64,000 nt of DNA from an uncultured Pelagibacteraceae bacterium. GTDB taxonomy: Bacteria > Pseudomonadota > Alphaproteobacteria > Pelagibacterales > Pelagibacteraceae. The notes beneath the pieces are model-generated. The model was not told where the DNA came from. It saw only the letters and a list, made by a program, of their open reading frames with translations, and searched no databases. Below are positions 1 to 64,000 of this stretch, piece after piece (positions within the stretch are counted from its first letter, which is position 1; each line of letters opens with the position of its first letter). Both the position numbers and the translations under genes were made by a program. The DNA lies in the NCBI GenBank assembly GCA_902593905.1, contig CACJKF010000001.1, positions 186,001 through 250,000 on the forward strand, given 5' to 3'.

Positions 1-76
1 GCGACTTCAAAACTTCTTCTTGATTGTTTCCTAAACAAGAGACCACACCTATTCCAGTTACCACAACTCTTTTCAT
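1..76 (-). CDS. fabB: Beta-ketoacyl-ACP synthase I, N-terminal fragment
   Basis: Only the first 25 codons lie in the window; the gene runs off the left edge. The fragment reads [18 protein letters not shown], the typical N-terminus of FabB/FabF condensing enzymes of fatty acid elongation. Its ATG overlaps the stop of fabA in an ATGA arrangement (4 bases), so the two are probably translationally coupled. fabA-fabB together make unsaturated fatty acids, and this pair beside an irr-type gene is a known alphaproteobacterial gene order, which favours FabB over FabF. The active-site Cys and His residues are outside the window. Confidence 0.85.
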
Positions 77-576
77 GACTTAAACAATCCTACCTTTAAA
101 TTTTCTGCTGTATAAATTATTTTACTATCAGCGCTCAAAATACCGTTTGCTAACCCAACAGCAGTTCCCTCTTTCTTTAAAATTCTCTTCATATTTATTT
201 CATAAGTAGCCATTTTAATATTTTTTAAAACCTCACCAGTAAATTTTACAGAATTTACCCCTAAAGCTCTACCTTTTCCTGGCTCTCCGATCCAACCTAA
301 GTAAAACCCAACTAATTGCCACATAGCATCTAACCCAAGGCAACCTGGCATAACTGGGTCTTTTTTAAAATGACAATCAAAAAACCACAAATTATCTTTG
401 ATATCAAGTTCGGCTTTAATAAATCCTTTTTTAAATTCACCAGCATCTTTCTTAATTTCAGTAATTCTATCAAACATTAACATAGGAGGCAGTGGAAGTT
501 TTGCATTACCCTCTCCAAATAACTTTCCCTCTCCACACGAAATTAGTTCATCATAACTATAGCTATTTTTTTGCAT
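73..576 (-). CDS. fabA: 3-hydroxydecanoyl-ACP dehydratase/isomerase
   Basis: The enzyme dehydrates 3-hydroxyacyl-ACP and isomerises trans-2- to cis-3-decenoyl-ACP, the branch point to unsaturated fatty acids, in the cytoplasm. At 167 residues it has the usual FabA length. The catalytic histidine is His69 in FFDCHF and the catalytic aspartate is Asp83 in [10 protein letters not shown], with the conserved DPVMPG stretch between them. It overlaps fabB by 4 bases downstream, forming a fabA-fabB operon. The start [11 protein letters not shown] matches the family N-terminus. It is divergent from the Irr-like gene, with a 92-base shared promoter region. Confidence 0.96.
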
Positions 577-628
577 GATTTAAAAACAGTTTTACTTGAT
601 TTAGCAAATGTTTCATATATATTTATAA

Positions 629-648
629 TTTAGAATGATTATAAACTA
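629..648 (+). promoter_or_regulatory. Candidate operator/-10 box of the Irr-like gene
   Basis: The 20 bases TTTAGAATGATTATAAACTA lie 20 bases before the GTG of the Fur-family gene. The same sequence with only two changes occurs before katG at 1099-1118. The left half TTTAGAA resembles the half-site of the iron control element bound by Irr in rhizobia, and the TATAAA inside could serve as a -10 element. Binding by the adjacent regulator is inference. Confidence 0.55.
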
Positions 649-668
649 TAAAATAATAGAGAAAAAAA

Positions 669-1076
669 GTGAAAAAAATTGATATTTTTAACAAATTAAG
701 AACATCAGGCTTAAGGCCAACTAAACAAAGAGTAGAAATAGCTAAATTTTTATTTGAAAGAGAAAAAACATTTCATTTTACTGTAGAAAGTTTGAACAAA
801 CTTTTAGAAAAAAAAACAACTTCTAAATTTGCTCTGGCTACAATTTATAATACTGTGCATGCTTTTAAAAATGCTGGTCACTTAAGCGAATTGGAAGTAA
901 AGGGAAATAAAACTTATTTTGATACCAATGTGTCAAACCACCATCATTTTTATGATAGTGAAACTTCAGAGTTGATAGATATAGACGAGAAAGAAGTAGT
1001 TATTCAAAAAATTCCAAAAGCACCTAATGGTAAAAAAATTAAAAACATAGAGGTATTTATAAATTTGAAAAATTGA
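669..1076 (+). CDS. irr: Fur-family regulator, Irr-like
   Basis: This is a 135-residue DNA-binding metalloregulator of the Fur superfamily. The N-terminal winged helix includes RPTKQR (16-21) and the recognition region ATIYNTV (57-63). The dimerisation part carries the NHHHFYD motif (90-96), typical of Irr, which senses haem or iron status in alphaproteobacteria. There is no cysteine in the whole protein, so the structural CxxC zinc site of Fur/PerR is missing, which also fits Irr. The start is GTG. The fabA-fabB neighbours match the known irr-fabA-fabB order. The shared box before this gene and katG suggests autoregulation plus control of katG. A PerR-like role is the main alternative. Confidence 0.85.
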   Translation: MKKIDIFNKLRTSGLRPTKQRVEIAKFLFEREKTFHFTVESLNKLLEKKTTSKFALATIYNTVHAFKNAGHLSELEVKGNKTYFDTNVSNHHHFYDSETSELIDIDEKEVVIQKIPKAPNGKKIKNIEVFINLKN

Positions 1077-1098
1077 CAGTTTGTCGCTTGTTTTTCAC

Positions 1099-1118
1099 TT
1101 TAGAACTATTATAAACTA
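1099..1118 (+). promoter_or_regulatory. Candidate operator/-10 box of katG
   Basis: TTTAGAACTATTATAAACTA matches the box at 629-648 at 18 of 20 positions and ends 7 bases before the katG ATG. TATAAA at 1110-1115, with TTGTTT at 1088-1093 as a weak -35 (16-base spacer), would start transcription only a few bases before the ATG. katG has no Shine-Dalgarno sequence, so its mRNA may be nearly leaderless. A repressor on this box would block RNA polymerase directly. Confidence 0.55.
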
Positions 1119-1125
1119 GAATTAA

Positions 1126-3297
<2,172 letters not shown>

Positions 3298-3298
3298 T

Positions 3299-3928
3299 AT
3301 GGAAATAGTTAAACCAACAGAAAACTTAGAGCCGTTAAATCAAAACATCAAGGACGATTTTTACAAAGTTCCAAATTTAAAATTTGATATTGAAAAAATG
3401 AGAGCAGATTTAAATACTATTCTTAAAAAAAAGAAATTCAATACTCTGGGAATTAAAAATTTTGGAGCTATCTCTTTAAATCAAATACCTGGAGATAAAT
3501 CGTCTACAGAGGGTCACAATGTTAGAGGAACTTATTGGACTATACCAGATGAAAAAGGAAAAGAGATTGTAAGAGATAAACCAATAGATGAGTCCAAGTA
3601 TACAGAAATTGTGCCAGAATTTAAGGGAACTTATTTTGAAGAAGTTTATAATACTTTAAGAAAACATTTTAAACTAGGAAGAGTGAGAATATTATTAAAA
3701 GAACCAAGATCAACTTTAAGTTGGCATAGAGATCCTGAACCTAGATTACATATACCAATAATAACTAACAAAGGCTGCAGAATGGTTATAGAAGATGTTT
3801 GCAAACATATGCCAGCTGACGGATCAGTTACTATAACTAACAATACTAAATATCATAACTTCTTTAATGGAGGTGAGCAAAATAGATTACACCTTGTAGC
3901 ATGTGTTTTAGAAAACCCATTTAATTAA
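3299..3928 (+). CDS. 2-oxoglutarate/Fe(II) oxygenase, aspartyl/asparaginyl hydroxylase-like
   Basis: A 209-residue cytoplasmic protein with the double-stranded beta-helix iron site of 2OG oxygenases: His143 and Asp145 in WHRDPEPRLHIPI, a distal His186 in KYHNFFNGG, and Arg196 as probable 2OG ligand in QNRLHLVACV. The HRDPEPR pattern resembles the aspartyl/asparaginyl beta-hydroxylase family. The substrate cannot be told from sequence. It begins one base after katG, so the two are probably cotranscribed. This would link an iron-dependent hydroxylase to the iron/peroxide regulon. Confidence 0.75.
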   Translation: MEIVKPTENLEPLNQNIKDDFYKVPNLKFDIEKMRADLNTILKKKKFNTLGIKNFGAISLNQIPGDKSSTEGHNVRGTYWTIPDEKGKEIVRDKPIDESKYTEIVPEFKGTYFEEVYNTLRKHFKLGRVRILLKEPRSTLSWHRDPEPRLHIPIITNKGCRMVIEDVCKHMPADGSVTITNNTKYHNFFNGGEQNRLHLVACVLENPFN

Positions 3929-4171
3929 ATGACTGAATTTACCCACGGAATTTTAACTGCCTCAAAAAGTATATACCAAAATAATAAAGGATCTATTCTA
4001 AGGACAATTATTTATACAATTGGCCATTTTGCCATTGCTATAACAGTTTTAATGCTGATTGCTAACGTTTCTTTTATGATAGCTCTAACCGATGCAATCG
4101 TAGAACCATTGGCTAACGCTGTTTGGTACTTTATTTTAGATAAAGTTTGGACCGCTAAATATAAAAAATAG
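3929..4171 (+). CDS. Small membrane protein, DUF2061-like
   Basis: An 80-residue protein with two hydrophobic segments (about residues 24-46 and 47-70), ending in YFILDKVWTAKYKK. The layout and the LDKVW ending resemble DUF2061 membrane proteins, whose function is unknown. It starts directly after the oxygenase stop with no gap, so it belongs to the irr-katG-oxygenase transcription unit. It is convergent with the SH3 gene, 2 bases apart. Confidence 0.6.
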   Translation: MTEFTHGILTASKSIYQNNKGSILRTIIYTIGHFAIAITVLMLIANVSFMIALTDAIVEPLANAVWYFILDKVWTAKYKK

Positions 4172-4173
4172 AT

Positions 4174-4620
4174 TTAATATAAACCCCACAAACTTTCTTT
4201 TTTAATCCAACCTTTAATATTTTTAATTTTAATTTTACACCAACTATCTTTGCATTTCTGAATTTTACAAAGCCGTCCCTTTTTCAGCACAACTAATGGC
4301 TTAGAATAAATTGAAGGTTTGTTAAAAACTATTAAATCATCATCAATCGTAATTGCAGCTTTTTTTTTGGATAATTGTGAAATATGAATCCATCCTGTAT
4401 TATTTTCATGATCCCTAATTTTTCTAAAATTTTCAGCCTTGTCTTGAACAAGAACAGGTAAAAATTGTTTCTTATAAAATAATTTTATTGGATATTCAAA
4501 CGACGGGCCTTGTCTAAGATTAGTTTTGTCATTTCTTAAAGTAAGGAAATACTCCTCAAAAGCAAATAAATTTTGAAAAGAAAAAAAAATTAAAAAAAAA
4601 CAAATGATTACTTTGAACAT
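4174..4620 (-). CDS. Exported bacterial SH3-domain protein
   Basis: A 148-residue protein with a signal peptide (residues 1-20, cleavage after LFA). A bacterial SH3 repeat follows, with the typical TNLRQGPSFEYPI and GWIHISQL patterns (about 25-82), then a second SH3-like half ending in GWIKKESLWG. Such proteins usually bind peptidoglycan or cell-envelope partners in the periplasm; no ligand can be assigned. Its start overlaps the end of the MoeB-like gene by 13 bases, so it is the last gene of the minus-strand run that begins with ubiE. Confidence 0.75.
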   Translation of the reverse strand: MFKVIICFFLIFFSFQNLFAFEEYFLTLRNDKTNLRQGPSFEYPIKLFYKKQFLPVLVQDKAENFRKIRDHENNTGWIHISQLSKKKAAITIDDDLIVFNKPSIYSKPLVVLKKGRLCKIQKCKDSWCKIKIKNIKGWIKKESLWGLY

Positions 4621-5357
4621 TTATTTATACAATTTGGATTATAACTTAATTTTACATTTCTAAAATTAGTTTTTATTGAGTCGAATATCACCATATAGTT
4701 GTTTATATTACTTCTTAAATTAAGAATAGTTTTTAATACTTCATTAGCTTGTAGTGATCCCATAATACCGGCAACTGGAGAAAAAATCCCGTCTGCTTGA
4801 CAATTATTTTCGTGAGTTGGCATTTCAGGCATAAAACATCTGTAACAAGGTCCTTTTTTTTTAAAATTAAATTTGTACAAATGTCCATCAAATTTACTAA
4901 TTGCAGCAGAAATTAATATTTTTTTATTTTTCTTACAATAATCATTTATTAAATAACGTGTTGTATAATTGTCGGTTCCATCACATATTATTTCAAAATT
5001 TTTTAGAAGCAGTTTTATATTTTTTGATGTAATTTTTTTTTTAAATATTTTAATTTTAATTTTCTTAAAAATTTTTGAAATTTTTTTTTTTGCTTGATTT
5101 ACTTTATATTTTCCAATGTCATTTGAATTGAAAAGTATTTGTCTATTCAAGTTACTTATTTCAACTTTATCATGATCTATAATCCCAATAGTCCCCACTC
5201 CCGAAGCAGCAAGATAAGTTAAAAGTGGGCACCCCAAACCTCCTATACCTATTATTAGTACTTTTGCATTTAGAAGTCTTTTTTGACCAGCAATACCAAT
5301 TTTCTTTAAGATAATTTGCTTTTCAAATCTTTTGTAATCCTTAATGTTAAAATTCAT
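4608..5357 (-). CDS. MoeB/ThiF-family adenylyltransferase
   Basis: A 249-residue E1-like enzyme that adenylates the C-terminal glycine of a sulfur-carrier protein such as MoaD or ThiS. The nucleotide site GIGGLG is at 37-42, followed by IDHDKVEISNLNRQ and CDGTDNYTTRY. The zinc site begins with CYRC; its second half is CINKC, one residue longer than the usual CxxC. The run SPVAGIMGSLQANE is typical of MoeB/ThiF. No moaD, moaE or thiS is nearby, so the partner is undecided. Such a gene next to dut and coaBC is seen in other alphaproteobacteria. Confidence 0.85.
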   Translation of the reverse strand: MNFNIKDYKRFEKQIILKKIGIAGQKRLLNAKVLIIGIGGLGCPLLTYLAASGVGTIGIIDHDKVEISNLNRQILFNSNDIGKYKVNQAKKKISKIFKKIKIKIFKKKITSKNIKLLLKNFEIICDGTDNYTTRYLINDYCKKNKKILISAAISKFDGHLYKFNFKKKGPCYRCFMPEMPTHENNCQADGIFSPVAGIMGSLQANEVLKTILNLRSNINNYMVIFDSIKTNFRNVKLSYNPNCINKCSK

Positions 5358-5360
5358 TAA

Positions 5361-5804
5361 TTACTTTGTTCCTGTAGATCCAAACCCTCCAGAACCTCGA
5401 TCAGTTTTATCTAAATTTTCAACCTCTTTTATTTTTGCTTTTGTAACGGGACTCAAAACCATTTGAGCTATTCTGGCTCCCTTCTCGACAACAAAAGTTG
5501 TTTTACCGAAATTTGTCAGTATCACTTTTATTTCTCCTCTGTAATCAGCATCTATAGTGCCAGGCGTATTTAAAACAGTTATTTGGTTTTTGGCAGCTAA
5601 ACCCGATCTTGGTCTTATTTGGATTTCAAAATTTGCAGGTAAAGCTACAGCTATCCCGGTAGGTATTATTGAGGTTTCACCAGGCTTAATTTGTATTTTT
5701 TTTTCAATATCAGCTGAAAGATCCATACCTGAAGAGCCTTGAGTTTCATATTTAGGTATATTGACATTTTTTGATAGTCTTTTAATTAATATTTTCGTCA
5801 TCAA
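5361..5804 (-). CDS. dut: dUTP diphosphatase
   Basis: This trimeric enzyme cleaves dUTP to dUMP and pyrophosphate, keeping uracil out of DNA and feeding thymidylate synthesis. At 147 residues it has all five dUTPase motifs in order: GSSGMDLSAD, RPRSGLA, GTIDADYRGE, GARIAQMV and the C-terminal RGSGGFGSTG arm that closes over the substrate. Its start overlaps the end of coaBC by 23 bases, so the pair is coupled. The second ATG at codon 2 is an equally possible start. Confidence 0.97.
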   Translation of the reverse strand: MMTKILIKRLSKNVNIPKYETQGSSGMDLSADIEKKIQIKPGETSIIPTGIAVALPANFEIQIRPRSGLAAKNQITVLNTPGTIDADYRGEIKVILTNFGKTTFVVEKGARIAQMVLSPVTKAKIKEVENLDKTDRGSGGFGSTGTK

Positions 5805-7011
5805 TTAAGAGTTTATCTAAAACAATATTTGCAATTTTGCTTGCAATAAAACTTTTTTTATTTTTTTTAATTGTTTTTATTTTTCCATTATTGTCGATAA
5901 TCGATACTTTATTTAAATCAGAGTTAAAACCAATATCTTTTTTTGAAACTTCGTTTGCAACTATAAAATCACAATTTTTCTTCTTTAACTTTGTAATAGA
6001 GTTTTTGATTAAATGTTCAGTTTCAGCTGAGAAACCCACAACAACTTTAGGTCTATATTTATTATTTTTGCAAAGATATTCTAGAATATCTTCATTTTTT
6101 TTTAACTCAATAATCTCTAAATTATCTTGATCTTTTTTTAGCTTGTTCTTACTTTTCTTTAATGGTTTATAATCGGAAACTGCTGCAGCACAGATAGCAA
6201 CATCAACTGGTAATGTTTTTTTAACTTCATTAAACATATCATCTGCAGAAATAATCTTTTTGGTTTTGATACTTTTTTGGAATGAAATTCCTGTTGGTCC
6301 AGTGATTAATGTAGTTTGAATACCAAGTTTATCAAGTGCTAAAGCAATTTCATATCCTTGTTTTCCACTAGATTCATTTGATACATATCTTACAGGATCT
6401 AAATATTCTCTTGTTGGACCAGAGGTTACTAGCGCTTTAAAGTTTTTCTTTTTAACTAAATCTCTTTTATTGAAATAGCTTTCAATAAAAGAATAAATTT
6501 GCCTTGGACTTGACATTTTACCTTCGCCGTATTCACCACATGCCATCTCCCCCTTCTCTGGTCCAATAAATAAATATCCATAATCTTGTAAAATTTTAAA
6601 ATTTTTTTGGGTAGCTTTATGAATCCACATTCTCACATTCATAGCCGGCACTAGTAATATATCCTTATTAGAAGCTAGGATCACAGTGGTTGCCAAGTCT
6701 TCAGCTTTACCAATGGCAAGTTTAGTCATAAAATTTGCAGTAGTTGGCAAAACAATAATTAAATCAGCCCATCTCGATAAAGTTATATGATCTATTTCAG
6801 CTTCTGAATTTTTATCAAAAATATCTTCAAAAGTTTTACTTTTTGTAAGCGTTGTAATTGACAAAGGCGTAACAAATTCTTTTCCACTTTTAGTTAAAAT
6901 AGCTTTTATTTCATTGTTACTTTTTCTTAGCAATCTAATGAGATCTAAAGATTTGTAAGCAGATATTCCACCACCAATAATAATTAAAATTTTTTTATTT
7001 TCTAAACTCAT
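5782..7011 (-). CDS. coaBC: Phosphopantothenoylcysteine decarboxylase / phosphopantothenate-cysteine ligase
   Basis: This bifunctional coenzyme A enzyme has 409 residues. The N-terminal CoaC flavoprotein half has the active-site His in IDHITLSRWAD, PAMNVRMW and the catalytic Cys in GEMACGEYGEGKM. The C-terminal CoaB half begins around residue 190 with TSGPTREYLDPVRYVSN and includes CAAAVSDY. It overlaps dut downstream and sits 6 bases after ubiB in the same direction. Confidence 0.96.
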   Translation of the reverse strand: MSLENKKILIIIGGGISAYKSLDLIRLLRKSNNEIKAILTKSGKEFVTPLSITTLTKSKTFEDIFDKNSEAEIDHITLSRWADLIIVLPTTANFMTKLAIGKAEDLATTVILASNKDILLVPAMNVRMWIHKATQKNFKILQDYGYLFIGPEKGEMACGEYGEGKMSSPRQIYSFIESYFNKRDLVKKKNFKALVTSGPTREYLDPVRYVSNESSGKQGYEIALALDKLGIQTTLITGPTGISFQKSIKTKKIISADDMFNEVKKTLPVDVAICAAAVSDYKPLKKSKNKLKKDQDNLEIIELKKNEDILEYLCKNNKYRPKVVVGFSAETEHLIKNSITKLKKKNCDFIVANEVSKKDIGFNSDLNKVSIIDNNGKIKTIKKNKKSFIASKIANIVLDKLLIDDENIN

Positions 7012-7017
7012 TATTTA

Positions 7018-8583
7018 TTAAAATACCAGTAGAAAGACAATTACAATACCAAAAAAACTAATAATTATATTATTTCTAAAGTTTTTAAGTCTCATATGTT
7101 CCATTTCTAAATTTTTCTTACCACCCATGCCAATATTTAATTTACCCTCTGACATCAGTTTAAGCGCGTATTCTGCTCTATCCATTAATTGAGGCAATTC
7201 TGGTATTCTTTTAATAATTTCTGAAGAAGTATTTATTGCAGTATCAATAGTTGATTTTGGACTTTTAACGCTTTTTAACCAACCTTCAAGAATTGGCCTA
7301 GATACTTCCCATATATTTGTGTCAGGATGTAATTTTCTTGCTACTCCTTCAACAACAACCATAGTTTTTTGTAATAAAAGTAGAGGTGGTTGAGTAGCCA
7401 TGTTGAATTTTTCAGTAATCTCAAATAATTGAGCTAACAGGTTCCCACCCGATATATCTTTTATTGATTGACCGAAAATTGGCTCTCCTACAGATCTTAA
7501 TGCTTGAGCAAATTCCTCTTTAGATGCATTTTGAGGTACTAAACCTGCTTGAAAATGAACTTCAGCAACTTTTACATAATCTCTTTGAATAAATCCATAA
7601 AGTATTTCAGCAAGGAATTTTCTATTATTTTTATCTAGGCGCCCCATAATACCAAAATCTACTGGTATTATATTTCCACTTGTATCTACAAATAAATTAC
7701 CTTGATGCATATCGCCATGAAAAAAACCATCTCTAACAGCCTGCTTTAAAAAATGTTGTATCAGATTTTCAGCTAGTTTCTTAAGATCAACTCCCGCCTC
7801 TTCTAATTTTTTATGTTCTCTAATTGATACACCATCTACTTTATCTAACGTCAATATTTTTTTTGTAGTATAATTCCAGTAAATTTTAGGAACATTAAAT
7901 CCATAATCATTTTTTGTATTCTCATAAAGCTCATTTGCTGCAGCAGCTTCAAATCTTAAATCCATTTCGATATTAGTTATTTCTCTGAGAAGATGAACAA
8001 CTTCAACTAACTTTAAACGTTTAGCTTTTGTAAATGTGCTCTCAACAATATACGCGAAAAGCATTAATGCATCTAACTCCTCATTAAAAAGTTTTTCAAT
8101 ATCTGGCCTCAGTATTTTTATTGCAACTTGTTGCTCCTTGTCTTCTATTATAATTTTTGCCAAATGAACCTGAGCAATAGATGCAGCTGCAATAGGTTCA
8201 CTTATTTCCAAAATATTTTTAAAATAATTTTCTCCGATCTCTTTTTTTATAATTTTTTTAGCATCATGAAGATCAAAAGCTGGCACTTTATCTTGAAGTT
8301 TTTCTAAATCTTTTGCTAAGTCTTCCCCTATAATATCTGGGCGAGTAGCTAAAAATTGACCTAATTTTATAAAAGTTGTCCCCATACCTTGCAAAGCATT
8401 ACAAAGTTTTTCGCCTGCATTCTTATTTGTAGAAGTGTTGTAAGATTGTGAGCCGACAGATATTAAGTTAAAAAATAAATTAATAGGAGCAGGTAAAGAG
8501 TGTATCTCATTAATGGTCTTAATTGCCCCGGAAATAGATAATCTCCTTGCTATTTGAAATAATTTAAAAACTCTTTTTATCAT
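7018..8583 (-). CDS. ubiB: Ubiquinone biosynthesis ABC1-type kinase-like protein
   Basis: A 521-residue member of the UbiB/ADCK family, membrane-anchored and needed for coenzyme Q synthesis. It has the family-specific KLGQFLATRPDI motif, the alanine-rich nucleotide loop AAASIAQVHLA, the catalytic HGDMHQGNLFVD and the metal-binding VDFGIMG. A single hydrophobic helix closes the C-terminus (about 503-521). It starts one base before ubiE ends, and ubiE-ubiB-coaBC-dut is a familiar alphaproteobacterial order. Confidence 0.96.
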   Translation of the reverse strand: MIKRVFKLFQIARRLSISGAIKTINEIHSLPAPINLFFNLISVGSQSYNTSTNKNAGEKLCNALQGMGTTFIKLGQFLATRPDIIGEDLAKDLEKLQDKVPAFDLHDAKKIIKKEIGENYFKNILEISEPIAAASIAQVHLAKIIIEDKEQQVAIKILRPDIEKLFNEELDALMLFAYIVESTFTKAKRLKLVEVVHLLREITNIEMDLRFEAAAANELYENTKNDYGFNVPKIYWNYTTKKILTLDKVDGVSIREHKKLEEAGVDLKKLAENLIQHFLKQAVRDGFFHGDMHQGNLFVDTSGNIIPVDFGIMGRLDKNNRKFLAEILYGFIQRDYVKVAEVHFQAGLVPQNASKEEFAQALRSVGEPIFGQSIKDISGGNLLAQLFEITEKFNMATQPPLLLLQKTMVVVEGVARKLHPDTNIWEVSRPILEGWLKSVKSPKSTIDTAINTSSEIIKRIPELPQLMDRAEYALKLMSEGKLNIGMGGKKNLEMEHMRLKNFRNNIIISFFGIVIVFLLVF

Positions 8584-9288
8584 TTAAATTTTCCAACCAG
8601 AATGTATAGCGGTAATACCATTAGATAGGTTTCTATATTCAATGTTAGAAAAGCCATTTCTTTTCATTAGTTCAGCTAACTTTTCTTGATCATAAAACTT
8701 ATCAATACTTTCAATTAAATATTTATATGGTTTTTTTGAGCCCACTATAAATTTACCAATATGTGGAATAGCCTTAGAATACTGTTTATATATAAAATCT
8801 ACTATTTCATTATCAATCTTTGAAAACTCTAGGCACATAAATCTTCCACCAGGTTTAAGTACTCTTAAAGCTTCTTTTAAGGCAAGATTAATATTTGAAA
8901 CGTTTCTTATTCCAAAACTTATAGTATAATAATCATATGTATTATCTTTGACAGGAATATTTTCTGCTTTAGCATTGATCCAATTAATCGTTTTATATTT
9001 TAAGAGTTTGGATTTCCCTTCTTCTAGCATTTTAACATTTGGTTCCACGCAAGTAACTTGACTTGATTTATTGCACCTTTCTAAAAATAATTTTGCAATA
9101 TCACCTGTACCTGATGCAACGTCAACTAAGTTCGTGTTCGGCAACGGATTTATCCAGTCTAAAAATTTTTCTTTCCAAACACGGTGTATTCCAAATGACA
9201 TTATATCATTCATAAAATCGTATTTTTTATAAACTTTTGAAAATACGGAATTGACTAAATAGTCTTTATCTTGAATAGTATTCTTCAT
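8584..9288 (-). CDS. ubiE: Ubiquinone/menaquinone C-methyltransferase
   Basis: A 234-residue SAM-dependent methyltransferase acting on the benzoquinol ring. The SAM motif LVDVASGTGDIA and the UbiE signatures KYDFMNDIMSFGIHRVWK and FGIRNV (after TISFG) are present. It heads the minus-strand run ubiE-ubiB-coaBC-dut-MoeB-like-SH3 and is divergent from mutM, with only 12 bases between the two start codons. No menaquinone genes are visible, so the ubiquinone role is the likely one. Confidence 0.97.
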   Translation of the reverse strand: MKNTIQDKDYLVNSVFSKVYKKYDFMNDIMSFGIHRVWKEKFLDWINPLPNTNLVDVASGTGDIAKLFLERCNKSSQVTCVEPNVKMLEEGKSKLLKYKTINWINAKAENIPVKDNTYDYYTISFGIRNVSNINLALKEALRVLKPGGRFMCLEFSKIDNEIVDFIYKQYSKAIPHIGKFIVGSKKPYKYLIESIDKFYDQEKLAELMKRNGFSNIEYRNLSNGITAIHSGWKI

Positions 9289-9300
9289 AAAAATAATTAT

Positions 9301-10167
9301 ATGCCAGAATTACCAGAAGTTGAAGTTGTTAAAAGGTCTTTAAAGAAAAAAATTCAAAATTTGAGAATTAAAAAAGTAAAGATCAACGACAGTAATTTAA
9401 GATATAAGATAAAAAGTGAAGAAATTTCAAAATTAATTGGAAAGAAAATTAAAAAAATTGAAAGGAGGTCAAAATTTCTAATTTTTAAGATAGATAAGAA
9501 ACTTTCGATGTTGGTTCATCTTGGAATGACAGGCAAATTTTTTTTTATAAACAAAAATAGTCAGAAATTTAAAACTAGCTTTTATTATGATATGAAAAAA
9601 AAAGACGAAAAGCACGATAGAGTAATTTTTTTTTTACAAAATAAACAAAAATTAATTTACAATGACGTAAGAAAATTTGGTTTTATCAAATTTTACAATC
9701 CCAGTAAATATTATCAAAATTTGCATTTTAAAAACCTAGGGCCAGAGCCTTTAAGCAATGAGTGTAATTTTAATTATTTTAAAAAATATCTTAAAGGAAG
9801 AAATAGAAATATAAAAGATGTTTTAATGGATCAAAAATGTATTTCGGGTCTTGGAAACATTTATGTAAACGAGGTTCTTTTTCTAAGCGGTATAAAACCA
9901 ACTAGAAAGGTTTCAAAATTAAATGACGCGGAACTAAAAAATATTTTAAAAAATATAAAAAAGGTTTTAAAGAATGCTATTAGGATGGGTGGTTCTTCGA
10001 TCAAGAACTTTTCTAGCGATGATGGAAAAAAAGGCATATTTCAGCAACATTTTAAGGTTTATGGAAAAAAAGGAGAAAGGTGTTCTAACACAGATTGCAA
10101 CACTAAACTTGTTAGAATTGTAATTTCAAATCGAGCTACTTTTTTCTGTAAAAATTGTCAAAAATAA
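9301..10167 (+). CDS. mutM: Formamidopyrimidine-DNA glycosylase
   Basis: This base-excision repair enzyme removes 8-oxoguanine and formamidopyrimidines and cuts the resulting abasic site. The start is set at the ATG giving MPELPEVEVVKRSLK, because Pro2 is the catalytic nucleophile and Glu3 the general acid; an upstream in-frame extension would destroy the active site. The 288-residue protein has the usual helix-two-turn-helix region and a C-terminal zinc finger with two cysteine pairs (CSNTDC and CKNC). Lysine content is very high, as across this AT-rich window. Confidence 0.96.
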   Translation: MPELPEVEVVKRSLKKKIQNLRIKKVKINDSNLRYKIKSEEISKLIGKKIKKIERRSKFLIFKIDKKLSMLVHLGMTGKFFFINKNSQKFKTSFYYDMKKKDEKHDRVIFFLQNKQKLIYNDVRKFGFIKFYNPSKYYQNLHFKNLGPEPLSNECNFNYFKKYLKGRNRNIKDVLMDQKCISGLGNIYVNEVLFLSGIKPTRKVSKLNDAELKNILKNIKKVLKNAIRMGGSSIKNFSSDDGKKGIFQQHFKVYGKKGERCSNTDCNTKLVRIVISNRATFFCKNCQK

Positions 10168-10172
10168 TAAAG

Positions 10173-10201
10173 TTGACCATAATAATACTGAGATATATAT
10201 A
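10173..10201 (+). promoter_or_regulatory. Promoter of rpsT
   Basis: TTGACC at 10173-10178 and TATATA at 10196-10201 are separated by 17 bases, a near-consensus sigma-70 promoter. The start of transcription would fall about 10207-10209, and the rpsT ATG is at 10212. There is no Shine-Dalgarno sequence, so the mRNA is probably leaderless or has a leader of only a few bases. Confidence 0.6.
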
Positions 10202-10211
10202 GTTTTTAAAA

Positions 10212-10466
10212 ATGCCAAATACAAAATCAGCGATTAGAAGGGTAAGAAGAGTAAAAAAACAGACTCGTGTAAATAGAATCAGAAAAAGTAAGTATAAAAA
10301 CGCCACTAAGGAAATGGATTTGCTTTTAAAATCAACTGATAAGCAAAAAGCGAAAAAATATTTTCCAAAATTTCAGTCAATTCTAATGCAGGTTGCTAAA
10401 TCTGGAGTGATAAACAAAAAAACTGCAGCTAGAAAAATTTCTAGAGTATCAAAAAAAATTAAATAA
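10212..10466 (+). CDS. rpsT: 30S ribosomal protein S20
   Basis: An 84-residue, strongly basic protein that binds 16S rRNA early in 30S assembly. The N-terminus MPNTKSAIRRVRRVKKQTRVN and the C-terminal KKTAARKISRVSKKIK stretch are characteristic of S20. It has its own predicted promoter and precedes dnaA, the conserved rpsT-dnaA order of alphaproteobacteria. The mutM-rpsT-dnaA block also fits that lineage. Confidence 0.97.
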   Translation: MPNTKSAIRRVRRVKKQTRVNRIRKSKYKNATKEMDLLLKSTDKQKAKKYFPKFQSILMQVAKSGVINKKTAARKISRVSKKIK

Positions 10467-10551
10467 ATTTAAACCTTCAGTTGATAAAAAAATTTTTTTT
10501 CTATATTTAGAATTTTTAAAAAAAAAAATCAAAATGTTGTTTCTTTCTAAA

Positions 10552-10655
10552 GTTGTAGGATAAATTTTTTTTCTATCAAAACGTTAAGTCTACAACCTGA
10601 GTCTAATTTTATTTTAAATTACAACCTGCAAATAGTTGCAAAAGAATTGCAAAAA
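10552..10655. repeat. Short repeats in the dnaA upstream region
   Basis: The rpsT-dnaA gap holds an inverted repeat GTTGTAG (10552-10558) / CTACAAC (10590-10596). It also has a direct repeat ACAACCTG (10592-10599 and 10621-10628), and TTGCAAAA twice (10636 and 10647) 11 bases apart, about one helical turn. None matches the standard DnaA box TTATCCACA. They could be sites for control of dnaA or simple AT-rich coincidence. Confidence 0.4.
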
Positions 10656-10688
10656 GCGTTTAAAGGAATTTCTTTAAAAATTAATTAC

Positions 10689-12074
10689 ATGGACAAAAAT
10701 ATAAAAAAACAAAATGTTTTCATTTCTGAGGAAGAGAAAACGATAAATTGGAATGATGTTCAGCTTGCTTTCAAAAAAAGTTTTGGAGATGAAATTTACA
10801 ACAGTTGGTTACAAAAAATATCTTTAGTAAAAGAATTTAATGATTACCTCATACTAGGTGTCCCTACTAGATTTTTTAGAGATTGGATAGTTTCCCGTTA
10901 TTTGGATAAAATTTTAGAACAAATAAAAAGTTTTAAATTAAGTCTCAATAGAATTGAATTTAAAATAATTGAGGAAAATAAACAAAATCAAGAACTTTTG
11001 AAAATTGACGAGCTAAACAAGGTCACTGAAATTAAGGACTCTATTTTAAATTACAATAGGCTAAATCCAAATTTGAATTTTAACAGTTTTATTCAAGGGA
11101 AAAGTAACGATATAGCTCTGTCCTATTCAAAAAAAGTGTGTGAGCACTTAACGCGTTATAACCCATTATATATCTGTGGAGGGGTAGGCCTTGGAAAAAC
11201 TCATCTGTTAAACGCGATAGGATTGGAGTTGCAGAATGATAATAACGTAATGTTTATTTCAGCTGAAAGATTTATGTATCATTTTATAAAATCTATTAAA
11301 AAAAATGATATGGTAAATTTCAAAGATTTCTTCAGAAAATCCTCAGTTTTTATTATTGACGATATACAGTTTATTAGTGGAAAAGAGAGTTTACAGGAAG
11401 AATTTTTTCATACTTTTAATAGCCTTATGGATAAAGGTTCTCAAATAATTATTTCATCTGATAGAGCGCCAATGAAGTTAGACAGAGTTCAAGATAGAAT
11501 TAAATCAAGATTAGCAGGAGGTCTTGTGGTTGATATAGATGTCCCTGATTTTGATTTAAAAGTAAAAATTATAAAGCAAAAAATAGAAGAAATTCAGAAT
11601 CAATTTAAAGAAAATATATCTTTAAGCGAAGAGGTAATTAACTATATTGCGAATGAGAGCAAGACAAGCATAAGAGAATTAATTGGAATACTAAATAGAG
11701 TTATTGCTTTTAGTAGGGTCCATAATAAAATTTTAGACATAAACGATTGTAAAAACATTCTTAAAGATGTTTTTAATCAAATCAGAGTAATCACAGTCGA
11801 TAAAATACAAAACATTGTTTCAAATTATTTTAATATTCCACTTAGTGAGATGCTTTCACAAAGAAGGTCAAGACCTTTGGCAAGACCAAGACAAATCGCT
11901 ATGTTCTTAGCAAAGAAAATGACAACTAGGTCTTTACCGGAAATTGGAAGGAGATTTGCTAATCGTGATCATACAACAGTGATACACGCAGTTAAAACTA
12001 TTACAAGACTTTCTGAGCAGGATGATGAAATGAAAAAAAATATAGCTCAGATTAAAAGTCTATTACTAGAGTAG
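10689..12074 (+). CDS. dnaA: Chromosomal replication initiator DnaA
   Basis: This AAA+ ATPase binds the replication origin and opens it. In order it has the N-terminal helicase-loading domain (WNDVQLAFKKSFGDEIYNSW), a short linker, the ATPase core with Walker A GGVGLGKTH and Walker B IIDDIQF, and the C-terminal box-binding domain with RRFANRDHTTVIHAV. The ATG at 10689 (461 residues) is preferred. An in-frame TTG at 10647 would add 14 residues unlike the family N-terminus. dnaN follows 4 bases later, so the two are one operon. No clear Shine-Dalgarno sequence is present. Confidence 0.96.
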   Translation: MDKNIKKQNVFISEEEKTINWNDVQLAFKKSFGDEIYNSWLQKISLVKEFNDYLILGVPTRFFRDWIVSRYLDKILEQIKSFKLSLNRIEFKIIEENKQNQELLKIDELNKVTEIKDSILNYNRLNPNLNFNSFIQGKSNDIALSYSKKVCEHLTRYNPLYICGGVGLGKTHLLNAIGLELQNDNNVMFISAERFMYHFIKSIKKNDMVNFKDFFRKSSVFIIDDIQFISGKESLQEEFFHTFNSLMDKGSQIIISSDRAPMKLDRVQDRIKSRLAGGLVVDIDVPDFDLKVKIIKQKIEEIQNQFKENISLSEEVINYIANESKTSIRELIGILNRVIAFSRVHNKILDINDCKNILKDVFNQIRVITVDKIQNIVSNYFNIPLSEMLSQRRSRPLARPRQIAMFLAKKMTTRSLPEIGRRFANRDHTTVIHAVKTITRLSEQDDEMKKNIAQIKSLLLE

Positions 12075-12078
12075 ATAA

Positions 12079-13194
12079 ATGCAATTTTCCGTAAAAAGAG
12101 ATCATTTACTTAAATCACTTAATTACGTCCAGGGAGTAGTCGAGAAAAAAAATACTCTACCAATTTTATCAAATGTATTATTACAATTAAAAAATAAAAA
12201 ACTTTCAATAATTGCTACAGATTTAGATATAATTTTTCATGATGAGATATCTGAAATTAAAGTAGTTAATGAAGGAAGCACTACGACCTCAGCGGCAATC
12301 TTATATGATATTTTAAGAAAAATTTCGTCTAATTCAGAGATAAAATTTGACTTAAAATCTGAAAATAAATTAAGTTTAAAAAGTGAGAATTCCGACTTTA
12401 ATCTCTTATGTCTACCAACTGATAATTTTCCCTCATTTGCTGAAGAATTCCATGGAAATCAAATGTCTTTTAATTCTGAAAAGTTTTTAGCCTTACTAAA
12501 CAAAACAAGAATATCAATTTCAAATGACGATACTAGGCACTATCTAAATGGTATTTTTTTGCACTTAAGTGAAGCTAACAATCGATCTTTTTTAACTGGT
12601 GTAGCAACTGATAGTCATAGGCTGTCATCAAGTAGTATTGAGATTGAAAACAATGAGGATTTTAATCCGATTATTTTGCCAAGAAAAACCGTAAACCAAT
12701 TATGTACATTATTATCAGAGACAAGCGAAAAGCTAAGTATGCAGATTAGTGAAAACAAAATTAAGTTTGAATTAGGTAAAATAAAATTGATCTCTAAAGT
12801 TATAGATGGAAAATTTCCTGACTATAAAAAAGTAGTCCCCACTAAAAACGATAAAATATTAATTGTCTCCACAAAAGATTTTATCGACTCCATCGAACGA
12901 GTAGCAAGTGTCTCATTGGATCGAAAAGAGGGCGTAAAGTTATCCATTAATAAAGATAATTTGCAACTATCTGTAAATAGCGCGAATTCGGGCGAGGGGA
13001 ATGAAAAGATTAAAGCTGATTTTAATTCAGAAAATTTAAATATAAGTTTTAATTCAAAATATTTAATTGATATCGCCTCTTCTGTACAAAATAAAAATAT
13101 AAGATTAAATTTAAAAGATGCTGTTTCACCTGTGCTTATTCAAGATATTTCTGACAAGAATTCATATTATGTTATAATGCCTATGAAAATCTAA
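12079..13194 (+). CDS. dnaN: DNA polymerase III sliding clamp (beta)
   Basis: A 371-residue protein that forms the ring clamp holding polymerase III on DNA. The N-terminus MQFSVKRDHLLKSLNYVQGVVEKK, the LPILSNVLL stretch and the C-terminus YVIMPMKI are typical of the beta clamp, and three homologous domains fit the length. It follows dnaA by 4 bases. The 135 bases to gyrB contain no gene, so recF, which often follows dnaN, is missing here. Confidence 0.97.
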   Translation: MQFSVKRDHLLKSLNYVQGVVEKKNTLPILSNVLLQLKNKKLSIIATDLDIIFHDEISEIKVVNEGSTTTSAAILYDILRKISSNSEIKFDLKSENKLSLKSENSDFNLLCLPTDNFPSFAEEFHGNQMSFNSEKFLALLNKTRISISNDDTRHYLNGIFLHLSEANNRSFLTGVATDSHRLSSSSIEIENNEDFNPIILPRKTVNQLCTLLSETSEKLSMQISENKIKFELGKIKLISKVIDGKFPDYKKVVPTKNDKILIVSTKDFIDSIERVASVSLDRKEGVKLSINKDNLQLSVNSANSGEGNEKIKADFNSENLNISFNSKYLIDIASSVQNKNIRLNLKDAVSPVLIQDISDKNSYYVIMPMKI

Positions 13195-13302
13195 TTTTTT
13201 CATTTTTACAATTTTTTTTAATTTTTGGCTCAAAACTGTTGATATTGAATACTTCTAGATCAATGTCTCAGCCGGTGATTTTCTATTACAAAAAAAAAAT
13301 GA

Positions 13303-15387
<2,085 letters not shown>

Positions 15388-15393
15388 AAAAAA

Positions 15394-16683
15394 ATGAATT
15401 TATCAACTCTTTTCAGGACAAAAGAGAATTTAAACTTAGATAAAAATACATTAACAATTCTTAGGTATATCGCTATTATTGGTCAAATTTTAGCAATCAG
15501 CATAGTATTTTATTACTTAAATTTACCGTTTCCAATCATTGAAAGCTATTTGATTATTTCACTAGGTTTAGCTACAAATTTATATCTTCAATTTGGTATT
15601 AAAATAAGTCAACTTAAAGACTTTTATGCAGCCCCATTTCTTTTGTATGATTTAATACAATTGAGTGCTCTCCTTTATTTAACTGGAGGAATTTTTAATC
15701 CTTTCTCTTTCTTATTAGTAATTCCAGCTATTGTTTCATCAACATTTTTAAGTATGGGCACAACAATTATATTAGGTTTAATAACATCATTACTTTTATT
15801 AACCATATCATTTTTTCATTTACCATTGCCGGGTGAGGATATGAATTTGTTACATTTTCCAAATTTTTATAAAATTGGAATTATAATCTCTATTTTGATT
15901 GGTTTAATCTTTTTAAGTTATTTTGGTATTCGTTTTTCTGGTGAAAAAAAGAAAACAGAAGAAGCTTTTAAAAAACTTCAAGAGGTAATTTATAAAGAGT
16001 ATGAATTAGAATCTTTAGGAGGTCAAGCTGCAGCAGCAGCACATTCACTCGGAACACCTTTAGCTACAATAAGTGTAGTGGCTAAAGAATTGAAAAAAGA
16101 AATTGGAGATGACAGCGAGCTAGCAAGAGATATTGATTTATTAATTAGCCAATCAAAAAGGTGTAGTGAAATCTTAAAAAGAATTTCAAAAAAACAGATA
16201 GAGGAGGATAAATTTTTTAGTTCAACAAAATTGGAGGATTTACTTGAGGAAATCATAAATTCTTTTAAAGAAACTTCTTCTAAGGAAATTACTTTAGTAT
16301 CTGAAAATGATAAAAATAAAATTGATATTCAAAGGTCACCAGAAATGATCTATGGTTTAAGAAATTTTATAGGTAATGCGATTAAATTTTCTAAAAGTAA
16401 AGTTAATATTTTCTTGATGAGTGACAATAAAGAAATTAAAATTATAGTAAATGACGATGGGCCAGGATTTCCGAAAGATATTATTGATAAATTGGGTGAA
16501 CCATATATTAAATCCAGATCGTTTGAATTAAATTCAAACTCAGGTTTAGGCCTTGGAACTTTCTTAGGCAAAACTTTATTAGAAAGACAAAATGCTAAAT
16601 TATTGTTTAAAGATGATAAAAATTTAGGTGGTGCCTCTGTTGTAATTAGTTGGTCACCAAAAAATATTTTAATTAACGCTTAA
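15394..16683 (+). CDS. regB: Redox sensor histidine kinase RegB/PrrB/ActS
   Basis: A 429-residue membrane kinase that senses the redox state and phosphorylates RegA. About six transmembrane segments fill residues 25-185 and include the quinone-binding GGIFNPF motif. The H-box AAAAHSLGTPLATI holds the phosphorylated histidine. A cysteine in SKRCSEIL sits where the redox-active cysteine of RegB lies. The ATPase domain has NDDGPGFP and GLGLG. It starts 6 bases after gyrB and its end overlaps the convergent agmatinase-like gene by 11 bases. Its partner regA lies 3.3 kb away, past the polyamine operon. Confidence 0.93.
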   Translation: MNLSTLFRTKENLNLDKNTLTILRYIAIIGQILAISIVFYYLNLPFPIIESYLIISLGLATNLYLQFGIKISQLKDFYAAPFLLYDLIQLSALLYLTGGIFNPFSFLLVIPAIVSSTFLSMGTTIILGLITSLLLLTISFFHLPLPGEDMNLLHFPNFYKIGIIISILIGLIFLSYFGIRFSGEKKKTEEAFKKLQEVIYKEYELESLGGQAAAAAHSLGTPLATISVVAKELKKEIGDDSELARDIDLLISQSKRCSEILKRISKKQIEEDKFFSSTKLEDLLEEIINSFKETSSKEITLVSENDKNKIDIQRSPEMIYGLRNFIGNAIKFSKSKVNIFLMSDNKEIKIIVNDDGPGFPKDIIDKLGEPYIKSRSFELNSNSGLGLGTFLGKTLLERQNAKLLFKDDKNLGGASVVISWSPKNILINA

Positions 16684-17554
16684 ATTCAAAAGCATATGAA
16701 AGGATCTTATAAGCTAATTTTGCGACTAAAAAGTTATATGAGTCGAATTTTTTTATTGGTGCAAGTTCATTAATATCTGCTCCAACTATATTTGATATTT
16801 GACAGACTTTCTTAATTATTGGCAAAACTTCGTCCCAAAATAATCCACCTGGTTCTGGGGTTCCAGTTGCTGGCATAATACTTGAGTCAAAACCATCTAC
16901 ATCAAAAGTAATATAAACTTGCTTATTTTTAAATAAATTTTCTAATTTCTGAAGATCCCAATTCTTTTTATCTTTTGCCCAAAAAATTTCGATCCTATTT
17001 TTATTCTTATTATAAAAATCCATTTCAGATTTTGAGAGATTTCTTATTCCAAAAGACACAACTTTTAAATTTTTAAAATCGAGACATCTTTTAATTGCAG
17101 AGGCATGAGAAAACTTTTCTCCTTGATAACTTTCTCTTAGATCGGCATGAGCATCAAAATGAAGAAGAATTAACTCTTTATGTCTTTTAGCAAATGGTTT
17201 AATTGATCCTGGAGTAATAGAGTGCTCTCCTCCTAAAATTAAAGGAAATTTTTTCTCAGAAAGTATATTTTCATTAATTTCTGATAATTGATTTAAAGCA
17301 TCATTTAATTTACTTTTAATCTTAAACGGTTTTAAAGTTTGAATGCCAATTTCTTTGTATGGCTCTTTGTTTAACTCTTCGTCAAATAACTCAACTTGAT
17401 GAGAAGCCTTAATTATTTCTTTTGGTCCATTCTTACATCCGCTACCATAGCTCACAGTTTTTTCTAAGCCGAATGGCACCACGACTACTTGTGACTCAGA
17501 TTTGTGATTTGCATCAAATCCCAAAAAACCTTTTTTTTGGTCCAAGTAATTCAT
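16673..17554 (-). CDS. speB: Agmatinase-family ureohydrolase
   Basis: A 293-residue manganese enzyme of the arginase/agmatinase fold. The binuclear metal ligands are visible in GGEHSITPG, HFDAHADL and FDVDGFDSSIMPATGTPEPGG. The family member would release urea from agmatine to give putrescine. It is the last gene of an operon with an ornithine-decarboxylase-like and a deoxyhypusine-synthase-like gene, 0 bases after the latter, so its substrate may be agmatine or another guanidino-polyamine. No arginine decarboxylase is in the window. Confidence 0.85.
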   Translation of the reverse strand: MNYLDQKKGFLGFDANHKSESQVVVVPFGLEKTVSYGSGCKNGPKEIIKASHQVELFDEELNKEPYKEIGIQTLKPFKIKSKLNDALNQLSEINENILSEKKFPLILGGEHSITPGSIKPFAKRHKELILLHFDAHADLRESYQGEKFSHASAIKRCLDFKNLKVVSFGIRNLSKSEMDFYNKNKNRIEIFWAKDKKNWDLQKLENLFKNKQVYITFDVDGFDSSIMPATGTPEPGGLFWDEVLPIIKKVCQISNIVGADINELAPIKKFDSYNFLVAKLAYKILSYAFEFKR

Positions 17555-18604
17555 TTAAGACTCAAAAATTTGTGAAAAATTTCTTTTTGTTCTCTTTTTC
17601 CAATTAGCTCTATGATATGCATCACTTGCAATTAATGGCAATACACTCGTAGCTTCAGCAAATACCATTTGTTCTTTTGTAATATCAACTTTTCCCCACG
17701 AGCTAGCTTCTTTTAATGTAGAACTACTGCAAGCACCATCCCTAGTATCAGCAACAGTTATTTGTACAGCATATTTATGCATATCAACCTTTTTGCCTAA
17801 CAATTCTGCACAAACAACTGTGTCTTGAATGAAATTTTTAGGTACTCCTCCCCCAATCATTAGCAATCCAGATTGCTTTGATCGAAGCTTAATTTCAGTC
17901 AACTCTCTAAATTCTCTTATAGAGTCGATTGTAATATGTTTATCAGGATTTTTTTCTTGATGCATTACAAGCCCAAAACCTGCAGAGCTATCAGTGAAAG
18001 CTGGGCAAAATATTGGAACATCATTATCATATGCAGTCTCTATTAAAGAACCTTTTTTTTTAGAATTAGATTTAAGATATTTTCCTAACTCTAATATGAA
18101 TTCTCTTGAGGTATAAGTTTTAGGTTTTAATGTATTTGCAATATCACAAATTGTTTGGTCACATGCTTGTAGTTCTTCCTCATCTATATAGGTATCATAA
18201 ATTCTATCTATATAGTTATTCCTTAGTTCAGTATCATCTTGAAACTGAGAACCTTGATAATGTTTGAAGCCCAAAGCTTCAAAAAAATCCATATCTATAA
18301 TTGAGGCCCCCGTAGCCACAATAGCATCAACCATGTTATGTTTTACTAAATCAGTGTATAAATCCATGCATCCACCTGCTGAAGTTGAGCCTGCTAAAGT
18401 TAAAAAAATTGAACAATCTTTATCTGCAAGCATTTCATTATAAATAGCTGCCGCTCTGGCTGTATCTCTAGAAGTAAAAGACATCTTACTCATACCGTCA
18501 ATAATTTTACGAGCATCAAAAGACTTGATATCGATGTGTTCAACTGGGGAATTAAGTAAAGATTTTTTATTGTGTCCGATATTTGGACTATTTTTTTTAT
18601 TCAT
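17555..18604 (-). CDS. Deoxyhypusine-synthase-like polyamine enzyme
   Basis: A 349-residue protein of the deoxyhypusine synthase family, an NAD-dependent transfer of an aminobutyl group. The catalytic lysine is Lys305 in SSWGKVDI. The family stretches LAGSTSAGG (70-78), VKHNMVDAIVATGAS (87-101) and MIGGGVPKNFIQD (249-261) are present. Bacteria have no eIF5A, so protein modification is unlikely; bacterial relatives have been linked to homospermidine-type polyamine synthesis. It lies between the decarboxylase-like gene (1-base overlap) and the agmatinase-like gene, which supports a polyamine role. The exact amine acceptor is unknown. Confidence 0.85.
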   Translation of the reverse strand: MNKKNSPNIGHNKKSLLNSPVEHIDIKSFDARKIIDGMSKMSFTSRDTARAAAIYNEMLADKDCSIFLTLAGSTSAGGCMDLYTDLVKHNMVDAIVATGASIIDMDFFEALGFKHYQGSQFQDDTELRNNYIDRIYDTYIDEEELQACDQTICDIANTLKPKTYTSREFILELGKYLKSNSKKKGSLIETAYDNDVPIFCPAFTDSSAGFGLVMHQEKNPDKHITIDSIREFRELTEIKLRSKQSGLLMIGGGVPKNFIQDTVVCAELLGKKVDMHKYAVQITVADTRDGACSSSTLKEASSWGKVDITKEQMVFAEATSVLPLIASDAYHRANWKKRTKRNFSQIFES

Positions 18605-19785
18605 TAAGCTACTAAAGAACCAACTTTATCATTAGCATTATCGTACATAGATATAATTGGTTTGTCACTTAATTCGTGAATATCATTTGAATAAAAACCG
18701 TTGAAGTTTGTTCTGAAAGTAAGACTGTAAGCTCCTAACTGACCTAACTCTATATAGTCACCCTCTTTAATATTATTTGGTAACAAAAAAGGTCCTTTCA
18801 TGTAATCTAATCCATCACAAGTTGGTCCAAAAAAACTAAAAGCAGTTAGTTTTTTAGACTGAATTCTTCCGCTTGTAATCATCTTTGATGGCAAAACAAA
18901 GTTTGGTGCTCCAGCGTCAAATAAAGATCCATAAGTTCCGTCATTTATGTAAAGATTATTTTTCTTTCTTAAAATAACTTTCACAATTGTAGATCCACTT
19001 TCTGCTACAAGAGCTCTTCCTGGCTCACATATGATTTCTGGTAATTTATTTAACTTCAAGTTATTTAACTCTTTTTTAATTTCTTCCATATAATTAATTA
19101 ATGGTTCAGGATTGAGATCTGGATATATAGATGGAAATCCCCCACCAACATTAATTGTATTTGGTACTATTTTTGTTTTTTTAATAATATTTCCAATTTC
19201 TCGAATTCCTTTTGAGTAAGAAATTTTGTGCATACATTGAGAGCCAACGTGAAAACTTATGCCAAGTTTTTTTGAATGTTCCTTACATAATCTTACTAAT
19301 CCTAAAGCTTCAGAGGGAAGCGCACCAAATTTTCTAGATAGATCTATTTCAGCGTGTTCATTCGAAATTGCGATTCTTACAAATAATTCTAAATCTTTTG
19401 CTTGATTAGTAGCTTCTAGAATTTTCCTCAACTCATCCTTACTATCAAGAGAAAAACTTTTTACACCATAATCGAAGTAAGCGGATGATATACTTTCTTT
19501 ACTTTTAATAGTATGCATAAAATGTAATTTCGCATCCGACTTAATTTTATTTAGGAGCTTAATTTCATTTAGAGAGGCAACATCGAATTCATTGACACCA
19601 TTAGCAATAATCTGTTTAATAATTTTTTCGTTTGGATTCGTTTTAACAGCGTAGAGTATTTTTCCAGGAAAATTCTCTTTAAAAAATTTTACGGATTTTT
19701 TAATCTCGTTTAGCCGTATACAATATACGGGGTAATCTGGTTGTAATGAGTTAACTAATTCGTTAACTGTTTTAAATTTTCCCAT
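18604..19785 (-). CDS. Ornithine/lysine decarboxylase, alanine-racemase-fold type
   Basis: A 393-residue PLP enzyme that decarboxylates a basic amino acid, most likely ornithine to putrescine. The PLP lysine is Lys48 in YAVKTNP. Further marks are SFHVGSQC, the phosphate loop INVGGGFPSIY, CEPGRALVAESGS, and the active-site cysteine in FGPTCDGLDYM, typical of eukaryote-type ODC. The start MGKFKTVNEL is preceded by GAGGG on the minus strand. It is the first gene of a three-gene polyamine operon. The leader carries a strong hairpin (19836-19872). Ornithine versus lysine preference cannot be settled from sequence. Confidence 0.88.
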   Translation of the reverse strand: MGKFKTVNELVNSLQPDYPVYCIRLNEIKKSVKFFKENFPGKILYAVKTNPNEKIIKQIIANGVNEFDVASLNEIKLLNKIKSDAKLHFMHTIKSKESISSAYFDYGVKSFSLDSKDELRKILEATNQAKDLELFVRIAISNEHAEIDLSRKFGALPSEALGLVRLCKEHSKKLGISFHVGSQCMHKISYSKGIREIGNIIKKTKIVPNTINVGGGFPSIYPDLNPEPLINYMEEIKKELNNLKLNKLPEIICEPGRALVAESGSTIVKVILRKKNNLYINDGTYGSLFDAGAPNFVLPSKMITSGRIQSKKLTAFSFFGPTCDGLDYMKGPFLLPNNIKEGDYIELGQLGAYSLTFRTNFNGFYSNDIHELSDKPIISMYDNANDKVGSLVA

Positions 19786-19835
19786 TTCATGTGTCCCTCG
19801 TTTAATTACACAAAGATTTTTTAAAAAATTTAATA

Positions 19836-19872
19836 AAAAAAACCTTATTTATTTCGCGTTTAAGGTTTTTTT
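19836..19872. terminator. Terminator-like hairpin in the polyamine operon leader
   Basis: A 12-base-pair stem (19836-19847 with 19861-19872) has a 13-base loop, a CCTTA/TAAGG core and flanking A and T runs, so it reads like an intrinsic terminator in both directions. It lies between two divergent genes, about 50 bases before the decarboxylase start, where no gene needs terminating. A minus-strand -35 TTGACA (19919-19924) would place it inside the transcribed leader. It may act as an attenuator of the polyamine operon. Confidence 0.6.
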
Positions 19873-19907
19873 AACTCTATGTAAAGAAAAAAAGGACATT
19901 TTTGTCT

Positions 19908-19939
19908 TGTTGAAATTTTGTCAACAGTACCTATATGAT
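19908..19939 (+). promoter_or_regulatory. regA promoter with overlapping inverted repeat
   Basis: TTGAAA (19910-19915) and TATGAT (19934-19939) are 18 bases apart, a good sigma-70 promoter. Transcription would start at about 19945, which is the A of the regA ATG, so the mRNA is probably leaderless. An inverted repeat TGTTGA-N7-TCAACA (19908-19926) overlaps the -35 element and also contains a minus-strand TTGACA for the divergent polyamine operon, so one factor could act on both. Confidence 0.5.
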
Positions 19940-19944
19940 GGTTT

Positions 19945-20517
19945 ATGAGAACGCAAAAAAACCTCCCAGAGCAGCTAAAATTAGCAGACTTTGCTGATAA
20001 ATCGCTATTAATCCTTGATGATGACGATCCCTTAAGGGGTAGGCTTGCAAGAGCCATGGAAAAGAAAGGATTTCAGGTTAAGGAGGCTAAATCAGTAGCT
20101 GAGGGTCTTAATATTGCTAAAACAGCTCCTACAGCCTTTGCTGTAATCGATCTTAGGCTTGAAGATGGCAATGGTTTAGATGTTGTTAAAGAACTTTCAA
20201 AAAATAAAAAAGATAGCAGAATTGTAATGTTAACGGGATACGGGAATCTACCTACGGCTGTAGCTGCAGTGAAAGAGGGCGCAATCGATTACATAGCTAA
20301 ACCAGTTGATGCGGACGATGTTGAGTCTGCTTTATTAGCATCGCCAGAATCAAAAGCAAAGCCTCCTGAAAATCCAATGTCAGCAGATAGAGTGAAATGG
20401 GAACATATCCACCGAGTTTTTGAATTATGCAATAGAAATGTTTCCGAAACAGCTCGAAGACTTAAGATGCACAGAAGAACACTACAAAGAATTCTCTCTA
20501 AAAGATCTCCAAGATAA
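19945..20517 (+). CDS. regA: Redox response regulator RegA/PrrA/ActR
   Basis: A 190-residue regulator, partner of RegB, that controls energy and redox genes. The receiver domain has LILDDDDPLR and the phosphorylated aspartate in VIDLRLEDG. A short linker precedes the very conserved Fis-type helix-turn-helix, with SADRVKWEHIHRVFELC and the final MHRRTLQRILSKRSPR. The start fits the family and coincides with the predicted transcription start. The bioY gene is convergent, 1 base away. It stands apart from regB, separated by the polyamine operon. Confidence 0.96.
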   Translation: MRTQKNLPEQLKLADFADKSLLILDDDDPLRGRLARAMEKKGFQVKEAKSVAEGLNIAKTAPTAFAVIDLRLEDGNGLDVVKELSKNKKDSRIVMLTGYGNLPTAVAAVKEGAIDYIAKPVDADDVESALLASPESKAKPPENPMSADRVKWEHIHRVFELCNRNVSETARRLKMHRRTLQRILSKRSPR

Positions 20518-20518
20518 C

Positions 20519-21070
20519 TTAAATAAATTTTCTAAATTTTTTAATTTGATTTATTGTAAGTGTTGCAATTAAAATTTTCAATAACTCTGCTAACAAGAAA
20601 GGTTGTGCTCCTAATTTGAGTATTGGTTTATCCCAACCTATTAAATTTCCAAGCCATAACATTCCTAATATATAAATAAAGCTAGTAGCAAAAACTAATT
20701 TAAAAAAATTCTTAAAATAATTATTATCGTAATTAAATTTTCCTGCTAAAAATCCAGCAACTACAAAACCTATCAAATAACCCATTGTTGGTCCTGTGAA
20801 GTATACTATTCCCATACCTTTTTCTGGAGTTCCTGAAAACACTGGCAAGCCAATTATACCTTCGAATAAATATAAAGAAATAGTTGCCATACCAAGTTTC
20901 CATCCAAAACATATTCCTATCAACAAGACAACTAAAGTTTGCATTGTCATAGGGACTGGGTAAAATGGTATTTTAACTTTTGACGATATGGCTAAAAGAA
21001 TGGAGCCCAATAAGGCGATAAATATATATTTAATTATTTTTGTTTGTTTTAAACTTTTTACGAATTCCAT
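20519..21070 (-). CDS. bioY: Biotin transporter BioY
   Basis: A 183-residue membrane protein with about six hydrophobic segments, the substrate-binding component of a biotin importer. The signatures IPFYPVPMTMQTLVVLL and GPTMGYLIGFVVAGFLAG are typical of BioY. No bioM/bioN energising genes are adjacent, and some BioY proteins work alone. Its presence suggests the cell imports biotin. It lies 31 bases downstream of an ABC ATPase on the same strand, but that ATPase is not of the energy-coupling-factor type. Confidence 0.93.
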   Translation of the reverse strand: MEFVKSLKQTKIIKYIFIALLGSILLAISSKVKIPFYPVPMTMQTLVVLLIGICFGWKLGMATISLYLFEGIIGLPVFSGTPEKGMGIVYFTGPTMGYLIGFVVAGFLAGKFNYDNNYFKNFFKLVFATSFIYILGMLWLGNLIGWDKPILKLGAQPFLLAELLKILIATLTINQIKKFRKFI

Positions 21071-21101
21071 TTAATTAATTTAACTTTTTTTTTATTAAAA
21101 T

Positions 21102-22031
21102 CTAGTGTTTTGTTAATTGAACAAAAACATCTTCTAAATCACCATCTTCTGTTGAAATATCCTCAATTTTGATATTATTTTCATTTAAATAATTGATAAT
21201 TTCGCCAAAATCGAGTGAGTTTTTTTCATAAGTAACTAATATTGAATTTTCAGAGTTTATTTTAAAATTTATATCTTTCATCATTAAATTCTTGTTTAAT
21301 CCAATATTTTTAACTTTAAAATTAATTTTTTTTGTTTTAATTCTCTCAAGTAATTTTTCGGTGGTATCTAACGCAACTAAATTTCCTTTATTGATTATAG
21401 CTATTCGATCGCACATTTCCTGTGCTTCAATCAGATAGTGAGTGGTTAATATTATTGTTACACCTTCTTTGTTTAGAGCTTTAACATTTTCCCAAAGATT
21501 ATTTCTAAGTTCTACATCAACACCAGCTGTAGGCTCATCCAAAATTAAAATTGGAGGTTGATGAACCATAGCCTTTGCTATAAGCAACCTTCTCTTCATG
21601 CCGCCCGATAAGCTTCTGGAGTATGCATTAGCTTTATCTTGAAGAGAAACCATCTTTAATATTAAATCAGTTATACGGTTCTCTTTAGAAATACCGTAAA
21701 GTCCTGCCTGAAGTTCAAGAAGTTTTTTTGGACTAAAAAAAGCATCTAAGTTTACTTCCTGGGGGACTATTCCCACAGACGCTCTAACTTGACGAGGATT
21801 TTGATCTAAATCAAAACCCCATACATTTACTTTTCCACTAGTTTTAATAACTGTTCCTCCTAGAATACTTAAAAAAGTTGTCTTGCCTGCTCCATTCGGT
21901 CCTAATAATCCAAATACCTCTCCTTGTCTGACCTCAAAACTTAATTCGTTTAAAGCTTTATTATGTTTTTTGGTTTTAGGACTAGAATAAACCTTTGTTA
22001 GATTTTCAACAGCTAGGGCAAATTTATTCAT
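21102..22031 (-). CDS. ABC-2-type transporter ATP-binding protein
   Basis: A 309-residue ATPase subunit. Walker A is GLLGPNGAGKTT, the signature is SLSGGMKRRL, Walker B is ILILDEPTAGVD and the H-loop is TTHYLIEAQEMC. The C-terminal 80 residues form the extra domain usual in ABC-2 exporters of the YadG/CcmA type. No permease gene is next to it in this window, which is unusual for this class; the substrate is unknown. It is divergent from polA. Confidence 0.85.
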   Translation of the reverse strand: MNKFALAVENLTKVYSSPKTKKHNKALNELSFEVRQGEVFGLLGPNGAGKTTFLSILGGTVIKTSGKVNVWGFDLDQNPRQVRASVGIVPQEVNLDAFFSPKKLLELQAGLYGISKENRITDLILKMVSLQDKANAYSRSLSGGMKRRLLIAKAMVHQPPILILDEPTAGVDVELRNNLWENVKALNKEGVTIILTTHYLIEAQEMCDRIAIINKGNLVALDTTEKLLERIKTKKINFKVKNIGLNKNLMMKDINFKINSENSILVTYEKNSLDFGEIINYLNENNIKIEDISTEDGDLEDVFVQLTKH

Positions 22032-22073
22032 ACTTTTTTATAATTCATCAAGATTTCAATGTAATATGTATAT

Positions 22074-24836
22074 ATGAGTTCAATAAAAAAAACAGATCAT
22101 TTTTATCTCATAGATGGATCAGGATACATCTTCAGAGCTTATTATGCGTTACCACCTCTATCTAGAAAAAGCGATGGACTACCTACAGGAGCTGTAAGTG
22201 GTTTTTGCTCGATGCTTTTTAAACTTTTAGAAGATGCCAGATCTGATGACTCAAAAAATAAACCAACTCATTTTGCTGTTATATTTGACTCTGCTAGAAA
22301 AAATTTTAGAAATGAAATTTATAGTGAATATAAAGCTAATAGAGCAGAAGCACCTGACGATCTAGCACCTCAGTTTGAGTACATTAGAAAATCTGTTGAG
22401 GCTTTTAACTTACCATCTATTGAACTTTTAAATTATGAAGCAGATGATCTTATAGCGACTTATGCAAAACAAATCACAGAAGTTGGAGCTAACGTTACTG
22501 TAATATCATCAGATAAAGATTTAATGCAGTTAGTTTCTAAAAAAGTGCGATTATTTGATCCTATGAAAAGCAAATTAATTGGTGAGAAAGAGGTTATAGA
22601 AAAATTTGGAGTCAAGCCAGATCAAGTAATCGATGTACAATCACTTGCTGGAGACAGTTCAGATAACGTGCCAGGAGTTCCAGGCATTGGAGTCAAGACA
22701 GCAGCAGAGCTTATAAAAAAATACAAAACATTAGAAAATTTATTAAACAAAGCATCAGAAATACCTCAGAACAAACGACGGGAAACATTATTGTCAAATA
22801 AAGAAAAAGCTATGATTAGTAAGCAACTAGTTACTTTAAAAAATGATGTTCCATTAAAAGATAATGCTGCCGACTTTATCATCAAAGATATTAATAAAGA
22901 TAGATTATACGATTTTTTAAGAGAGATGGAATTCAATAGATTGCTTAGTCAAGCAATTAGTTTTTATGGTGAGTCAGTAGGTGAGAATTTTAAGAATAAA
23001 AGTTCGATAAAAAAAAAGGTGGTTAATACGAAATCATATAAAACTATTTCAAAAGAATATCAACTAGATGAACTATTAAAAAAATTAAATAAAAGTTCAA
23101 TTATTGCTGTTGATACTGAAACTTCGTCATTAAATCCACAAGAAGCAGATTTAGTTGGCATATCAGTATGCTATGAACCTAATGAAGCTTTCTATATCCC
23201 TGTAGGCCATAAAGAAAAAACAGACTTGAAAAAAGATTTAGTATTAAAAAAACTGAAACCAATTTTGGAAGACGAAAGCATAAAAAAAGTTGGTCAAAAT
23301 ATAAAATATGATTTCATTATATTTAAAAATCACGGTATTGAATTAAGTCCAGTTGATGACACTATGTTGCTTTCGTATACATTAGATGCTGGAAACAACA
23401 GGCATAACATGGATACTTTATCTGAGTTACACTTGGGACATAAAACTATCTCTTACAAAGAAATAGTTGGTACTGGGAAAAAGCAACTAAATTTTTCTGA
23501 TGTAGATCTTAAATCTGCAACTACATATGCCGCTGAAGATGCAGATATCACATTAAGATTGTATGAAATTTTATCTGAAAGAGTATCTGAGGAGAAATTA
23601 GACAAAATTTACAATGTTTTTGAAAAACCGATGATAAAAATTCTTTCAAAGTTAGAAACTGCAGGAATAAAAGTTGATGATGCATATCTTAAAAAGCTTT
23701 CAAAGAAATTTGAGGAAAGGTTAACAAAAATTGAAAAAGAAACTTACAAGATAGCAGGTAAAGAATTTAATATAGGATCACCCAAACAATTAGGAGAAAT
23801 AATCTATAATGACTTAAAGATAGCAAAACTAAAAAAAACAAAAAAAGGAAGTTTAGCAACGAATGCTAGAATTTTAGAAGACTTGGCATTAACTGGACAT
23901 AAATTTCCTAATTTAGTTTTGGAATGGCGGCAAGTTTCAAAGTTAAAAAGCACTTACACAGATGCTCTACAAGATCATATAAGTAAAAAAACAAAAAGAG
24001 TTCACACCTCTTTTTTGCTAGCTGCAACTAATACAGGTAGGCTAGCTTCCAGTGATCCTAATTTACAAAATATTCCTATAAAAACTTTAGATGGCAAAGA
24101 GATAAGAAAAGCTTTTATAGCAGATAAAAATAATTTGCTTATTTCAGCGGATTATAATCAAATAGAGATGAGAATCCTCGCTGATATGGCTGATGTAAAA
24201 GAATTAAAGAAAGCTTTTAAAAATAATCAGGACATTCACTCTTTAACAGCAAGTCAAGTTTTTGATGTTCCAATTGCAAAAGTTACAGATGATTTTAGAA
24301 GAAAGGCAAAAGCAATCAATTTTGGAATTATTTATGGAATAACACAGTACGGGCTAGCAAAACAAATATCAGTGTCTAATGAGGAAGCGTTAAGTTTTAT
24401 TAATTCATATTTTAAAAAATTTCCTGAAATAAAAGATTATATGAACACAACTATTAAAACATGTAGGAAGCAAGGTTTTGTCACAAATATTTTCGGAAGA
24501 AGAATTCATTTAAGAGGAATAAACGATAAAAATTTTAGCGTGCGGGCATTTCAGGAAAGGGCAGCAATTAATGCTCCAATACAAGGATCGGCTGCAGATA
24601 TCATTAGATTAGCAATGATCGAAATTGATAAAATTTTCGAAAAAAAAAAGAAAGCAAAAATGCTTTTACAAATACATGATGAACTTATTTTTGAGTGTTT
24701 AAAAAAAGATGAGAGTGAAGTAAAAAAAATTGTTAAAACAGCAATGACGTCAGTTTCAAGTTCAGAGCATCATATGTTTTCAATACCTTTAGAAGTGAGT
24801 ATAAACTCTGGAAACAATTGGGGAGAAGCCCACTAA
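22074..24836 (+). CDS. polA: DNA polymerase I
   Basis: A 920-residue repair and Okazaki-fragment polymerase with all three domains. The 5' nuclease domain (about 1-290) has LIDGSGYIFRAYYAL and EADDLIATYA. The 3'-5' proofreading domain (about 335-510) keeps its catalytic acids in AVDTETSSL and YAAEDADITLRLYE. The polymerase domain has ADYNQIEMRILA, the O-helix RRKAKAINFGIIYG and QIHDELIFE. Proofreading therefore looks active. The start MSSIKKTDHFYLIDGSG fits, without a Shine-Dalgarno sequence. Confidence 0.97.
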   Translation: MSSIKKTDHFYLIDGSGYIFRAYYALPPLSRKSDGLPTGAVSGFCSMLFKLLEDARSDDSKNKPTHFAVIFDSARKNFRNEIYSEYKANRAEAPDDLAPQFEYIRKSVEAFNLPSIELLNYEADDLIATYAKQITEVGANVTVISSDKDLMQLVSKKVRLFDPMKSKLIGEKEVIEKFGVKPDQVIDVQSLAGDSSDNVPGVPGIGVKTAAELIKKYKTLENLLNKASEIPQNKRRETLLSNKEKAMISKQLVTLKNDVPLKDNAADFIIKDINKDRLYDFLREMEFNRLLSQAISFYGESVGENFKNKSSIKKKVVNTKSYKTISKEYQLDELLKKLNKSSIIAVDTETSSLNPQEADLVGISVCYEPNEAFYIPVGHKEKTDLKKDLVLKKLKPILEDESIKKVGQNIKYDFIIFKNHGIELSPVDDTMLLSYTLDAGNNRHNMDTLSELHLGHKTISYKEIVGTGKKQLNFSDVDLKSATTYAAEDADITLRLYEILSERVSEEKLDKIYNVFEKPMIKILSKLETAGIKVDDAYLKKLSKKFEERLTKIEKETYKIAGKEFNIGSPKQLGEIIYNDLKIAKLKKTKKGSLATNARILEDLALTGHKFPNLVLEWRQVSKLKSTYTDALQDHISKKTKRVHTSFLLAATNTGRLASSDPNLQNIPIKTLDGKEIRKAFIADKNNLLISADYNQIEMRILADMADVKELKKAFKNNQDIHSLTASQVFDVPIAKVTDDFRRKAKAINFGIIYGITQYGLAKQISVSNEEALSFINSYFKKFPEIKDYMNTTIKTCRKQGFVTNIFGRRIHLRGINDKNFSVRAFQERAAINAPIQGSAADIIRLAMIEIDKIFEKKKKAKMLLQIHDELIFECLKKDESEVKKIVKTAMTSVSSSEHHMFSIPLEVSINSGNNWGEAH

Positions 24837-24875
24837 ACGCCTAAATTTTGACAACATAATTAAGAGAATAAAAAT

Positions 24876-25574
24876 ATGACTCAAACAATAGCATTAGTAG
24901 ATGATGATAGAAATATATTAACTAGCATAAGCATAGCATTGGAAAGAGAAGGATTTAAAGTTCAAACTTATATTGATGGAGAGTCTGCTTTAATTGGATT
25001 AACAAGAAATCCACCTGATCTGGCGATTTTAGATATCAAAATGCCAAGGATGGATGGAGAAGAGTTACTTAAAAAACTTAAAAAAAAAATGTCAATTCCA
25101 ATAATATTCTTAACATCAAAAGATGATGAAGTAGATGAACTGCTCGGCTTGAAGTTAGGTGCCGATGATTTTGTCAAAAAATCTGGAGGCTTTTCCACTA
25201 AAGTTTTAATAGAAAGAATAAGAGTTCAACTTAGAAAAAAAAATAGTAATGTCGATGACACAAAAAATATAATTAGTCATGGAAAATTAAAATTAGACCC
25301 TGCTCAATTAGAATGTGAATGGAATGGAAAAGCTTTACCAGACAAGCTGACCACCACAGAATTTTTGATTGTTAAAGAATTAGCCAAAAGACCAGGAGTT
25401 ATTAAAGAAAGAGCACATTTAATGGACATAGCTTACAAAGACAATACAGAGATTGAAGATAGAACAATTGATAGTCACGTAAAAAGAATAAGGAAAAAGT
25501 TTAAAAAAGTCGACGAAAAGTTCTCAGCAATTGAAACTAGATATGGAAGCGGGTATAGATGGAATGTTAGCTAA
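24876..25574 (+). CDS. chvI: Two-component response regulator ChvI
   Basis: A 232-residue OmpR-type regulator. The receiver has ALVDDDRN, the phosphorylated aspartate in AILDIKMPRMDG, and IFLTSKDDEVDELLGLKLGADDF, all typical of ChvI. The usual Lys-Pro pair after GADDF reads KKSGGF here. The winged helix ends with DSHVKRIRKKFKK and ETRYGSGYRW. It overlaps chvG by one base (TAATG). ChvI/ChvG controls envelope and acid-stress responses in alphaproteobacteria and is usually essential or nearly so. Confidence 0.93.
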   Translation: MTQTIALVDDDRNILTSISIALEREGFKVQTYIDGESALIGLTRNPPDLAILDIKMPRMDGEELLKKLKKKMSIPIIFLTSKDDEVDELLGLKLGADDFVKKSGGFSTKVLIERIRVQLRKKNSNVDDTKNIISHGKLKLDPAQLECEWNGKALPDKLTTTEFLIVKELAKRPGVIKERAHLMDIAYKDNTEIEDRTIDSHVKRIRKKFKKVDEKFSAIETRYGSGYRWNVS

Positions 25575-27094
25575 TGAAACAAAAAAAATCAGCTTCTATT
25601 TTAAAGAAGTTTTTAATAATTAACCTTACAGTCTTTTCTGTTTTAGGTCTTTTTACAATTATATATCTTGAAGCAATCCAGCCAACTCTAGTAAAAGAAA
25701 GATCGGATAATCACAAAATAATTATAAATAATACTAAGGACAATCTTGAGAGACTTAATATAGAATACACTAAAGAAGGAATTAGAGATTTCTTACTCTC
25801 CACAAGATTTTTATTTCAAAGTTTAGATCGTGTTCAATTTTATGATTTATCTGGAAATCTTATTGGCGATACAAATATTTTAGATTTAGATCAAAGTGTT
25901 TTTACGAGATCAGATATAATTTTTGAAGAAACTTTAGGAAGCGAAACAATCACTCCAGAGATTGAAGAAAAACTTGAAGAAGAGGAATTAGATGAAATTA
26001 AGGAAATCATTACAAATAAATATAATGATGAAATAATGACTATTACTAATGATGAAAAAAATAATTTTTTTGTAAACACTCTTAGTAAGATTAGATTTCA
26101 AAATAATGATATTGGATATATTGTAGTGTCCGAGCAAGCCAATGACATTACAACTGCAGTAAAAGAGAGAAAAGCATTTATAATAAGAACGATGATTGCA
26201 GTTGTAATTGTGATTTTAATTTTTTCACTATTTTTGAATAAATATATTCTAAAACCGATTGGGCTTTTGGTAAAATTTAGCGATGGAATAAAAAAAAAAT
26301 CCAATCAAGCGATTGATATAAATAAAGTTTTTATAAGAGACGATGAAATTGGAAAATTAACACAGTCAATTGATGAAATGACTAAAGAATTACAGCAAAG
26401 AACTAATAGAGCTGAAACATTCTCAAATGATCTGGCTCATGAAATTAGAAATCCACTTGCATCACTAAAAAGCGCCTCAGAACTTTTAGATAAAACTACA
26501 GAAAAAAATGAAGGTGAAAAACTTCTTAAAATAATCAATCATGATGTTGAGAGAATAGAAAGATTAATAACTGATTATACTCAAATGCTAAAAGATGAGG
26601 CTTCTTTATCTCGTGAAAAAATGAGTAAAGTTAATTTAGTTGAAATTATTAATGGTGTAGTAGAAGATTTTAACCAAGACCTTATTAATCAAAACAAAAA
26701 AATTGAGATAAAAGTTATAAATAAAATAAAAAGTAAAAATGGACACCTTATATTTGGTATTAGTAATAGATTAGAACAAGTGGTCGCAAATCTATTGGAT
26801 AACTCTATCTCCTTTAGTCAGGATAATCAAAAAATTGAAATTAGCCTTGAAGAAACTTCAAGCAATCTATTGTTATCAGTAAAAGATGAAGGACCTGGTT
26901 TTGCAGAAACATCGCCTCAGAAAATTTTTAAACGTTTTTATAGCAACAGGCCCACAAGTTTTGGAAAACACTCTGGCTTAGGCTTAAATATTGCAAAAAA
27001 CATTGTTCAATTACATAAAGGCACAATAGCAGCTTCAAATAGATTTAATACAAAAGGAGCGCAGGTTGAAGTTTTACTTCCAAAATTGTCCTAA
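25574..27094 (+). CDS. chvG: Sensor histidine kinase ChvG
   Basis: A 506-residue membrane kinase, partner of ChvI. Transmembrane helices at about 12-36 and 205-224 flank a periplasmic sensor of about 170 residues rich in acidic residues. A HAMP segment follows, then the H-box FSNDLAHEIRNPLASLKSA, the N-box region NLLDNSISFS, and GPGFAE and GLGLNIAKN in the ATPase domain. It shares one base with chvI. In rhizobia hprK, manX and ptsH come next, but here ahcY follows after 48 bases. Confidence 0.92.
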   Translation: MKQKKSASILKKFLIINLTVFSVLGLFTIIYLEAIQPTLVKERSDNHKIIINNTKDNLERLNIEYTKEGIRDFLLSTRFLFQSLDRVQFYDLSGNLIGDTNILDLDQSVFTRSDIIFEETLGSETITPEIEEKLEEEELDEIKEIITNKYNDEIMTITNDEKNNFFVNTLSKIRFQNNDIGYIVVSEQANDITTAVKERKAFIIRTMIAVVIVILIFSLFLNKYILKPIGLLVKFSDGIKKKSNQAIDINKVFIRDDEIGKLTQSIDEMTKELQQRTNRAETFSNDLAHEIRNPLASLKSASELLDKTTEKNEGEKLLKIINHDVERIERLITDYTQMLKDEASLSREKMSKVNLVEIINGVVEDFNQDLINQNKKIEIKVINKIKSKNGHLIFGISNRLEQVVANLLDNSISFSQDNQKIEISLEETSSNLLLSVKDEGPGFAETSPQKIFKRFYSNRPTSFGKHSGLGLNIAKNIVQLHKGTIAASNRFNTKGAQVEVLLPKLS

Positions 27095-27142
27095 CATTAT
27101 TTCTTGCTAAGGTTAATTTATGTTGATAATAACTTCTTCAAT

Positions 27143-28432
27143 ATGGCACAGGATTATAAAGTAAAAGACATTACCCAGGCAGATTTTGGTAGAAAAGAAA
27201 TTTCTCTAGCAGAAACAGAAATGCCAGGACTGATGGCTTTGAGGAAAGAGTATAAAGGTAAAAAACCTTTAAAGGGTGCAAAAATCCTTGGCTGTCTTCA
27301 TATGACAATACAAACTGCTGTTTTAATTGAAACTTTAGTTGAATTAGGGGCTGAAGTTAGATGGTCTTCATGTAATATTTTTTCAACACAAGATCATGCA
27401 GCAGCAGCTATAGCTAAAGCGGGCATTCCTGTGTTTGCTTGGAAAGGTGAAACAGAAAAAGAGTATTGGTGGTGCGTTAAACAAACTATTGAAGGAAAAA
27501 AAAATTGGAAACCAAATATGATTTTAGATGATGGTGGTGATCTTACTGCTTTAATGCATAAAGAATATAAAAATTTGTTAAAAGATGTTAAGGGAGTTTC
27601 AGAAGAAACTACGACAGGTGTTCTAGCACTAAAAAAAATGGAGTCTAATAAAGAATTATTAATCCCAGCTATAAATGTAAATGACTCAGTTACAAAATCT
27701 AAATTTGACAACCTTTATGGTTGTAGAGAAAGTTTAGTAGACGGAATAAAAAGAGCAACTGATGTCATGATGTCTGGTAAAGTGGCTATCGTAGCTGGAT
27801 TTGGTGATGTTGGCAAAGGAAGTGCAGCTTCATTACGTCAAGCAGGTGCAAGAGTTATGGTTACTGAGACAGATCCTATATGTGCATTACAAGCTGCTAT
27901 GGAAGGCTACGAAGTTGTTGTAATGGATGAAGCTATTAAAGATGCTGATATAGTTGTAACTGCGACAGGAAATAAAGATATAGTAACAGCGGATCACATG
28001 AGAAATATGAAAGACAGAGCAATACTTTGTAACATTGGTCATTTTGACAACGAAATTCAAGTTGAAGCATTAAAAAATTATAAGTGGGATGAAATAAAAC
28101 CTCAAGTTCACGAAATTGAGTTACCTAGTAAAAAAAGGATTATCCTTTTGGCTGAAGGTAGATTAGTCAACTTAGGATGCGCTACAGGACATCCTAGTTT
28201 TGTAATGAGCGCTTCATTTACAAATCAAGTTATTGCTCAAATTGAATTATGGAACAATTCAGATAAATATGAGAAGAAAGTTTACGTGCTTCCAAAACAT
28301 CTTGATGAAAAAGTTGCAATGTTACATCTAGAAAAAGTGGGCGCTAAATTAACAAAGATGTCAAAAGAACAAGCCGATTATATTAGCGTTAAACCATCAG
28401 GACCATTTAAGCCAGATACTTATCGCTACTAG
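27143..28432 (+). CDS. ahcY: S-adenosylhomocysteine hydrolase
   Basis: A 429-residue NAD-dependent enzyme that splits S-adenosylhomocysteine, relieving inhibition of methyltransferases. The ATG at 27143 giving [17 protein letters not shown] is preferred over an upstream TTG. Marks are [27 protein letters not shown], the NAD motif [21 protein letters not shown] and the C-terminus [10 protein letters not shown]. No SAH riboswitch fits into the 48-base leader. tsaE begins 9 bases downstream. Confidence 0.97.
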
Positions 28433-28441
28433 CAGTAGCTA

Positions 28442-28894
28442 ATGATTATTAAATCTTTAGAACATTTAAATCAAATATCTAAAACAATTTCAAAAAAATT
28501 AGAAAATGGGGATTGCATCTTTTTAAATGGTGAAATCGGTGTAGGAAAAACTACATTCACAAGATATTTAATTAATAACTTACAAAATCAAAAAGGAGTT
28601 AAAGTGACGGAAGTGTTGAGTCCTACATTTAACTTACTTTATGAATATGAAATTAAAGATCTTAAGATTATGCATTATGATCTTTATCGGATAAAAAAAG
28701 CCAATGAATTGGATCTTCTTGGTATTTTTTCTGAAAATGAAAAAACAGTTAAAATTATAGAATGGCCAGATTTAATTAAGACACCATTGATTAATAAATT
28801 AGAAATTAATTTAGAGTATGTAGAAAATAATAAGGAAAGAAAAATGAAAATATATGGGCTAAGCAAATGGAAAAATTTTGAAAATGAAATATAA
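28442..28894 (+). CDS. tsaE: tRNA threonylcarbamoyladenosine ATPase TsaE
   Basis: A 150-residue P-loop ATPase needed with TsaB and TsaD for the t6A37 modification of tRNAs reading ANN codons. The P-loop is NGEIGVGKTTFTR, followed by VLSPTFNLLYEY and IMHYDLYRI. Its end overlaps the next gene by 17 bases. The order ahcY-tsaE-sugar kinase-nucleotidyltransferase is common in alphaproteobacteria. Confidence 0.95.
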   Translation: MIIKSLEHLNQISKTISKKLENGDCIFLNGEIGVGKTTFTRYLINNLQNQKGVKVTEVLSPTFNLLYEYEIKDLKIMHYDLYRIKKANELDLLGIFSENEKTVKIIEWPDLIKTPLINKLEINLEYVENNKERKMKIYGLSKWKNFENEI

Positions 28895-29846
28895 ATTGAA
28901 AAAAATTTCAGGAGATGCTTCTTTCAGAGAATTTTATAGATTAAAAAAAAATAAAAAAACCACAATCATTGTTTCTGCAAAAAAAGAAAAATTTAAAAAT
29001 CTTGCAGTATACTCAGTGATAAATAATATTCTTAATAATAATAAGATTGATGCTCCAAAATTATTAAGCAATCATTATAAAAATGGTATAATCGAAATAT
29101 CTGATTTGGGAGAAAAATCTTTCTATGATCATGTAATTTTAAAAAAAAATAAACTAAATAGTTATAAATCTTTGATAAAATTATTGATAAAATTGCAAAA
29201 AATAAAAGTAAAAAAACTATATAAATTTGGAAAACTCAAAATTAAAATATCAAAATATACACTATCTAATCTTCACAAAGAATCAGATTTATTTTTTGAT
29301 TGGTACTTAAAATATTTTCTCAAAAATAAAAAATTAAACAAAATTAAAAAAACTCTAAGGTCTGAATTAAACAAGGTGTATAAAAAATTAAATTACAAAA
29401 ATGATACTTTCGTACATAGAGATTTTCATATTTCAAATGTAATGGTCGATAAAAAAAAATTGGGAATAATTGATAGTCAAGATGCAATTATTGGAAATCC
29501 TTTGTATGATGTTTCATCTGTAATTGATGATGTAAGAATAAAATTACCAAATAAATTACAAAATAAACTATTAGATTTTTACCACAAGAACTCAAAACTT
29601 AAGAGCGACCATATAGAAAAATTAAAAAATGATTTTGACATTCTTTCAGTTCAAAGAAATTTAAAAATATTAGGCATATTTGTACGTTTATACAAAAGAG
29701 ATAACAAAGATAATTATCTTAAATTTTTACCTTACACGTGGACGCTCATAGAAAAAAGATTACAAAACCCAGTTCTCAAAAATTTTAAATTATTATTTTA
29801 TAAACACATGTCTGTTAAAAAACTTAAAAAATTAAATAAAATATGA
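28878..29846 (+). CDS. amgK: Amino-sugar kinase AmgK-like
   Basis: A 322-residue aminoglycoside-phosphotransferase-fold kinase. The catalytic loop is VHRDFHISNVM and the metal-binding segment is GIIDSQDAIIGN. Coupled to murU downstream (4-base overlap) and tsaE upstream, it matches AmgK, which phosphorylates N-acetylmuramate/N-acetylglucosamine at C1 in cell-wall recycling. It is unusually lysine-rich, as expected from the local AT bias. A second in-frame ATG two codons on could be the true start. Confidence 0.8.
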   Translation: MKMKYKLKKISGDASFREFYRLKKNKKTTIIVSAKKEKFKNLAVYSVINNILNNNKIDAPKLLSNHYKNGIIEISDLGEKSFYDHVILKKNKLNSYKSLIKLLIKLQKIKVKKLYKFGKLKIKISKYTLSNLHKESDLFFDWYLKYFLKNKKLNKIKKTLRSELNKVYKKLNYKNDTFVHRDFHISNVMVDKKKLGIIDSQDAIIGNPLYDVSSVIDDVRIKLPNKLQNKLLDFYHKNSKLKSDHIEKLKNDFDILSVQRNLKILGIFVRLYKRDNKDNYLKFLPYTWTLIEKRLQNPVLKNFKLLFYKHMSVKKLKKLNKI

Positions 29847-30541
29847 ATATTAGATACGGAATGATTTTAGCAGCAGGGTTAGGAAAAAGAATGCAGCCTT
29901 TGACGCTTAAAACACCTAAACCGTTATTAGAAATAAATAATTATACATTATTAGAAAGAGCGATAAATTTATTGATCGGTCATGGTGTGCAAGAAATAAG
30001 TATTAATGTTCATTATCTTCCTGATCAGATTAAATCATTTATTAATAGAAAGAAATTTAAAGTTAAAATCACAATTTCTAATGAAGAAAATTTATTATTA
30101 GACACAGGCGGAGGTGTACTTAGAGGTACACAAAATTTTGGTGACAATCCTTTTTTTGTAATTAATCCAGATACTGTTTGGGGTAAGCATTACCTAGAAG
30201 AATTAAAAAGTCTTGAGGTTCTTTATTTAAAGAATAATAAACCGACGTTACTTTTAGTGAACAAGAAATTATCCATTGATCCTTCTTTTAAAGGAGACTT
30301 TAATTTAAATAATGAAAAAATTTCCAAGGACAGTGAGAATCAATTTATTTTTACTGGTTTGCAAATTATTAACAGAAGTATTTTCACGCATGAAAAAGTA
30401 GAAGTTTTTTCAATGAATAAAGTATGGAATGAATTAATAAAAGGTAAAAACTTACTGGGCTTAGAGAGTAATCAGAAATTTTACCACTTAAACACTTTTG
30501 ATATGTATAGGAAAATTCAAAGTCTTGATATTATTGATTAA
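29843..30541 (+). CDS. murU: N-acetylmuramate-1-phosphate uridylyltransferase MurU-like
   Basis: A 232-residue nucleotidyltransferase with the signature LAAGLGKRMQPLTLKTPKPLL near the N-terminus and NPDTVWG at the metal site. It follows the AmgK-like kinase with a 4-base overlap. Together they convert recovered N-acetylmuramate to UDP-MurNAc, bypassing de novo synthesis. Its end overlaps the convergent gpmA by 11 bases. A mannose-1-phosphate type specificity is possible from sequence alone, but the context favours MurU. Confidence 0.82.
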   Translation: MNIRYGMILAAGLGKRMQPLTLKTPKPLLEINNYTLLERAINLLIGHGVQEISINVHYLPDQIKSFINRKKFKVKITISNEENLLLDTGGGVLRGTQNFGDNPFFVINPDTVWGKHYLEELKSLEVLYLKNNKPTLLLVNKKLSIDPSFKGDFNLNNEKISKDSENQFIFTGLQIINRSIFTHEKVEVFSMNKVWNELIKGKNLLGLESNQKFYHLNTFDMYRKIQSLDIID

Positions 30542-31250
30542 AAATTATATCCTTAGCTCTGGACTTGTCTAAATAATAATATTTTTCAATTTTTAAATTA
30601 TCACCAAATTCAATTAGTAGTGGATTACCTGTTGGTATTTCCAATTCATTTATTTTTGTGTCAGAAATATTAAATAAATATTTACATAAAGCTCTTAGAG
30701 AGTTTCCATGAGCTGAAATTAAAATATTCTTATTTTCTAAAAGATTTTTTTTAATTTCATCTTCATAATAGGGTACCACCCTGTCATATGTACTTTTTAA
30801 GGACTCAGTAAATGGTGTCATTCCCACAGGTATACTAGCATTAAGTGGACTGAATAAATTTAGGTATTCACTTTTTTCCTCCATGGGAGGAGGAGCTATA
30901 TCCCAGGATCTCCTATACTTTTTGAATTGTTCTTCACCAATTTTATTCTTTGTTTCTTCTTTGTTTAAACCCGTTAAAGAGCCATAGTGCCTTTCATTAA
31001 GTTGCCATGCAGTATTGAATTTAAGCTCTAGATTATTTTTTTTAAGAATAGTTGTTAGAGTTTTAATTGCCCTTTTTAAATACGATGTATAAGAAATATC
31101 TATGTTAATGTTTAAATCTTTTATAATCTGAGCTGATTTTTCTGCTTCCAGGACTCCTTTATCTGAAAGATCTACATCTACCCAACCTGTAAACCTATTT
31201 TCTGCATTCCAAACACTTTGTCCATGTCTTGTGAGAATTAATTTAGTCAT
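30531..31250 (-). CDS. gpmA: 2,3-bisphosphoglycerate-dependent phosphoglycerate mutase
   Basis: A 239-residue glycolytic/gluconeogenic enzyme interconverting 3- and 2-phosphoglycerate. The phosphohistidine motif LTRHGQSVWN is at the N-terminus, followed by NRFTGWVDVDLS, ERHYGSLTG and ISAHGNSLRAL, all family hallmarks. It is divergent from the VanZ-like gene, with a 40-base gap containing the palindrome AATAGCTATT (31260-31269). Confidence 0.96.
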   Translation of the reverse strand: MTKLILTRHGQSVWNAENRFTGWVDVDLSDKGVLEAEKSAQIIKDLNINIDISYTSYLKRAIKTLTTILKKNNLELKFNTAWQLNERHYGSLTGLNKEETKNKIGEEQFKKYRRSWDIAPPPMEEKSEYLNLFSPLNASIPVGMTPFTESLKSTYDRVVPYYEDEIKKNLLENKNILISAHGNSLRALCKYLFNISDTKINELEIPTGNPLLIEFGDNLKIEKYYYLDKSRAKDIIFNQ

Positions 31251-31290
31251 AATAGTTAAAATAGCTATTATGTACTATATTTAATCATTA

Positions 31291-31686
31291 ATGAAAAATA
31301 CTATATTTAAATTAACAGAGTATGTTTACTATTTTTCATTATTAGTTTTACTTATTCTGTATTTATTTCCTGGAAGTTTAATAGGGTATTTTTTATATGG
31401 CAACTTAGGCCAACAACCAAATTTAATAATCAATCCAATTGGAACATCAATAAACCATTTAATTTTTTTCTCTTATATTACCGTATTAGCAATAATAGTT
31501 AGATTGAGAATTAAAAATATTTTGACTAATTATCTATTTATTTTATTTATTTCCTGCATATTAGAAATTTTCCACTTAATAGTTCCTAATAGAGCTTTTG
31601 AACTGAACGATTTATTAGCTAATTTTACTGGAGTAGTTATAATTATATTAATTAATAGTTTTGTAAAATGGCGAAAACACCTTTAA
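31291..31686 (+). CDS. VanZ-like membrane protein
   Basis: A 131-residue protein with four hydrophobic helices. The segment EIFHLIVPNRAFELNDLLANFTG is the characteristic core of VanZ-family proteins, with the acidic helix start and the D-x-LAN motif. The function of the non-resistance members is not established. It overlaps the nuclease gene by 19 bases, so they are probably coexpressed. Confidence 0.75.
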   Translation: MKNTIFKLTEYVYYFSLLVLLILYLFPGSLIGYFLYGNLGQQPNLIINPIGTSINHLIFFSYITVLAIIVRLRIKNILTNYLFILFISCILEIFHLIVPNRAFELNDLLANFTGVVIIILINSFVKWRKHL

Positions 31687-32171
31687 TTTTAATCATAACG
31701 TTTTTCTTAGCTCAAACGCTAAACAGCACAGAAATTTTTGGAGTACCAAAAATAATTGATGGCGACACTGTTCATATTAATAATAAAAAAATAAGACTAG
31801 AAGGAATTGATGCTCCAGAAATCAAACAACAATGTAAAAAACCATTTTTAAAAGTATCGGCAATAATCGGTTTTGAATTAGATAAAAATTATTCATGCGG
31901 TATTATAGCGAAAAAAAAATTAATAGATAAAATTGATAATTCAAAAATAAAATGCATCTCGTCATCAAAAGATAGGTACAAAAGATTTTTAGCAACTTGT
32001 TTTAAGGATAAAATTAATCTTAATAAATGGATGGTAAGGAACGGTAATGCGGTAGCGTACAAAAGATATTCAAAAGATTATGTGAGAGATGAGGATTATG
32101 CAAAAGAAAATAAGCTGGGCGTATGGGAAGGATCTTTTATGATGCCAGAAAAGTGGAGAAAGCTTAATTAA
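31668..32171 (+). CDS. Secreted thermonuclease-family nuclease
   Basis: A 167-residue staphylococcal-nuclease-like protein with a signal peptide (about 1-21). The core has KIIDGDTVHI and IRLEGIDAPEIKQQC, with the calcium-binding aspartates and the catalytic arginine, and a later YKRFLATCF segment. It would cut DNA or RNA in the periplasm or outside the cell, perhaps for phosphate and nucleotide gain. It overlaps the VanZ-like gene and precedes a lipoprotein by 20 bases. Confidence 0.85.
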   Translation: MAKTPLILIITFFLAQTLNSTEIFGVPKIIDGDTVHINNKKIRLEGIDAPEIKQQCKKPFLKVSAIIGFELDKNYSCGIIAKKKLIDKIDNSKIKCISSSKDRYKRFLATCFKDKINLNKWMVRNGNAVAYKRYSKDYVRDEDYAKENKLGVWEGSFMMPEKWRKLN

Positions 32172-32191
32172 TTTCTAGTATAAATTAGTAA

Positions 32192-32791
32192 GTGATTCAT
32201 TTTAAAAAAATTATATTAATTTTAATTTTATTTATTCTTAGCGCATGCTCTTCGATTCCAAAAAATACGCAAAATAGTTGTGCAATTTTTGAGGAAAGAT
32301 ATCTTTGGTATAAACATGCAAAAGCTTCGTATGAAAGGTGGGGAGCACCTATTCATTTACAATTAGCCTTTGTCAAAAAAGAAAGTGATTTCAATTGGTT
32401 AGCTAAGCCACCACGAAAAAAATTATTTAAAGTTATTCCTTTCAAAAGACCTTCAAGTTCATTTGGTTACTCACAAGCAGTAAAAGGAACATGGGAGCAA
32501 TATAAACGAGAAACAAATAGCCCATTAGCAACAAGAGCGAGATTTAAAGACTCCGTTGATTTTATTGGTTGGTATATTCATAAAACTAATAAGATTTTAA
32601 AAATTTCTAAGAAGGATCCATTTAAGCAGTATTTAGCTTATTATAAAGGCTGGGGTGATTATAAAAACTACTCAAAAGACAAGAAAGCTATTATCTATGC
32701 AAAATCAGTTAAGGATATGGCAAACAAATATAGAAAACAATTAACACTTTGTAAGAAAAATTTAGATAAAAATAAGTACATTATTTTTTAA
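32192..32791 (+). CDS. Lytic-transglycosylase-like lipoprotein
   Basis: A 199-residue protein starting with GTG. The lipoprotein signal ends in LSACSS, so the mature protein is anchored at a cysteine. The C-terminal part has FVKKESDFNW, with the catalytic glutamate position of SLT domains, and SSFGYSQAVKGTWEQYK, the glycine/Gln substrate motif. It likely acts on peptidoglycan in the periplasm. Its end overlaps the RND gene by 11 bases in a convergent arrangement. Confidence 0.75.
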   Translation: MIHFKKIILILILFILSACSSIPKNTQNSCAIFEERYLWYKHAKASYERWGAPIHLQLAFVKKESDFNWLAKPPRKKLFKVIPFKRPSSSFGYSQAVKGTWEQYKRETNSPLATRARFKDSVDFIGWYIHKTNKILKISKKDPFKQYLAYYKGWGDYKNYSKDKKAIIYAKSVKDMANKYRKQLTLCKKNLDKNKYIIF

Positions 32792-35700
32792 GTTGCTTAT
32801 TCAGATCAATCTCAACAGCATCAATTCTCTTAGTATTTTTTCCGACAATCGTATAAATTGTGGGAATTACATAAAGTGTAAAGAAGGTAGAAAAAAGCAT
32901 TCCACCAAAAATAGTTATCCCTACCGTAAGTCTACTTGCTGCACCCGGGCCTGTTCCAAGGATTAAAGGCAAGACTCCTATGATCGTAGATAAACTTGTC
33001 ATAAGAATAGGTCTTAATCTAATTGCTGCTGCTTCAAATACAGCAACTTCTAAATTTTTACCTTCTTTTCTTAATTGATTTGCAAATTCGACAATTAGAA
33101 TTCCATTTTTTGCGGACAATCCTATGAGTATTATAAGAGCTATTTGACTGTAAACGTTTAAAGATGAACCAACCACTAGTAAACCGAGTAAACCACCAAG
33201 TATAGCCATTGGAACAGTTAACATAATTGTAAATGGATGTTTCCAACTTTCAAACTGTGCGCTCATTGCAAGATAAGCAGTTATTAAAGCAAGAGCAAAA
33301 ATTACATATAATTCAGTATTAGTTTTTTTATATTCTTCACTTTCTCCTTTGTAAGCTATTTTGGCTTGAGGAGTATTTTGTTCAACTACTCCGACTAAAA
33401 ATTTAAGTGCCTCATCCAGTGAATAGTCACCAACTAATCTAGCTGAAATAGTTACAGCCTTTTGCCTATTATATCTTGCAAGGAAAGGTGACTGACCTTG
33501 CTCATCATATGCGACTAAATTAGAGATCGAAACAAGTTTATTATTGTTCTTTGACCTAACAAAAACTTTACTTATGCTATCAGGCTCCTGTCTATCTTTA
33601 ATATCTCCCTGGAGAATAATAGAATATTCTTTACCGTCTCTAGTAAAATTTGTAACTCTTCTTGATCCAAAAATTGTTTCAATAGTTTTACCTATATCTT
33701 CCGTTGAAACTCCAAGGTCAGCAGCTTTCTTTTGATCAATTTTAACATTTAATTGAGGTTTGTTTAGATCGAAGTCATCTTCTATCGAAGTGAGTCCTGG
33801 ATTTTTTCTTGCCTCTTTTTTAATGATTTCTTTCCATTCAATAAGTTGATCATACGTATTTCCTAAAATAACAAATTGTACAGGGCTCTCAATTCCTCCT
33901 GTTCTTATTCCTTGAGGCATAATTGGAAAAGCTAATACACCCGGTACTTTAGAAATTTTCCCAAAAGACTCTCTCATTATTTGAACACCGTGACGATCTC
34001 TTTTTTTCCAAGGTTCAAGTAGTACAATAATAAAACCACTATTTACTTGTTTTGCAGATTTACCAAACCCTGGCACTCTCATAATCAATTTTCTATATTC
34101 ACCTTTACCTACATTAGGTAATAAAAGACCTTCAATTTCCTCAGCTCTATCTTTCGTAAAATTAAATCCGGAACCTTGTGGCGCTTTTACGATTACAAAG
34201 AACGCTCCTCTATCTTCAGGAGCAATTAATTCTTTTTTCGTAAAATTGAAAAAAAATAAAGTTAGAGCTAATGTGGCTAATAAAAAAATTGTTATCGTTG
34301 TTCTTTTTTTTATCCAACCTAGTAAAGAAACTTTATATAAATAAGTTAAATTCTTCAAAAATTTCTCAAATTTTAAAACAATTTTTGACTTATTCATATT
34401 TTGCTTTAGGAACTTACTGGCTAACATTGGGCTCAGAGATAAAGCAACAAAACTCGATATAATAACAGCGGCTGCAAGTGTGATTGCAGTTTGTGTAAAT
34501 AGTACCCCTGTAATTCCTTTAATAAAAATTAAAGGGACAAAGACAGCAACCAAAACAACTGTTGTAGCTATAATCGCAAATGAAACTTGTTTAGCTCCTT
34601 TGAATGCCGCAACAAGAGGCGTATCACCTAGCTCTATTCTCCTCACAATATTTTCAAGCATTACAATCGCGTCATCTACAACAATTCCAATAGCCAAAAC
34701 CAAAGCCATTAGAGTGAAGAGATTTATTGAAAAATCAAATATATAAATTGCCAGAAAAGTGGAGGTTAATGAAACAGGCAAAGCCACCAGTGGAACTACT
34801 AGTGCTCTTACATTTCCTAAAAAAAGGTAAATAATTATAGTTACTAAAATTAATGCAATAAAAAGTGTTTTATAAACCTCTTTAATTGCAGATTTTATAT
34901 AATTACTTCTATCGAATGATACCTCTAAAGTTGTATTCGGGGGCAAACTAGGTTTGAGCTCTTTAATTTTCTTTTTAATCCCATCGGCAACTTCAATAGT
35001 ATTAGCATCTGATTGTTGATAAATTCCTATTCCAACTACTTGTTTTCCATTACCTTTAAATAAAGTACGTGTTGATTCTGCACCAAGCTCTACTCTTGCT
35101 ACATCAGACAGTGTAATAATTGATCCGTCCGGTGCTCTTTTAAGGGGTAAATTTTTAAAATTTTCTAAATTACTATAAGCTTTATTAAGTTTAATTGTCA
35201 AATCTATATCTTTTGACTCTATTCTTCCAGCTGGAAACTCTACATTTTCTTTTCTAAGTACACTTTCTACTTCTTCTGTAGTTAAATCTCTCGCAGCAAG
35301 TGCGATCGGGTCCAACCAAATCCTTAAAGATAATTCTCTTTGACCACCAAGTCTTACTCGACCTACTCCATCAACTGTTGAAAATGTATCTGTTAAATAT
35401 CTATCAGCATAGTCGGTAAGTTCTAAGTCTGACATAGTTTCAGAGTTAAAAGATAACCACATTGTTGTACGCATACCTGCACTTTGTTTAAATATTTCTG
35501 GTTGTTCAGCTCCTTCAGGTAAGTTATCTAAAACTCTAGACACAGAACTTCTGACATCGTTGGTAACATCATCTAAATCTAAATCAGTTTCAAAAGTTAA
35601 AGTAATTCTTGAGCTTTCATCTTCACTAAAAGAGTCAATGGTCTCTAAACCTGGAGTTCCTCCAACAAAATCTTCAATTTTTTGTGTGATCTGAGTGTCA

Positions 35701-35876
35701 ACTATTTCAGCTGAGGCACCTCTGTACTCAGTTTGAATTGTAACTACTGGGGGTTGAACGTCAGGCAATTCATCAGTTGGAATTTCTTGAAAAGTTACTA
35801 AACCAAATATTACCAAAACCAAACTCATTACTGAGGCTACAACAGGTCTTTTGATTGAGAGGTCAGTTAAAAACAT
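32781..35876 (-). CDS. RND efflux transporter, HAE1 family
   Basis: A 1031-residue inner-membrane proton-driven pump of the AcrB/MexF type. The N-terminus FLTDLSIKRPVVASVMSL begins the first of 12 helices. The proton-relay aspartate pair is in AIGIVVDDAIVMLENI, and the C-terminal half has the expected repeat. It lies directly downstream of a periplasmic adaptor (no gap). No outer-membrane TolC-like gene is nearby, so it must use one encoded elsewhere. The substrate is unknown. Confidence 0.92.
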   Translation of the reverse strand: MFLTDLSIKRPVVASVMSLVLVIFGLVTFQEIPTDELPDVQPPVVTIQTEYRGASAEIVDTQITQKIEDFVGGTPGLETIDSFSEDESSRITLTFETDLDLDDVTNDVRSSVSRVLDNLPEGAEQPEIFKQSAGMRTTMWLSFNSETMSDLELTDYADRYLTDTFSTVDGVGRVRLGGQRELSLRIWLDPIALAARDLTTEEVESVLRKENVEFPAGRIESKDIDLTIKLNKAYSNLENFKNLPLKRAPDGSIITLSDVARVELGAESTRTLFKGNGKQVVGIGIYQQSDANTIEVADGIKKKIKELKPSLPPNTTLEVSFDRSNYIKSAIKEVYKTLFIALILVTIIIYLFLGNVRALVVPLVALPVSLTSTFLAIYIFDFSINLFTLMALVLAIGIVVDDAIVMLENIVRRIELGDTPLVAAFKGAKQVSFAIIATTVVLVAVFVPLIFIKGITGVLFTQTAITLAAAVIISSFVALSLSPMLASKFLKQNMNKSKIVLKFEKFLKNLTYLYKVSLLGWIKKRTTITIFLLATLALTLFFFNFTKKELIAPEDRGAFFVIVKAPQGSGFNFTKDRAEEIEGLLLPNVGKGEYRKLIMRVPGFGKSAKQVNSGFIIVLLEPWKKRDRHGVQIMRESFGKISKVPGVLAFPIMPQGIRTGGIESPVQFVILGNTYDQLIEWKEIIKKEARKNPGLTSIEDDFDLNKPQLNVKIDQKKAADLGVSTEDIGKTIETIFGSRRVTNFTRDGKEYSIILQGDIKDRQEPDSISKVFVRSKNNNKLVSISNLVAYDEQGQSPFLARYNRQKAVTISARLVGDYSLDEALKFLVGVVEQNTPQAKIAYKGESEEYKKTNTELYVIFALALITAYLAMSAQFESWKHPFTIMLTVPMAILGGLLGLLVVGSSLNVYSQIALIILIGLSAKNGILIVEFANQLRKEGKNLEVAVFEAAAIRLRPILMTSLSTIIGVLPLILGTGPGAASRLTVGITIFGGMLFSTFFTLYVIPTIYTIVGKNTKRIDAVEIDLNKQLKK

Positions 35877-36749
35877 TTATTTAGCTGATTGAATAATTTT
35901 AATTTTACCTTTATCCCGTACTTTAGAAACACCTTCACTAATTACTATTTCTCCTTCACTTAATCCCGATGTCACTGAAACTTTGCCAAAATTTCTTTTA
36001 CCAATTTCAATATTTTTTTTTTCAGCAATGTCATCATTTACAGTATAGACAAAAGCTGTATTTCCCTGAATTGTTACAGCGCTTTCTGGAACGCCTATTT
36101 GGTTTTTTTCATCATAGATAATTTTAACTGTCATTAATTGACCTGGAATGATCTCAAAATTTGAATTATCTACTATTATTCTTGATAAGATTGATCTTGT
36201 TGATGGGTCAATACGAGAACTAATTGTCTCTATTTTGCCTTTAAAAAGCTTTTTATAAGCGGAGCTAGTAACTTCAGCTTTAAGTCCTGTTTTAAGGACA
36301 CCTACATAATTCTCAGGCACTTTAATATCTATTACAATATTTTTGAGATCATCTAAAGTGATTATTAAACTTTCGGAACCCAATACGCCCTGAGCTATTT
36401 CCCTCTTTCCCACTTTACCGGAAAAATCTGCAATTAAATTTTCACCATCTTTCAATGTAAGTATTTTTTCACCTTTTTTTACAAATCTGTTTTCAAGATC
36501 TAGCTTTCCGTTAATATTACTCGCCTGAACTCTATAAGCTTTTGAATTTTGAGCTATTGCTGTACCAAAAGTTTCAATACTTTTATAAAAAAGTGATTTT
36601 TCAACTTTAGAAACAATGACACCCGGAGCTGGCCTCACACTAAATTTTTTTTTAAAATGTAGACCAATAAAATGTCTTGCTGCTATGATTGCAAATATAG
36701 CTATAAAAAAAATTATAAGAAAAGTTTTAATCTTTGAAGAAGTTGTCAT
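35877..36749 (-). CDS. Periplasmic adaptor of RND efflux, short form
   Basis: A 290-residue membrane-fusion protein with an N-terminal anchor (about 8-26). The first lipoyl half (INGKLDLENRFVKKGEKILTL) is followed within a few residues by the second half (IADFSGKVGKREIAQG), so the long alpha-helical hairpin usually between them is missing. The beta-barrel and membrane-proximal parts (STRSILSRIIVDN, PGQLMTVKII, VPESAV) follow. It is coupled to the pump gene. Adaptors without the hairpin, such as BesA of Borrelia, are known. Confidence 0.85.
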   Translation of the reverse strand: MTTSSKIKTFLIIFFIAIFAIIAARHFIGLHFKKKFSVRPAPGVIVSKVEKSLFYKSIETFGTAIAQNSKAYRVQASNINGKLDLENRFVKKGEKILTLKDGENLIADFSGKVGKREIAQGVLGSESLIITLDDLKNIVIDIKVPENYVGVLKTGLKAEVTSSAYKKLFKGKIETISSRIDPSTRSILSRIIVDNSNFEIIPGQLMTVKIIYDEKNQIGVPESAVTIQGNTAFVYTVNDDIAEKKNIEIGKRNFGKVSVTSGLSEGEIVISEGVSKVRDKGKIKIIQSAK

Positions 36750-36752
36750 ATT

Positions 36753-37565
36753 TTAATTTAATCCGTATTCTGCCCATGAACCGTCATAGATAACAGGTTT
36801 TTTACCACTTATAATAGAATTAGCTAGCCCTAAAACACACGCAGTAACTCCAGAACCGCATGTAAACGCCATTTCTTTCTCGATAGATACTTTTTTTGTT
36901 TTAAAAATTTCAATTAATTCGTCCTTTTTTTTCAAAGTTCTGTCTTTCTCTAAAAGTTTTTGGAAAGGAAGGTTAATTGATCCTTTAATGTTACCGCTTC
37001 TAAGTTCTTTACGGGGTTCTGGTTGCAAACCTAAAAATCTTTGTTCTCCTCTAGCATCTATTAATTGAATTTTTTTACTAACAATGTTTTTGTTTATTTC
37101 ATCTTTGTTTATAACAAGAGAGGTATTTTCTTTTGCAACGTATTTTGATTTTTCAATATTAATTATTTTTTTTGATGTAGGACGTTCTTCATTTATCCAT
37201 TTTTTAAAATTCCCGTCTAATACTGAGATAAGTTTTGGGTCATGTCCAAAATACAAAAAAGTATACCAAACTCTACAAGAGCTGAAAACATCTGAGTCGT
37301 CATAGACAACTACATGATCTGAATTTGATATTCCTAAGTCAGATACAATTATTTCCCAATCTTCCTTAGATGGAAGCATGTGTGGAAGGTTAGTTTTTTG
37401 ATTAGAATTTTTATCTATATCAAAAAAGATAGAATTTATGATATGGTTTGATTTATACTCCTTAAATGAATTTCTATTAACATTTGGAAGATGCCAACTA
37501 GCGTCTAGAATCTTAACATTATCTAAATTTTTGTCCAACCACCCTGTCGAAACCAATTGATTCAT
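36753..37565 (-). CDS. sseA: 3-mercaptopyruvate/thiosulfate sulfurtransferase
   Basis: A 270-residue two-domain rhodanese. The C-terminal active domain ends in FTCGSGVTACVLGLA, whose CGSGVTA loop is typical of mercaptopyruvate sulfurtransferases. The N-terminal domain has DASWHLPN and VVYDDSDVFSSCRVWY. It would transfer sulfur from mercaptopyruvate to thiols or cyanide. It overlaps msrA by one base, giving a sulfur-metabolism pair. Confidence 0.9.
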   Translation of the reverse strand: MNQLVSTGWLDKNLDNVKILDASWHLPNVNRNSFKEYKSNHIINSIFFDIDKNSNQKTNLPHMLPSKEDWEIIVSDLGISNSDHVVVYDDSDVFSSCRVWYTFLYFGHDPKLISVLDGNFKKWINEERPTSKKIINIEKSKYVAKENTSLVINKDEINKNIVSKKIQLIDARGEQRFLGLQPEPRKELRSGNIKGSINLPFQKLLEKDRTLKKKDELIEIFKTKKVSIEKEMAFTCGSGVTACVLGLANSIISGKKPVIYDGSWAEYGLN

Positions 37566-38011
37566 TATCTATTTTTTTCAATATATTTTTGATGATATTC
37601 CTCAGCTTTACAATAGTTCTTGATTGCTGAGATATTAGTTTGAATTTTCCCACCTAATTTTTTATTAAACTCATTTAATATCTCAGACGCTTCTTTTTTT
37701 TGTTTTTCATTTTCATAAAAAATCTCACTTCTATATTGCTTACCGATATCTGGATATTGCATATCTTTTTGCGTTGGATCGTGCATTTTGAAAAATAAAT
37801 CTAATATCTTTTTAAATGAAATTACATTTTCATCAAAAGTAAGCCTCACAACTTCAGCATGTCCGGTGCTGCCAGTACATACGTCTTCATAAGTTGTTTT
37901 CTCACTACTTCCACCGGCATAACCTACTTCAGTTTCTAATATACCCGGTTTATTTTTGAAGTTTTCCTCAGGTTTCCAAAAACAGCCAAGTGCGAGTGTA
38001 CATTTCTGCAT
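37565..38011 (-). CDS. msrA: Peptide methionine-S-sulfoxide reductase A
   Basis: A 148-residue repair enzyme that reduces the S-epimer of methionine sulfoxide in proteins. The catalytic cysteine is Cys10 in ALGCFWKPEE (most relatives have GCFWG). Further marks are VGYAGG, GHAEVVRL, HDPTQ and GKQYRSEIF. A C-terminal cysteine in NYCKAEEYHQ can resolve the sulfenic acid, and thioredoxin (61894) is a plausible reductant. It is coupled to sseA. Confidence 0.94.
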   Translation of the reverse strand: MQKCTLALGCFWKPEENFKNKPGILETEVGYAGGSSEKTTYEDVCTGSTGHAEVVRLTFDENVISFKKILDLFFKMHDPTQKDMQYPDIGKQYRSEIFYENEKQKKEASEILNEFNKKLGGKIQTNISAIKNYCKAEEYHQKYIEKNR

Positions 38012-38050
38012 AAGTTATCTAATATATTTTGAAGTTGAAAGGATAGTAAA

Positions 38051-38932
38051 TTGTTAACACAAAATCAAATAGGCGTATTGTACATGGTAGGAAGCGTTAT
38101 CTGCTTTTCAATCATGGATATCTGTGTGAAATGGCTTGATTATTATCCAGTTGGGCAAGTTTTATTTTTAAGATTCTTTATAGGGTTTATTCCAATTTTT
38201 TTTATTATACCTAGAGATAAGTTATTCAGTTTTTATAAAACATCTAGACCTGGCCTTCATGCATTTCGAGCTATTTCTGGTGCAGCTGCAATCATTGCAT
38301 TATTTGTAGGATTAAGAGAATTGCCATTGGCTGATGTTGTATCTTTAACTTTTGGAGGACCAATATTCGTTACAGTGGCCTCAATTTTTTTCTTATCTGA
38401 GAAAGTTGGAATAAAAAGATGGTCAGCTGTATTTTTAGGTTTTATTGGAATGTTGTTGATAGTGCAGCCAGCTTTCATAGATTTAAACTATTTCTACATT
38501 ACACCAATAGTGTTTTGTATTTTCTTTGCTTGTGTAGCAATAAGTGTAAGAGCTTTATCAAAAACAGAGCCTAATTACACAATTGCATTTTATTTTACTT
38601 TTCTATGTACTTTACTTGGTCTTGGTTCAATATTTTTTGTAGAGTGGAAAATGCCAACTTTAATTGATTTTATTATTTTCTTAGTTATGGGCTTATGTGG
38701 AAGTATAGCAAATCTTCTTTTAACTCAAAGTTATAGATTGGCCGAAGCATCATTAGTTACACCAATTAAATATTTAAGTCTTGTGTTTGCAATTGTATTT
38801 GGCTTTTTAATTTGGAGTGAAGTGCCTAAGATTTTGACATTATTCGGTGCACTATTAGTTATTACAAGCTCATTAATAATATTTATAAGAGAGTCTCAAC
38901 TTAAAAAACAAATAGTTAATCCAAGAGCATGA
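38051..38932 (+). CDS. EamA/DMT-superfamily permease
   Basis: A 293-residue membrane protein with ten predicted helices in two EamA repeats (drug/metabolite transporter fold). The first ends around LPLADVVSLTFGGPIF; the second has NLLLTQSYRLAEASLVTPIKYL. The start is TTG at 38051, supported by AAAGGA about 8 bases upstream. The substrate is unknown; relatives export amino acids or related metabolites. It overlaps the glycosylase gene by 4 bases (ATGA). Confidence 0.85.
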   Translation: MLTQNQIGVLYMVGSVICFSIMDICVKWLDYYPVGQVLFLRFFIGFIPIFFIIPRDKLFSFYKTSRPGLHAFRAISGAAAIIALFVGLRELPLADVVSLTFGGPIFVTVASIFFLSEKVGIKRWSAVFLGFIGMLLIVQPAFIDLNYFYITPIVFCIFFACVAISVRALSKTEPNYTIAFYFTFLCTLLGLGSIFFVEWKMPTLIDFIIFLVMGLCGSIANLLLTQSYRLAEASLVTPIKYLSLVFAIVFGFLIWSEVPKILTLFGALLVITSSLIIFIRESQLKKQIVNPRA

Positions 38933-39552
38933 AAACGCCAAGTTATTGGAATAACGCAAAATCTATTTTGTCTAAAAAAGATAAAGTTATGAGAAAGCTA
39001 ATCAATTCTTATAAAGATGGAGCTCTGGTATCAAGAAATGATGTTTTTTTTTCACTTTGCAAAAGTATTATTGGTCAACAAATTAGTGTGGCTGCAGCTA
39101 ATTCAGTCTTCTCAAAATTTAATAAAAGCTGCAAAGGGAAGATTACTGCAAAAAATGTTAATAAATTATCCTCTCAAACTTTAAAAAAATGCGGATTAAG
39201 CAGACAAAAAGTGAAAGGTATAAAGGATTTAGCAAAAAAAATTATTACAAAAGAATTTAAACCTCATTTGATAAAAAAAATGACTGATGAAGAGGCCATC
39301 GAATATTTATCTAATTTAAGACAAATAGGTAGATGGTCCGCTGAAATGATTTTACTTTTTACTTTTAATAGATCAAATATTTGGCCATTACAAGATATTG
39401 GTTTACTTAGAGCAATATCAAATAATTATAAAAAAAGATATTTTCCCCCAAAAACGTTTCTCAATAAACTTTATAAAAAATTCACGCCTTATTGCTCAGT
39501 TGCAACATGGTATCTTTGGAGGTCAATAGACGACGAGCCGATACAGTATTAA
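38929..39552 (+). CDS. DNA-3-methyladenine glycosylase, AlkA/HhH-GPD type
   Basis: A 207-residue base-excision repair enzyme that removes alkylated purines. The helix-hairpin-helix motif lies in LRQIGRWSAEMILLF, and the catalytic aspartate follows in PLQDIGLLRAI. It has no iron-sulfur cysteines, unlike Nth/MutY. It is coupled to the upstream permease by an ATGA overlap and overlaps the convergent DUF1330 gene by 4 bases. Confidence 0.88.
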   Translation: MKTPSYWNNAKSILSKKDKVMRKLINSYKDGALVSRNDVFFSLCKSIIGQQISVAAANSVFSKFNKSCKGKITAKNVNKLSSQTLKKCGLSRQKVKGIKDLAKKIITKEFKPHLIKKMTDEEAIEYLSNLRQIGRWSAEMILLFTFNRSNIWPLQDIGLLRAISNNYKKRYFPPKTFLNKLYKKFTPYCSVATWYLWRSIDDEPIQY

Positions 39553-39836
39553 GCGCCTTCTATTGTTTGGTGTTGACGTTCTGCGTAACCTTTGAGAATA
39601 GAGTGTGCATCTTGATATTCTTTTGACTTATAAAATTTATTAGCTTCATCAAAAGATGGAAACTCAATTACCACTGTTCTAGGAGAGTTTTCACCTTCAT
39701 TAGATGTGGATCTACCACCTCTAATTAAAAATTTTCCCTTGTATCTTTCAACTGCTACTTTAGCTTTTATTGCATATTCCTTTAACTTTTCTTGGTTAGT
39801 GATATTTTTATAAACACAAACTACATATCCTTTCAT
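39549..39836 (-). CDS. DUF1330 protein
   Basis: A 95-residue ferredoxin-fold protein of the DUF1330 family. It has the typical GGR after KFLIR and the VVIEFPSFDEANKFYKSKEY segment. Family members are small dimeric proteins of unknown function. It is divergent from the phosphoribosyltransferase gene, 33 bases apart. The minus-strand upstream bases contain AGGAG, a usable ribosome binding site. Confidence 0.88.
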   Translation of the reverse strand: MKGYVVCVYKNITNQEKLKEYAIKAKVAVERYKGKFLIRGGRSTSNEGENSPRTVVIEFPSFDEANKFYKSKEYQDAHSILKGYAERQHQTIEGA

Positions 39837-39869
39837 TTACAACTCCTTTAAAATAATTTAGCTTTCTTC

Positions 39870-40397
39870 ATGGCAGATAAACTTATCATTGATTGGAAAG
39901 AGTACAATCAAATCGTAGAAAAATTAGCAATACAGATTCATAAAAGCGGTTTTAAACCTAATTTGCTTATCGGAATAATGAGAGGTGGTGCGCCGATCAT
40001 TGATGTATTGAGTCGTGTTTTTAAATTAAAATGTGCTTATTTAGCAGTAGAATCTTATTCTGGCGCAGGTGTAGAGGATCAGCAAGGAGATTTAGTTTTT
40101 TCTAGAGAAATGAGTTCTACCGTTCAAGAGATGAAAGGTAACATTTTACTTTGTGATGATTTATCAGATACTGGAATTACATTAAATAAAAGTATCGATT
40201 GGTTAAAAAAATACCCACCTCTAAAAGGAAATATAACAGAGATAAAAACAGCTGTTTTATGGAAGAAAAAAGACTCTACTTTTGAACCAGATTTTTGTGC
40301 AGAAAGGCTTAAAAGCAATCCATGGATTGTTCAGCCTTTTGAGCATTATGAAGAGATAAAAGTTGAAGATTTAATAAAGAAACATAATAAGAATTAA
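39870..40397 (+). CDS. Purine phosphoribosyltransferase
   Basis: A 175-residue type I phosphoribosyltransferase. The PRPP loop is ILLCDDLSDTGITL, preceded by IGIMRGGAPIIDVLS. The ending NPWIVQPFEHYEE resembles xanthine/guanine/hypoxanthine phosphoribosyltransferases. It converges on a guanine/hypoxanthine-type permease, with a shared terminator between them, so purine salvage is likely. The exact base cannot be told. Confidence 0.85.
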   Translation: MADKLIIDWKEYNQIVEKLAIQIHKSGFKPNLLIGIMRGGAPIIDVLSRVFKLKCAYLAVESYSGAGVEDQQGDLVFSREMSSTVQEMKGNILLCDDLSDTGITLNKSIDWLKKYPPLKGNITEIKTAVLWKKKDSTFEPDFCAERLKSNPWIVQPFEHYEEIKVEDLIKKHNKN

Positions 40398-40418
40398 GGG
40401 CCAGAACCATCTGGCCCT
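40397..40418. terminator. Bidirectional terminator hairpin
   Basis: A 9-base-pair, GC-rich stem, AGGGCCAGA (40397-40405) with TCTGGCCCT (40410-40418), has the loop ACCA. It lies between the stops of two convergent genes and is followed by AAAATTTT on the plus side and a TAATTCTTATT stretch on the minus side. It should stop transcription in both directions. Confidence 0.75.
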
Positions 40419-40424
40419 AAAATT

Positions 40425-41735
40425 TTAAGCTACGTAAAAACTTATTACGCTGAATGCTGCAATCACCCAAATAGCTGGTGAAGTTTTTCCAAATTTACCA
40501 GTAAATATTTGAATTAAAGCATAAGAAATGAATGCTAGAGCTATACCATTACTGATACTATAAGTTAATGGCATAGTTATCATAGCCACAACTGCTGGCC
40601 CAGACTCTGCTATATCATTCCACTCAATATCAGTGATGTTTCTAACAAACAAAATTGCTACATACAACAATGCTGCGCCATCAATTTCTTTTGGTAAACT
40701 TGTAGCCAAAGGTGAAAAGAACAAACAAGCTAAGAACAGAACTCCAATTACTAATGAAGTCATTCCAGTTCTTCCGCCAGCTTTAACTCCAGCACCTGAC
40801 TCTACATAACTTGTTACTGTAGTTGTTCCCATCATTGCACCTGCAACTGTACCAACACTATCAGATAGCATTGCTTTATTAATATCTTGAACTTTACCTT
40901 TTTTATCTACTTTACCCGCAACGTTAGCAACAGATGTTAATGTTCCTGCTGTATCGAAAAAGTCAATGAATAATAAAGTAAAAACTATTGAGGCCATACC
41001 AGCTGTTAACGCGGCTTTCAGGTCAAACTCAAATAAGTAAGTCATTGGAGGAATTGATCCAACTACTCCATTGAACTTTGCTAAACCAGTGGCCCAAGCA
41101 ATTATACTGAAAAGTAAAATACCTATTATAATATTTCCTCTTATTTTCATTTTTTCCAAAACGATCATAAATACAAAAGCTAAACAACCTAGTAGAACTA
41201 GAGGATTTTTAATATCGCCAAGAGTTACAAGCGTAACCGGATGATCTCCAACAACCCCCATAATTTCAAGACCAATGATTGCTAAAAACAATCCAATTCC
41301 TGCACCTATTCCTAGCTTTAAACTTTTTGGTATCGAGTTGATTAACCAAGCGCGTAAAGGTGTTAAAGAAATTGCTAAGAAGATTACTCCAGCAACTAAA
41401 ACCGCACCTAATGCCGCTTGAGGTGTGTAACCCATTCCCGCAACTACACCGTAAGCAACAAAAGCATTGATACCCATACCTGGCGCCAATCCTATTGGCC
41501 ATGTACGTCCATGAAACGCCATTATAAAGCAGGCTAGCGCTGTTGCTAAGATTGTTGCAGTAAAAACTGCACCAAAATCAAAAAAACCCTTTTCTGTTCC
41601 AGCAAATTCACCAGATAAGATAAAAGGATTTAAAAACATTATGTATGCCATTGTAAGAAAGGTTGTTACACCAGCGATTACCTCTGTTTTAAAATTTGTT
41701 TTATGTTTTCTATATTCAAAATATTTATCCATCAT
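40425..41735 (-). CDS. AzgA-family purine permease
   Basis: A 436-residue membrane transporter of the NCS2/AzgA group, with about 12 helices. The N-terminal TNFKTEVIAGVTTFLTMAYI, GLAPGMGINAFVAYG, IDFFDTAGTL and TTTVTSYVESGAG are characteristic of guanine/hypoxanthine/adenine permeases. It pairs functionally with the convergent phosphoribosyltransferase for purine salvage. Two ATGs in a row are possible starts. A strong GGAGG site precedes them but is buried in a hairpin (41742-41760). Confidence 0.93.
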   Translation of the reverse strand: MMDKYFEYRKHKTNFKTEVIAGVTTFLTMAYIMFLNPFILSGEFAGTEKGFFDFGAVFTATILATALACFIMAFHGRTWPIGLAPGMGINAFVAYGVVAGMGYTPQAALGAVLVAGVIFLAISLTPLRAWLINSIPKSLKLGIGAGIGLFLAIIGLEIMGVVGDHPVTLVTLGDIKNPLVLLGCLAFVFMIVLEKMKIRGNIIIGILLFSIIAWATGLAKFNGVVGSIPPMTYLFEFDLKAALTAGMASIVFTLLFIDFFDTAGTLTSVANVAGKVDKKGKVQDINKAMLSDSVGTVAGAMMGTTTVTSYVESGAGVKAGGRTGMTSLVIGVLFLACLFFSPLATSLPKEIDGAALLYVAILFVRNITDIEWNDIAESGPAVVAMITMPLTYSISNGIALAFISYALIQIFTGKFGKTSPAIWVIAAFSVISFYVA

Positions 41736-41741
41736 AAAATT

Positions 41742-41782
41742 AAACCTCCGATAGGAGTTTATTACTCTAATTACGTAATAAA
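41742..41782 (-). promoter_or_regulatory. Competing hairpins over the permease ribosome binding site
   Basis: On the minus strand the GGAGGTTT ribosome binding site pairs with AAACTCC across a TATC loop (41742-41760). Just upstream, TTTATTAC and GTAATAAA (41758-41782) form an 8-base-pair stem that shares three bases with the first, so the two compete. The arrangement fits translational control of purine uptake. It does not match the purine riboswitch consensus that I know. Confidence 0.45.
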
Positions 41783-41837
41783 ATCTTAACTAAATCAGGC
41801 ATAGCAGCTTAGATTCAACCAATAGTAAATATATCTG

Positions 41838-41858
41838 TTTATAACTTTTCGTTATAAA
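41838..41858. promoter_or_regulatory. Inverted repeat upstream of the 101-residue lipoprotein
   Basis: TTTATAAC (41838-41845) and GTTATAAA (41851-41858) form a perfect 8-base inverted repeat around TTTTC. It ends 12 bases before the lipoprotein ATG, overlaps a possible -10 (TATAAA), and shares the 13 bases TTTTCGTTATAAA with the region before the 40-residue ORF (51537-51549). It may be an operator or part of a promoter. Confidence 0.35.
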
Positions 41859-41870
41859 ATAGGAATAAAT

Positions 41871-42176
41871 ATGAAAAGATTATTTTTTGTTATTTTATAC
41901 ACATTATTAATAATTTCTTTAGGTGGATGTCAAAATGTATCAAAAAAAATTGAAGATACCACATCAAAAGAAGCTAAACAGTTGAGCAAATGGTTAAATA
42001 AAAGCGAGGAAGATCTAAAAAGTTTTTTTGGCCAGCCTGATAAAGTTGAATTTTTAAAAACACGAAATAGAAATTACGTCTATGTTAGTGAAAAATATAA
42101 AATTAAGTGTGAGCGTAAGTTTGAGGTAAATCCTAGAAATATTGTGGTTGGTTTTAGTAGTAAAAACTGCTTTTAA
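41871..42176 (+). CDS. Small lipoprotein, unknown function
   Basis: A 101-residue protein with a lipoprotein signal ending in LGGCQN, so it is anchored by a cysteine near residue 20. A lysine-rich helical stretch follows, then DLKSFFGQPDKVEF and a beta-rich end, YKIKCERKFEVNPR...GFSSKNCF, with two cysteines that could form a disulfide. The FGQPDKV pattern resembles small outer-membrane-assembly lipoproteins of the SmpA type, but the match is weak. AGGA lies 7 bases before the ATG. It is followed by a hairpin terminator. Confidence 0.7.
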   Translation: MKRLFFVILYTLLIISLGGCQNVSKKIEDTTSKEAKQLSKWLNKSEEDLKSFFGQPDKVEFLKTRNRNYVYVSEKYKIKCERKFEVNPRNIVVGFSSKNCF

Positions 42177-42181
42177 TTACC

Positions 42182-42201
42182 TGCGGAGCAAATACTCCGC
42201 A
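42182..42201. terminator. Hairpin between convergent lipoprotein and hsp20 genes
   Basis: TGCGGAG (42182-42188) pairs with CTCCGCA (42195-42201) around the loop CAAATA. It lies 5 bases after the lipoprotein stop and 13 bases after the hsp20 stop on the other strand. T-runs are short, so strength is uncertain, but the place between convergent stops fits a shared terminator. Confidence 0.65.
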
Positions 42202-42213
42202 AGCAAGGTAAAC

Positions 42214-42657
42214 TTATTTTATTTCTATAAGTCTTTTTTTCTTTATTTCTGGGATGATTTTTTCACAAGAAATAGTCAGCAAACCATCTTTAAGCTCGGC
42301 ACCATTCACTTTTACATCATCTGCAATTGTAAACGATCTAGCAAAAGATCTTTGCGATATCCCTCGATGAATAACTTCATCACCCTCTTTTTCTTTAGTA
42401 CTTTTAACATCTTTTGTTTTTACAGTTAAAAGATTATCTTCATATTCAACTTCAACATCATCTTTGTTAAAGCCAGCAACTGCTACTTCAATAGCATATT
42501 TATCTTTGCCTGCTTTTCGGATGTTGTATGGCGGGTAATTGCTTTGTACAGCAAGACTGCCATTCCCTAACATCGACTCGAATTGATCAAACATGTCATC
42601 GAATCCAATGCTAAAAGGTCTAAGTGAATTAAAGATCGATAGATCCTTACTTGTCAT
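42214..42657 (-). CDS. Small heat shock protein Hsp20/IbpA
   Basis: A 147-residue chaperone that holds unfolded proteins. The alpha-crystallin domain (about 45-130) has YNIRKAGKDKYAIEVAVAGF, the HRGISQRSFARSFTI turn and GLLTISCEK. The ATG at 42657 (MTSKDLSIFNSL) is preferred because AAGGAGG lies just before it; a longer in-frame start would add 15 residues that cross this ribosome binding site. A near-perfect heat-shock promoter lies upstream (42715-42742). Confidence 0.93.
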   Translation of the reverse strand: MTSKDLSIFNSLRPFSIGFDDMFDQFESMLGNGSLAVQSNYPPYNIRKAGKDKYAIEVAVAGFNKDDVEVEYEDNLLTVKTKDVKSTKEKEGDEVIHRGISQRSFARSFTIADDVKVNGAELKDGLLTISCEKIIPEIKKKRLIEIK

Positions 42658-42714
42658 ATATCCTCCTTTGTTAGCAAGGTTAATGTCAGTCCCGTTTGGC
42701 AACCGACAACTTAT

Positions 42715-42742
42715 ACATAGGAATTATTTTTATTTTTTCAAG
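42715..42742 (-). promoter_or_regulatory. RpoH-type heat-shock promoter of hsp20
   Basis: On the minus strand CTTG (42742-42739) is followed after 17 bases by CCTATGT (42721-42715). This fits the alphaproteobacterial RpoH pattern CTTG-N17/18-CCTATNT. It lies between the prolyl oligopeptidase stop and hsp20. Transcription would start near 42707, giving a leader of about 50 bases with a strong ribosome binding site. Confidence 0.75.
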
Positions 42743-42746
42743 ATTG

Positions 42747-44831
42747 TTATTTTAAAATTTTTGCAGATTTTAAAATAAAAGAATATTCTTCTGCTAGTTC
42801 TGTGATTGCATTGTCGCGGCCAGACATTCCACCATGACCTGCTGCTTCCATCTTGCATTTTAGTAATTGATTATTATTATCAGTTTTTAAATCTCTTAAC
42901 TTTGCAATATATTTAACTGGCTCAGAATAAAGAACTCGATTATCAAACAAAGATGTAGTTATAAGCATCGGCGGATAATCTTTTTTCTTAAGATTATTAT
43001 AAGGAGAGTAAGATAGAATATATTCATAGTACTCTTTACTTTTAATTGGATTTCCCCACATTTCCCATTCACCTGGAGTTAAAGGTAGTTTTTCGTTTAA
43101 CATTGTAGTCATAGTGTCTACGAAAGGTACTAACAAAAGCATTCCAAAAAATAAATCTGGAGACAAGTTAGCTACCGCTCCACCTGTAAGACCTCCAGCT
43201 GATCCACCATAAAAACAAATTCCACCCTTATAAGTATATCTTTGTTCTATTAAATGATTTGCACATGCTACATAATCTAAAAAAGTATTTTTCTTTAATT
43301 TTTTTTTACCTTCAGTGTGCCAGCTATCCCCGAGTTCGCCTCCACCTCTAATATGAGCTATTGCAAAAATAATTCCTCTATCTACAAGACAAAATCTTGA
43401 AGCACTAAATGAACAATTAACAGAATGTTTATAAGCTCCGTAGCTATAGAGTAAGATTTTTGATTTTCCATCTTGTTTTGTGTCTTTTAATCTTACTAAA
43501 CTAATTGGAATCAATCGACCATCATGTGATTTAGCTTTGATTCTCTCTACCACATATTTTTTAGGATCATGACCAGATGGAATTTCTGTTTCTTTAACTA
43601 ATTTTTTTTCTTTAGTAACAATATCATACTCATAAATTCTTGCTGGAGTTGCCATACTCTCCCAACTAACTCTTATAATTGAAGTATTAGTATCTCTTTG
43701 CATTAAAGAAACTCCGGGAACGCCTATTGGTTCATTTGAAATTTTAATTTCTTCTTCTTTGTTAGTTTTAATATTTCTTACAAAAATTTTTGGTATAGCG
43801 TCAGACTTTTCTGATCTAAGAATATAATTGTCTAAAAATTCAAACCCGCCAATAACAGTTTCTTTTTTAGCAGGGATAAAAACTTCTAATTTATCTATCT
43901 GATTAGTCTTACATCTGAGCACCTTATAATCCCTAGCCTCTTCATTGGTGTGAACATAAAAATAACCTTGCCAAGAGTCTATTGAATAACGAACATCATT
44001 TTTTCTTTTTTGAAAAAGAGTGGGTTTAATTTCTTTAGAATCTGTGGGAAAAAAATATTCTTCGGTTGTAATATGATCGGAAGTCCCAATAATGAAATAT
44101 TTTTCATCAGAAGTAATACCAATACCACAAGTAAAAGTTTCATCAGTTTCTTCAAATATTAGTTGATCTTGATCGTTCGGAGTTCCAAGAACATGTTTAA
44201 ATATCTGTCTTGGTCTATGAAATTGATCTAATTTCGAATAAAAGAAACTTTTATTATCCAGGGCCCAAGTTACACTTCCGCTAGTATTTTCAATTATATC
44301 TTTTTCATTTTTTCCTGTTCTAAGATCTCTTAAATAAATTGTGTAATATTCTGATCCTTTTAAATCGAGAGAATAAGCAATAAAATTATCACAATAAGAA
44401 GTGCTTACAGTTCCAACCCCAAAGTATTTTGAACCAGATTTCTTCTTTTCTAAATCACCATCAAAAAAAATTTCCTCAGGTTTAGAACCATCAATGAGCT
44501 GCCTCATTCTTTTTCCATAATTACCCTTGGCTTCTGTTTTAGCCCAATAATAATATCTTTTATCTTTATATTTTAACCCAGTATCATCTAATTTAATTTT
44601 TCCTTTGATTTCGTTAAATAAATTTTTCTGTAGATCTTTAACATCTGCAAAGTAATCTTCAGTTATCTTGTTGTTAGCTTCTATATAATCCTTTACTTCA
44701 GTATCTAACTTTTTTGGATCCTTTAAAACTTCAAGGATATTTGGTTGGTCTACCCAAGAATAATCATCTTCTAGTGGAATTCCGTGATAATTTTTCGTAG
44801 TCTTAATTTTTTTAAGTTTTGGTATATTCAT
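42747..44831 (-). CDS. Prolyl oligopeptidase family S9 (oligopeptidase B-like)
   Basis: A 694-residue serine peptidase. An N-terminal seven-bladed propeller (about 70-400) is followed by the hydrolase domain. The nucleophile is in FYGGSAGGLTGG, the aspartate in TTSLFDNRVLYSEP and the histidine in AAGHGGMSGR. The ending resembles oligopeptidase B, which cuts after basic residues in short peptides. There is no signal peptide, so it is cytoplasmic. It is divergent from the J-domain gene. Confidence 0.9.
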   Translation of the reverse strand: MNIPKLKKIKTTKNYHGIPLEDDYSWVDQPNILEVLKDPKKLDTEVKDYIEANNKITEDYFADVKDLQKNLFNEIKGKIKLDDTGLKYKDKRYYYWAKTEAKGNYGKRMRQLIDGSKPEEIFFDGDLEKKKSGSKYFGVGTVSTSYCDNFIAYSLDLKGSEYYTIYLRDLRTGKNEKDIIENTSGSVTWALDNKSFFYSKLDQFHRPRQIFKHVLGTPNDQDQLIFEETDETFTCGIGITSDEKYFIIGTSDHITTEEYFFPTDSKEIKPTLFQKRKNDVRYSIDSWQGYFYVHTNEEARDYKVLRCKTNQIDKLEVFIPAKKETVIGGFEFLDNYILRSEKSDAIPKIFVRNIKTNKEEEIKISNEPIGVPGVSLMQRDTNTSIIRVSWESMATPARIYEYDIVTKEKKLVKETEIPSGHDPKKYVVERIKAKSHDGRLIPISLVRLKDTKQDGKSKILLYSYGAYKHSVNCSFSASRFCLVDRGIIFAIAHIRGGGELGDSWHTEGKKKLKKNTFLDYVACANHLIEQRYTYKGGICFYGGSAGGLTGGAVANLSPDLFFGMLLLVPFVDTMTTMLNEKLPLTPGEWEMWGNPIKSKEYYEYILSYSPYNNLKKKDYPPMLITTSLFDNRVLYSEPVKYIAKLRDLKTDNNNQLLKCKMEAAGHGGMSGRDNAITELAEEYSFILKSAKILK

Positions 44832-44844
44832 ACATGGAAATTAT

Positions 44845-45357
44845 ATGAATTTGTTTTTATTAGGAATTATCATATTTGTCATTGTTTATTTATTTTTAAA
44901 TTGGTTTGCTAGAACTAGCTCAAAGAAAATAGCTACTACCATAAAAAAAATTGCAATTTATATATCTTTAATTCTAGCTGTTCTATTTACATTAGGTGGT
45001 AAATTCATTTTTAGTCTACCAATGTGGTTGATCTTACTCTCTGGGCTTAAGATAAAAGGATTTACTGTGCTTCAATTCTATCAACTTTATAAATTAATTC
45101 AGTTCATGAAAAACAATGCTGGGAGATTTTCACAAGGGCAATTCGGACAATCCCCTGGTTCATCAAGTCTTACATCAGAAGAGGCCTATAAATTATTGGG
45201 TCTTAAAAAAGGAGCAAGCAAAGAAGAGGTATTGAAAGCAGCTAATCAGCTTCAAAAAAAAATCCATCCTGATATGAATAGAGATGTTAAAACTGAAAGG
45301 CTAAGCCAACTAGTAAATGAGGCAAAAGATAAAATTATTAAAAGTGATTTTAGTTAA
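44845..45357 (+). CDS. Membrane-anchored J-domain protein
   Basis: A 170-residue protein with two or three N-terminal hydrophobic helices (about 1-75), a glycine/serine linker, and a C-terminal J-domain (about 112-168) with the DnaK-contacting HPD motif in IHPDMNRD. The topology resembles Pam18/TIM14-type and DjlA-like co-chaperones, which recruit DnaK to the membrane. Its end overlaps the convergent glycosyltransferase by 8 bases. Confidence 0.85.
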   Translation: MNLFLLGIIIFVIVYLFLNWFARTSSKKIATTIKKIAIYISLILAVLFTLGGKFIFSLPMWLILLSGLKIKGFTVLQFYQLYKLIQFMKNNAGRFSQGQFGQSPGSSSLTSEEAYKLLGLKKGASKEEVLKAANQLQKKIHPDMNRDVKTERLSQLVNEAKDKIIKSDFS

Positions 45358-46309
45358 TTAATAGTTTAATCGATTTATCAAATACTTTTTCAAAAGAAAT
45401 CTTTTCGGCACCTAAAGTGTCATGAGTTGTTGTTTCTTCTGACTCACCCTCAGGAACAATTATTTCAATATTTTCAGAATACTTGCCATAAGCTTGAACT
45501 GGGCTATCCATAAATAGAGCCAGACATTTAATATTTAATGCAGATGAGATATGAAGCCATCCAGTGTCGTTGCCAATATATAAATCACAATTTTTAATAA
45601 TTGGAAGCGTTTCTCTTATTTTCAAGTCTTTAAATGAAGTGCACCTATCTTTTATATCTGAATTAAGAATTTCACTAACTAGCTCTTTGTCGTTTTTACC
45701 AGCAGCAATATAAAATTTAGATGGCACTGTGTCATTTATCTTCGTGCATAATTTAATATAGTTTTTTATAGACCATCTTTTTGTAGGTCCGCTAGCAGAA
45801 ATACCTAAACAAATATGTTTAAATTCTTTAGTAGCTTTACTTCTTGATTTTTCTATTTTTTCTTTACTGAGTTGTAAGATTGGTTGTGTAGGAATAATTA
45901 AACCTAACTCATGTTCGGTAAAAATTTTTGCAGATGTCACAATATTATCTTTTTTTCTAAATAATGGATATTGAGATATTTTTTTGATTCCAGCTAGTCT
46001 AGAAATTAAAAAATATCTTAATGAACTGCTGAAGATAAATACCTTATCAAATTTTTTTTCCCTTAATTTTTTTGCAAGATTGAAAAACCCAAATAAACCG
46101 TCGTGTGATCCAGTGTTTGTGTTTGTTCTTTCTAGAGTGATAATCTCGCTAATTTGATTATCATCAATCAAAAGATCGCTTGCTTTTGAATTTTCTTTCA
46201 CCAAAAGTGATACTGGTGAATTGTACTTTTTAGAGATTGCATGAATATATGGAAGGTAAATAACCATATCTCCCATACCAATTTTTGGTTGTATTATTAA
46301 AACTTTCAT
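45350..46309 (-). CDS. Glycosyltransferase family 9 (heptosyltransferase-like)
   Basis: A 319-residue enzyme with the GT-B fold of ADP-heptose transferases. The N-terminus VLIIQPKIGMGDMVIYLP and the C-terminal LYIGNDTGWLHISSALN nucleotide-sugar loop are typical of GT9. It likely adds a sugar to a lipopolysaccharide core at the inner membrane. No other LPS gene is adjacent. It is divergent from the DapA-like gene, with a 44-base gap. Confidence 0.83.
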   Translation of the reverse strand: MKVLIIQPKIGMGDMVIYLPYIHAISKKYNSPVSLLVKENSKASDLLIDDNQISEIITLERTNTNTGSHDGLFGFFNLAKKLREKKFDKVFIFSSSLRYFLISRLAGIKKISQYPLFRKKDNIVTSAKIFTEHELGLIIPTQPILQLSKEKIEKSRSKATKEFKHICLGISASGPTKRWSIKNYIKLCTKINDTVPSKFYIAAGKNDKELVSEILNSDIKDRCTSFKDLKIRETLPIIKNCDLYIGNDTGWLHISSALNIKCLALFMDSPVQAYGKYSENIEIIVPEGESEETTTHDTLGAEKISFEKVFDKSIKLLIN

Positions 46310-46353
46310 TTTAAATTTTAATATAACTTAGATAAAATAATTTAGGTAAGATT

Positions 46354-47238
46354 ATGATCAAAAAAGGGGTTTACGCTGCGAGTTTAAGCATCCTTAACAA
46401 GGAAAAAACTTTAAATATAGATTTAACAATAGCTCATGCAGTTGATGCAATTAAAAGTGGCTTACACGGCGTATTTTTTTTTGGTTCTACTGGGCAAAGT
46501 CAATTAATTTCTACTACAGAAAAAAAAGAATTTATCGCAAAAATCTCAAGTCATAAAATGAGAAAAAATTTTTTTTTAGGTACAGGATGTAATTCTCTGA
46601 ATGAAAATATAGATTTAATAAAATATGCAATGGAATATGACTTTAGGGATTTTTTAATCATGCCACCAGCTTATTATAAAGGAAACACCGATGAAGGCGT
46701 GTTAGACTTTTACTCAAGTATTATTAAATCAGCACCAAAAATAAAAATAATTCTTTATAATTTTGAAAAACTAAGTGGCTATAAGTTTTCTTCTGAAGCA
46801 GTCACAAAGTTAGTTAAATTATTCCCAGAAAATATAATAGGATGTAAAGATTCAAGTTATAACTTATTTGAGACATTAAAATTAAAAAACTTTTTAATGT
46901 TTCCTGGTTCAGAAGCAAAATTATTAAAAGGCTTGAAACTTGGATGTTCCGGATGCATCTCAGCTGTAACAAATGTTACACATTCTCTCGCTAGGCAAGT
47001 ATTTGATGATTTTGAAGATAGGAAAAAACAAACTAAAAATGAGCAATTAATTGCAGTAAGAGAAACTTTTGATCAATATAATTTGATATCAGCATTGCAT
47101 AGTTTTCATTCGTTAAAAGATCAAAATTATAAGAATATACTTCCTCCATTAACTTTACTGAGTGAAAATAAGCAAAAAGAGCTCATGAAAAAGTTGGATG
47201 GATTAAAATTTACATTAGAAAAAGATAAAGCAGCATAA
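46354..47238 (+). CDS. DapA-family aldolase of unknown substrate
   Basis: A 294-residue class I aldolase of the dihydrodipicolinate synthase/N-acetylneuraminate lyase family. The Schiff-base lysine lies in IIGCKDSSYNL. The substrate loop reads FFGSTGQS, not the usual GTTGE of DapA, and the tyrosine segment reads ILYNFEKLSGY, so it is probably not the lysine-pathway enzyme but a 2-oxo-acid aldolase. It is followed after 2 bases by a Cfa-like gene, an unusual partner. Confidence 0.8.
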   Translation: MIKKGVYAASLSILNKEKTLNIDLTIAHAVDAIKSGLHGVFFFGSTGQSQLISTTEKKEFIAKISSHKMRKNFFLGTGCNSLNENIDLIKYAMEYDFRDFLIMPPAYYKGNTDEGVLDFYSSIIKSAPKIKIILYNFEKLSGYKFSSEAVTKLVKLFPENIIGCKDSSYNLFETLKLKNFLMFPGSEAKLLKGLKLGCSGCISAVTNVTHSLARQVFDDFEDRKKQTKNEQLIAVRETFDQYNLISALHSFHSLKDQNYKNILPPLTLLSENKQKELMKKLDGLKFTLEKDKAA

Positions 47239-47240
47239 GC

Positions 47241-48446
47241 ATGTTTCTAGCAAGGATATTTTCAAGAATTTATAAAGAAGGAGGTATTATATTAATTGAT
47301 GCCAAGGGACAAAAATATATTTGCGGGAATCCAAGAAAAGAAAATCCAATTACATTAAAGCTTCTAAAAGATAATTTACAATGGAAATTATTAATTGATC
47401 CAGAACTTGAATTTCCCGAAGCCTATATGAGAAACGAGATCATTATTGAAAATGCATCTTTAAAAGATTTCTTAATGGACTTAATAAAAAATCTTGGTAG
47501 AAATGAAATTTCAACTGCGAGCTTAATTACAAAGAAAATCTATCAAGCTTGGAGATTTCTAACAAATTTTAATTTACCTGGTAAGTCCCGAAAAAATATC
47601 GAGCATCATTATGATATTGGTGGAAAAAAAGGTGAACAACTTTATGATATTTTCTTAGATACGAAACACAGATTGTATTCGTGCGCTTACTGGAAAGAAG
47701 ACACTGAAACTCTCGAAGATGCACAACAAAACAAAATAGATCATATTGTAAAAAAACTTGATATTAAAGAAGGCTCAAAAGTTCTTGAAGTAGGTTGTGG
47801 TTGGGGTGGAATGGCACTTGAAATAGCTAAACAAAAAAACTGCGAAGTAACTGGTATTTCTTTAAGCAAAAATCAAATCATATATTGCAAAGAAAAGGCA
47901 AAGGAGCTTGGATTAGACAATCAAGTAAAATTTGAACTAATCGATTATAGAGAAGCAAAAGGTAATTACGATAGGATTTACTCAGTTGGTATGTTTGAAC
48001 ATGTAGGTAAAAAATTTTACTCGACTTTTTTTAAAACAATGAATCGATTATTAAAAGATGACGGTCTTTTTTTATTGCACACAATTGGAGTAGTAGACAA
48101 ACCATCGCCTCCTAATAAATTTATAAATAAATATATTTTTCCAGGAGGGATTTGTCCATCCTTTAGCCAAATAATTACACCTTTAGAAAAGACAGGATTA
48201 ATAGTAGCAGATTCTGAAACACTTATAAGACATTATGATAGAACGTTAGAAAGCTGGTTAGAAAGGTTCTTAAATAAAAAAAATCTTGTCAAAGATTTGT
48301 TTGACGAAAAATTTGTAAAAATGTGGGAATTTTATTTAGCTAGCACTGCTGCTGCCTTTAGATATCGTGATCTCGTTGTTTTTCAATTACAAATTGTCAA
48401 GAACTTTCAATCGGCTCATAGAACAAGAGACTATATATATTCATAA
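47241..48446 (+). CDS. cfa: Cyclopropane-fatty-acyl-phospholipid synthase-like methyltransferase
   Basis: A 401-residue SAM-dependent enzyme that methylenates double bonds of membrane phospholipid acyl chains. The SAM motif VLEVGCGWGGMALEIA and the Cfa marks HYDIG, YSCAYW and SVGMFEHVG are present, followed by FPGGICPS and RHYDRTLESW. An N-terminal domain of about 100 residues binds the lipid face. It follows the DapA-like gene by 2 bases. The bicarbonate-binding residues appear kept. Confidence 0.88.
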   Translation: MFLARIFSRIYKEGGIILIDAKGQKYICGNPRKENPITLKLLKDNLQWKLLIDPELEFPEAYMRNEIIIENASLKDFLMDLIKNLGRNEISTASLITKKIYQAWRFLTNFNLPGKSRKNIEHHYDIGGKKGEQLYDIFLDTKHRLYSCAYWKEDTETLEDAQQNKIDHIVKKLDIKEGSKVLEVGCGWGGMALEIAKQKNCEVTGISLSKNQIIYCKEKAKELGLDNQVKFELIDYREAKGNYDRIYSVGMFEHVGKKFYSTFFKTMNRLLKDDGLFLLHTIGVVDKPSPPNKFINKYIFPGGICPSFSQIITPLEKTGLIVADSETLIRHYDRTLESWLERFLNKKNLVKDLFDEKFVKMWEFYLASTAAAFRYRDLVVFQLQIVKNFQSAHRTRDYIYS

Positions 48447-48449
48447 AAA

Positions 48450-48472
48450 CTGTTATTAAATTAAAGTAACAG
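48450..48472 (+). promoter_or_regulatory. Hairpin just before the lysine-rich gene
   Basis: CTGTTA (48450-48455) pairs with TAACAG (48467-48472) around an 11-base loop. The stem ends one base before the ATG at 48474 and starts 3 bases after the cfa stop. It could end the upstream transcript or control translation; there is no T-run, so it is not a typical terminator. Confidence 0.4.
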
Positions 48473-48473
48473 C

Positions 48474-49685
48474 ATGAAAAGAAAGAAAAAAAAACTTAAG
48501 AAAAATAAGTCATTCAAATCTAAGAGACTTAAATCTAAAAAATCTACTAAAAAAAGAAAAAAAGTTTCTAAAAAAAGATCAAAAATAAAAAAAACAGTCA
48601 AAAAAAGAAGAAAAAAAATTAAACTTCAAAAAAAGAAAATTATTTCATCAAGATCTAAACGTAAAAAAACTCAAAAAACAAGAGTGGTGGTTTCAAGCAT
48701 TTTAAGTTTGAGTGATAAAATTAAATCAATGTTAAGATTTAATTTTAATTTAGACAAATCTCTTCAGAATTTTTTTCAGGGTATTTCAAATAAAGTTTTA
48801 AATATTAAAAAAGTCATTCAAGAAGAAAGAGAAAAGCAAAAACGAGAAAAAATAAAAGAAATGGAAAGAGAAAAAAAAGAAGCAAAGAAACGTTTTATAC
48901 AGCAAGAAGAAATGGCATTAAAAGCTAAAGCTCTTGAGTTAAAAGATGAGAAAGAGTTAAGTCGACAATTATCAATCGATCTAAAAAGATTTTTACGAGA
49001 AGATCAGGCTGAACTTAGAAGAGAGCGGGCAGAAAAACAGAGAAAATTTTTAGAACAAATTAAACTTGACAAGAAAATTGAGAGTTTTGTGCGTAGAGAG
49101 GAAAAGGAAGTTCAAGCTCTTTCAAAATATGTATTAAGTCAGCAACGGGAATCTTACGAAGAAGTCAAACTACGAATAGAAAAGATTAAAGAAAAATATA
49201 AAGCTTTAAGACAACAAAAAATTGAGGAGGCAATAAGAGAACGACTATCTCAATTTGGTATTGAAGTAAAAGACAGTGATACTAAAGAAATATTATTAGA
49301 GAAGGAGAGAATTTATAATGAGGAGCGAGAGAAGGTAGAGTATGCACTTGAGTCTTTCTATAGAGCTTCGCATTCACTATGTTTTATGATTTCAAAAAGA
49401 TATTTAAGTAAACATCTTCCTATAATGAGGTGTATAGATAAAAGGATTGAGGATTCAGCTATATATATTAAATGGGATGATACTCCTGAAGATGAGTGGC
49501 TCATTTGTATTTATTTAAAAGATGATACTCCCACGGAAGGTATAGTTATTGAGGATAAAACAGATCCAGAAAAAAATATTTCAAAAGAATTTAAGAGAGA
49601 CCAGATTTTCGATGCTTCAGATTTTATGGTAGACTCACTTACTGCTTTACTCGAGAGAGAAAGAAATAAAAGAAAAGCTAGTTGA
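48474..49685 (+). CDS. Protein with lysine-rich tail, coiled coil and C-terminal domain
   Basis: I do not recognise this 403-residue protein. In the first 70 residues 43 are Lys or Arg and none is acidic, giving a tail like those of histone H1 or of nucleic-acid-binding proteins. Residues about 71-112 form a more hydrophobic segment. Residues about 113-290 are highly charged and look like a long coiled coil (QEEREKQKREKIKEMEREKK and later heptads). The last 110 residues are a mixed, probably folded domain (SAIYIKWDDTPEDEWLICIY). It begins 28 bases after cfa, preceded by a hairpin, and overlaps the convergent MBL gene by 8 bases. DNA, RNA or membrane binding is inference. Confidence 0.75.
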   Translation: MKRKKKKLKKNKSFKSKRLKSKKSTKKRKKVSKKRSKIKKTVKKRRKKIKLQKKKIISSRSKRKKTQKTRVVVSSILSLSDKIKSMLRFNFNLDKSLQNFFQGISNKVLNIKKVIQEEREKQKREKIKEMEREKKEAKKRFIQQEEMALKAKALELKDEKELSRQLSIDLKRFLREDQAELRRERAEKQRKFLEQIKLDKKIESFVRREEKEVQALSKYVLSQQRESYEEVKLRIEKIKEKYKALRQQKIEEAIRERLSQFGIEVKDSDTKEILLEKERIYNEEREKVEYALESFYRASHSLCFMISKRYLSKHLPIMRCIDKRIEDSAIYIKWDDTPEDEWLICIYLKDDTPTEGIVIEDKTDPEKNISKEFKRDQIFDASDFMVDSLTALLERERNKRKAS

Positions 49686-50760
49686 TAAGATCATCTAATT
49701 TTTTTAACTCACCAATTCTAAATATAATTGCCTCGTCTTTTTTGTATCCAAACTTTTCAGCATTTTCTTTAAACCTCACAGGAGGTTCCCAGATCGGTTC
49801 CAAACTTAATATTGCTGTTCCCCAATGCATTCCTATAACTTTTTTTACTTCTAAATCTTTCATTAAAGATAAAAGCTCTTCAGGATTTGCGTGAGCTGTA
49901 GATTTATCCTTGACCGGAATAAGTGGATAAAAATTGTATGCGCCCAAATTTCCAAAACCCAAATCGATAGGACCAAATTTTTTTCCTAATTCTTTATAAA
50001 ATGGTGCTGGTCCAGTATCACAAGCAAAAAAGATTTTTTTATCTTTGTATTCAATTAAAAAACTCCCCCAAAGTGATCTATTTGTATTTCCAACTCCCCA
50101 GATCCACCGTTTGGACCAATGTTGACTTGGCAGCATTGTGACTGTGATTTCATCATTAATTTTAATTCTATCAAACCAATCCATTTCTTTGACAGTATCT
50201 TTTTTATATCCATTATTTGTGAAATATTTCCCAAGCATAAGAGGTACCAGAACTTTAGCGTTCTTATAAGGAAAGTTTTTTATCGTACGAATACTCATGT
50301 GATCATAATGATTGTGTGTCAGTAAAAATAAATCTATTTTAGGAAGTTCTTGAAGTGTTAAAGGTGACTTTATGTATTTCTTTGGACCAAATACCATAGG
50401 TCCATAATTTTTTTCGAAAACTGGATCAGTAATAATTGTAGTGTTTCCAAGTTTAATTATAAAGCTCGCGTGATCAAGCCACATCACATATGAGTCAGCT
50501 TTATGTTTTTCAAGATTTTTTAAAACTATTTGTTTGTTAATTACATGTTCAGGTGGATAATCAATCTTAAGTTTCTTTTTTTCCTCCCTAAAAACTTTCC
50601 AATCCCATTTAAAATTAGGATCTCTTTTTGGACCTCCCTCAAGATTTCTAAAAGCAATTAATTTCCCGTCTTTGTAAACATGATGATAAGGTTTTTTTTC
50701 CATAGCATTTAAACTTATACTTAAAGAAAATAATATACACAGAATAAGGGGTATTCGCAT
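49678..50760 (-). CDS. Exported metallo-beta-lactamase-fold hydrolase (NAPE-PLD/UlaG-like)
   Basis: A 360-residue protein from the ATG at 50760. The signal peptide is MRIPLILCILFSLSISLNA. The metal site HNHYDHMS and the downstream aspartate in FACDTGPA and histidine in GMHWGTAIL are typical of the MBL fold. The segment DHASFIIKLGNTTIITDPVF is shared with NAPE-phospholipase-D-like enzymes, so a phosphodiesterase acting on a lipid in the periplasm is possible. In-frame TTG (50781) and GTG (50775) starts upstream exist. The chosen ATG lies inside a perfect 12-base-pair hairpin. Confidence 0.82.
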   Translation of the reverse strand: MRIPLILCILFSLSISLNAMEKKPYHHVYKDGKLIAFRNLEGGPKRDPNFKWDWKVFREEKKKLKIDYPPEHVINKQIVLKNLEKHKADSYVMWLDHASFIIKLGNTTIITDPVFEKNYGPMVFGPKKYIKSPLTLQELPKIDLFLLTHNHYDHMSIRTIKNFPYKNAKVLVPLMLGKYFTNNGYKKDTVKEMDWFDRIKINDEITVTMLPSQHWSKRWIWGVGNTNRSLWGSFLIEYKDKKIFFACDTGPAPFYKELGKKFGPIDLGFGNLGAYNFYPLIPVKDKSTAHANPEELLSLMKDLEVKKVIGMHWGTAILSLEPIWEPPVRFKENAEKFGYKKDEAIIFRIGELKKLDDLIN

Positions 50761-50770
50761 ACCCCTTATT
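50743..50770 (-). promoter_or_regulatory. Perfect hairpin covering the MBL-hydrolase start codon
   Basis: AATAAGGGGTAT (50743-50754) and ATACCCCTTATT (50759-50770) form a perfect 12-base-pair stem with loop TCGC. On the minus strand it contains both AAGGGG and the ATG. It lies 29 bases after the small lipoprotein stop, so it could be a terminator for that gene or a translational block of the next. Confidence 0.6.
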
Positions 50771-50798
50771 AGCACAGACAATTAAATTTAAAAGGAAA

Positions 50799-51002
50799 TT
50801 AAATATCTGAACAATTAGATCTATTTATTCTCTTATCAAATGATTTAAGTGCTTCTTTTGAAATGACCCAAACATAAGAGCTTTCTTTTAAACCATTCTC
50901 ATCAGCAGCTGTACATCTTTTGCCAAATTTTACTTTGGCCATGTTGCTTCCAGCACAATTAGTCAACATAAGCAACAACATAAAAGTAGATAATATTTTC
51001 AT
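50799..51002 (-). CDS. Small lipoprotein, unknown function
   Basis: A 67-residue protein. The signal MKILSTFMLLLMLTNCAGS has a lipobox, so the mature form is about 52 residues, anchored at Cys16. It contains two more cysteines (RCTA and NCSDI) that could form a disulfide, and a central ESSYVWVISKEALKSFDKRI stretch. I find no known family. It is the first gene before the MBL hydrolase on the same strand and may be cotranscribed. Confidence 0.65.
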   Translation of the reverse strand: MKILSTFMLLLMLTNCAGSNMAKVKFGKRCTAADENGLKESSYVWVISKEALKSFDKRINRSNCSDI

Positions 51003-51110
51003 GATTAAAATTTAAAGTTAGAGTCTGTGCTTTGATTGGCATAATTTGGACCAAAAAAAGAAATTGAAACTTTATTGAATAAGATAAACTTTAGCCTTAT
51101 GATTGAAATT

Positions 51111-51503
51111 ATGTCTAAAAGCCACATTTATGAATTGAAAGTTTTCGTTGAAGACATTGACTTTGGTCGAGTATTTTACTCTAGATATCTTCAGTATATC
51201 GAGAGAGCTAGAACGGAGCTAATACACGAAAAATTTGGTCTTACTTTAACTCAACTTATGAACGAGCACGATGTAATGTTTGTCGTACGGAAATGCAATA
51301 TTAAATATCTAAAATCAGCAGTTTTTGAAGATAATTTAAGTGTTGAAACAGTTGTTTTAAAAAAAACTAACGTCAGAATAAACTTGCTTCAAGAGGTTAA
51401 AAGAGGAGGGGAAGTTCTTGTTAGTGCAGAAGTGGAACTAGCAGTGATAGATCGAAGTGGGTCAATAAAAAAACTTTCTGAGGATTTTTTCGCAAAAATT
51501 TAA
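51111..51503 (+). CDS. ybgC: YbgC-type acyl-CoA thioesterase
   Basis: A 130-residue hotdog-fold thioesterase from the ATG at 51111. In-frame starts at 51099 (ATG) and 51075 (TTG) exist; the chosen one gives MSKSHIYELKVFVEDIDFG, which best fits the family. The catalytic aspartate is in VEDIDFG, followed by YLQYIERARTEL. The usual GGVVYH/Y segment reads GRVFYS. YbgC normally lies before tolQ-tolR in alphaproteobacteria, but here it stands alone. Confidence 0.83.
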   Translation: MSKSHIYELKVFVEDIDFGRVFYSRYLQYIERARTELIHEKFGLTLTQLMNEHDVMFVVRKCNIKYLKSAVFEDNLSVETVVLKKTNVRINLLQEVKRGGEVLVSAEVELAVIDRSGSIKKLSEDFFAKI

Positions 51504-51615
51504 ATTTGGCTAAGAAACGCCTAATATATGCCTAAATTTTCGTTATAAATTATGTACAACTCAAGTTTGCAAATATAGCAATACTAATAGAGTTTAAAAC
51601 AAATTAAAAGGAATT

Positions 51616-51738
51616 ATGAAAATCAAACAACTAAAAAAAAACAAGTTAAAGACTAATATTAATAAGAATTTTAAAAAAATCTCTCTCTTCGAACTTCAAA
51701 ATAGTCCAAAATTTCTAAATTTTAGAGTTCGGGCATAA
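51616..51738 (+). CDS. Isolated 40-residue basic small ORF
   Basis: In an otherwise empty 311-base gap, AAAAGGAATT precedes an ATG that opens a 40-codon frame. The N-terminal half is basic (MKIKQLKKNKLKTNINKNFK) and the second half is more hydrophobic (ISLFELQNSPKFLNFRVRA). The strong ribosome binding site, rare in this window, and a terminator 22 bases after the stop support a real gene. No family is recognised. Confidence 0.55.
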   Translation: MKIKQLKKNKLKTNINKNFKKISLFELQNSPKFLNFRVRA

Positions 51739-51759
51739 TCTTTCCTCCTAAATAAATCA

Positions 51760-51788
51760 GTGGCTTAATCTAATTAGGCCATTGTTTT
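51760..51788 (+). terminator. Rho-independent terminator after the 40-residue ORF
   Basis: TGGCTTAAT (51761-51769) pairs with ATTAGGCCA (51773-51781, one G-U pair) around the loop CTA, followed by TTGTTTTTA. This is one of the clearest intrinsic terminators in the window. It lies between the 40-residue ORF and purE, separating the two as transcription units. Confidence 0.75.
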
Positions 51789-51814
51789 TATACCAATAAT
51801 TGTTAAATTAATCT

Positions 51815-52300
51815 GTGAAGCTTAATAAACTGAATAACAAAGTAGCAATTATTATGGGATCTCAATCGGATCATTCCATAATGAAAGAATGCGCGAAAAT
51901 TTTAAAGACCCTCAAGATCAAATATCAAATTTCAATAGTAAGTGCGCATAGAACACCGAAAAGAATGTTTGAATTTGCAGAGTCAGCCTCAAAAAACGGT
52001 TTTGGTGTTATTGTAGCTGGCGCAGGGGGCTCGGCTCATTTGCCTGGCATGGTGGCATCTTTATCTTCCTTACCTGTAATAGGAGTCCCGATAGAGACAA
52101 AAAAACTTAAGGGTTTAGATAGTTTGTTATCAATAGTACAAATGCCACGTGGCTGTCCTGTAGCCACAATGGCAATTAATGGATCTATGAATGCAGGTTT
52201 ACTTGCTGCCTCGATTATTGGAAATTTTGATGAAAAAATTAAATCAAATTTAGAAAAGTGGAAACGCTTACAAACCAAATCCATTAAAAAAAAACCATAA
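51815..52300 (+). CDS. purE: N5-carboxyaminoimidazole ribonucleotide mutase
   Basis: A 161-residue class I PurE of purine synthesis. It has IIMGSQSDHS, SAHRTPKRMFEFA, AGAGGSAHLPGMVAS, LPVIGVPI and QMPRGCPVATMAIN, covering the active-site serine, aspartate and histidine. The start is GTG at 51815. purK follows after 4 bases, as usual for the two-step carboxylation of AIR. The upstream terminator separates it from the 40-residue ORF. Confidence 0.96.
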   Translation: MKLNKLNNKVAIIMGSQSDHSIMKECAKILKTLKIKYQISIVSAHRTPKRMFEFAESASKNGFGVIVAGAGGSAHLPGMVASLSSLPVIGVPIETKKLKGLDSLLSIVQMPRGCPVATMAINGSMNAGLLAASIIGNFDEKIKSNLEKWKRLQTKSIKKKP

Positions 52301-52304
52301 TTCA

Positions 52305-53348
52305 ATGACAATAAGCACCCTAGGGATCATTGGTTCAGGTCAACTTGGATCATTACTTTGTCAGGCTGCAAAAAAACTTAATATTAAAACTGTAGTAATA
52401 TCAGATGATGAAAATGGACCTGCCCAAAATTATTCGGATGAATTTATTTACTCACAATACGACAACAAAGAAAAGATAAAAGAGTTTGTAAGCAAAGTTG
52501 ATATTATTACCTTTGAGTTTGAAAATATTCCAACAAATATTTTAAATGAAATCGATAAAGAAAAAAAAGTCTTACCTAAACCTGATATAAATAAAATAAT
52601 TCAAAACAGAAAATTAGAAAAAACTTTCGTCAATGATTTAGGTATTAAAACTACAGACTGGGCCTTTATCAAACAGGCTGGAGATATCGAAAAGAATAAA
52701 AACTTATTACCCGGAATTTTAAAATCAAATACACTTGGTTATGATGGACATGGACAATATATTTTAAACTCTCTTGATGATGTAAAAAAAAATTGGTGTT
52801 TTACTGCTGATTATATTTTAGAAAAAAAGGTAAATTTAAAAAAAGAGATATCAGTTGTAATGACAAGATATTTAAATGGTGAAACTTATATTTATGAGCC
52901 TATAGAAAATATTCATAAAGACCAAATCTTAAATCATTCAAAAATTCCTGCAGATATAAATAAAGAAATTTTTGTTAAAGCACAGAGTAATGCAAAACTT
53001 ATTTCAGAAAAATTAGAATATGTTGGCACGATGTGTGTTGAATATTTCATCGATCAAGATAATAATTTGTTAGTCAATGAAATTGCCCCAAGAGTCCACA
53101 ATTCAGGTCACCTAACAATAAATGCGTTTTCCATAAGTCAATTTTCTGGACATGTTGCAGCTGTGTGTAATCTTGGTGTAAAAAAAGTTGAAAAAATTTC
53201 TAACGCTGAAATGTTTAATGTCTTAGGAAAAGATATCGAGATTTATAGATCCAAAACATTTAGTAAAAATGAATTTTTTTATGATTACGGAAAAAAATCT
53301 ATTAAAGACAAAAGAAAAATGGGACATCTTACCGTTTTAAAAAAATAA
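52305..53348 (+). CDS. purK: N5-carboxyaminoimidazole ribonucleotide synthase
   Basis: A 347-residue ATP-grasp enzyme that carboxylates AIR with bicarbonate, feeding PurE. The N-terminus STLGIIGSGQLGSLLCQAAK, the ATP-grasp segment LKSNTLGYDGHGQY and the metal site NEIAPRVHNSGHLTI are typical. It is in one operon with purE. Its stop touches the convergent oxygenase gene (0 bases). Confidence 0.95.
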   Translation: MTISTLGIIGSGQLGSLLCQAAKKLNIKTVVISDDENGPAQNYSDEFIYSQYDNKEKIKEFVSKVDIITFEFENIPTNILNEIDKEKKVLPKPDINKIIQNRKLEKTFVNDLGIKTTDWAFIKQAGDIEKNKNLLPGILKSNTLGYDGHGQYILNSLDDVKKNWCFTADYILEKKVNLKKEISVVMTRYLNGETYIYEPIENIHKDQILNHSKIPADINKEIFVKAQSNAKLISEKLEYVGTMCVEYFIDQDNNLLVNEIAPRVHNSGHLTINAFSISQFSGHVAAVCNLGVKKVEKISNAEMFNVLGKDIEIYRSKTFSKNEFFYDYGKKSIKDKRKMGHLTVLKK

Positions 53349-54158
53349 TTATTTAATTGTTATTCTATGCATAACTCTTCTGCAGTTCTTTATTTCACTA
53401 GCCATATGCAAAATACTTAAATTATCCCAAAGACAGATATCACCTTTTTTCCACTCATATGAAAATATAAAATCTTCTTTGTTTACGTGATCTACTAAAT
53501 AATTTTTTAAATATTCAGCTTCGTCTTCCTTTACATTTTTAATCTTCATTAAATGTCCTGGAGATACATAAAGGGTTTTCTTCCCATCTACAGTAATAAC
53601 TATTGGATGTTCGGCTTCCATATTTTCTGAAGATTTTATCCCCATTTCTTTTTCTCGTTCAAGTCTTGTTATTGCTATTGGACCTGCCGATGAAAAAACT
53701 CCAGTAGCGTCTTTAATTTTTAATTTAATGTCATCTGGCAATTTTTTGTAAGCATTAAAGCCAGATGAGAATATAGTATTACCTTGGCCAACTGGTATTT
53801 CTATGCCCATTAACATTGTATATCTAGGTCTATCATCAGCTAAATAACTTGTATCCTGATGAAGCCAGCTAGAGCCGAAACTTAAATTTTTATCATCTGG
53901 CTTTCTCTCGATTACATTTATAAATGGAAATTTTTCATTTAAACCTTTTAGTCTTGGATAAACTACGGGTTGACCTATATTCTTTGCAAAGTTTTGATAG
54001 GTTTCAGGATCAAGATTTTGTTCTTTAATAAATATAACTCCGTACTTGTTCAAAATTTTTTTTATTTCTGTTAACTGATCTTGATCTAAGGATTTTAAAT
54101 TAATATCATTGATATAAGCTCCAACATTATTTTTTCCCGGTGAGATAGATAAATTCAT
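53349..54158 (-). CDS. TauD/TfdA-family 2-oxoglutarate dioxygenase
   Basis: A 269-residue Fe(II)/2OG oxygenase. The HxD iron motif is in SSWLHQDTSYL, the distal histidine in LSILHMASEIK, and the 2OG-binding arginine follows in RRVMHRITIK. Family members open organosulfur, chlorophenoxy or quaternary amine compounds. The substrate is unknown. It follows the SRAP gene with no gap and lies in a minus-strand operon with it and the FAH-family gene. Confidence 0.85.
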   Translation of the reverse strand: MNLSISPGKNNVGAYINDINLKSLDQDQLTEIKKILNKYGVIFIKEQNLDPETYQNFAKNIGQPVVYPRLKGLNEKFPFINVIERKPDDKNLSFGSSWLHQDTSYLADDRPRYTMLMGIEIPVGQGNTIFSSGFNAYKKLPDDIKLKIKDATGVFSSAGPIAITRLEREKEMGIKSSENMEAEHPIVITVDGKKTLYVSPGHLMKIKNVKEDEAEYLKNYLVDHVNKEDFIFSYEWKKGDICLWDNLSILHMASEIKNCRRVMHRITIK

Positions 54159-54785
54159 TTAGTTCAAAGGTTTAATTAAAGCAGGGTCATTATTTGCTGG
54201 ATTATTAACATCTTTTGATATCTCATGAAACTTTAAATTGGGTGGTTTAATAGAGTTTAAAATTTCCATAGCATCTTTTTTAATGTTCAAATAATTATTA
54301 ATCTGGCTTTGATTAATAATCATTGGCTCTCTGTGATGGATGGCACTAATTTTTTCAGTGGCTTCTCTTGTAATTATACAAAACTGGTCATTCTGATATA
54401 TCCCAGCAAAATACATCAATTCGTCATCCTCTTTTGAAAAATAATAGGGAGTTTTTGTTTTATCTTCCCTTTTCCATTCATAATAACCATTAGCTGGAAT
54501 AATACATCTTGATGTCTGAATAAGATTCTTAAAAGTAACTTTTTCCATAAGGGTTTCTCTTCTTGCATTAATAAGGGGAGAAAACTTATCTAATTTTTTA
54601 GACCAACTCGGAACTAATCCCCACTCATAGAGCTCAAGAGCCTTACCATTTGAATAGGATTTTATTACAGGCAACTTTTGAGTTGGGTGTGCATTATAAT
54701 TATCTGTATCCTCAACCTTAATATTTGTTTTTACCAAATTCGCGGTTTTAGTGACTGGTTTCCGAATACTATATCTTCCACACAT
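54159..54785 (-). CDS. SRAP/YedK abasic-site protein
   Basis: A 208-residue protein of the SOS-response-associated peptidase family, which crosslinks to abasic sites in single-stranded DNA. The catalytic Cys2 is in MCGRYSIRK. Other marks are NARRETLMEK, RCIIPANGYYEWK and the histidine in IHHREPMII. Its ATG shares one base with the stop of a 36-residue ORF upstream, so it is coupled to it. Confidence 0.93.
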   Translation of the reverse strand: MCGRYSIRKPVTKTANLVKTNIKVEDTDNYNAHPTQKLPVIKSYSNGKALELYEWGLVPSWSKKLDKFSPLINARRETLMEKVTFKNLIQTSRCIIPANGYYEWKREDKTKTPYYFSKEDDELMYFAGIYQNDQFCIITREATEKISAIHHREPMIINQSQINNYLNIKKDAMEILNSIKPPNLKFHEISKDVNNPANNDPALIKPLN

Positions 54786-54895
54786 TATTTATTTTTTCTC
54801 TCTCTTTTAAGTTTTCTCTTTTCTTTTAAAGATAACTTTGCTTTTTTCATAAAGCTTCTATCTTTTTGACTTTTACCCGAATATCTTTTTGACAT
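54785..54895 (-). CDS. 36-residue basic microprotein
   Basis: The frame begins with ATG two bases after the FAH-family stop and ends in a TAATG overlap with the SRAP gene. It encodes MSKRYSGKSQKDRSFMKKAK then SLKEKRKLKRERKNK, a very basic, probably helical peptide. Exact fit into the operon with coupled start and stop, and no other explanation for this gap, support a real gene. The function is unknown; nucleic-acid binding is a guess. Confidence 0.6.
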   Translation of the reverse strand: MSKRYSGKSQKDRSFMKKAKLSLKEKRKLKRERKNK

Positions 54896-54897
54896 AC

Positions 54898-55734
54898 TTA
54901 TTCATCTATTATTTCATGAAATTGCTCGCCTAGTCCATCTACTTTTAAGTGAAGTTTGTCTCCTGCCTTTAGAAATTCAGGTTTTTCCATCTCCATTGCA
55001 GTACCAGCAGGTGTCCCGGTAGTGATAATTGTCCCAGGATATAAAGTCATAAATTGACTTAAGTGATAAATTAAAAAATTGAAATTAAAAATCATTCTTT
55101 TTGTATTTCCTGTTTGTCTTCTGTTGCCATTTACATCTAAAGCTAAATTAATATTATTTAAGTTTTTTATTTCATCTTTGGTCACAAGGTAAGGCCCTGT
55201 TGGTCCTGCTATAGATTTACCTTTAATCCATTGACCCCCTCTTTCTTTTTGCCAAGACCTTTCAGATATGTCATTAACGATACAGTAGCCAAATACATAA
55301 TCTTGAGCATTTTCTTCTTTAATATATTTGCCCTCCCGACCAATAATCATTCCAACTTCAACCTCGTAATCCATTTTACTTGCAGACTTAGGTTTTATTA
55401 TTTGATCGTTAGGACCTTGAATACATCCAGAGCTTTTATTGAAAACAATTGGTTCAGTTGGTAATTTTGATTTGGTGCCTTCCGCGTGTGCTTTATAATT
55501 TAAACCTATTGCTAAAAAATCCACGGGATTTGAGATGCAAGCTCCAATTCTAATATTTGAGTTGATTTCCTTTAGCTCAGATAATTTTATACTTTTTAAT
55601 TTATTAAGTGTTTCTTCGTTTACAGTCTGTGGATTTAAATCTTTTACGTGATCTGATAAATCCCTAATAATATTATTACCGTCTAGGGCAGCAACAAATT
55701 CACTTCCTAACTCACCAACTCTTAATAATTTCAT
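54898..55734 (-). CDS. Fumarylacetoacetate-hydrolase-family protein
   Basis: A 278-residue enzyme with the FAH fold. It has FLAIGLNYKAHAEG, the metal ligands in KMDYEVEVGMIIGREGK and VNDISERSWQ, KSIAGPTGPYLV and TTGTPAGTAME. Relatives cleave or isomerise oxo-acids, such as ureidoglycolate lyase, 2-hydroxyhepta-2,4-dienedioate isomerase or acylpyruvase. The exact reaction is undecided. It heads the minus-strand run with the 36-residue ORF, the SRAP gene and the TauD-like gene. Confidence 0.85.
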   Translation of the reverse strand: MKLLRVGELGSEFVAALDGNNIIRDLSDHVKDLNPQTVNEETLNKLKSIKLSELKEINSNIRIGACISNPVDFLAIGLNYKAHAEGTKSKLPTEPIVFNKSSGCIQGPNDQIIKPKSASKMDYEVEVGMIIGREGKYIKEENAQDYVFGYCIVNDISERSWQKERGGQWIKGKSIAGPTGPYLVTKDEIKNLNNINLALDVNGNRRQTGNTKRMIFNFNFLIYHLSQFMTLYPGTIITTGTPAGTAMEMEKPEFLKAGDKLHLKVDGLGEQFHEIIDE

Positions 55735-55758
55735 TAAATAATTTTAGTCTTGAAATTG

Positions 55759-56205
55759 CTATTTTACAAATCTTTTGATTCTTTCTTCAGTAGTAGTTTC
55801 AGGACCAGAGTAGGGTGTTTCGTAGCTATTGGTTCTTGTTAGAACATCAATCCCCTTAGTAAAAATAAAGATAAAAAAAACAATAAAAAAGACTGCGAAT
55901 ATTTTTGCAGGATTATAATTTCCAGATTGAAAAACACTGACTGGTTGTTCCTGTTTTTTATGAAAAAATTTAAATGTTAAGTAAACTGCTATGATTAATC
56001 CAATATGCGCCATTACTACTCCAGCCCAACCAAAAATAAAAGAGGTTACGCTAAATACATAGAGGCTAAATACAGTGGACCAAACAAAAGACAAAACAAT
56101 TAAAATTTGAAGCCTTACAGACTTTGGCAAGCTTCTTAAGTCGTTTTTACTATCATCAAACATGATGTTAGCTGCTTCAGTCATCCAATTTTTAAAACTT
56201 TCCAT
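55759..56205 (-). CDS. Three-helix membrane protein, unknown function
   Basis: A 148-residue protein with three hydrophobic segments (about 31-53, 56-80 and 100-117). The N-terminus is polar (MESFKNWMTEAANIMFDDSK) and the C-terminal tail is hydrophilic, ending in TTTEERIKRFVK. I recognise no family. It lies 24 bases before the FAH gene in the same direction and 38 bases after the flavodoxin-like gene. Confidence 0.65.
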   Translation of the reverse strand: MESFKNWMTEAANIMFDDSKNDLRSLPKSVRLQILIVLSFVWSTVFSLYVFSVTSFIFGWAGVVMAHIGLIIAVYLTFKFFHKKQEQPVSVFQSGNYNPAKIFAVFFIVFFIFIFTKGIDVLTRTNSYETPYSGPETTTEERIKRFVK

Positions 56206-56243
56206 AACTGCCTTATATACTTTTTAAATTAAAATTTAAATTA

Positions 56244-56822
56244 TTATAAATTTCGCACTAGTTTTCTTACTTTTTGCATATGTGAATTAAATTTTTCTTG
56301 TGTCATACCTGGTAAAACCTCATAAAATCTTATGTAGGTTGTTTCCATTCCACCAAGCTTTAAAACTCCTGCTTTAATTCTCCTAAATGGAATATTTTGA
56401 AACCAGGTTTGAATTGAAAACCAATTTCCACCGTAAGACATCGACATTATAGCTTTTCTACCTTTCATCGCACCTGCAACAGGGTAGCCCCAATTACCAA
56501 CAAGTCTTTTAAAAGAGAAAAACCATTTAGGAGCTAAAGTTAAATCAATCCAATTTTCTAAAATTGCAGTCGCTCTAAGATTGTAACAAGGTGAAATCAT
56601 AAATAATACATCACTTGCTTCTAATCTTTTTCTATAATCTAAAATTTGATCACTAGGGCCAGAACCATCAAAAAAAGGAATCGGCGTTTCCTCGTGTAAA
56701 TTAATTAAATCAACTTGATGACCTATCTTTTTTGCTTCTTCGATAAAAGTATCTCTTACCGAAGCATTAAATGATTTTTTTATATCATGATGGCCATAAA
56801 CGATAAAAATTTTTTTAGACAT
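56244..56822 (-). CDS. NAD(P)H:quinone oxidoreductase, flavodoxin-like
   Basis: A 192-residue FMN/FAD protein of the NQO1/KefF family. The nucleotide loop is VYGHHDIKKSFN, then the segments MISPCYNLRATAILENWIDL and MSMSYGGNW. It would reduce quinones by two electrons, avoiding semiquinone radicals, in the cytoplasm. A 51-residue membrane ORF lies just upstream (2 bases), so the two are cotranscribed. Confidence 0.85.
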   Translation of the reverse strand: MSKKIFIVYGHHDIKKSFNASVRDTFIEEAKKIGHQVDLINLHEETPIPFFDGSGPSDQILDYRKRLEASDVLFMISPCYNLRATAILENWIDLTLAPKWFFSFKRLVGNWGYPVAGAMKGRKAIMSMSYGGNWFSIQTWFQNIPFRRIKAGVLKLGGMETTYIRFYEVLPGMTQEKFNSHMQKVRKLVRNL

Positions 56823-56824
56823 CT

Positions 56825-56980
56825 TTATTTGTCTATATCATTTTTTTCATTTTTTCGTATTAGAAATCCTGAACCTATCCCCACTGCAATGGCTGATATA
56901 ATCCAAGAGTACTCTTGTTCGCTGAAAAGAACTAATAGGCCAAAACCTATAATGATTACACCTAAAAGCTTATTATCCAT
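56825..56980 (-). CDS. 51-residue two-helix membrane protein
   Basis: The ATG at 56980 opens MDNKLLGVIIIGFGLLVLFS, then EQEYSWIISAIAVGIGSGFL, ending in the polar IRKNEKNDIDK. Two hydrophobic helices fit a small integral membrane protein. The frame ends 2 bases before the quinone reductase start, which supports translation. Its first base also lies in the -35 of the divergent structured-RNA promoter. The function is unknown. Confidence 0.6.
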   Translation of the reverse strand: MDNKLLGVIIIGFGLLVLFSEQEYSWIISAIAVGIGSGFLIRKNEKNDIDK

Positions 56981-57007
56981 TGACAAATATAAACCTTATA
57001 TTAAAGT
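56980..57007 (+). promoter_or_regulatory. Promoter of the structured leader and 63-residue protein
   Basis: TTGACA (56980-56985) is a perfect -35. After 16 bases TAAAGT (57002-57007) can serve as -10. Transcription would begin around 57013-57014, directly before the first hairpin (57015). The -35 overlaps the start codon of the divergent 51-residue gene. Confidence 0.5.
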
Positions 57008-57014
57008 TTACTAA

Positions 57015-57079
57015 CCCATCTGTCATGGGAAAAAAGACTCGGCATTCGACATGCCGGACCTATAAAAGGTTGCAAAGTC
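57015..57079 (+). ncRNA. Structured 5' leader with a three-way-junction shape
   Basis: Four stems can be drawn. They are: hairpin CCCAT/ATGGG (57015-57029); closing stem GACT (57036-57039) with AGTC (57076-57079); inside it CGGCAT/ATGCCG (57040-57056); and ACCT/AGGT (57058-57070). A strong ribosome binding site (AAAGGAG) and the ATG at 57102 follow. GACTC could instead pair with the GAGTT that overlaps the ribosome binding site, so two exclusive folds exist. The sequence matches no riboswitch class that I know; the fold is drawn by eye. Confidence 0.5.
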
Positions 57080-57101
57080 GGTAGAAATGAAAGGAGTTGC
57101 T

Positions 57102-57293
57102 ATGAATAGATTTAGCAAACTGTATGGAAATTCTGCCGTTAAAAAAGCTGAGCAGAAACTCTCAATGCAGTTAAGTAAAAACCAAAGAGCCCCCGAGGCT
57201 AACGCTAATGGAACGGCTGGTTATATGGTTAAAAACGGAAAAAATTCCGGAAAAATTTTGAAGCATTTAAAAACTGATAAAAATCAGCTTTAA
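57102..57293 (+). CDS. 63-residue basic protein, unknown function
   Basis: The ATG at 57102 is preferred because AAAGGAG lies 6 bases before it; an earlier ATG at 57087 sits upstream of that site. The protein starts MNRFSKLYGNSAVKKAEQKL and has a glycine/asparagine-rich middle (ANANGTAGYMVKNGKNSGK) and a basic end. No cysteine, signal peptide or membrane segment is present, and I know no family. Its own promoter, structured leader, strong ribosome binding site and 3' hairpin suggest high, regulated expression. Confidence 0.7.
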   Translation: MNRFSKLYGNSAVKKAEQKLSMQLSKNQRAPEANANGTAGYMVKNGKNSGKILKHLKTDKNQL

Positions 57294-57304
57294 ACTTTTA
57301 TAGG

Positions 57305-57326
57305 GTGGGGACTTTAAAATCCCCAC
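57305..57326 (+). terminator. Hairpin after the 63-residue gene
   Basis: GTGGGGA (57305-57311) pairs with TCCCCAC (57320-57326) around an 8-base loop, 12 bases after the stop. It is GC-rich for this genome. The following bases TCAAGTCTTTAAT give only a weak T-run, so it may work as a terminator or as a 3' stabilising hairpin. Confidence 0.6.
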
Positions 57327-57348
57327 TCAAGTCTTTAATATCCCCTCA

Positions 57349-58440
57349 ATGGAAAAACAAAATTTTTATGATCTTAATTTTGATCAATTAAAAGCTTTTT
57401 TAATTGAAAAAGGAGAAGTTGAGCCAAAAAAAGCAAAGATGAGATCTCAACAACTTTTTAATGCAGTTTATAAAAAAAATATTAAAAGTTTTGATGAGCT
57501 TACAACATTTGGAGCTGAACTTAGAGGTAAGATCAAAGATTTGATTAGTTTAGAAAAACCAAAAATTATAGATGTTCAAAAATCTAAGGACGGGACTATA
57601 AAATTTCTTTTAGAGCTTAAAGATAAACGCAATGTTGAGACAGTCCTTATTCCGGATAAATCTCAAAGCAGATATACAATTTGTTTATCTGTATCAGTGG
57701 GTTGTTATCTTTCTTGCGAATTTTGTGCAACAGCTCAAATTTCAAAAAAATTAGTAAGGAATTTATCAGCAGGAGAAATAATTTCGCAAATAATTTTAAG
57801 TAAAGATTATATTAATGATTGGTCAACACAGAAAAAAATAACTAATCAAGTTTTGATGGGTGAAGGCTCGCCTTTTTTAAATTTAGATAATGTAAAAGTT
57901 GCTATAGACAATTCAAAAAATAAAGATGGCTTGGAGTACGGAAGAACTAGAATTACAGTAAGTACAGTAGGAGTAGGAACTAAAAAAGATAATTTAGATG
58001 CAATAGAGTGGGCTGCAAATAAGTTAGATGTCTATCTTGCATGGAGTTTACATAGTTCTATACCAAAACACAGAACAGAATTAATGCCAATAAATGACAA
58101 ATATTCAATTAATTCATTATTACCAAAACTTAAAAAATATTATGAAAAAACAAAATTACCCATTTTTATTGAGTGGATATGTTTAGATGAGAATTTAACA
58201 GATGAACACGCTAAAGAACTAATAAAGATTATGAAAAAAGTTCCTTCAAAATTAAATTTGATTGAATTTAATCCTCTTTCAAATAAAGATTTTAAACCAG
58301 CGACTCAAGAAAATATAGATAAGTTTTCTAAAACTATTCAAGAAGCTGGTTTTCTCTCATTGTTTAGAAGAAGCAGAGGTAGAGACATAAATGCATCTTG
58401 TGGATCTCTAGCTAATAGTAAAGCTATGCTTAATGAATAA
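57349..58440 (+). CDS. rlmN: 23S rRNA A2503 / tRNA A37 C2-methyltransferase RlmN
   Basis: A 363-residue radical-SAM enzyme that methylates A2503 in the ribosome exit tunnel and A37 of some tRNAs. The iron-sulfur motif is CYLSCEFCATA, and GEGSPFLNLDNV is the GEP-like SAM loop (usual form MGMGEP). The second catalytic cysteine is in NASCGSLA near the C-terminus. Its last 8 bases overlap the next gene, so the two are coupled. Confidence 0.95.
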   Translation: MEKQNFYDLNFDQLKAFLIEKGEVEPKKAKMRSQQLFNAVYKKNIKSFDELTTFGAELRGKIKDLISLEKPKIIDVQKSKDGTIKFLLELKDKRNVETVLIPDKSQSRYTICLSVSVGCYLSCEFCATAQISKKLVRNLSAGEIISQIILSKDYINDWSTQKKITNQVLMGEGSPFLNLDNVKVAIDNSKNKDGLEYGRTRITVSTVGVGTKKDNLDAIEWAANKLDVYLAWSLHSSIPKHRTELMPINDKYSINSLLPKLKKYYEKTKLPIFIEWICLDENLTDEHAKELIKIMKKVPSKLNLIEFNPLSNKDFKPATQENIDKFSKTIQEAGFLSLFRRSRGRDINASCGSLANSKAMLNE

Positions 58441-59383
58441 TTTACATATTTTTTTAGGCGCCACAGTTGCTGATGCAGCAACTAGACCTTTGCATTGGGT
58501 CTATGATCCAAAAAAGTTGAAAAAATATATTAAGGGAAAAAAAGAAATAGCTTTTTTAAAAAAAAACAGAAGTCCTTTTTATAATATTAAAACAGGAAAT
58601 GTCTCGGGATATAATGACGTTGGACAAGTAATGTTTAAGACTTTATTTTCTTCAAAGAAAAAGTCAGATATTCTTAAAAATTTTAAAAAAAATATAATTA
58701 AAAACTTTGGTCCAGGTTCGAATTATTGGAAAAACTTGAAGCTTAGAAAAAAATATAAAAAAGTGAAATGGAAAAAACCTATGAATGGTCCATGGATCCA
58801 TCAAAATATCTTGGAGACAATTCAAAATATCAAATCTAAAAAAAATATTACTGGTGGGACGAAAGTAAACGAGTCCGATGGATATTGTGCTGCTCTCCCA
58901 TATTTTCTTTATAATAAGAAAGAAAAAGAACTTAAAAAGATTATTAAATCTGTTGCAAATTCAAAAATTAATGAAAAATATGCTATTTCTAAATTTAAGA
59001 TTATAGATCTAGCTAATAAAGGAGATAGAAATCCTGTTCAATCATTTGTTAAAAAATACAAAAAGAATAAATATTTTAAAAATGTAATTAACAATATTAA
59101 AAAAGTTTTAAGACTTAAAAATCAAAATCATGAAAAAACAGTAAGAAAATTTGGGAAAGCTTGTAGTTATCCTGGCACATTTATGGGATCAATTCATGCA
59201 ATTATAACATCTAATAGCTACAAATCTGCGATCATAAAAACAATAAAAGCTGGTGGTTGTAACTGTTCAAGAGCTAATTTTGTTGGGGCGTATTTTGCAG
59301 CACTAAAACCAGAAAGCATTCCAAGCCGCTGGGTAAAAAGAACTTTGCCAGCAAAAAATATTTTGAAATATATTAATTCTTAA
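58433..59383 (+). CDS. ADP-ribosylglycohydrolase-family protein, crystallin-J1-like
   Basis: A 316-residue protein with the family N-terminus GATVADAATRPLHWVYDP and a C-terminal AGGCNCSRANFVGAYFAAL. The usual metal-binding GGDxD near the C-terminus reads GGCNC, so one or both magnesium aspartates are gone. Crystallin J1-type members have a similar NCSRA stretch. Hydrolase activity is therefore doubtful. It overlaps rlmN by 8 bases, which might link it to RNA modification or only to cotranscription. Confidence 0.75.
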   Translation: MNNLHIFLGATVADAATRPLHWVYDPKKLKKYIKGKKEIAFLKKNRSPFYNIKTGNVSGYNDVGQVMFKTLFSSKKKSDILKNFKKNIIKNFGPGSNYWKNLKLRKKYKKVKWKKPMNGPWIHQNILETIQNIKSKKNITGGTKVNESDGYCAALPYFLYNKKEKELKKIIKSVANSKINEKYAISKFKIIDLANKGDRNPVQSFVKKYKKNKYFKNVINNIKKVLRLKNQNHEKTVRKFGKACSYPGTFMGSIHAIITSNSYKSAIIKTIKAGGCNCSRANFVGAYFAALKPESIPSRWVKRTLPAKNILKYINS

Positions 59384-59399
59384 TGTGGTATATTAATTT

Positions 59400-60428
59400 A
59401 TGGATTCGCTAATCATAGTTTTAGTAGTATTATTAGTCATTATTAATCTTGGAGTTATTTTCTTTTTAGTAAAAAATAAGCCTGAAAAACAAATAAATCC
59501 AGAACAGGCTTTTAAAGATGAATTTAACTCATTTAAAGAAACTTTCGGCCAATCCTTTGGTTCTATGAGTAAAGAAATTGCTAAAGATATGACAGGAGCT
59601 TTAACTAAAGTTGATGAAAAAGTTTCAGTTTTTAACCAGCAAGTAAGTGAACTTAATAAAAGCCAAGATAATTTTAGTAGAATTTTAAGTGGTGTTAAAA
59701 CATATGGAACACTTGCAGAATTTGGATTAGGCGCTCTTCTTAAAGATTTATTACCAGCATCTCAATTTATTGCTAATGCAAAAATGAAAGATGATACGTC
59801 CGAGACAGTTGAATTTGCTATTAAGCTTCAAGATGTTTTATTACCTATCGACAGTCATTGGCCAGTTGAGAAATATAAAGCAATTGATGATGCGTACAAT
59901 GATAATAATAAAGAGGCACAAGCTGAGGCAAGAAAAGATTTAGCTGCTGCATTTAGGTTAAAAGCTAAAACAGTAAATTCAAAATATATAGCTCCACCTA
60001 AAAGCACAGATTTTGCTATAGTTTACGTTCCAACTGAAGGATTGTTCTCAGAACTTTCAAGTTATAGAGACCCAAAGACAAAAGAATTATTATTACAAGA
60101 ACTTAGAACAAAATATAAAGTAACAGTTTCTGGCCCTAATACTTTATCAGCTTTGTTGCAATCTTATCATTTAGGATTTCAAACATTAAAAGTTCAACAA
60201 CATGCAACTCAAATTTATAGTGACTTAAGAAACATAAGCTCTAGGTTTGAAAAACATTTTGATGGAATTAAAGACCTAAGAAAGAAATTAGAGCAAGCCA
60301 TGACTGCAACCGATGGTTTTGGAAGGGACGCAAGATCCATAATGAATACACTTGGGAATATAAAAGATCCAGAGCAAGTAACAGACTCCTTGAAAGAAAA
60401 TCCAGAAAAGATAAAAGTTCTTAAGTAA
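59400..60428 (+). CDS. rmuC: DNA recombination protein RmuC
   Basis: A 342-residue protein with an N-terminal membrane helix (about 3-24), a coiled-coil stretch, and the RmuC nuclease-like domain with LAEFGLGALLKDLLP, VLLPIDSHWPVEKY, TDFAIVYVPTEGLF and GPNTLSALLQS. RmuC limits DNA inversions at inverted repeats. It is followed after 9 bases by sbcB; both act on recombination intermediates. Confidence 0.93.
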   Translation: MDSLIIVLVVLLVIINLGVIFFLVKNKPEKQINPEQAFKDEFNSFKETFGQSFGSMSKEIAKDMTGALTKVDEKVSVFNQQVSELNKSQDNFSRILSGVKTYGTLAEFGLGALLKDLLPASQFIANAKMKDDTSETVEFAIKLQDVLLPIDSHWPVEKYKAIDDAYNDNNKEAQAEARKDLAAAFRLKAKTVNSKYIAPPKSTDFAIVYVPTEGLFSELSSYRDPKTKELLLQELRTKYKVTVSGPNTLSALLQSYHLGFQTLKVQQHATQIYSDLRNISSRFEKHFDGIKDLRKKLEQAMTATDGFGRDARSIMNTLGNIKDPEQVTDSLKENPEKIKVLK

Positions 60429-60437
60429 ACATAAATT

Positions 60438-61859
60438 ATGTCTAACTTTGTCTTTTACGATTTTGAGACCAGTTCATCTAATAAATATTGGGGCCAAATA
60501 ATTCAAATTGGAGCTATATTAACTAATGATAATTTAGATGAACTAGATCGTTTCGATGCTAGGTGTAGATTAAGTCCTGGAATAATTCCGGAAGCCATGG
60601 CGCTGATCGTGAACAAGACCTCACCCTCAATGCTAAAAAAATCCAACCTTTCTCATTATGAAATGATTAGGCAGTTTGTTGAAACACTTAAAAGATGGGG
60701 AAAAGCTACTTATATTGGGTTCAATAGTATTGAGTTTGATGAGGAATTCTTAAGGTGCACTTTATTTCAAACATTAGAATATCCTTACATTACTAGCACA
60801 AACGGAAACACTAGAGGAGACATCTTAAGCTTGGCAAGAGCCGCTAACTTATATTACCCAAATACACTTAAAAATTCAGTAAACGAAAAAGGGAACGATG
60901 TTTACAAATTAGATCAAATGGCACCTTTAAACGGAATTGAACATGGAGATGCACATAGCGCAATTGGTGATGTGATAGCAACTATTGGAATAGCGAAATT
61001 AATTTCTAAAAAAGCCCCAAATGTTTGGAAAGCAAGCATGTTAACTATGGATAAAAATCAGTCTTTAGAATTAATAAAAAAAGAATTACTTTTTTGTACG
61101 AATGAATATTTTTATGGAAGAAGTAGACCATATGTTCAAACGTTTATTTGTCAGCATCCTCAATATCAATGGCCATTATGTTTTGATTTAAGACATGATC
61201 CTTCTCCATATTTGGACATGCCAATTAAAGAATTAACTGCAGCAATGAAAAAACAACCAAAATTTATTAGAACTGTCAGACACAATAAACATCCAGTTAT
61301 CATGAATCCATCCTATGGAAATCAATTTGATGAGTATAAATTTATTGGTATAAAAAAATTAGAGCAAAGAGCTAAAATGATAAAAAACAACGAAGCTTTT
61401 GCGGATAAGGTTTCCTCAGTAAAACGATCTGAAATAGATGAAAAAGAACAAACAAAGTCACAAGAAGATTTATATAATGAAGAAAGTATTTACGCTAAAT
61501 TTACCTCAACAGAAGATAATAAAATAATGCCAGAGTTTCATAGTGTTGACTGGAGTAAAAAACTTCAAGTTATTTCTAAATTTAAAGATGAGAGATTACA
61601 GTACTTTGGAAAAAAACTTCTTTACATGGAAAAACCTGAGATTTTAACTAAATCTGACTTTAATTTGATTCATAAAGATATATCAAAAAAACTATTAAGC
61701 ACTAATAATGAAAACTGGAATACAATTCCGAGAACTTATTCAGAGATAGACACTTTAAGAGCAAAATTTGAAAAAGAACACCAACCGGAAAAACTAAAAA
61801 TATTAGATGATATTAACGCATACGTTGAAGATTTAGAAAAATATTATTCATCTGCATAG
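60438..61859 (+). CDS. sbcB: Exodeoxyribonuclease I
   Basis: A 473-residue single-strand-specific 3'-5' exonuclease, close in length to the 475-residue Escherichia coli enzyme. The DEDDh nuclease site has FYDFETSSSNKYWGQIIQIG, GFNSIEFDEEFLR and HGDAHSAIGDV. The C-terminal SH3-like and helical parts follow. ExoI trims 3' single strands in repair and mismatch correction. It lies between rmuC and thioredoxin. Confidence 0.93.
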   Translation: MSNFVFYDFETSSSNKYWGQIIQIGAILTNDNLDELDRFDARCRLSPGIIPEAMALIVNKTSPSMLKKSNLSHYEMIRQFVETLKRWGKATYIGFNSIEFDEEFLRCTLFQTLEYPYITSTNGNTRGDILSLARAANLYYPNTLKNSVNEKGNDVYKLDQMAPLNGIEHGDAHSAIGDVIATIGIAKLISKKAPNVWKASMLTMDKNQSLELIKKELLFCTNEYFYGRSRPYVQTFICQHPQYQWPLCFDLRHDPSPYLDMPIKELTAAMKKQPKFIRTVRHNKHPVIMNPSYGNQFDEYKFIGIKKLEQRAKMIKNNEAFADKVSSVKRSEIDEKEQTKSQEDLYNEESIYAKFTSTEDNKIMPEFHSVDWSKKLQVISKFKDERLQYFGKKLLYMEKPEILTKSDFNLIHKDISKKLLSTNNENWNTIPRTYSEIDTLRAKFEKEHQPEKLKILDDINAYVEDLEKYYSSA

Positions 61860-61893
61860 TTGACAAAAAATGAAAAATACTTAATTAAAGGTT

Positions 61894-62211
61894 ATGGCAT
61901 TCAAAGATTCTACGGACGAAAAATTTAGTGAACAAATAGGTGGAAGTAAACTTTCACTAATTCAATTTTCTGCATCATGGTGTGGACCATGCCAGCAGCT
62001 TAAACCAATAGTAGAGAAAATTTCAAATGACATGTCAGATAAGATTGATTGTTATTATCATGATATTGAAAGTCAACCTAATGAGCCAACTAAGTATTCA
62101 GTTAGAGGTGTGCCAACAATTCTTTTATTTAAAGAGGGGAAACTTTTAGGAACTAAAGTTGGTGCTTCAAGTGAAAAAGATATGCTTGAATTTATTAAAC
62201 CTCACATTTAA
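61894..62211 (+). CDS. Thioredoxin
   Basis: A 105-residue thioredoxin-fold protein. The redox site is SWCGPCQQLKP, and the cis-proline loop is VRGVPTILLF. It has no signal peptide, so it works in the cytoplasm, and could reduce MsrA or other targets. The sequence is diverged from TrxA in the N-terminal third. Its end overlaps the convergent folC by 4 bases. Confidence 0.92.
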   Translation: MAFKDSTDEKFSEQIGGSKLSLIQFSASWCGPCQQLKPIVEKISNDMSDKIDCYYHDIESQPNEPTKYSVRGVPTILLFKEGKLLGTKVGASSEKDMLEFIKPHI

Positions 62212-63470
62212 TTTTTATTTAAAATATTTCCACAATTATAAAGACTACCAAAACAAACAATTAACTTTTTTTCTTTACTACTTATTTTTTTTAATGCTTG
62301 TGTGAAATTATTACTTTTTTCTACTTTGAATTTATTTTTGACTGCTGCTTTATAAAGTTCATTAGCTGAGACCGAGTTGAACTCATTTTCGATGGGCATT
62401 GTAACAACTTTTTTAAATATCCCTTTAAGCTGTTTTATAAATAAATCTGGATCTTTATTTTTAGTCATAGCCCAAATCCCATATTTAGGAATTTTTATTT
62501 TTTTTAAATATTCTGCTAGGTTTTGTGCGTCAGTAGTAGCATGTGCGCCATCAATCATAATGATTTCATTTTTGTAAAGCTTTTTTTTAATTTTACCCTC
62601 ATTAAGATATTGAAAACGACCCTCAAAAGAGAGCAAAGGCAAAGTCTTTTGAATAGTTCTCTTATTTATATTAAGGTCAAGAGCCACTTTTATAGCAAGG
62701 CAAACATTCTCAAACATTCCTTTAGAATAAACATTTTTAGTATTAAGTTTTATTTTAAATTTTCTATCTTGATAGTAGTAATAATTACCCTTTTTAATAA
62801 GTTTCCATGTGCTTGGGTATATAATTTTACTTTTGTTACTTTTTAAAAGTGTCTTAATTTTTCTTAAAACATATGGTGTCTGTTTACCTATATAAATATT
62901 TGTAAAATTACTAAGAAAACCGACATCTTCTCTAATAACCTCATCCAAAGTTTTTCGTTTTAAAAAATTTAAATGTTGTTTATTGATATTTGTGCAAATC
63001 TGAAGTCTTGGAAAATCATTTATATTATTAGAGTCCAGTCTCCAGAGAGCACCTGTTTCTTGTATATTATAATCAGCGTTTATTTTTGAGGCATTTATAA
63101 TGTAAACTAAAGTAAGACATTCAAAAACTGTTAAAGGGATATTTAATTTTTCTACCTGTTTTATAGTTTTTTTAATTTCTTTATGATTTAAATATTTATC
63201 ACCCATGTAAAATCTTTCCTTAATGTCTCTAATAGAAGGTGAAACATGAGTCGTAACCTTTTGATTATTAGCTTCAATAAATGATTTTAAAGAAAATAAA
63301 GTAGTAAATTTGCCAGATTCTCCAATGACTGAAATTACATTTTTAAGTTTTTTTTCTGGATGCCCTAACAATCCTAAGGCTAATTTTATTCTTTTTAAAC
63401 CAAAATTTACAGATTTACAAAATAGTTTATGATTAGCTAGCTGATTGTAAAGATTGATCGACTGTGACAT
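62208..63470 (-). CDS. folC: Folylpolyglutamate/dihydrofolate synthase, diverged
   Basis: A 420-residue Mur-ligase-fold enzyme that joins glutamate to folates. The order and spacing match FolC, but several motifs have drifted: the P-loop reads VIGESGKFTT (usual GTNGKGS), ETGALWRLDSNN replaces ETGLGGRLDATN, and REDVGFL replaces the usual EKAGI. The P-loop lysine is kept at position 54. The FEGRFQYL and IDGAHATTDA segments are recognisable. Its start overlaps accD by 38 bases, the normal accD-folC order of alphaproteobacteria. Confidence 0.82.
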   Translation of the reverse strand: MSQSINLYNQLANHKLFCKSVNFGLKRIKLALGLLGHPEKKLKNVISVIGESGKFTTLFSLKSFIEANNQKVTTHVSPSIRDIKERFYMGDKYLNHKEIKKTIKQVEKLNIPLTVFECLTLVYIINASKINADYNIQETGALWRLDSNNINDFPRLQICTNINKQHLNFLKRKTLDEVIREDVGFLSNFTNIYIGKQTPYVLRKIKTLLKSNKSKIIYPSTWKLIKKGNYYYYQDRKFKIKLNTKNVYSKGMFENVCLAIKVALDLNINKRTIQKTLPLLSFEGRFQYLNEGKIKKKLYKNEIIMIDGAHATTDAQNLAEYLKKIKIPKYGIWAMTKNKDPDLFIKQLKGIFKKVVTMPIENEFNSVSANELYKAAVKNKFKVEKSNNFTQALKKISSKEKKLIVCFGSLYNCGNILNKN

Positions 63471-64000
63471 TGGACTCTTGTTTAGCTTGAGCCTCAGCTT
63501 TTTTCAATAGAACATTTAACAATGTCCCAATAGTTGAATTTAAATATTGTCTTTCAACAATAAGATCTATTCCTCCATGATCTTTTACATATTCTGCAGT
63601 TTGAAAGTCATCAGGTAGAGTTTCCCTAACGGTATCTTGAATTACTCTTCGTCCAGCGAATCCTATTACACTTTTAGGCTCGCTAATCAATATATCTCCT
63701 AGCATGGCCCAAGAGGCTGTTACACCTCCAGTTGTTGGATTAGTTAATACCACAATAAAAGGAATATTTTTTTTCTTCAGTTCATTAACAGCCAAAGCAG
63801 TTCTTGACATCTGCATTAATGCAATAGAACTTTCATGCATACGTTGACCTCCAGAACAGCTAAAAAATATATAAGGCATTTTATTTTCAATTGCGTGCTG
63901 TGCTCCAGCTATAAACGCTTCACCAGAGGCTGCTCCAAATGAACCACCAATGAATCTAAAATCTTGCGCCCCTACAACTGCATTAATGTTTTGCACTTTT
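63433..64000 (-). CDS. accD: Acetyl-CoA carboxylase carboxyltransferase beta subunit, C-terminal part
   Basis: The 5' part lies beyond the right edge. The visible 189 residues hold the crotonase-fold carboxyltransferase, with FIGGSFGAASGEAF, CSGGQRMHESSIALMQM, TNPTTGGVTASWAMLGD and IGFAGRRVIQDT. The enzyme transfers carboxyl from biotin to acetyl-CoA, the first step of fatty acid synthesis. Its biotin need fits the BioY importer in the window. The N-terminal zinc ribbon is not visible. folC overlaps its end. Confidence 0.95.
   Translation of the reverse strand, partial: KVQNINAVVGAQDFRFIGGSFGAASGEAFIAGAQHAIENKMPYIFFSCSGGQRMHESSIALMQMSRTALAVNELKKKNIPFIVVLTNPTTGGVTASWAMLGDILISEPKSVIGFAGRRVIQDTVRETLPDDFQTAEYVKDHGGIDLIVERQYLNSTIGTLLNVLLKKAEAQAKQESNVTVDQSLQSAS

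Follow-up and report, generated by a model that had tools for sequence, protein, structure and literature searches.

The window, a 64-kb stretch of DNA from a small SAR11-type (Pelagibacteraceae) genome bin of 848 kb (G000), contains at 56980–57328 a compact unit in which a TTGACA hexamer, a leader of ~90 nt, a ribosome binding site, a 63-codon ORF and a GC-rich hairpin follow one another, with rlmN coming next. The features of this unit are as follows.

56980–56985, plus strand: −35-like hexamer TTGACA of the unit promoter (10/12 promoter match; hexamer kept in most same-genus leaders)
57015–57029, plus strand: unit 1 hairpin CCCAU/AUGGG (57015–57019 with 57025–57029), loop CUGUC at 57020–57024 (inner four pairs in 109–110 of 110 leaders)
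57036–57038, plus strand: unit 1 pseudoknot tail GAC, partner loop GUC at 57022–57024 (GTC/GAC, CAC/GTG, CTC/GAG; 110/110 leaders)
57040–57056, plus strand: unit 2 hairpin (P2) CGGCAU/AUGCCG, loop UCGAC at 57046–57050 (eight stem variants, paired in 110/110)
57058–57070, plus strand: optional hairpin within unit 2 (P3) ACCU/AGGU (ACCT/AGGT becomes ACTC/GAGT in relatives; absent from most other lineages)
57077–57081, plus strand: unit 2 pseudoknot tail GUCGG, partner loop UCGAC (covarying loop/tail pairs)
57090–57096, plus strand: Shine-Dalgarno sequence AAAGGAG (GAAAGGAG nearly invariant among same-class leaders)
57102–57293, plus strand: 63-codon ORF encoding a basic protein of family F1, pI 10.3 (motif NGTxGYxIKxGxNxGK)
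57303–57328, plus strand: GC-rich, terminator-like 3′ hairpin without a strong U run (−16.3 kcal/mol, z −2.2)

The promoter, ribosome site, gene and 3′ hairpin had all been called in an initial annotation made from the sequence of the window, and each of them stands. Both strands of the 3′ hairpin are changed in relatives (GTGGGG/CCCCAC versus GAGGGG/CCCCTC). A single-sequence search found homologues of the 63-aa ORF in 82 of 197 genomes of the family; with a profile, the count across the order was 217 of 297 genomes, including 126 of 150 near-complete ones. The ORF is therefore taken to be a real gene. Its product matched no Pfam or NCBIfam family. It does fall within the family of PHROG 32989, a group of phage proteins with no assigned function (six members, E 1e-13 to 4.5e-7), whose members occur in many pelagiphages, several of them adjoining DNA maturase genes. 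The AlphaFold model of the protein is weak (pLDDT 67, pTM 0.33), with one N-terminal helix and little else. On the minus strand, a divergent ORF for a 53-aa membrane protein (56825–56986) has its start overlapping the promoter region, an arrangement conserved in close relatives. Read on the same strand, the unit 2 hairpin and an A run (57040–57056) resemble an intrinsic terminator, a likeness that is probably incidental.

Comparison of 110 distinct leaders showed that the leader (57013–57104) consists of two H-type pseudoknots in series, each hairpin loop pairing with a tail just downstream. The last 3–4 loop bases of hairpin 1 (CCAU-loop-AUGG) pair with GNNN directly before hairpin 2, and the 4–5-base loop of hairpin 2 pairs with a tail located after an AAAG run and shortly before the ribosome site. 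Each unit is made up of a 4–6-bp stem, a 4–5-nt loop, an A-rich strand and the loop-pairing tail. An insert of the P3 type is found in unit 2 in the window's genus, in both units at two loci (L031 and L032) and in neither unit in most other lineages.

Because MAFFT misplaced the 4–5-nt loops and the leaders that lack P3, helices were counted also by explicit parsing, with a parser that chooses the best tail downstream of the A-rich run. By this count, all 110 leaders keep the first three pairs of both pseudoknots, and the fourth pair is kept in 93 and 105. Twelve distinct loop/tail combinations occur in unit 2, with a mean of 3.9 pairs that falls to 1.5 when tails are exchanged between leaders. 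These include CUAC/GUAG, GUAC/GUAC, CGAC/GUCG, UCGC/GCGA, UCGC/GCGG, GUCC/GGGC, GUCC/GGAC, CCAC/GUGG, CAGC/GCUG, CAUC/GAUG and GAUC/GAUC, as well as the three-pair GCC/GGC. In the 22-sequence alignment of the short class (A6), standard pairs fill 99.2% of the pair cells, and 8 of 17 pairs vary on both sides. Double changes occur in 59 cells, compared with 20.9 in shuffles; controls with slid partners are 25–32% paired and show no double change. A second alignment (A3) gave a similar picture. The folding energy of the leader is unremarkable (z −1.1, with 29 of 200 shuffles as good) and weak on its own, so the case for the fold rests on covariation. From this comparative record, the leader is almost certainly a conserved structured RNA built of tandem pseudoknots, and very probably a cis-regulatory one.

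The initial annotation had proposed an undescribed structured RNA leading a small, probably regulatory gene, which holds, and had drawn it as a three-way junction, which does not, the fold being that of the tandem pseudoknots. The first hairpin, P2 and P3 were correctly placed, and the covariation that it had named beforehand as a test proved strong for both pseudoknots as well as for P2 and P3. Two pairings were absent from it, namely UCGAC (57046–57050) with GUCGG (57077–57081) and GUC (57022–57024) with GAC (57036–57038). In their place it had a stem P1, GACT (57036) with AGTC (57076), and a pairing of GACTC with GAGTT over the ribosome site, the two excluding each other as a translational switch. 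The complementarity exists in the window, and nested minimum-energy folding of the isolated leader yields a structure with GACUC:GAGUU, but in close relatives both helices are disrupted, whereas the pseudoknot pairs covary. P1 becomes GACG..AGTC at L009, GACT..AGTA at L020 and GACT..AG-CG at L024, and the mask is lost through GACGA, GACAA, GACGC or GACAC on one side and GAGAT or GAGCT on the other. With neither helix conserved, a junction that switches in this way has next to no chance of being the correct structure. The nested minimum-energy fold was also rejected as the true structure, since it opens P2 and is not significant.

The tandem-pseudoknot leader is a previously uncatalogued RNA, missing from Rfam 15. 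A match to a known family had been the other test named for the leader, and neither the window leader nor the short-class leader has an Rfam 15 match at the gathering score or a credible one up to E 10; across scans of the window, the short-class leader and relatives, the only family found was RF01739, at L054 and L055. No description of such a leader turned up in the open literature searched. With a covariance model of the short class, 54 of the 297 order genomes gave a match at E 0.01, a few of which are weak and due to chance. Strong matches cover family f2 and genus g9, and a class-wide search added three genomes of a further family (f10). Matches to R1 in the ribB region and other coding sequence (L190–L196, 25–34 bits) and to R2 at L207 were weak and were taken as chance. 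A degenerate pattern, which fixes unit 1 as CAC/GTG and leaves unit 2 positions 2–4 free, located 30 viral contigs as well as 66 loci in named genomes, the latter from Pelagibacteraceae, from HIMB114, from single-cell genomes of alphaproteobacteria and from a single bin assigned to Methylophilales; leaders found via the protein are free of this pattern bias. The F1 gene and leader in the Methylophilales bin (UBA4017, L210) closely resemble those of SAR11 genus g12, and the bin is probably contaminated with a mis-binned SAR11 or phage contig.

Where the contig continues, the RNA is followed by a ribosome site and a small ORF. These ORFs are nearly always of 33–70 residues and basic, with pI values of about 10 to 12 in the examples computed; a 78-aa ORF follows the RNA at L303. 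They fall into at least four small-protein families without sequence relation to one another:

F1: NGTxGYxIKxGxNxGK; includes the window's 63-aa protein
F2: ...VKIPxxTKRVWDxSENRWGYK; 38–46 aa
F3: ...RNSRPRAKDNVINPNQKGI; 48 aa, HIMB114
F4: ...HWxLARFSxLRR; 33–37 aa, viral

Many phage relatives of F1, F2 and F3 have neither this leader nor a glutamine riboswitch detected upstream, so the small proteins may have a wider role and need not be specific to nitrogen. Such relatives (L083–L088, L430–L589) are frequent among the tiny genes of marine phages.

Most Pelagibacterales genomes carry a single copy of the gene, of A-type or B-type. B-type relatives (L059–L081, L118–L121, L126–L130 and L134–L151; about 190 bases upstream of the start) occur in many Pelagibacterales, directly after an IscA/ErpA-like gene (ending ...ERCGCGESFKV) and with an apparently near-leaderless promoter, and in several genomes with the operator-like repeat GCATATCnGnATTGC. 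The A-type genes of genus g5 (L048, L051, L045 and L056) lack tandem pseudoknots; near their promoter lies the palindrome GCATATCTGATATGC or a variant of it. This palindrome was considered as a third leader type or pseudoknot, but is more likely a palindromic DNA operator that the g5 genes have in common with the B-type genes; this suggests that the g5 genes are under transcriptional control by the same putative regulator as the B-type genes.

A link to a known sensor came from the targets. In two genomes (G012 and G040), an F1 gene lies behind a glutamine riboswitch (RF01739; 60.2 bits against a cut-off of 35). These two loci, L054 and L055, are the sole RF01739 matches in 297 Pelagibacterales genomes, with none in the window or in its genome. 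A core-pattern search of viral contigs returned at least 120 glutamine-riboswitch loci, and Rfam confirmed RF01739 at all 17 viral loci submitted. Tiny ORFs downstream of the viral riboswitches listed include members of F1 and F3, and among the matches listed these genes stand behind RF01739 in about 20 viral contigs. Profiles of F1 and F3 built solely from pseudoknot-controlled proteins detected, among the matches listed, 17 glutamine-riboswitch-led proteins for F1 (E 5e-25 to 1e-16, two of them from L054 and L055) and 5 for F3 (6e-13 to 7e-5), with no matches to shuffled controls. The tandem-pseudoknot RNA and the known glutamine riboswitch have these two small-protein families in common.

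In a rough tree, the L054 and L055 proteins group with viral RF01739-led proteins, and no synteny was found between host RF01739-led and pseudoknot-led F1 copies. Replacement of one leader by the other in place within genus g12 is unsupported by synteny; together these results argue for sharing of modules, and whole RNA–gene modules probably move between viruses and hosts. At several viral loci the glutamine riboswitch is present in two tandem copies. Five viral loci (L306, L315, L338, L343 and L365) have it near freshwater-2 (RF02980) and/or manA (RF01745) RNAs, in arrays of regulatory RNAs and tiny ORFs. At L347 and L390, a glutamine riboswitch and an F1 gene lie within about 350 bases of a permuted tmRNA, an arrangement likened to that of phage Melnitz (PMC9004378).

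The new RNA resembles known elements in setting more than in structure. Glutamine-I (the glnA motif, RF01739) likewise leads tiny ORFs in marine bacteria and viruses, is often in tandem and precedes F1 and F3, but has a three-way junction with a loop-E motif and a CGUUCA...ACGGAAGUAG core; neither feature is present in the window RNA, which the RF01739 model does not match. Glutamine-II (the downstream-peptide motif, RF01704) is a pseudoknot leader of marine small-peptide genes that occurs in multiple copies (PMC6316151), but its pseudoknot topology and conserved core are different (PMC6698751), and it matched neither the window leader nor the short-class leader. The pseudoknot unit has no sequence likeness to either glutamine aptamer. 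The tandem SAM-II/SAM-V riboswitch of Pelagibacter also places H-type pseudoknots with an A-rich strand upstream of a SAR11 gene, but differs in sequence, controls methionine genes and gave no Rfam match. The SAR11 motifs of Meyer et al. 2009 (PMC2704228) are likewise structured leaders or intergenic RNAs, found by GC content and covariation, but by their descriptions none stands before an F1 gene or forms tandem pseudoknots; SAR11_0636 lies between other genes and has the form of a bulged three-stem junction (PMC2704228).

As the RNA precedes genes for tiny proteins that are placed elsewhere under RF01739, it probably represents a novel type of switch responding to glutamine (nitrogen). The leader has what generally marks a riboswitch, a conserved aptamer-like fold with covariation in a 5′ leader. 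In the proposed mechanism, the two pseudoknots just upstream of the ribosome site would sense nitrogen sufficiency, with L-glutamine as the candidate ligand, and so set the translation of the small basic protein, which would inhibit or modulate a nitrogen enzyme stoichiometrically, in the way that the cyanobacterial IF7 and IF17 act on glutamine synthetase, here in bacteria that lack GlnE. In cyanobacteria, glutamine riboswitches activate expression when glutamine binds, with IF17 and DUF4278 small proteins among their targets (PMC6316151). IF7 and IF17 (DUF4278 for IF17) are tiny basic proteins like those studied here, with no sequence likeness to the 63-aa protein in Pfam or NCBIfam. GlnE was absent from 28/28 genomes tested, with positive controls in Escherichia coli and Caulobacter, which makes inhibitor proteins a plausible restraint on glutamine synthetase. 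PII is absent from the tested genomes of the window's genus and from g4. It is present in g5, g12, f2, f10 and one of two g9 genomes, and its presence in several lineages that carry the RNA counts against the proposal. In a nested energy model, occupancy of the pseudoknots brings no general change in access to the Shine-Dalgarno sequence, which rises in only 9 of 110 leaders; that of the window leader is predicted to be mostly paired with or without occupancy.

We infer the ligand, the switching direction and the protein target, and our confidence differs among the parts. That the RNA senses some nitrogen-related signal is moderately probable; for glutamine itself as the ligand, the balance falls just short of even. 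That the small protein is a glutamine-synthetase inhibitor is rather unlikely. A tandem riboswitch for nitrogen sufficiency, with L-glutamine as the leading candidate and a small protein that modulates a nitrogen enzyme, is the best explanation overall, and we would give it an even chance.

Other readings of the same RNA were weighed against it. Riboswitches often fold as compact H-type pseudoknots with A-rich strands (SAM-II/V, preQ1, guanidine-III; PMC6698751), and the RNA could instead be a tandem riboswitch for another small molecule such as glutamate, 2-oxoglutarate, an amino acid or a nucleotide signal. Its overlap in targets with the glutamine riboswitch would then arise from both RNAs reading out growth or nitrogen status. 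We consider this unlikely, given that two separate protein families are common specifically with RF01739. A site for a trans-acting RNA-binding protein that represses translation of the small protein is less likely again. The sequences of loops and tails are free to vary within a constant architecture, as in protein sites recognized by shape, and two copies could bind a dimer. Leader pseudoknots are bound by gp32 and S15. Regulation of this kind by one encoded protein is nonetheless improbable, as the RNA precedes at least four unrelated proteins and relatives of the protein occur without the RNA; a host regulator common to all the targets could still act in this way. A constitutive structured leader that enhances mRNA stability or translation and does not switch has a very low probability: no conserved mask of the ribosome site was found, as such a leader would have it, but the strict two-pseudoknot geometry across two alphaproteobacterial groups and viruses exceeds the needs of a stability hairpin, and the targets are shared with a known riboswitch.

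SAR11 are among the most abundant bacteria on Earth and are reported to lack the usual nitrogen regulators. In its fullest and more tentative form, the nitrogen-sufficiency reading would make the leader a third, structurally distinct class of glutamine riboswitch, composed of two tandem H-type pseudoknots of 25–35 nt, that may serve as a nitrogen sensor of part of SAR11 and some marine viruses and turn on small inhibitors of nitrogen assimilation exchanged between host and phage. If true, this would introduce an RNA class that Rfam 15 does not contain and point to a trade in nitrogen-control modules between phages and hosts, and an RNA sensor with a small-protein output would be part of the answer to how SAR11 cells sense and respond to nitrogen sufficiency.
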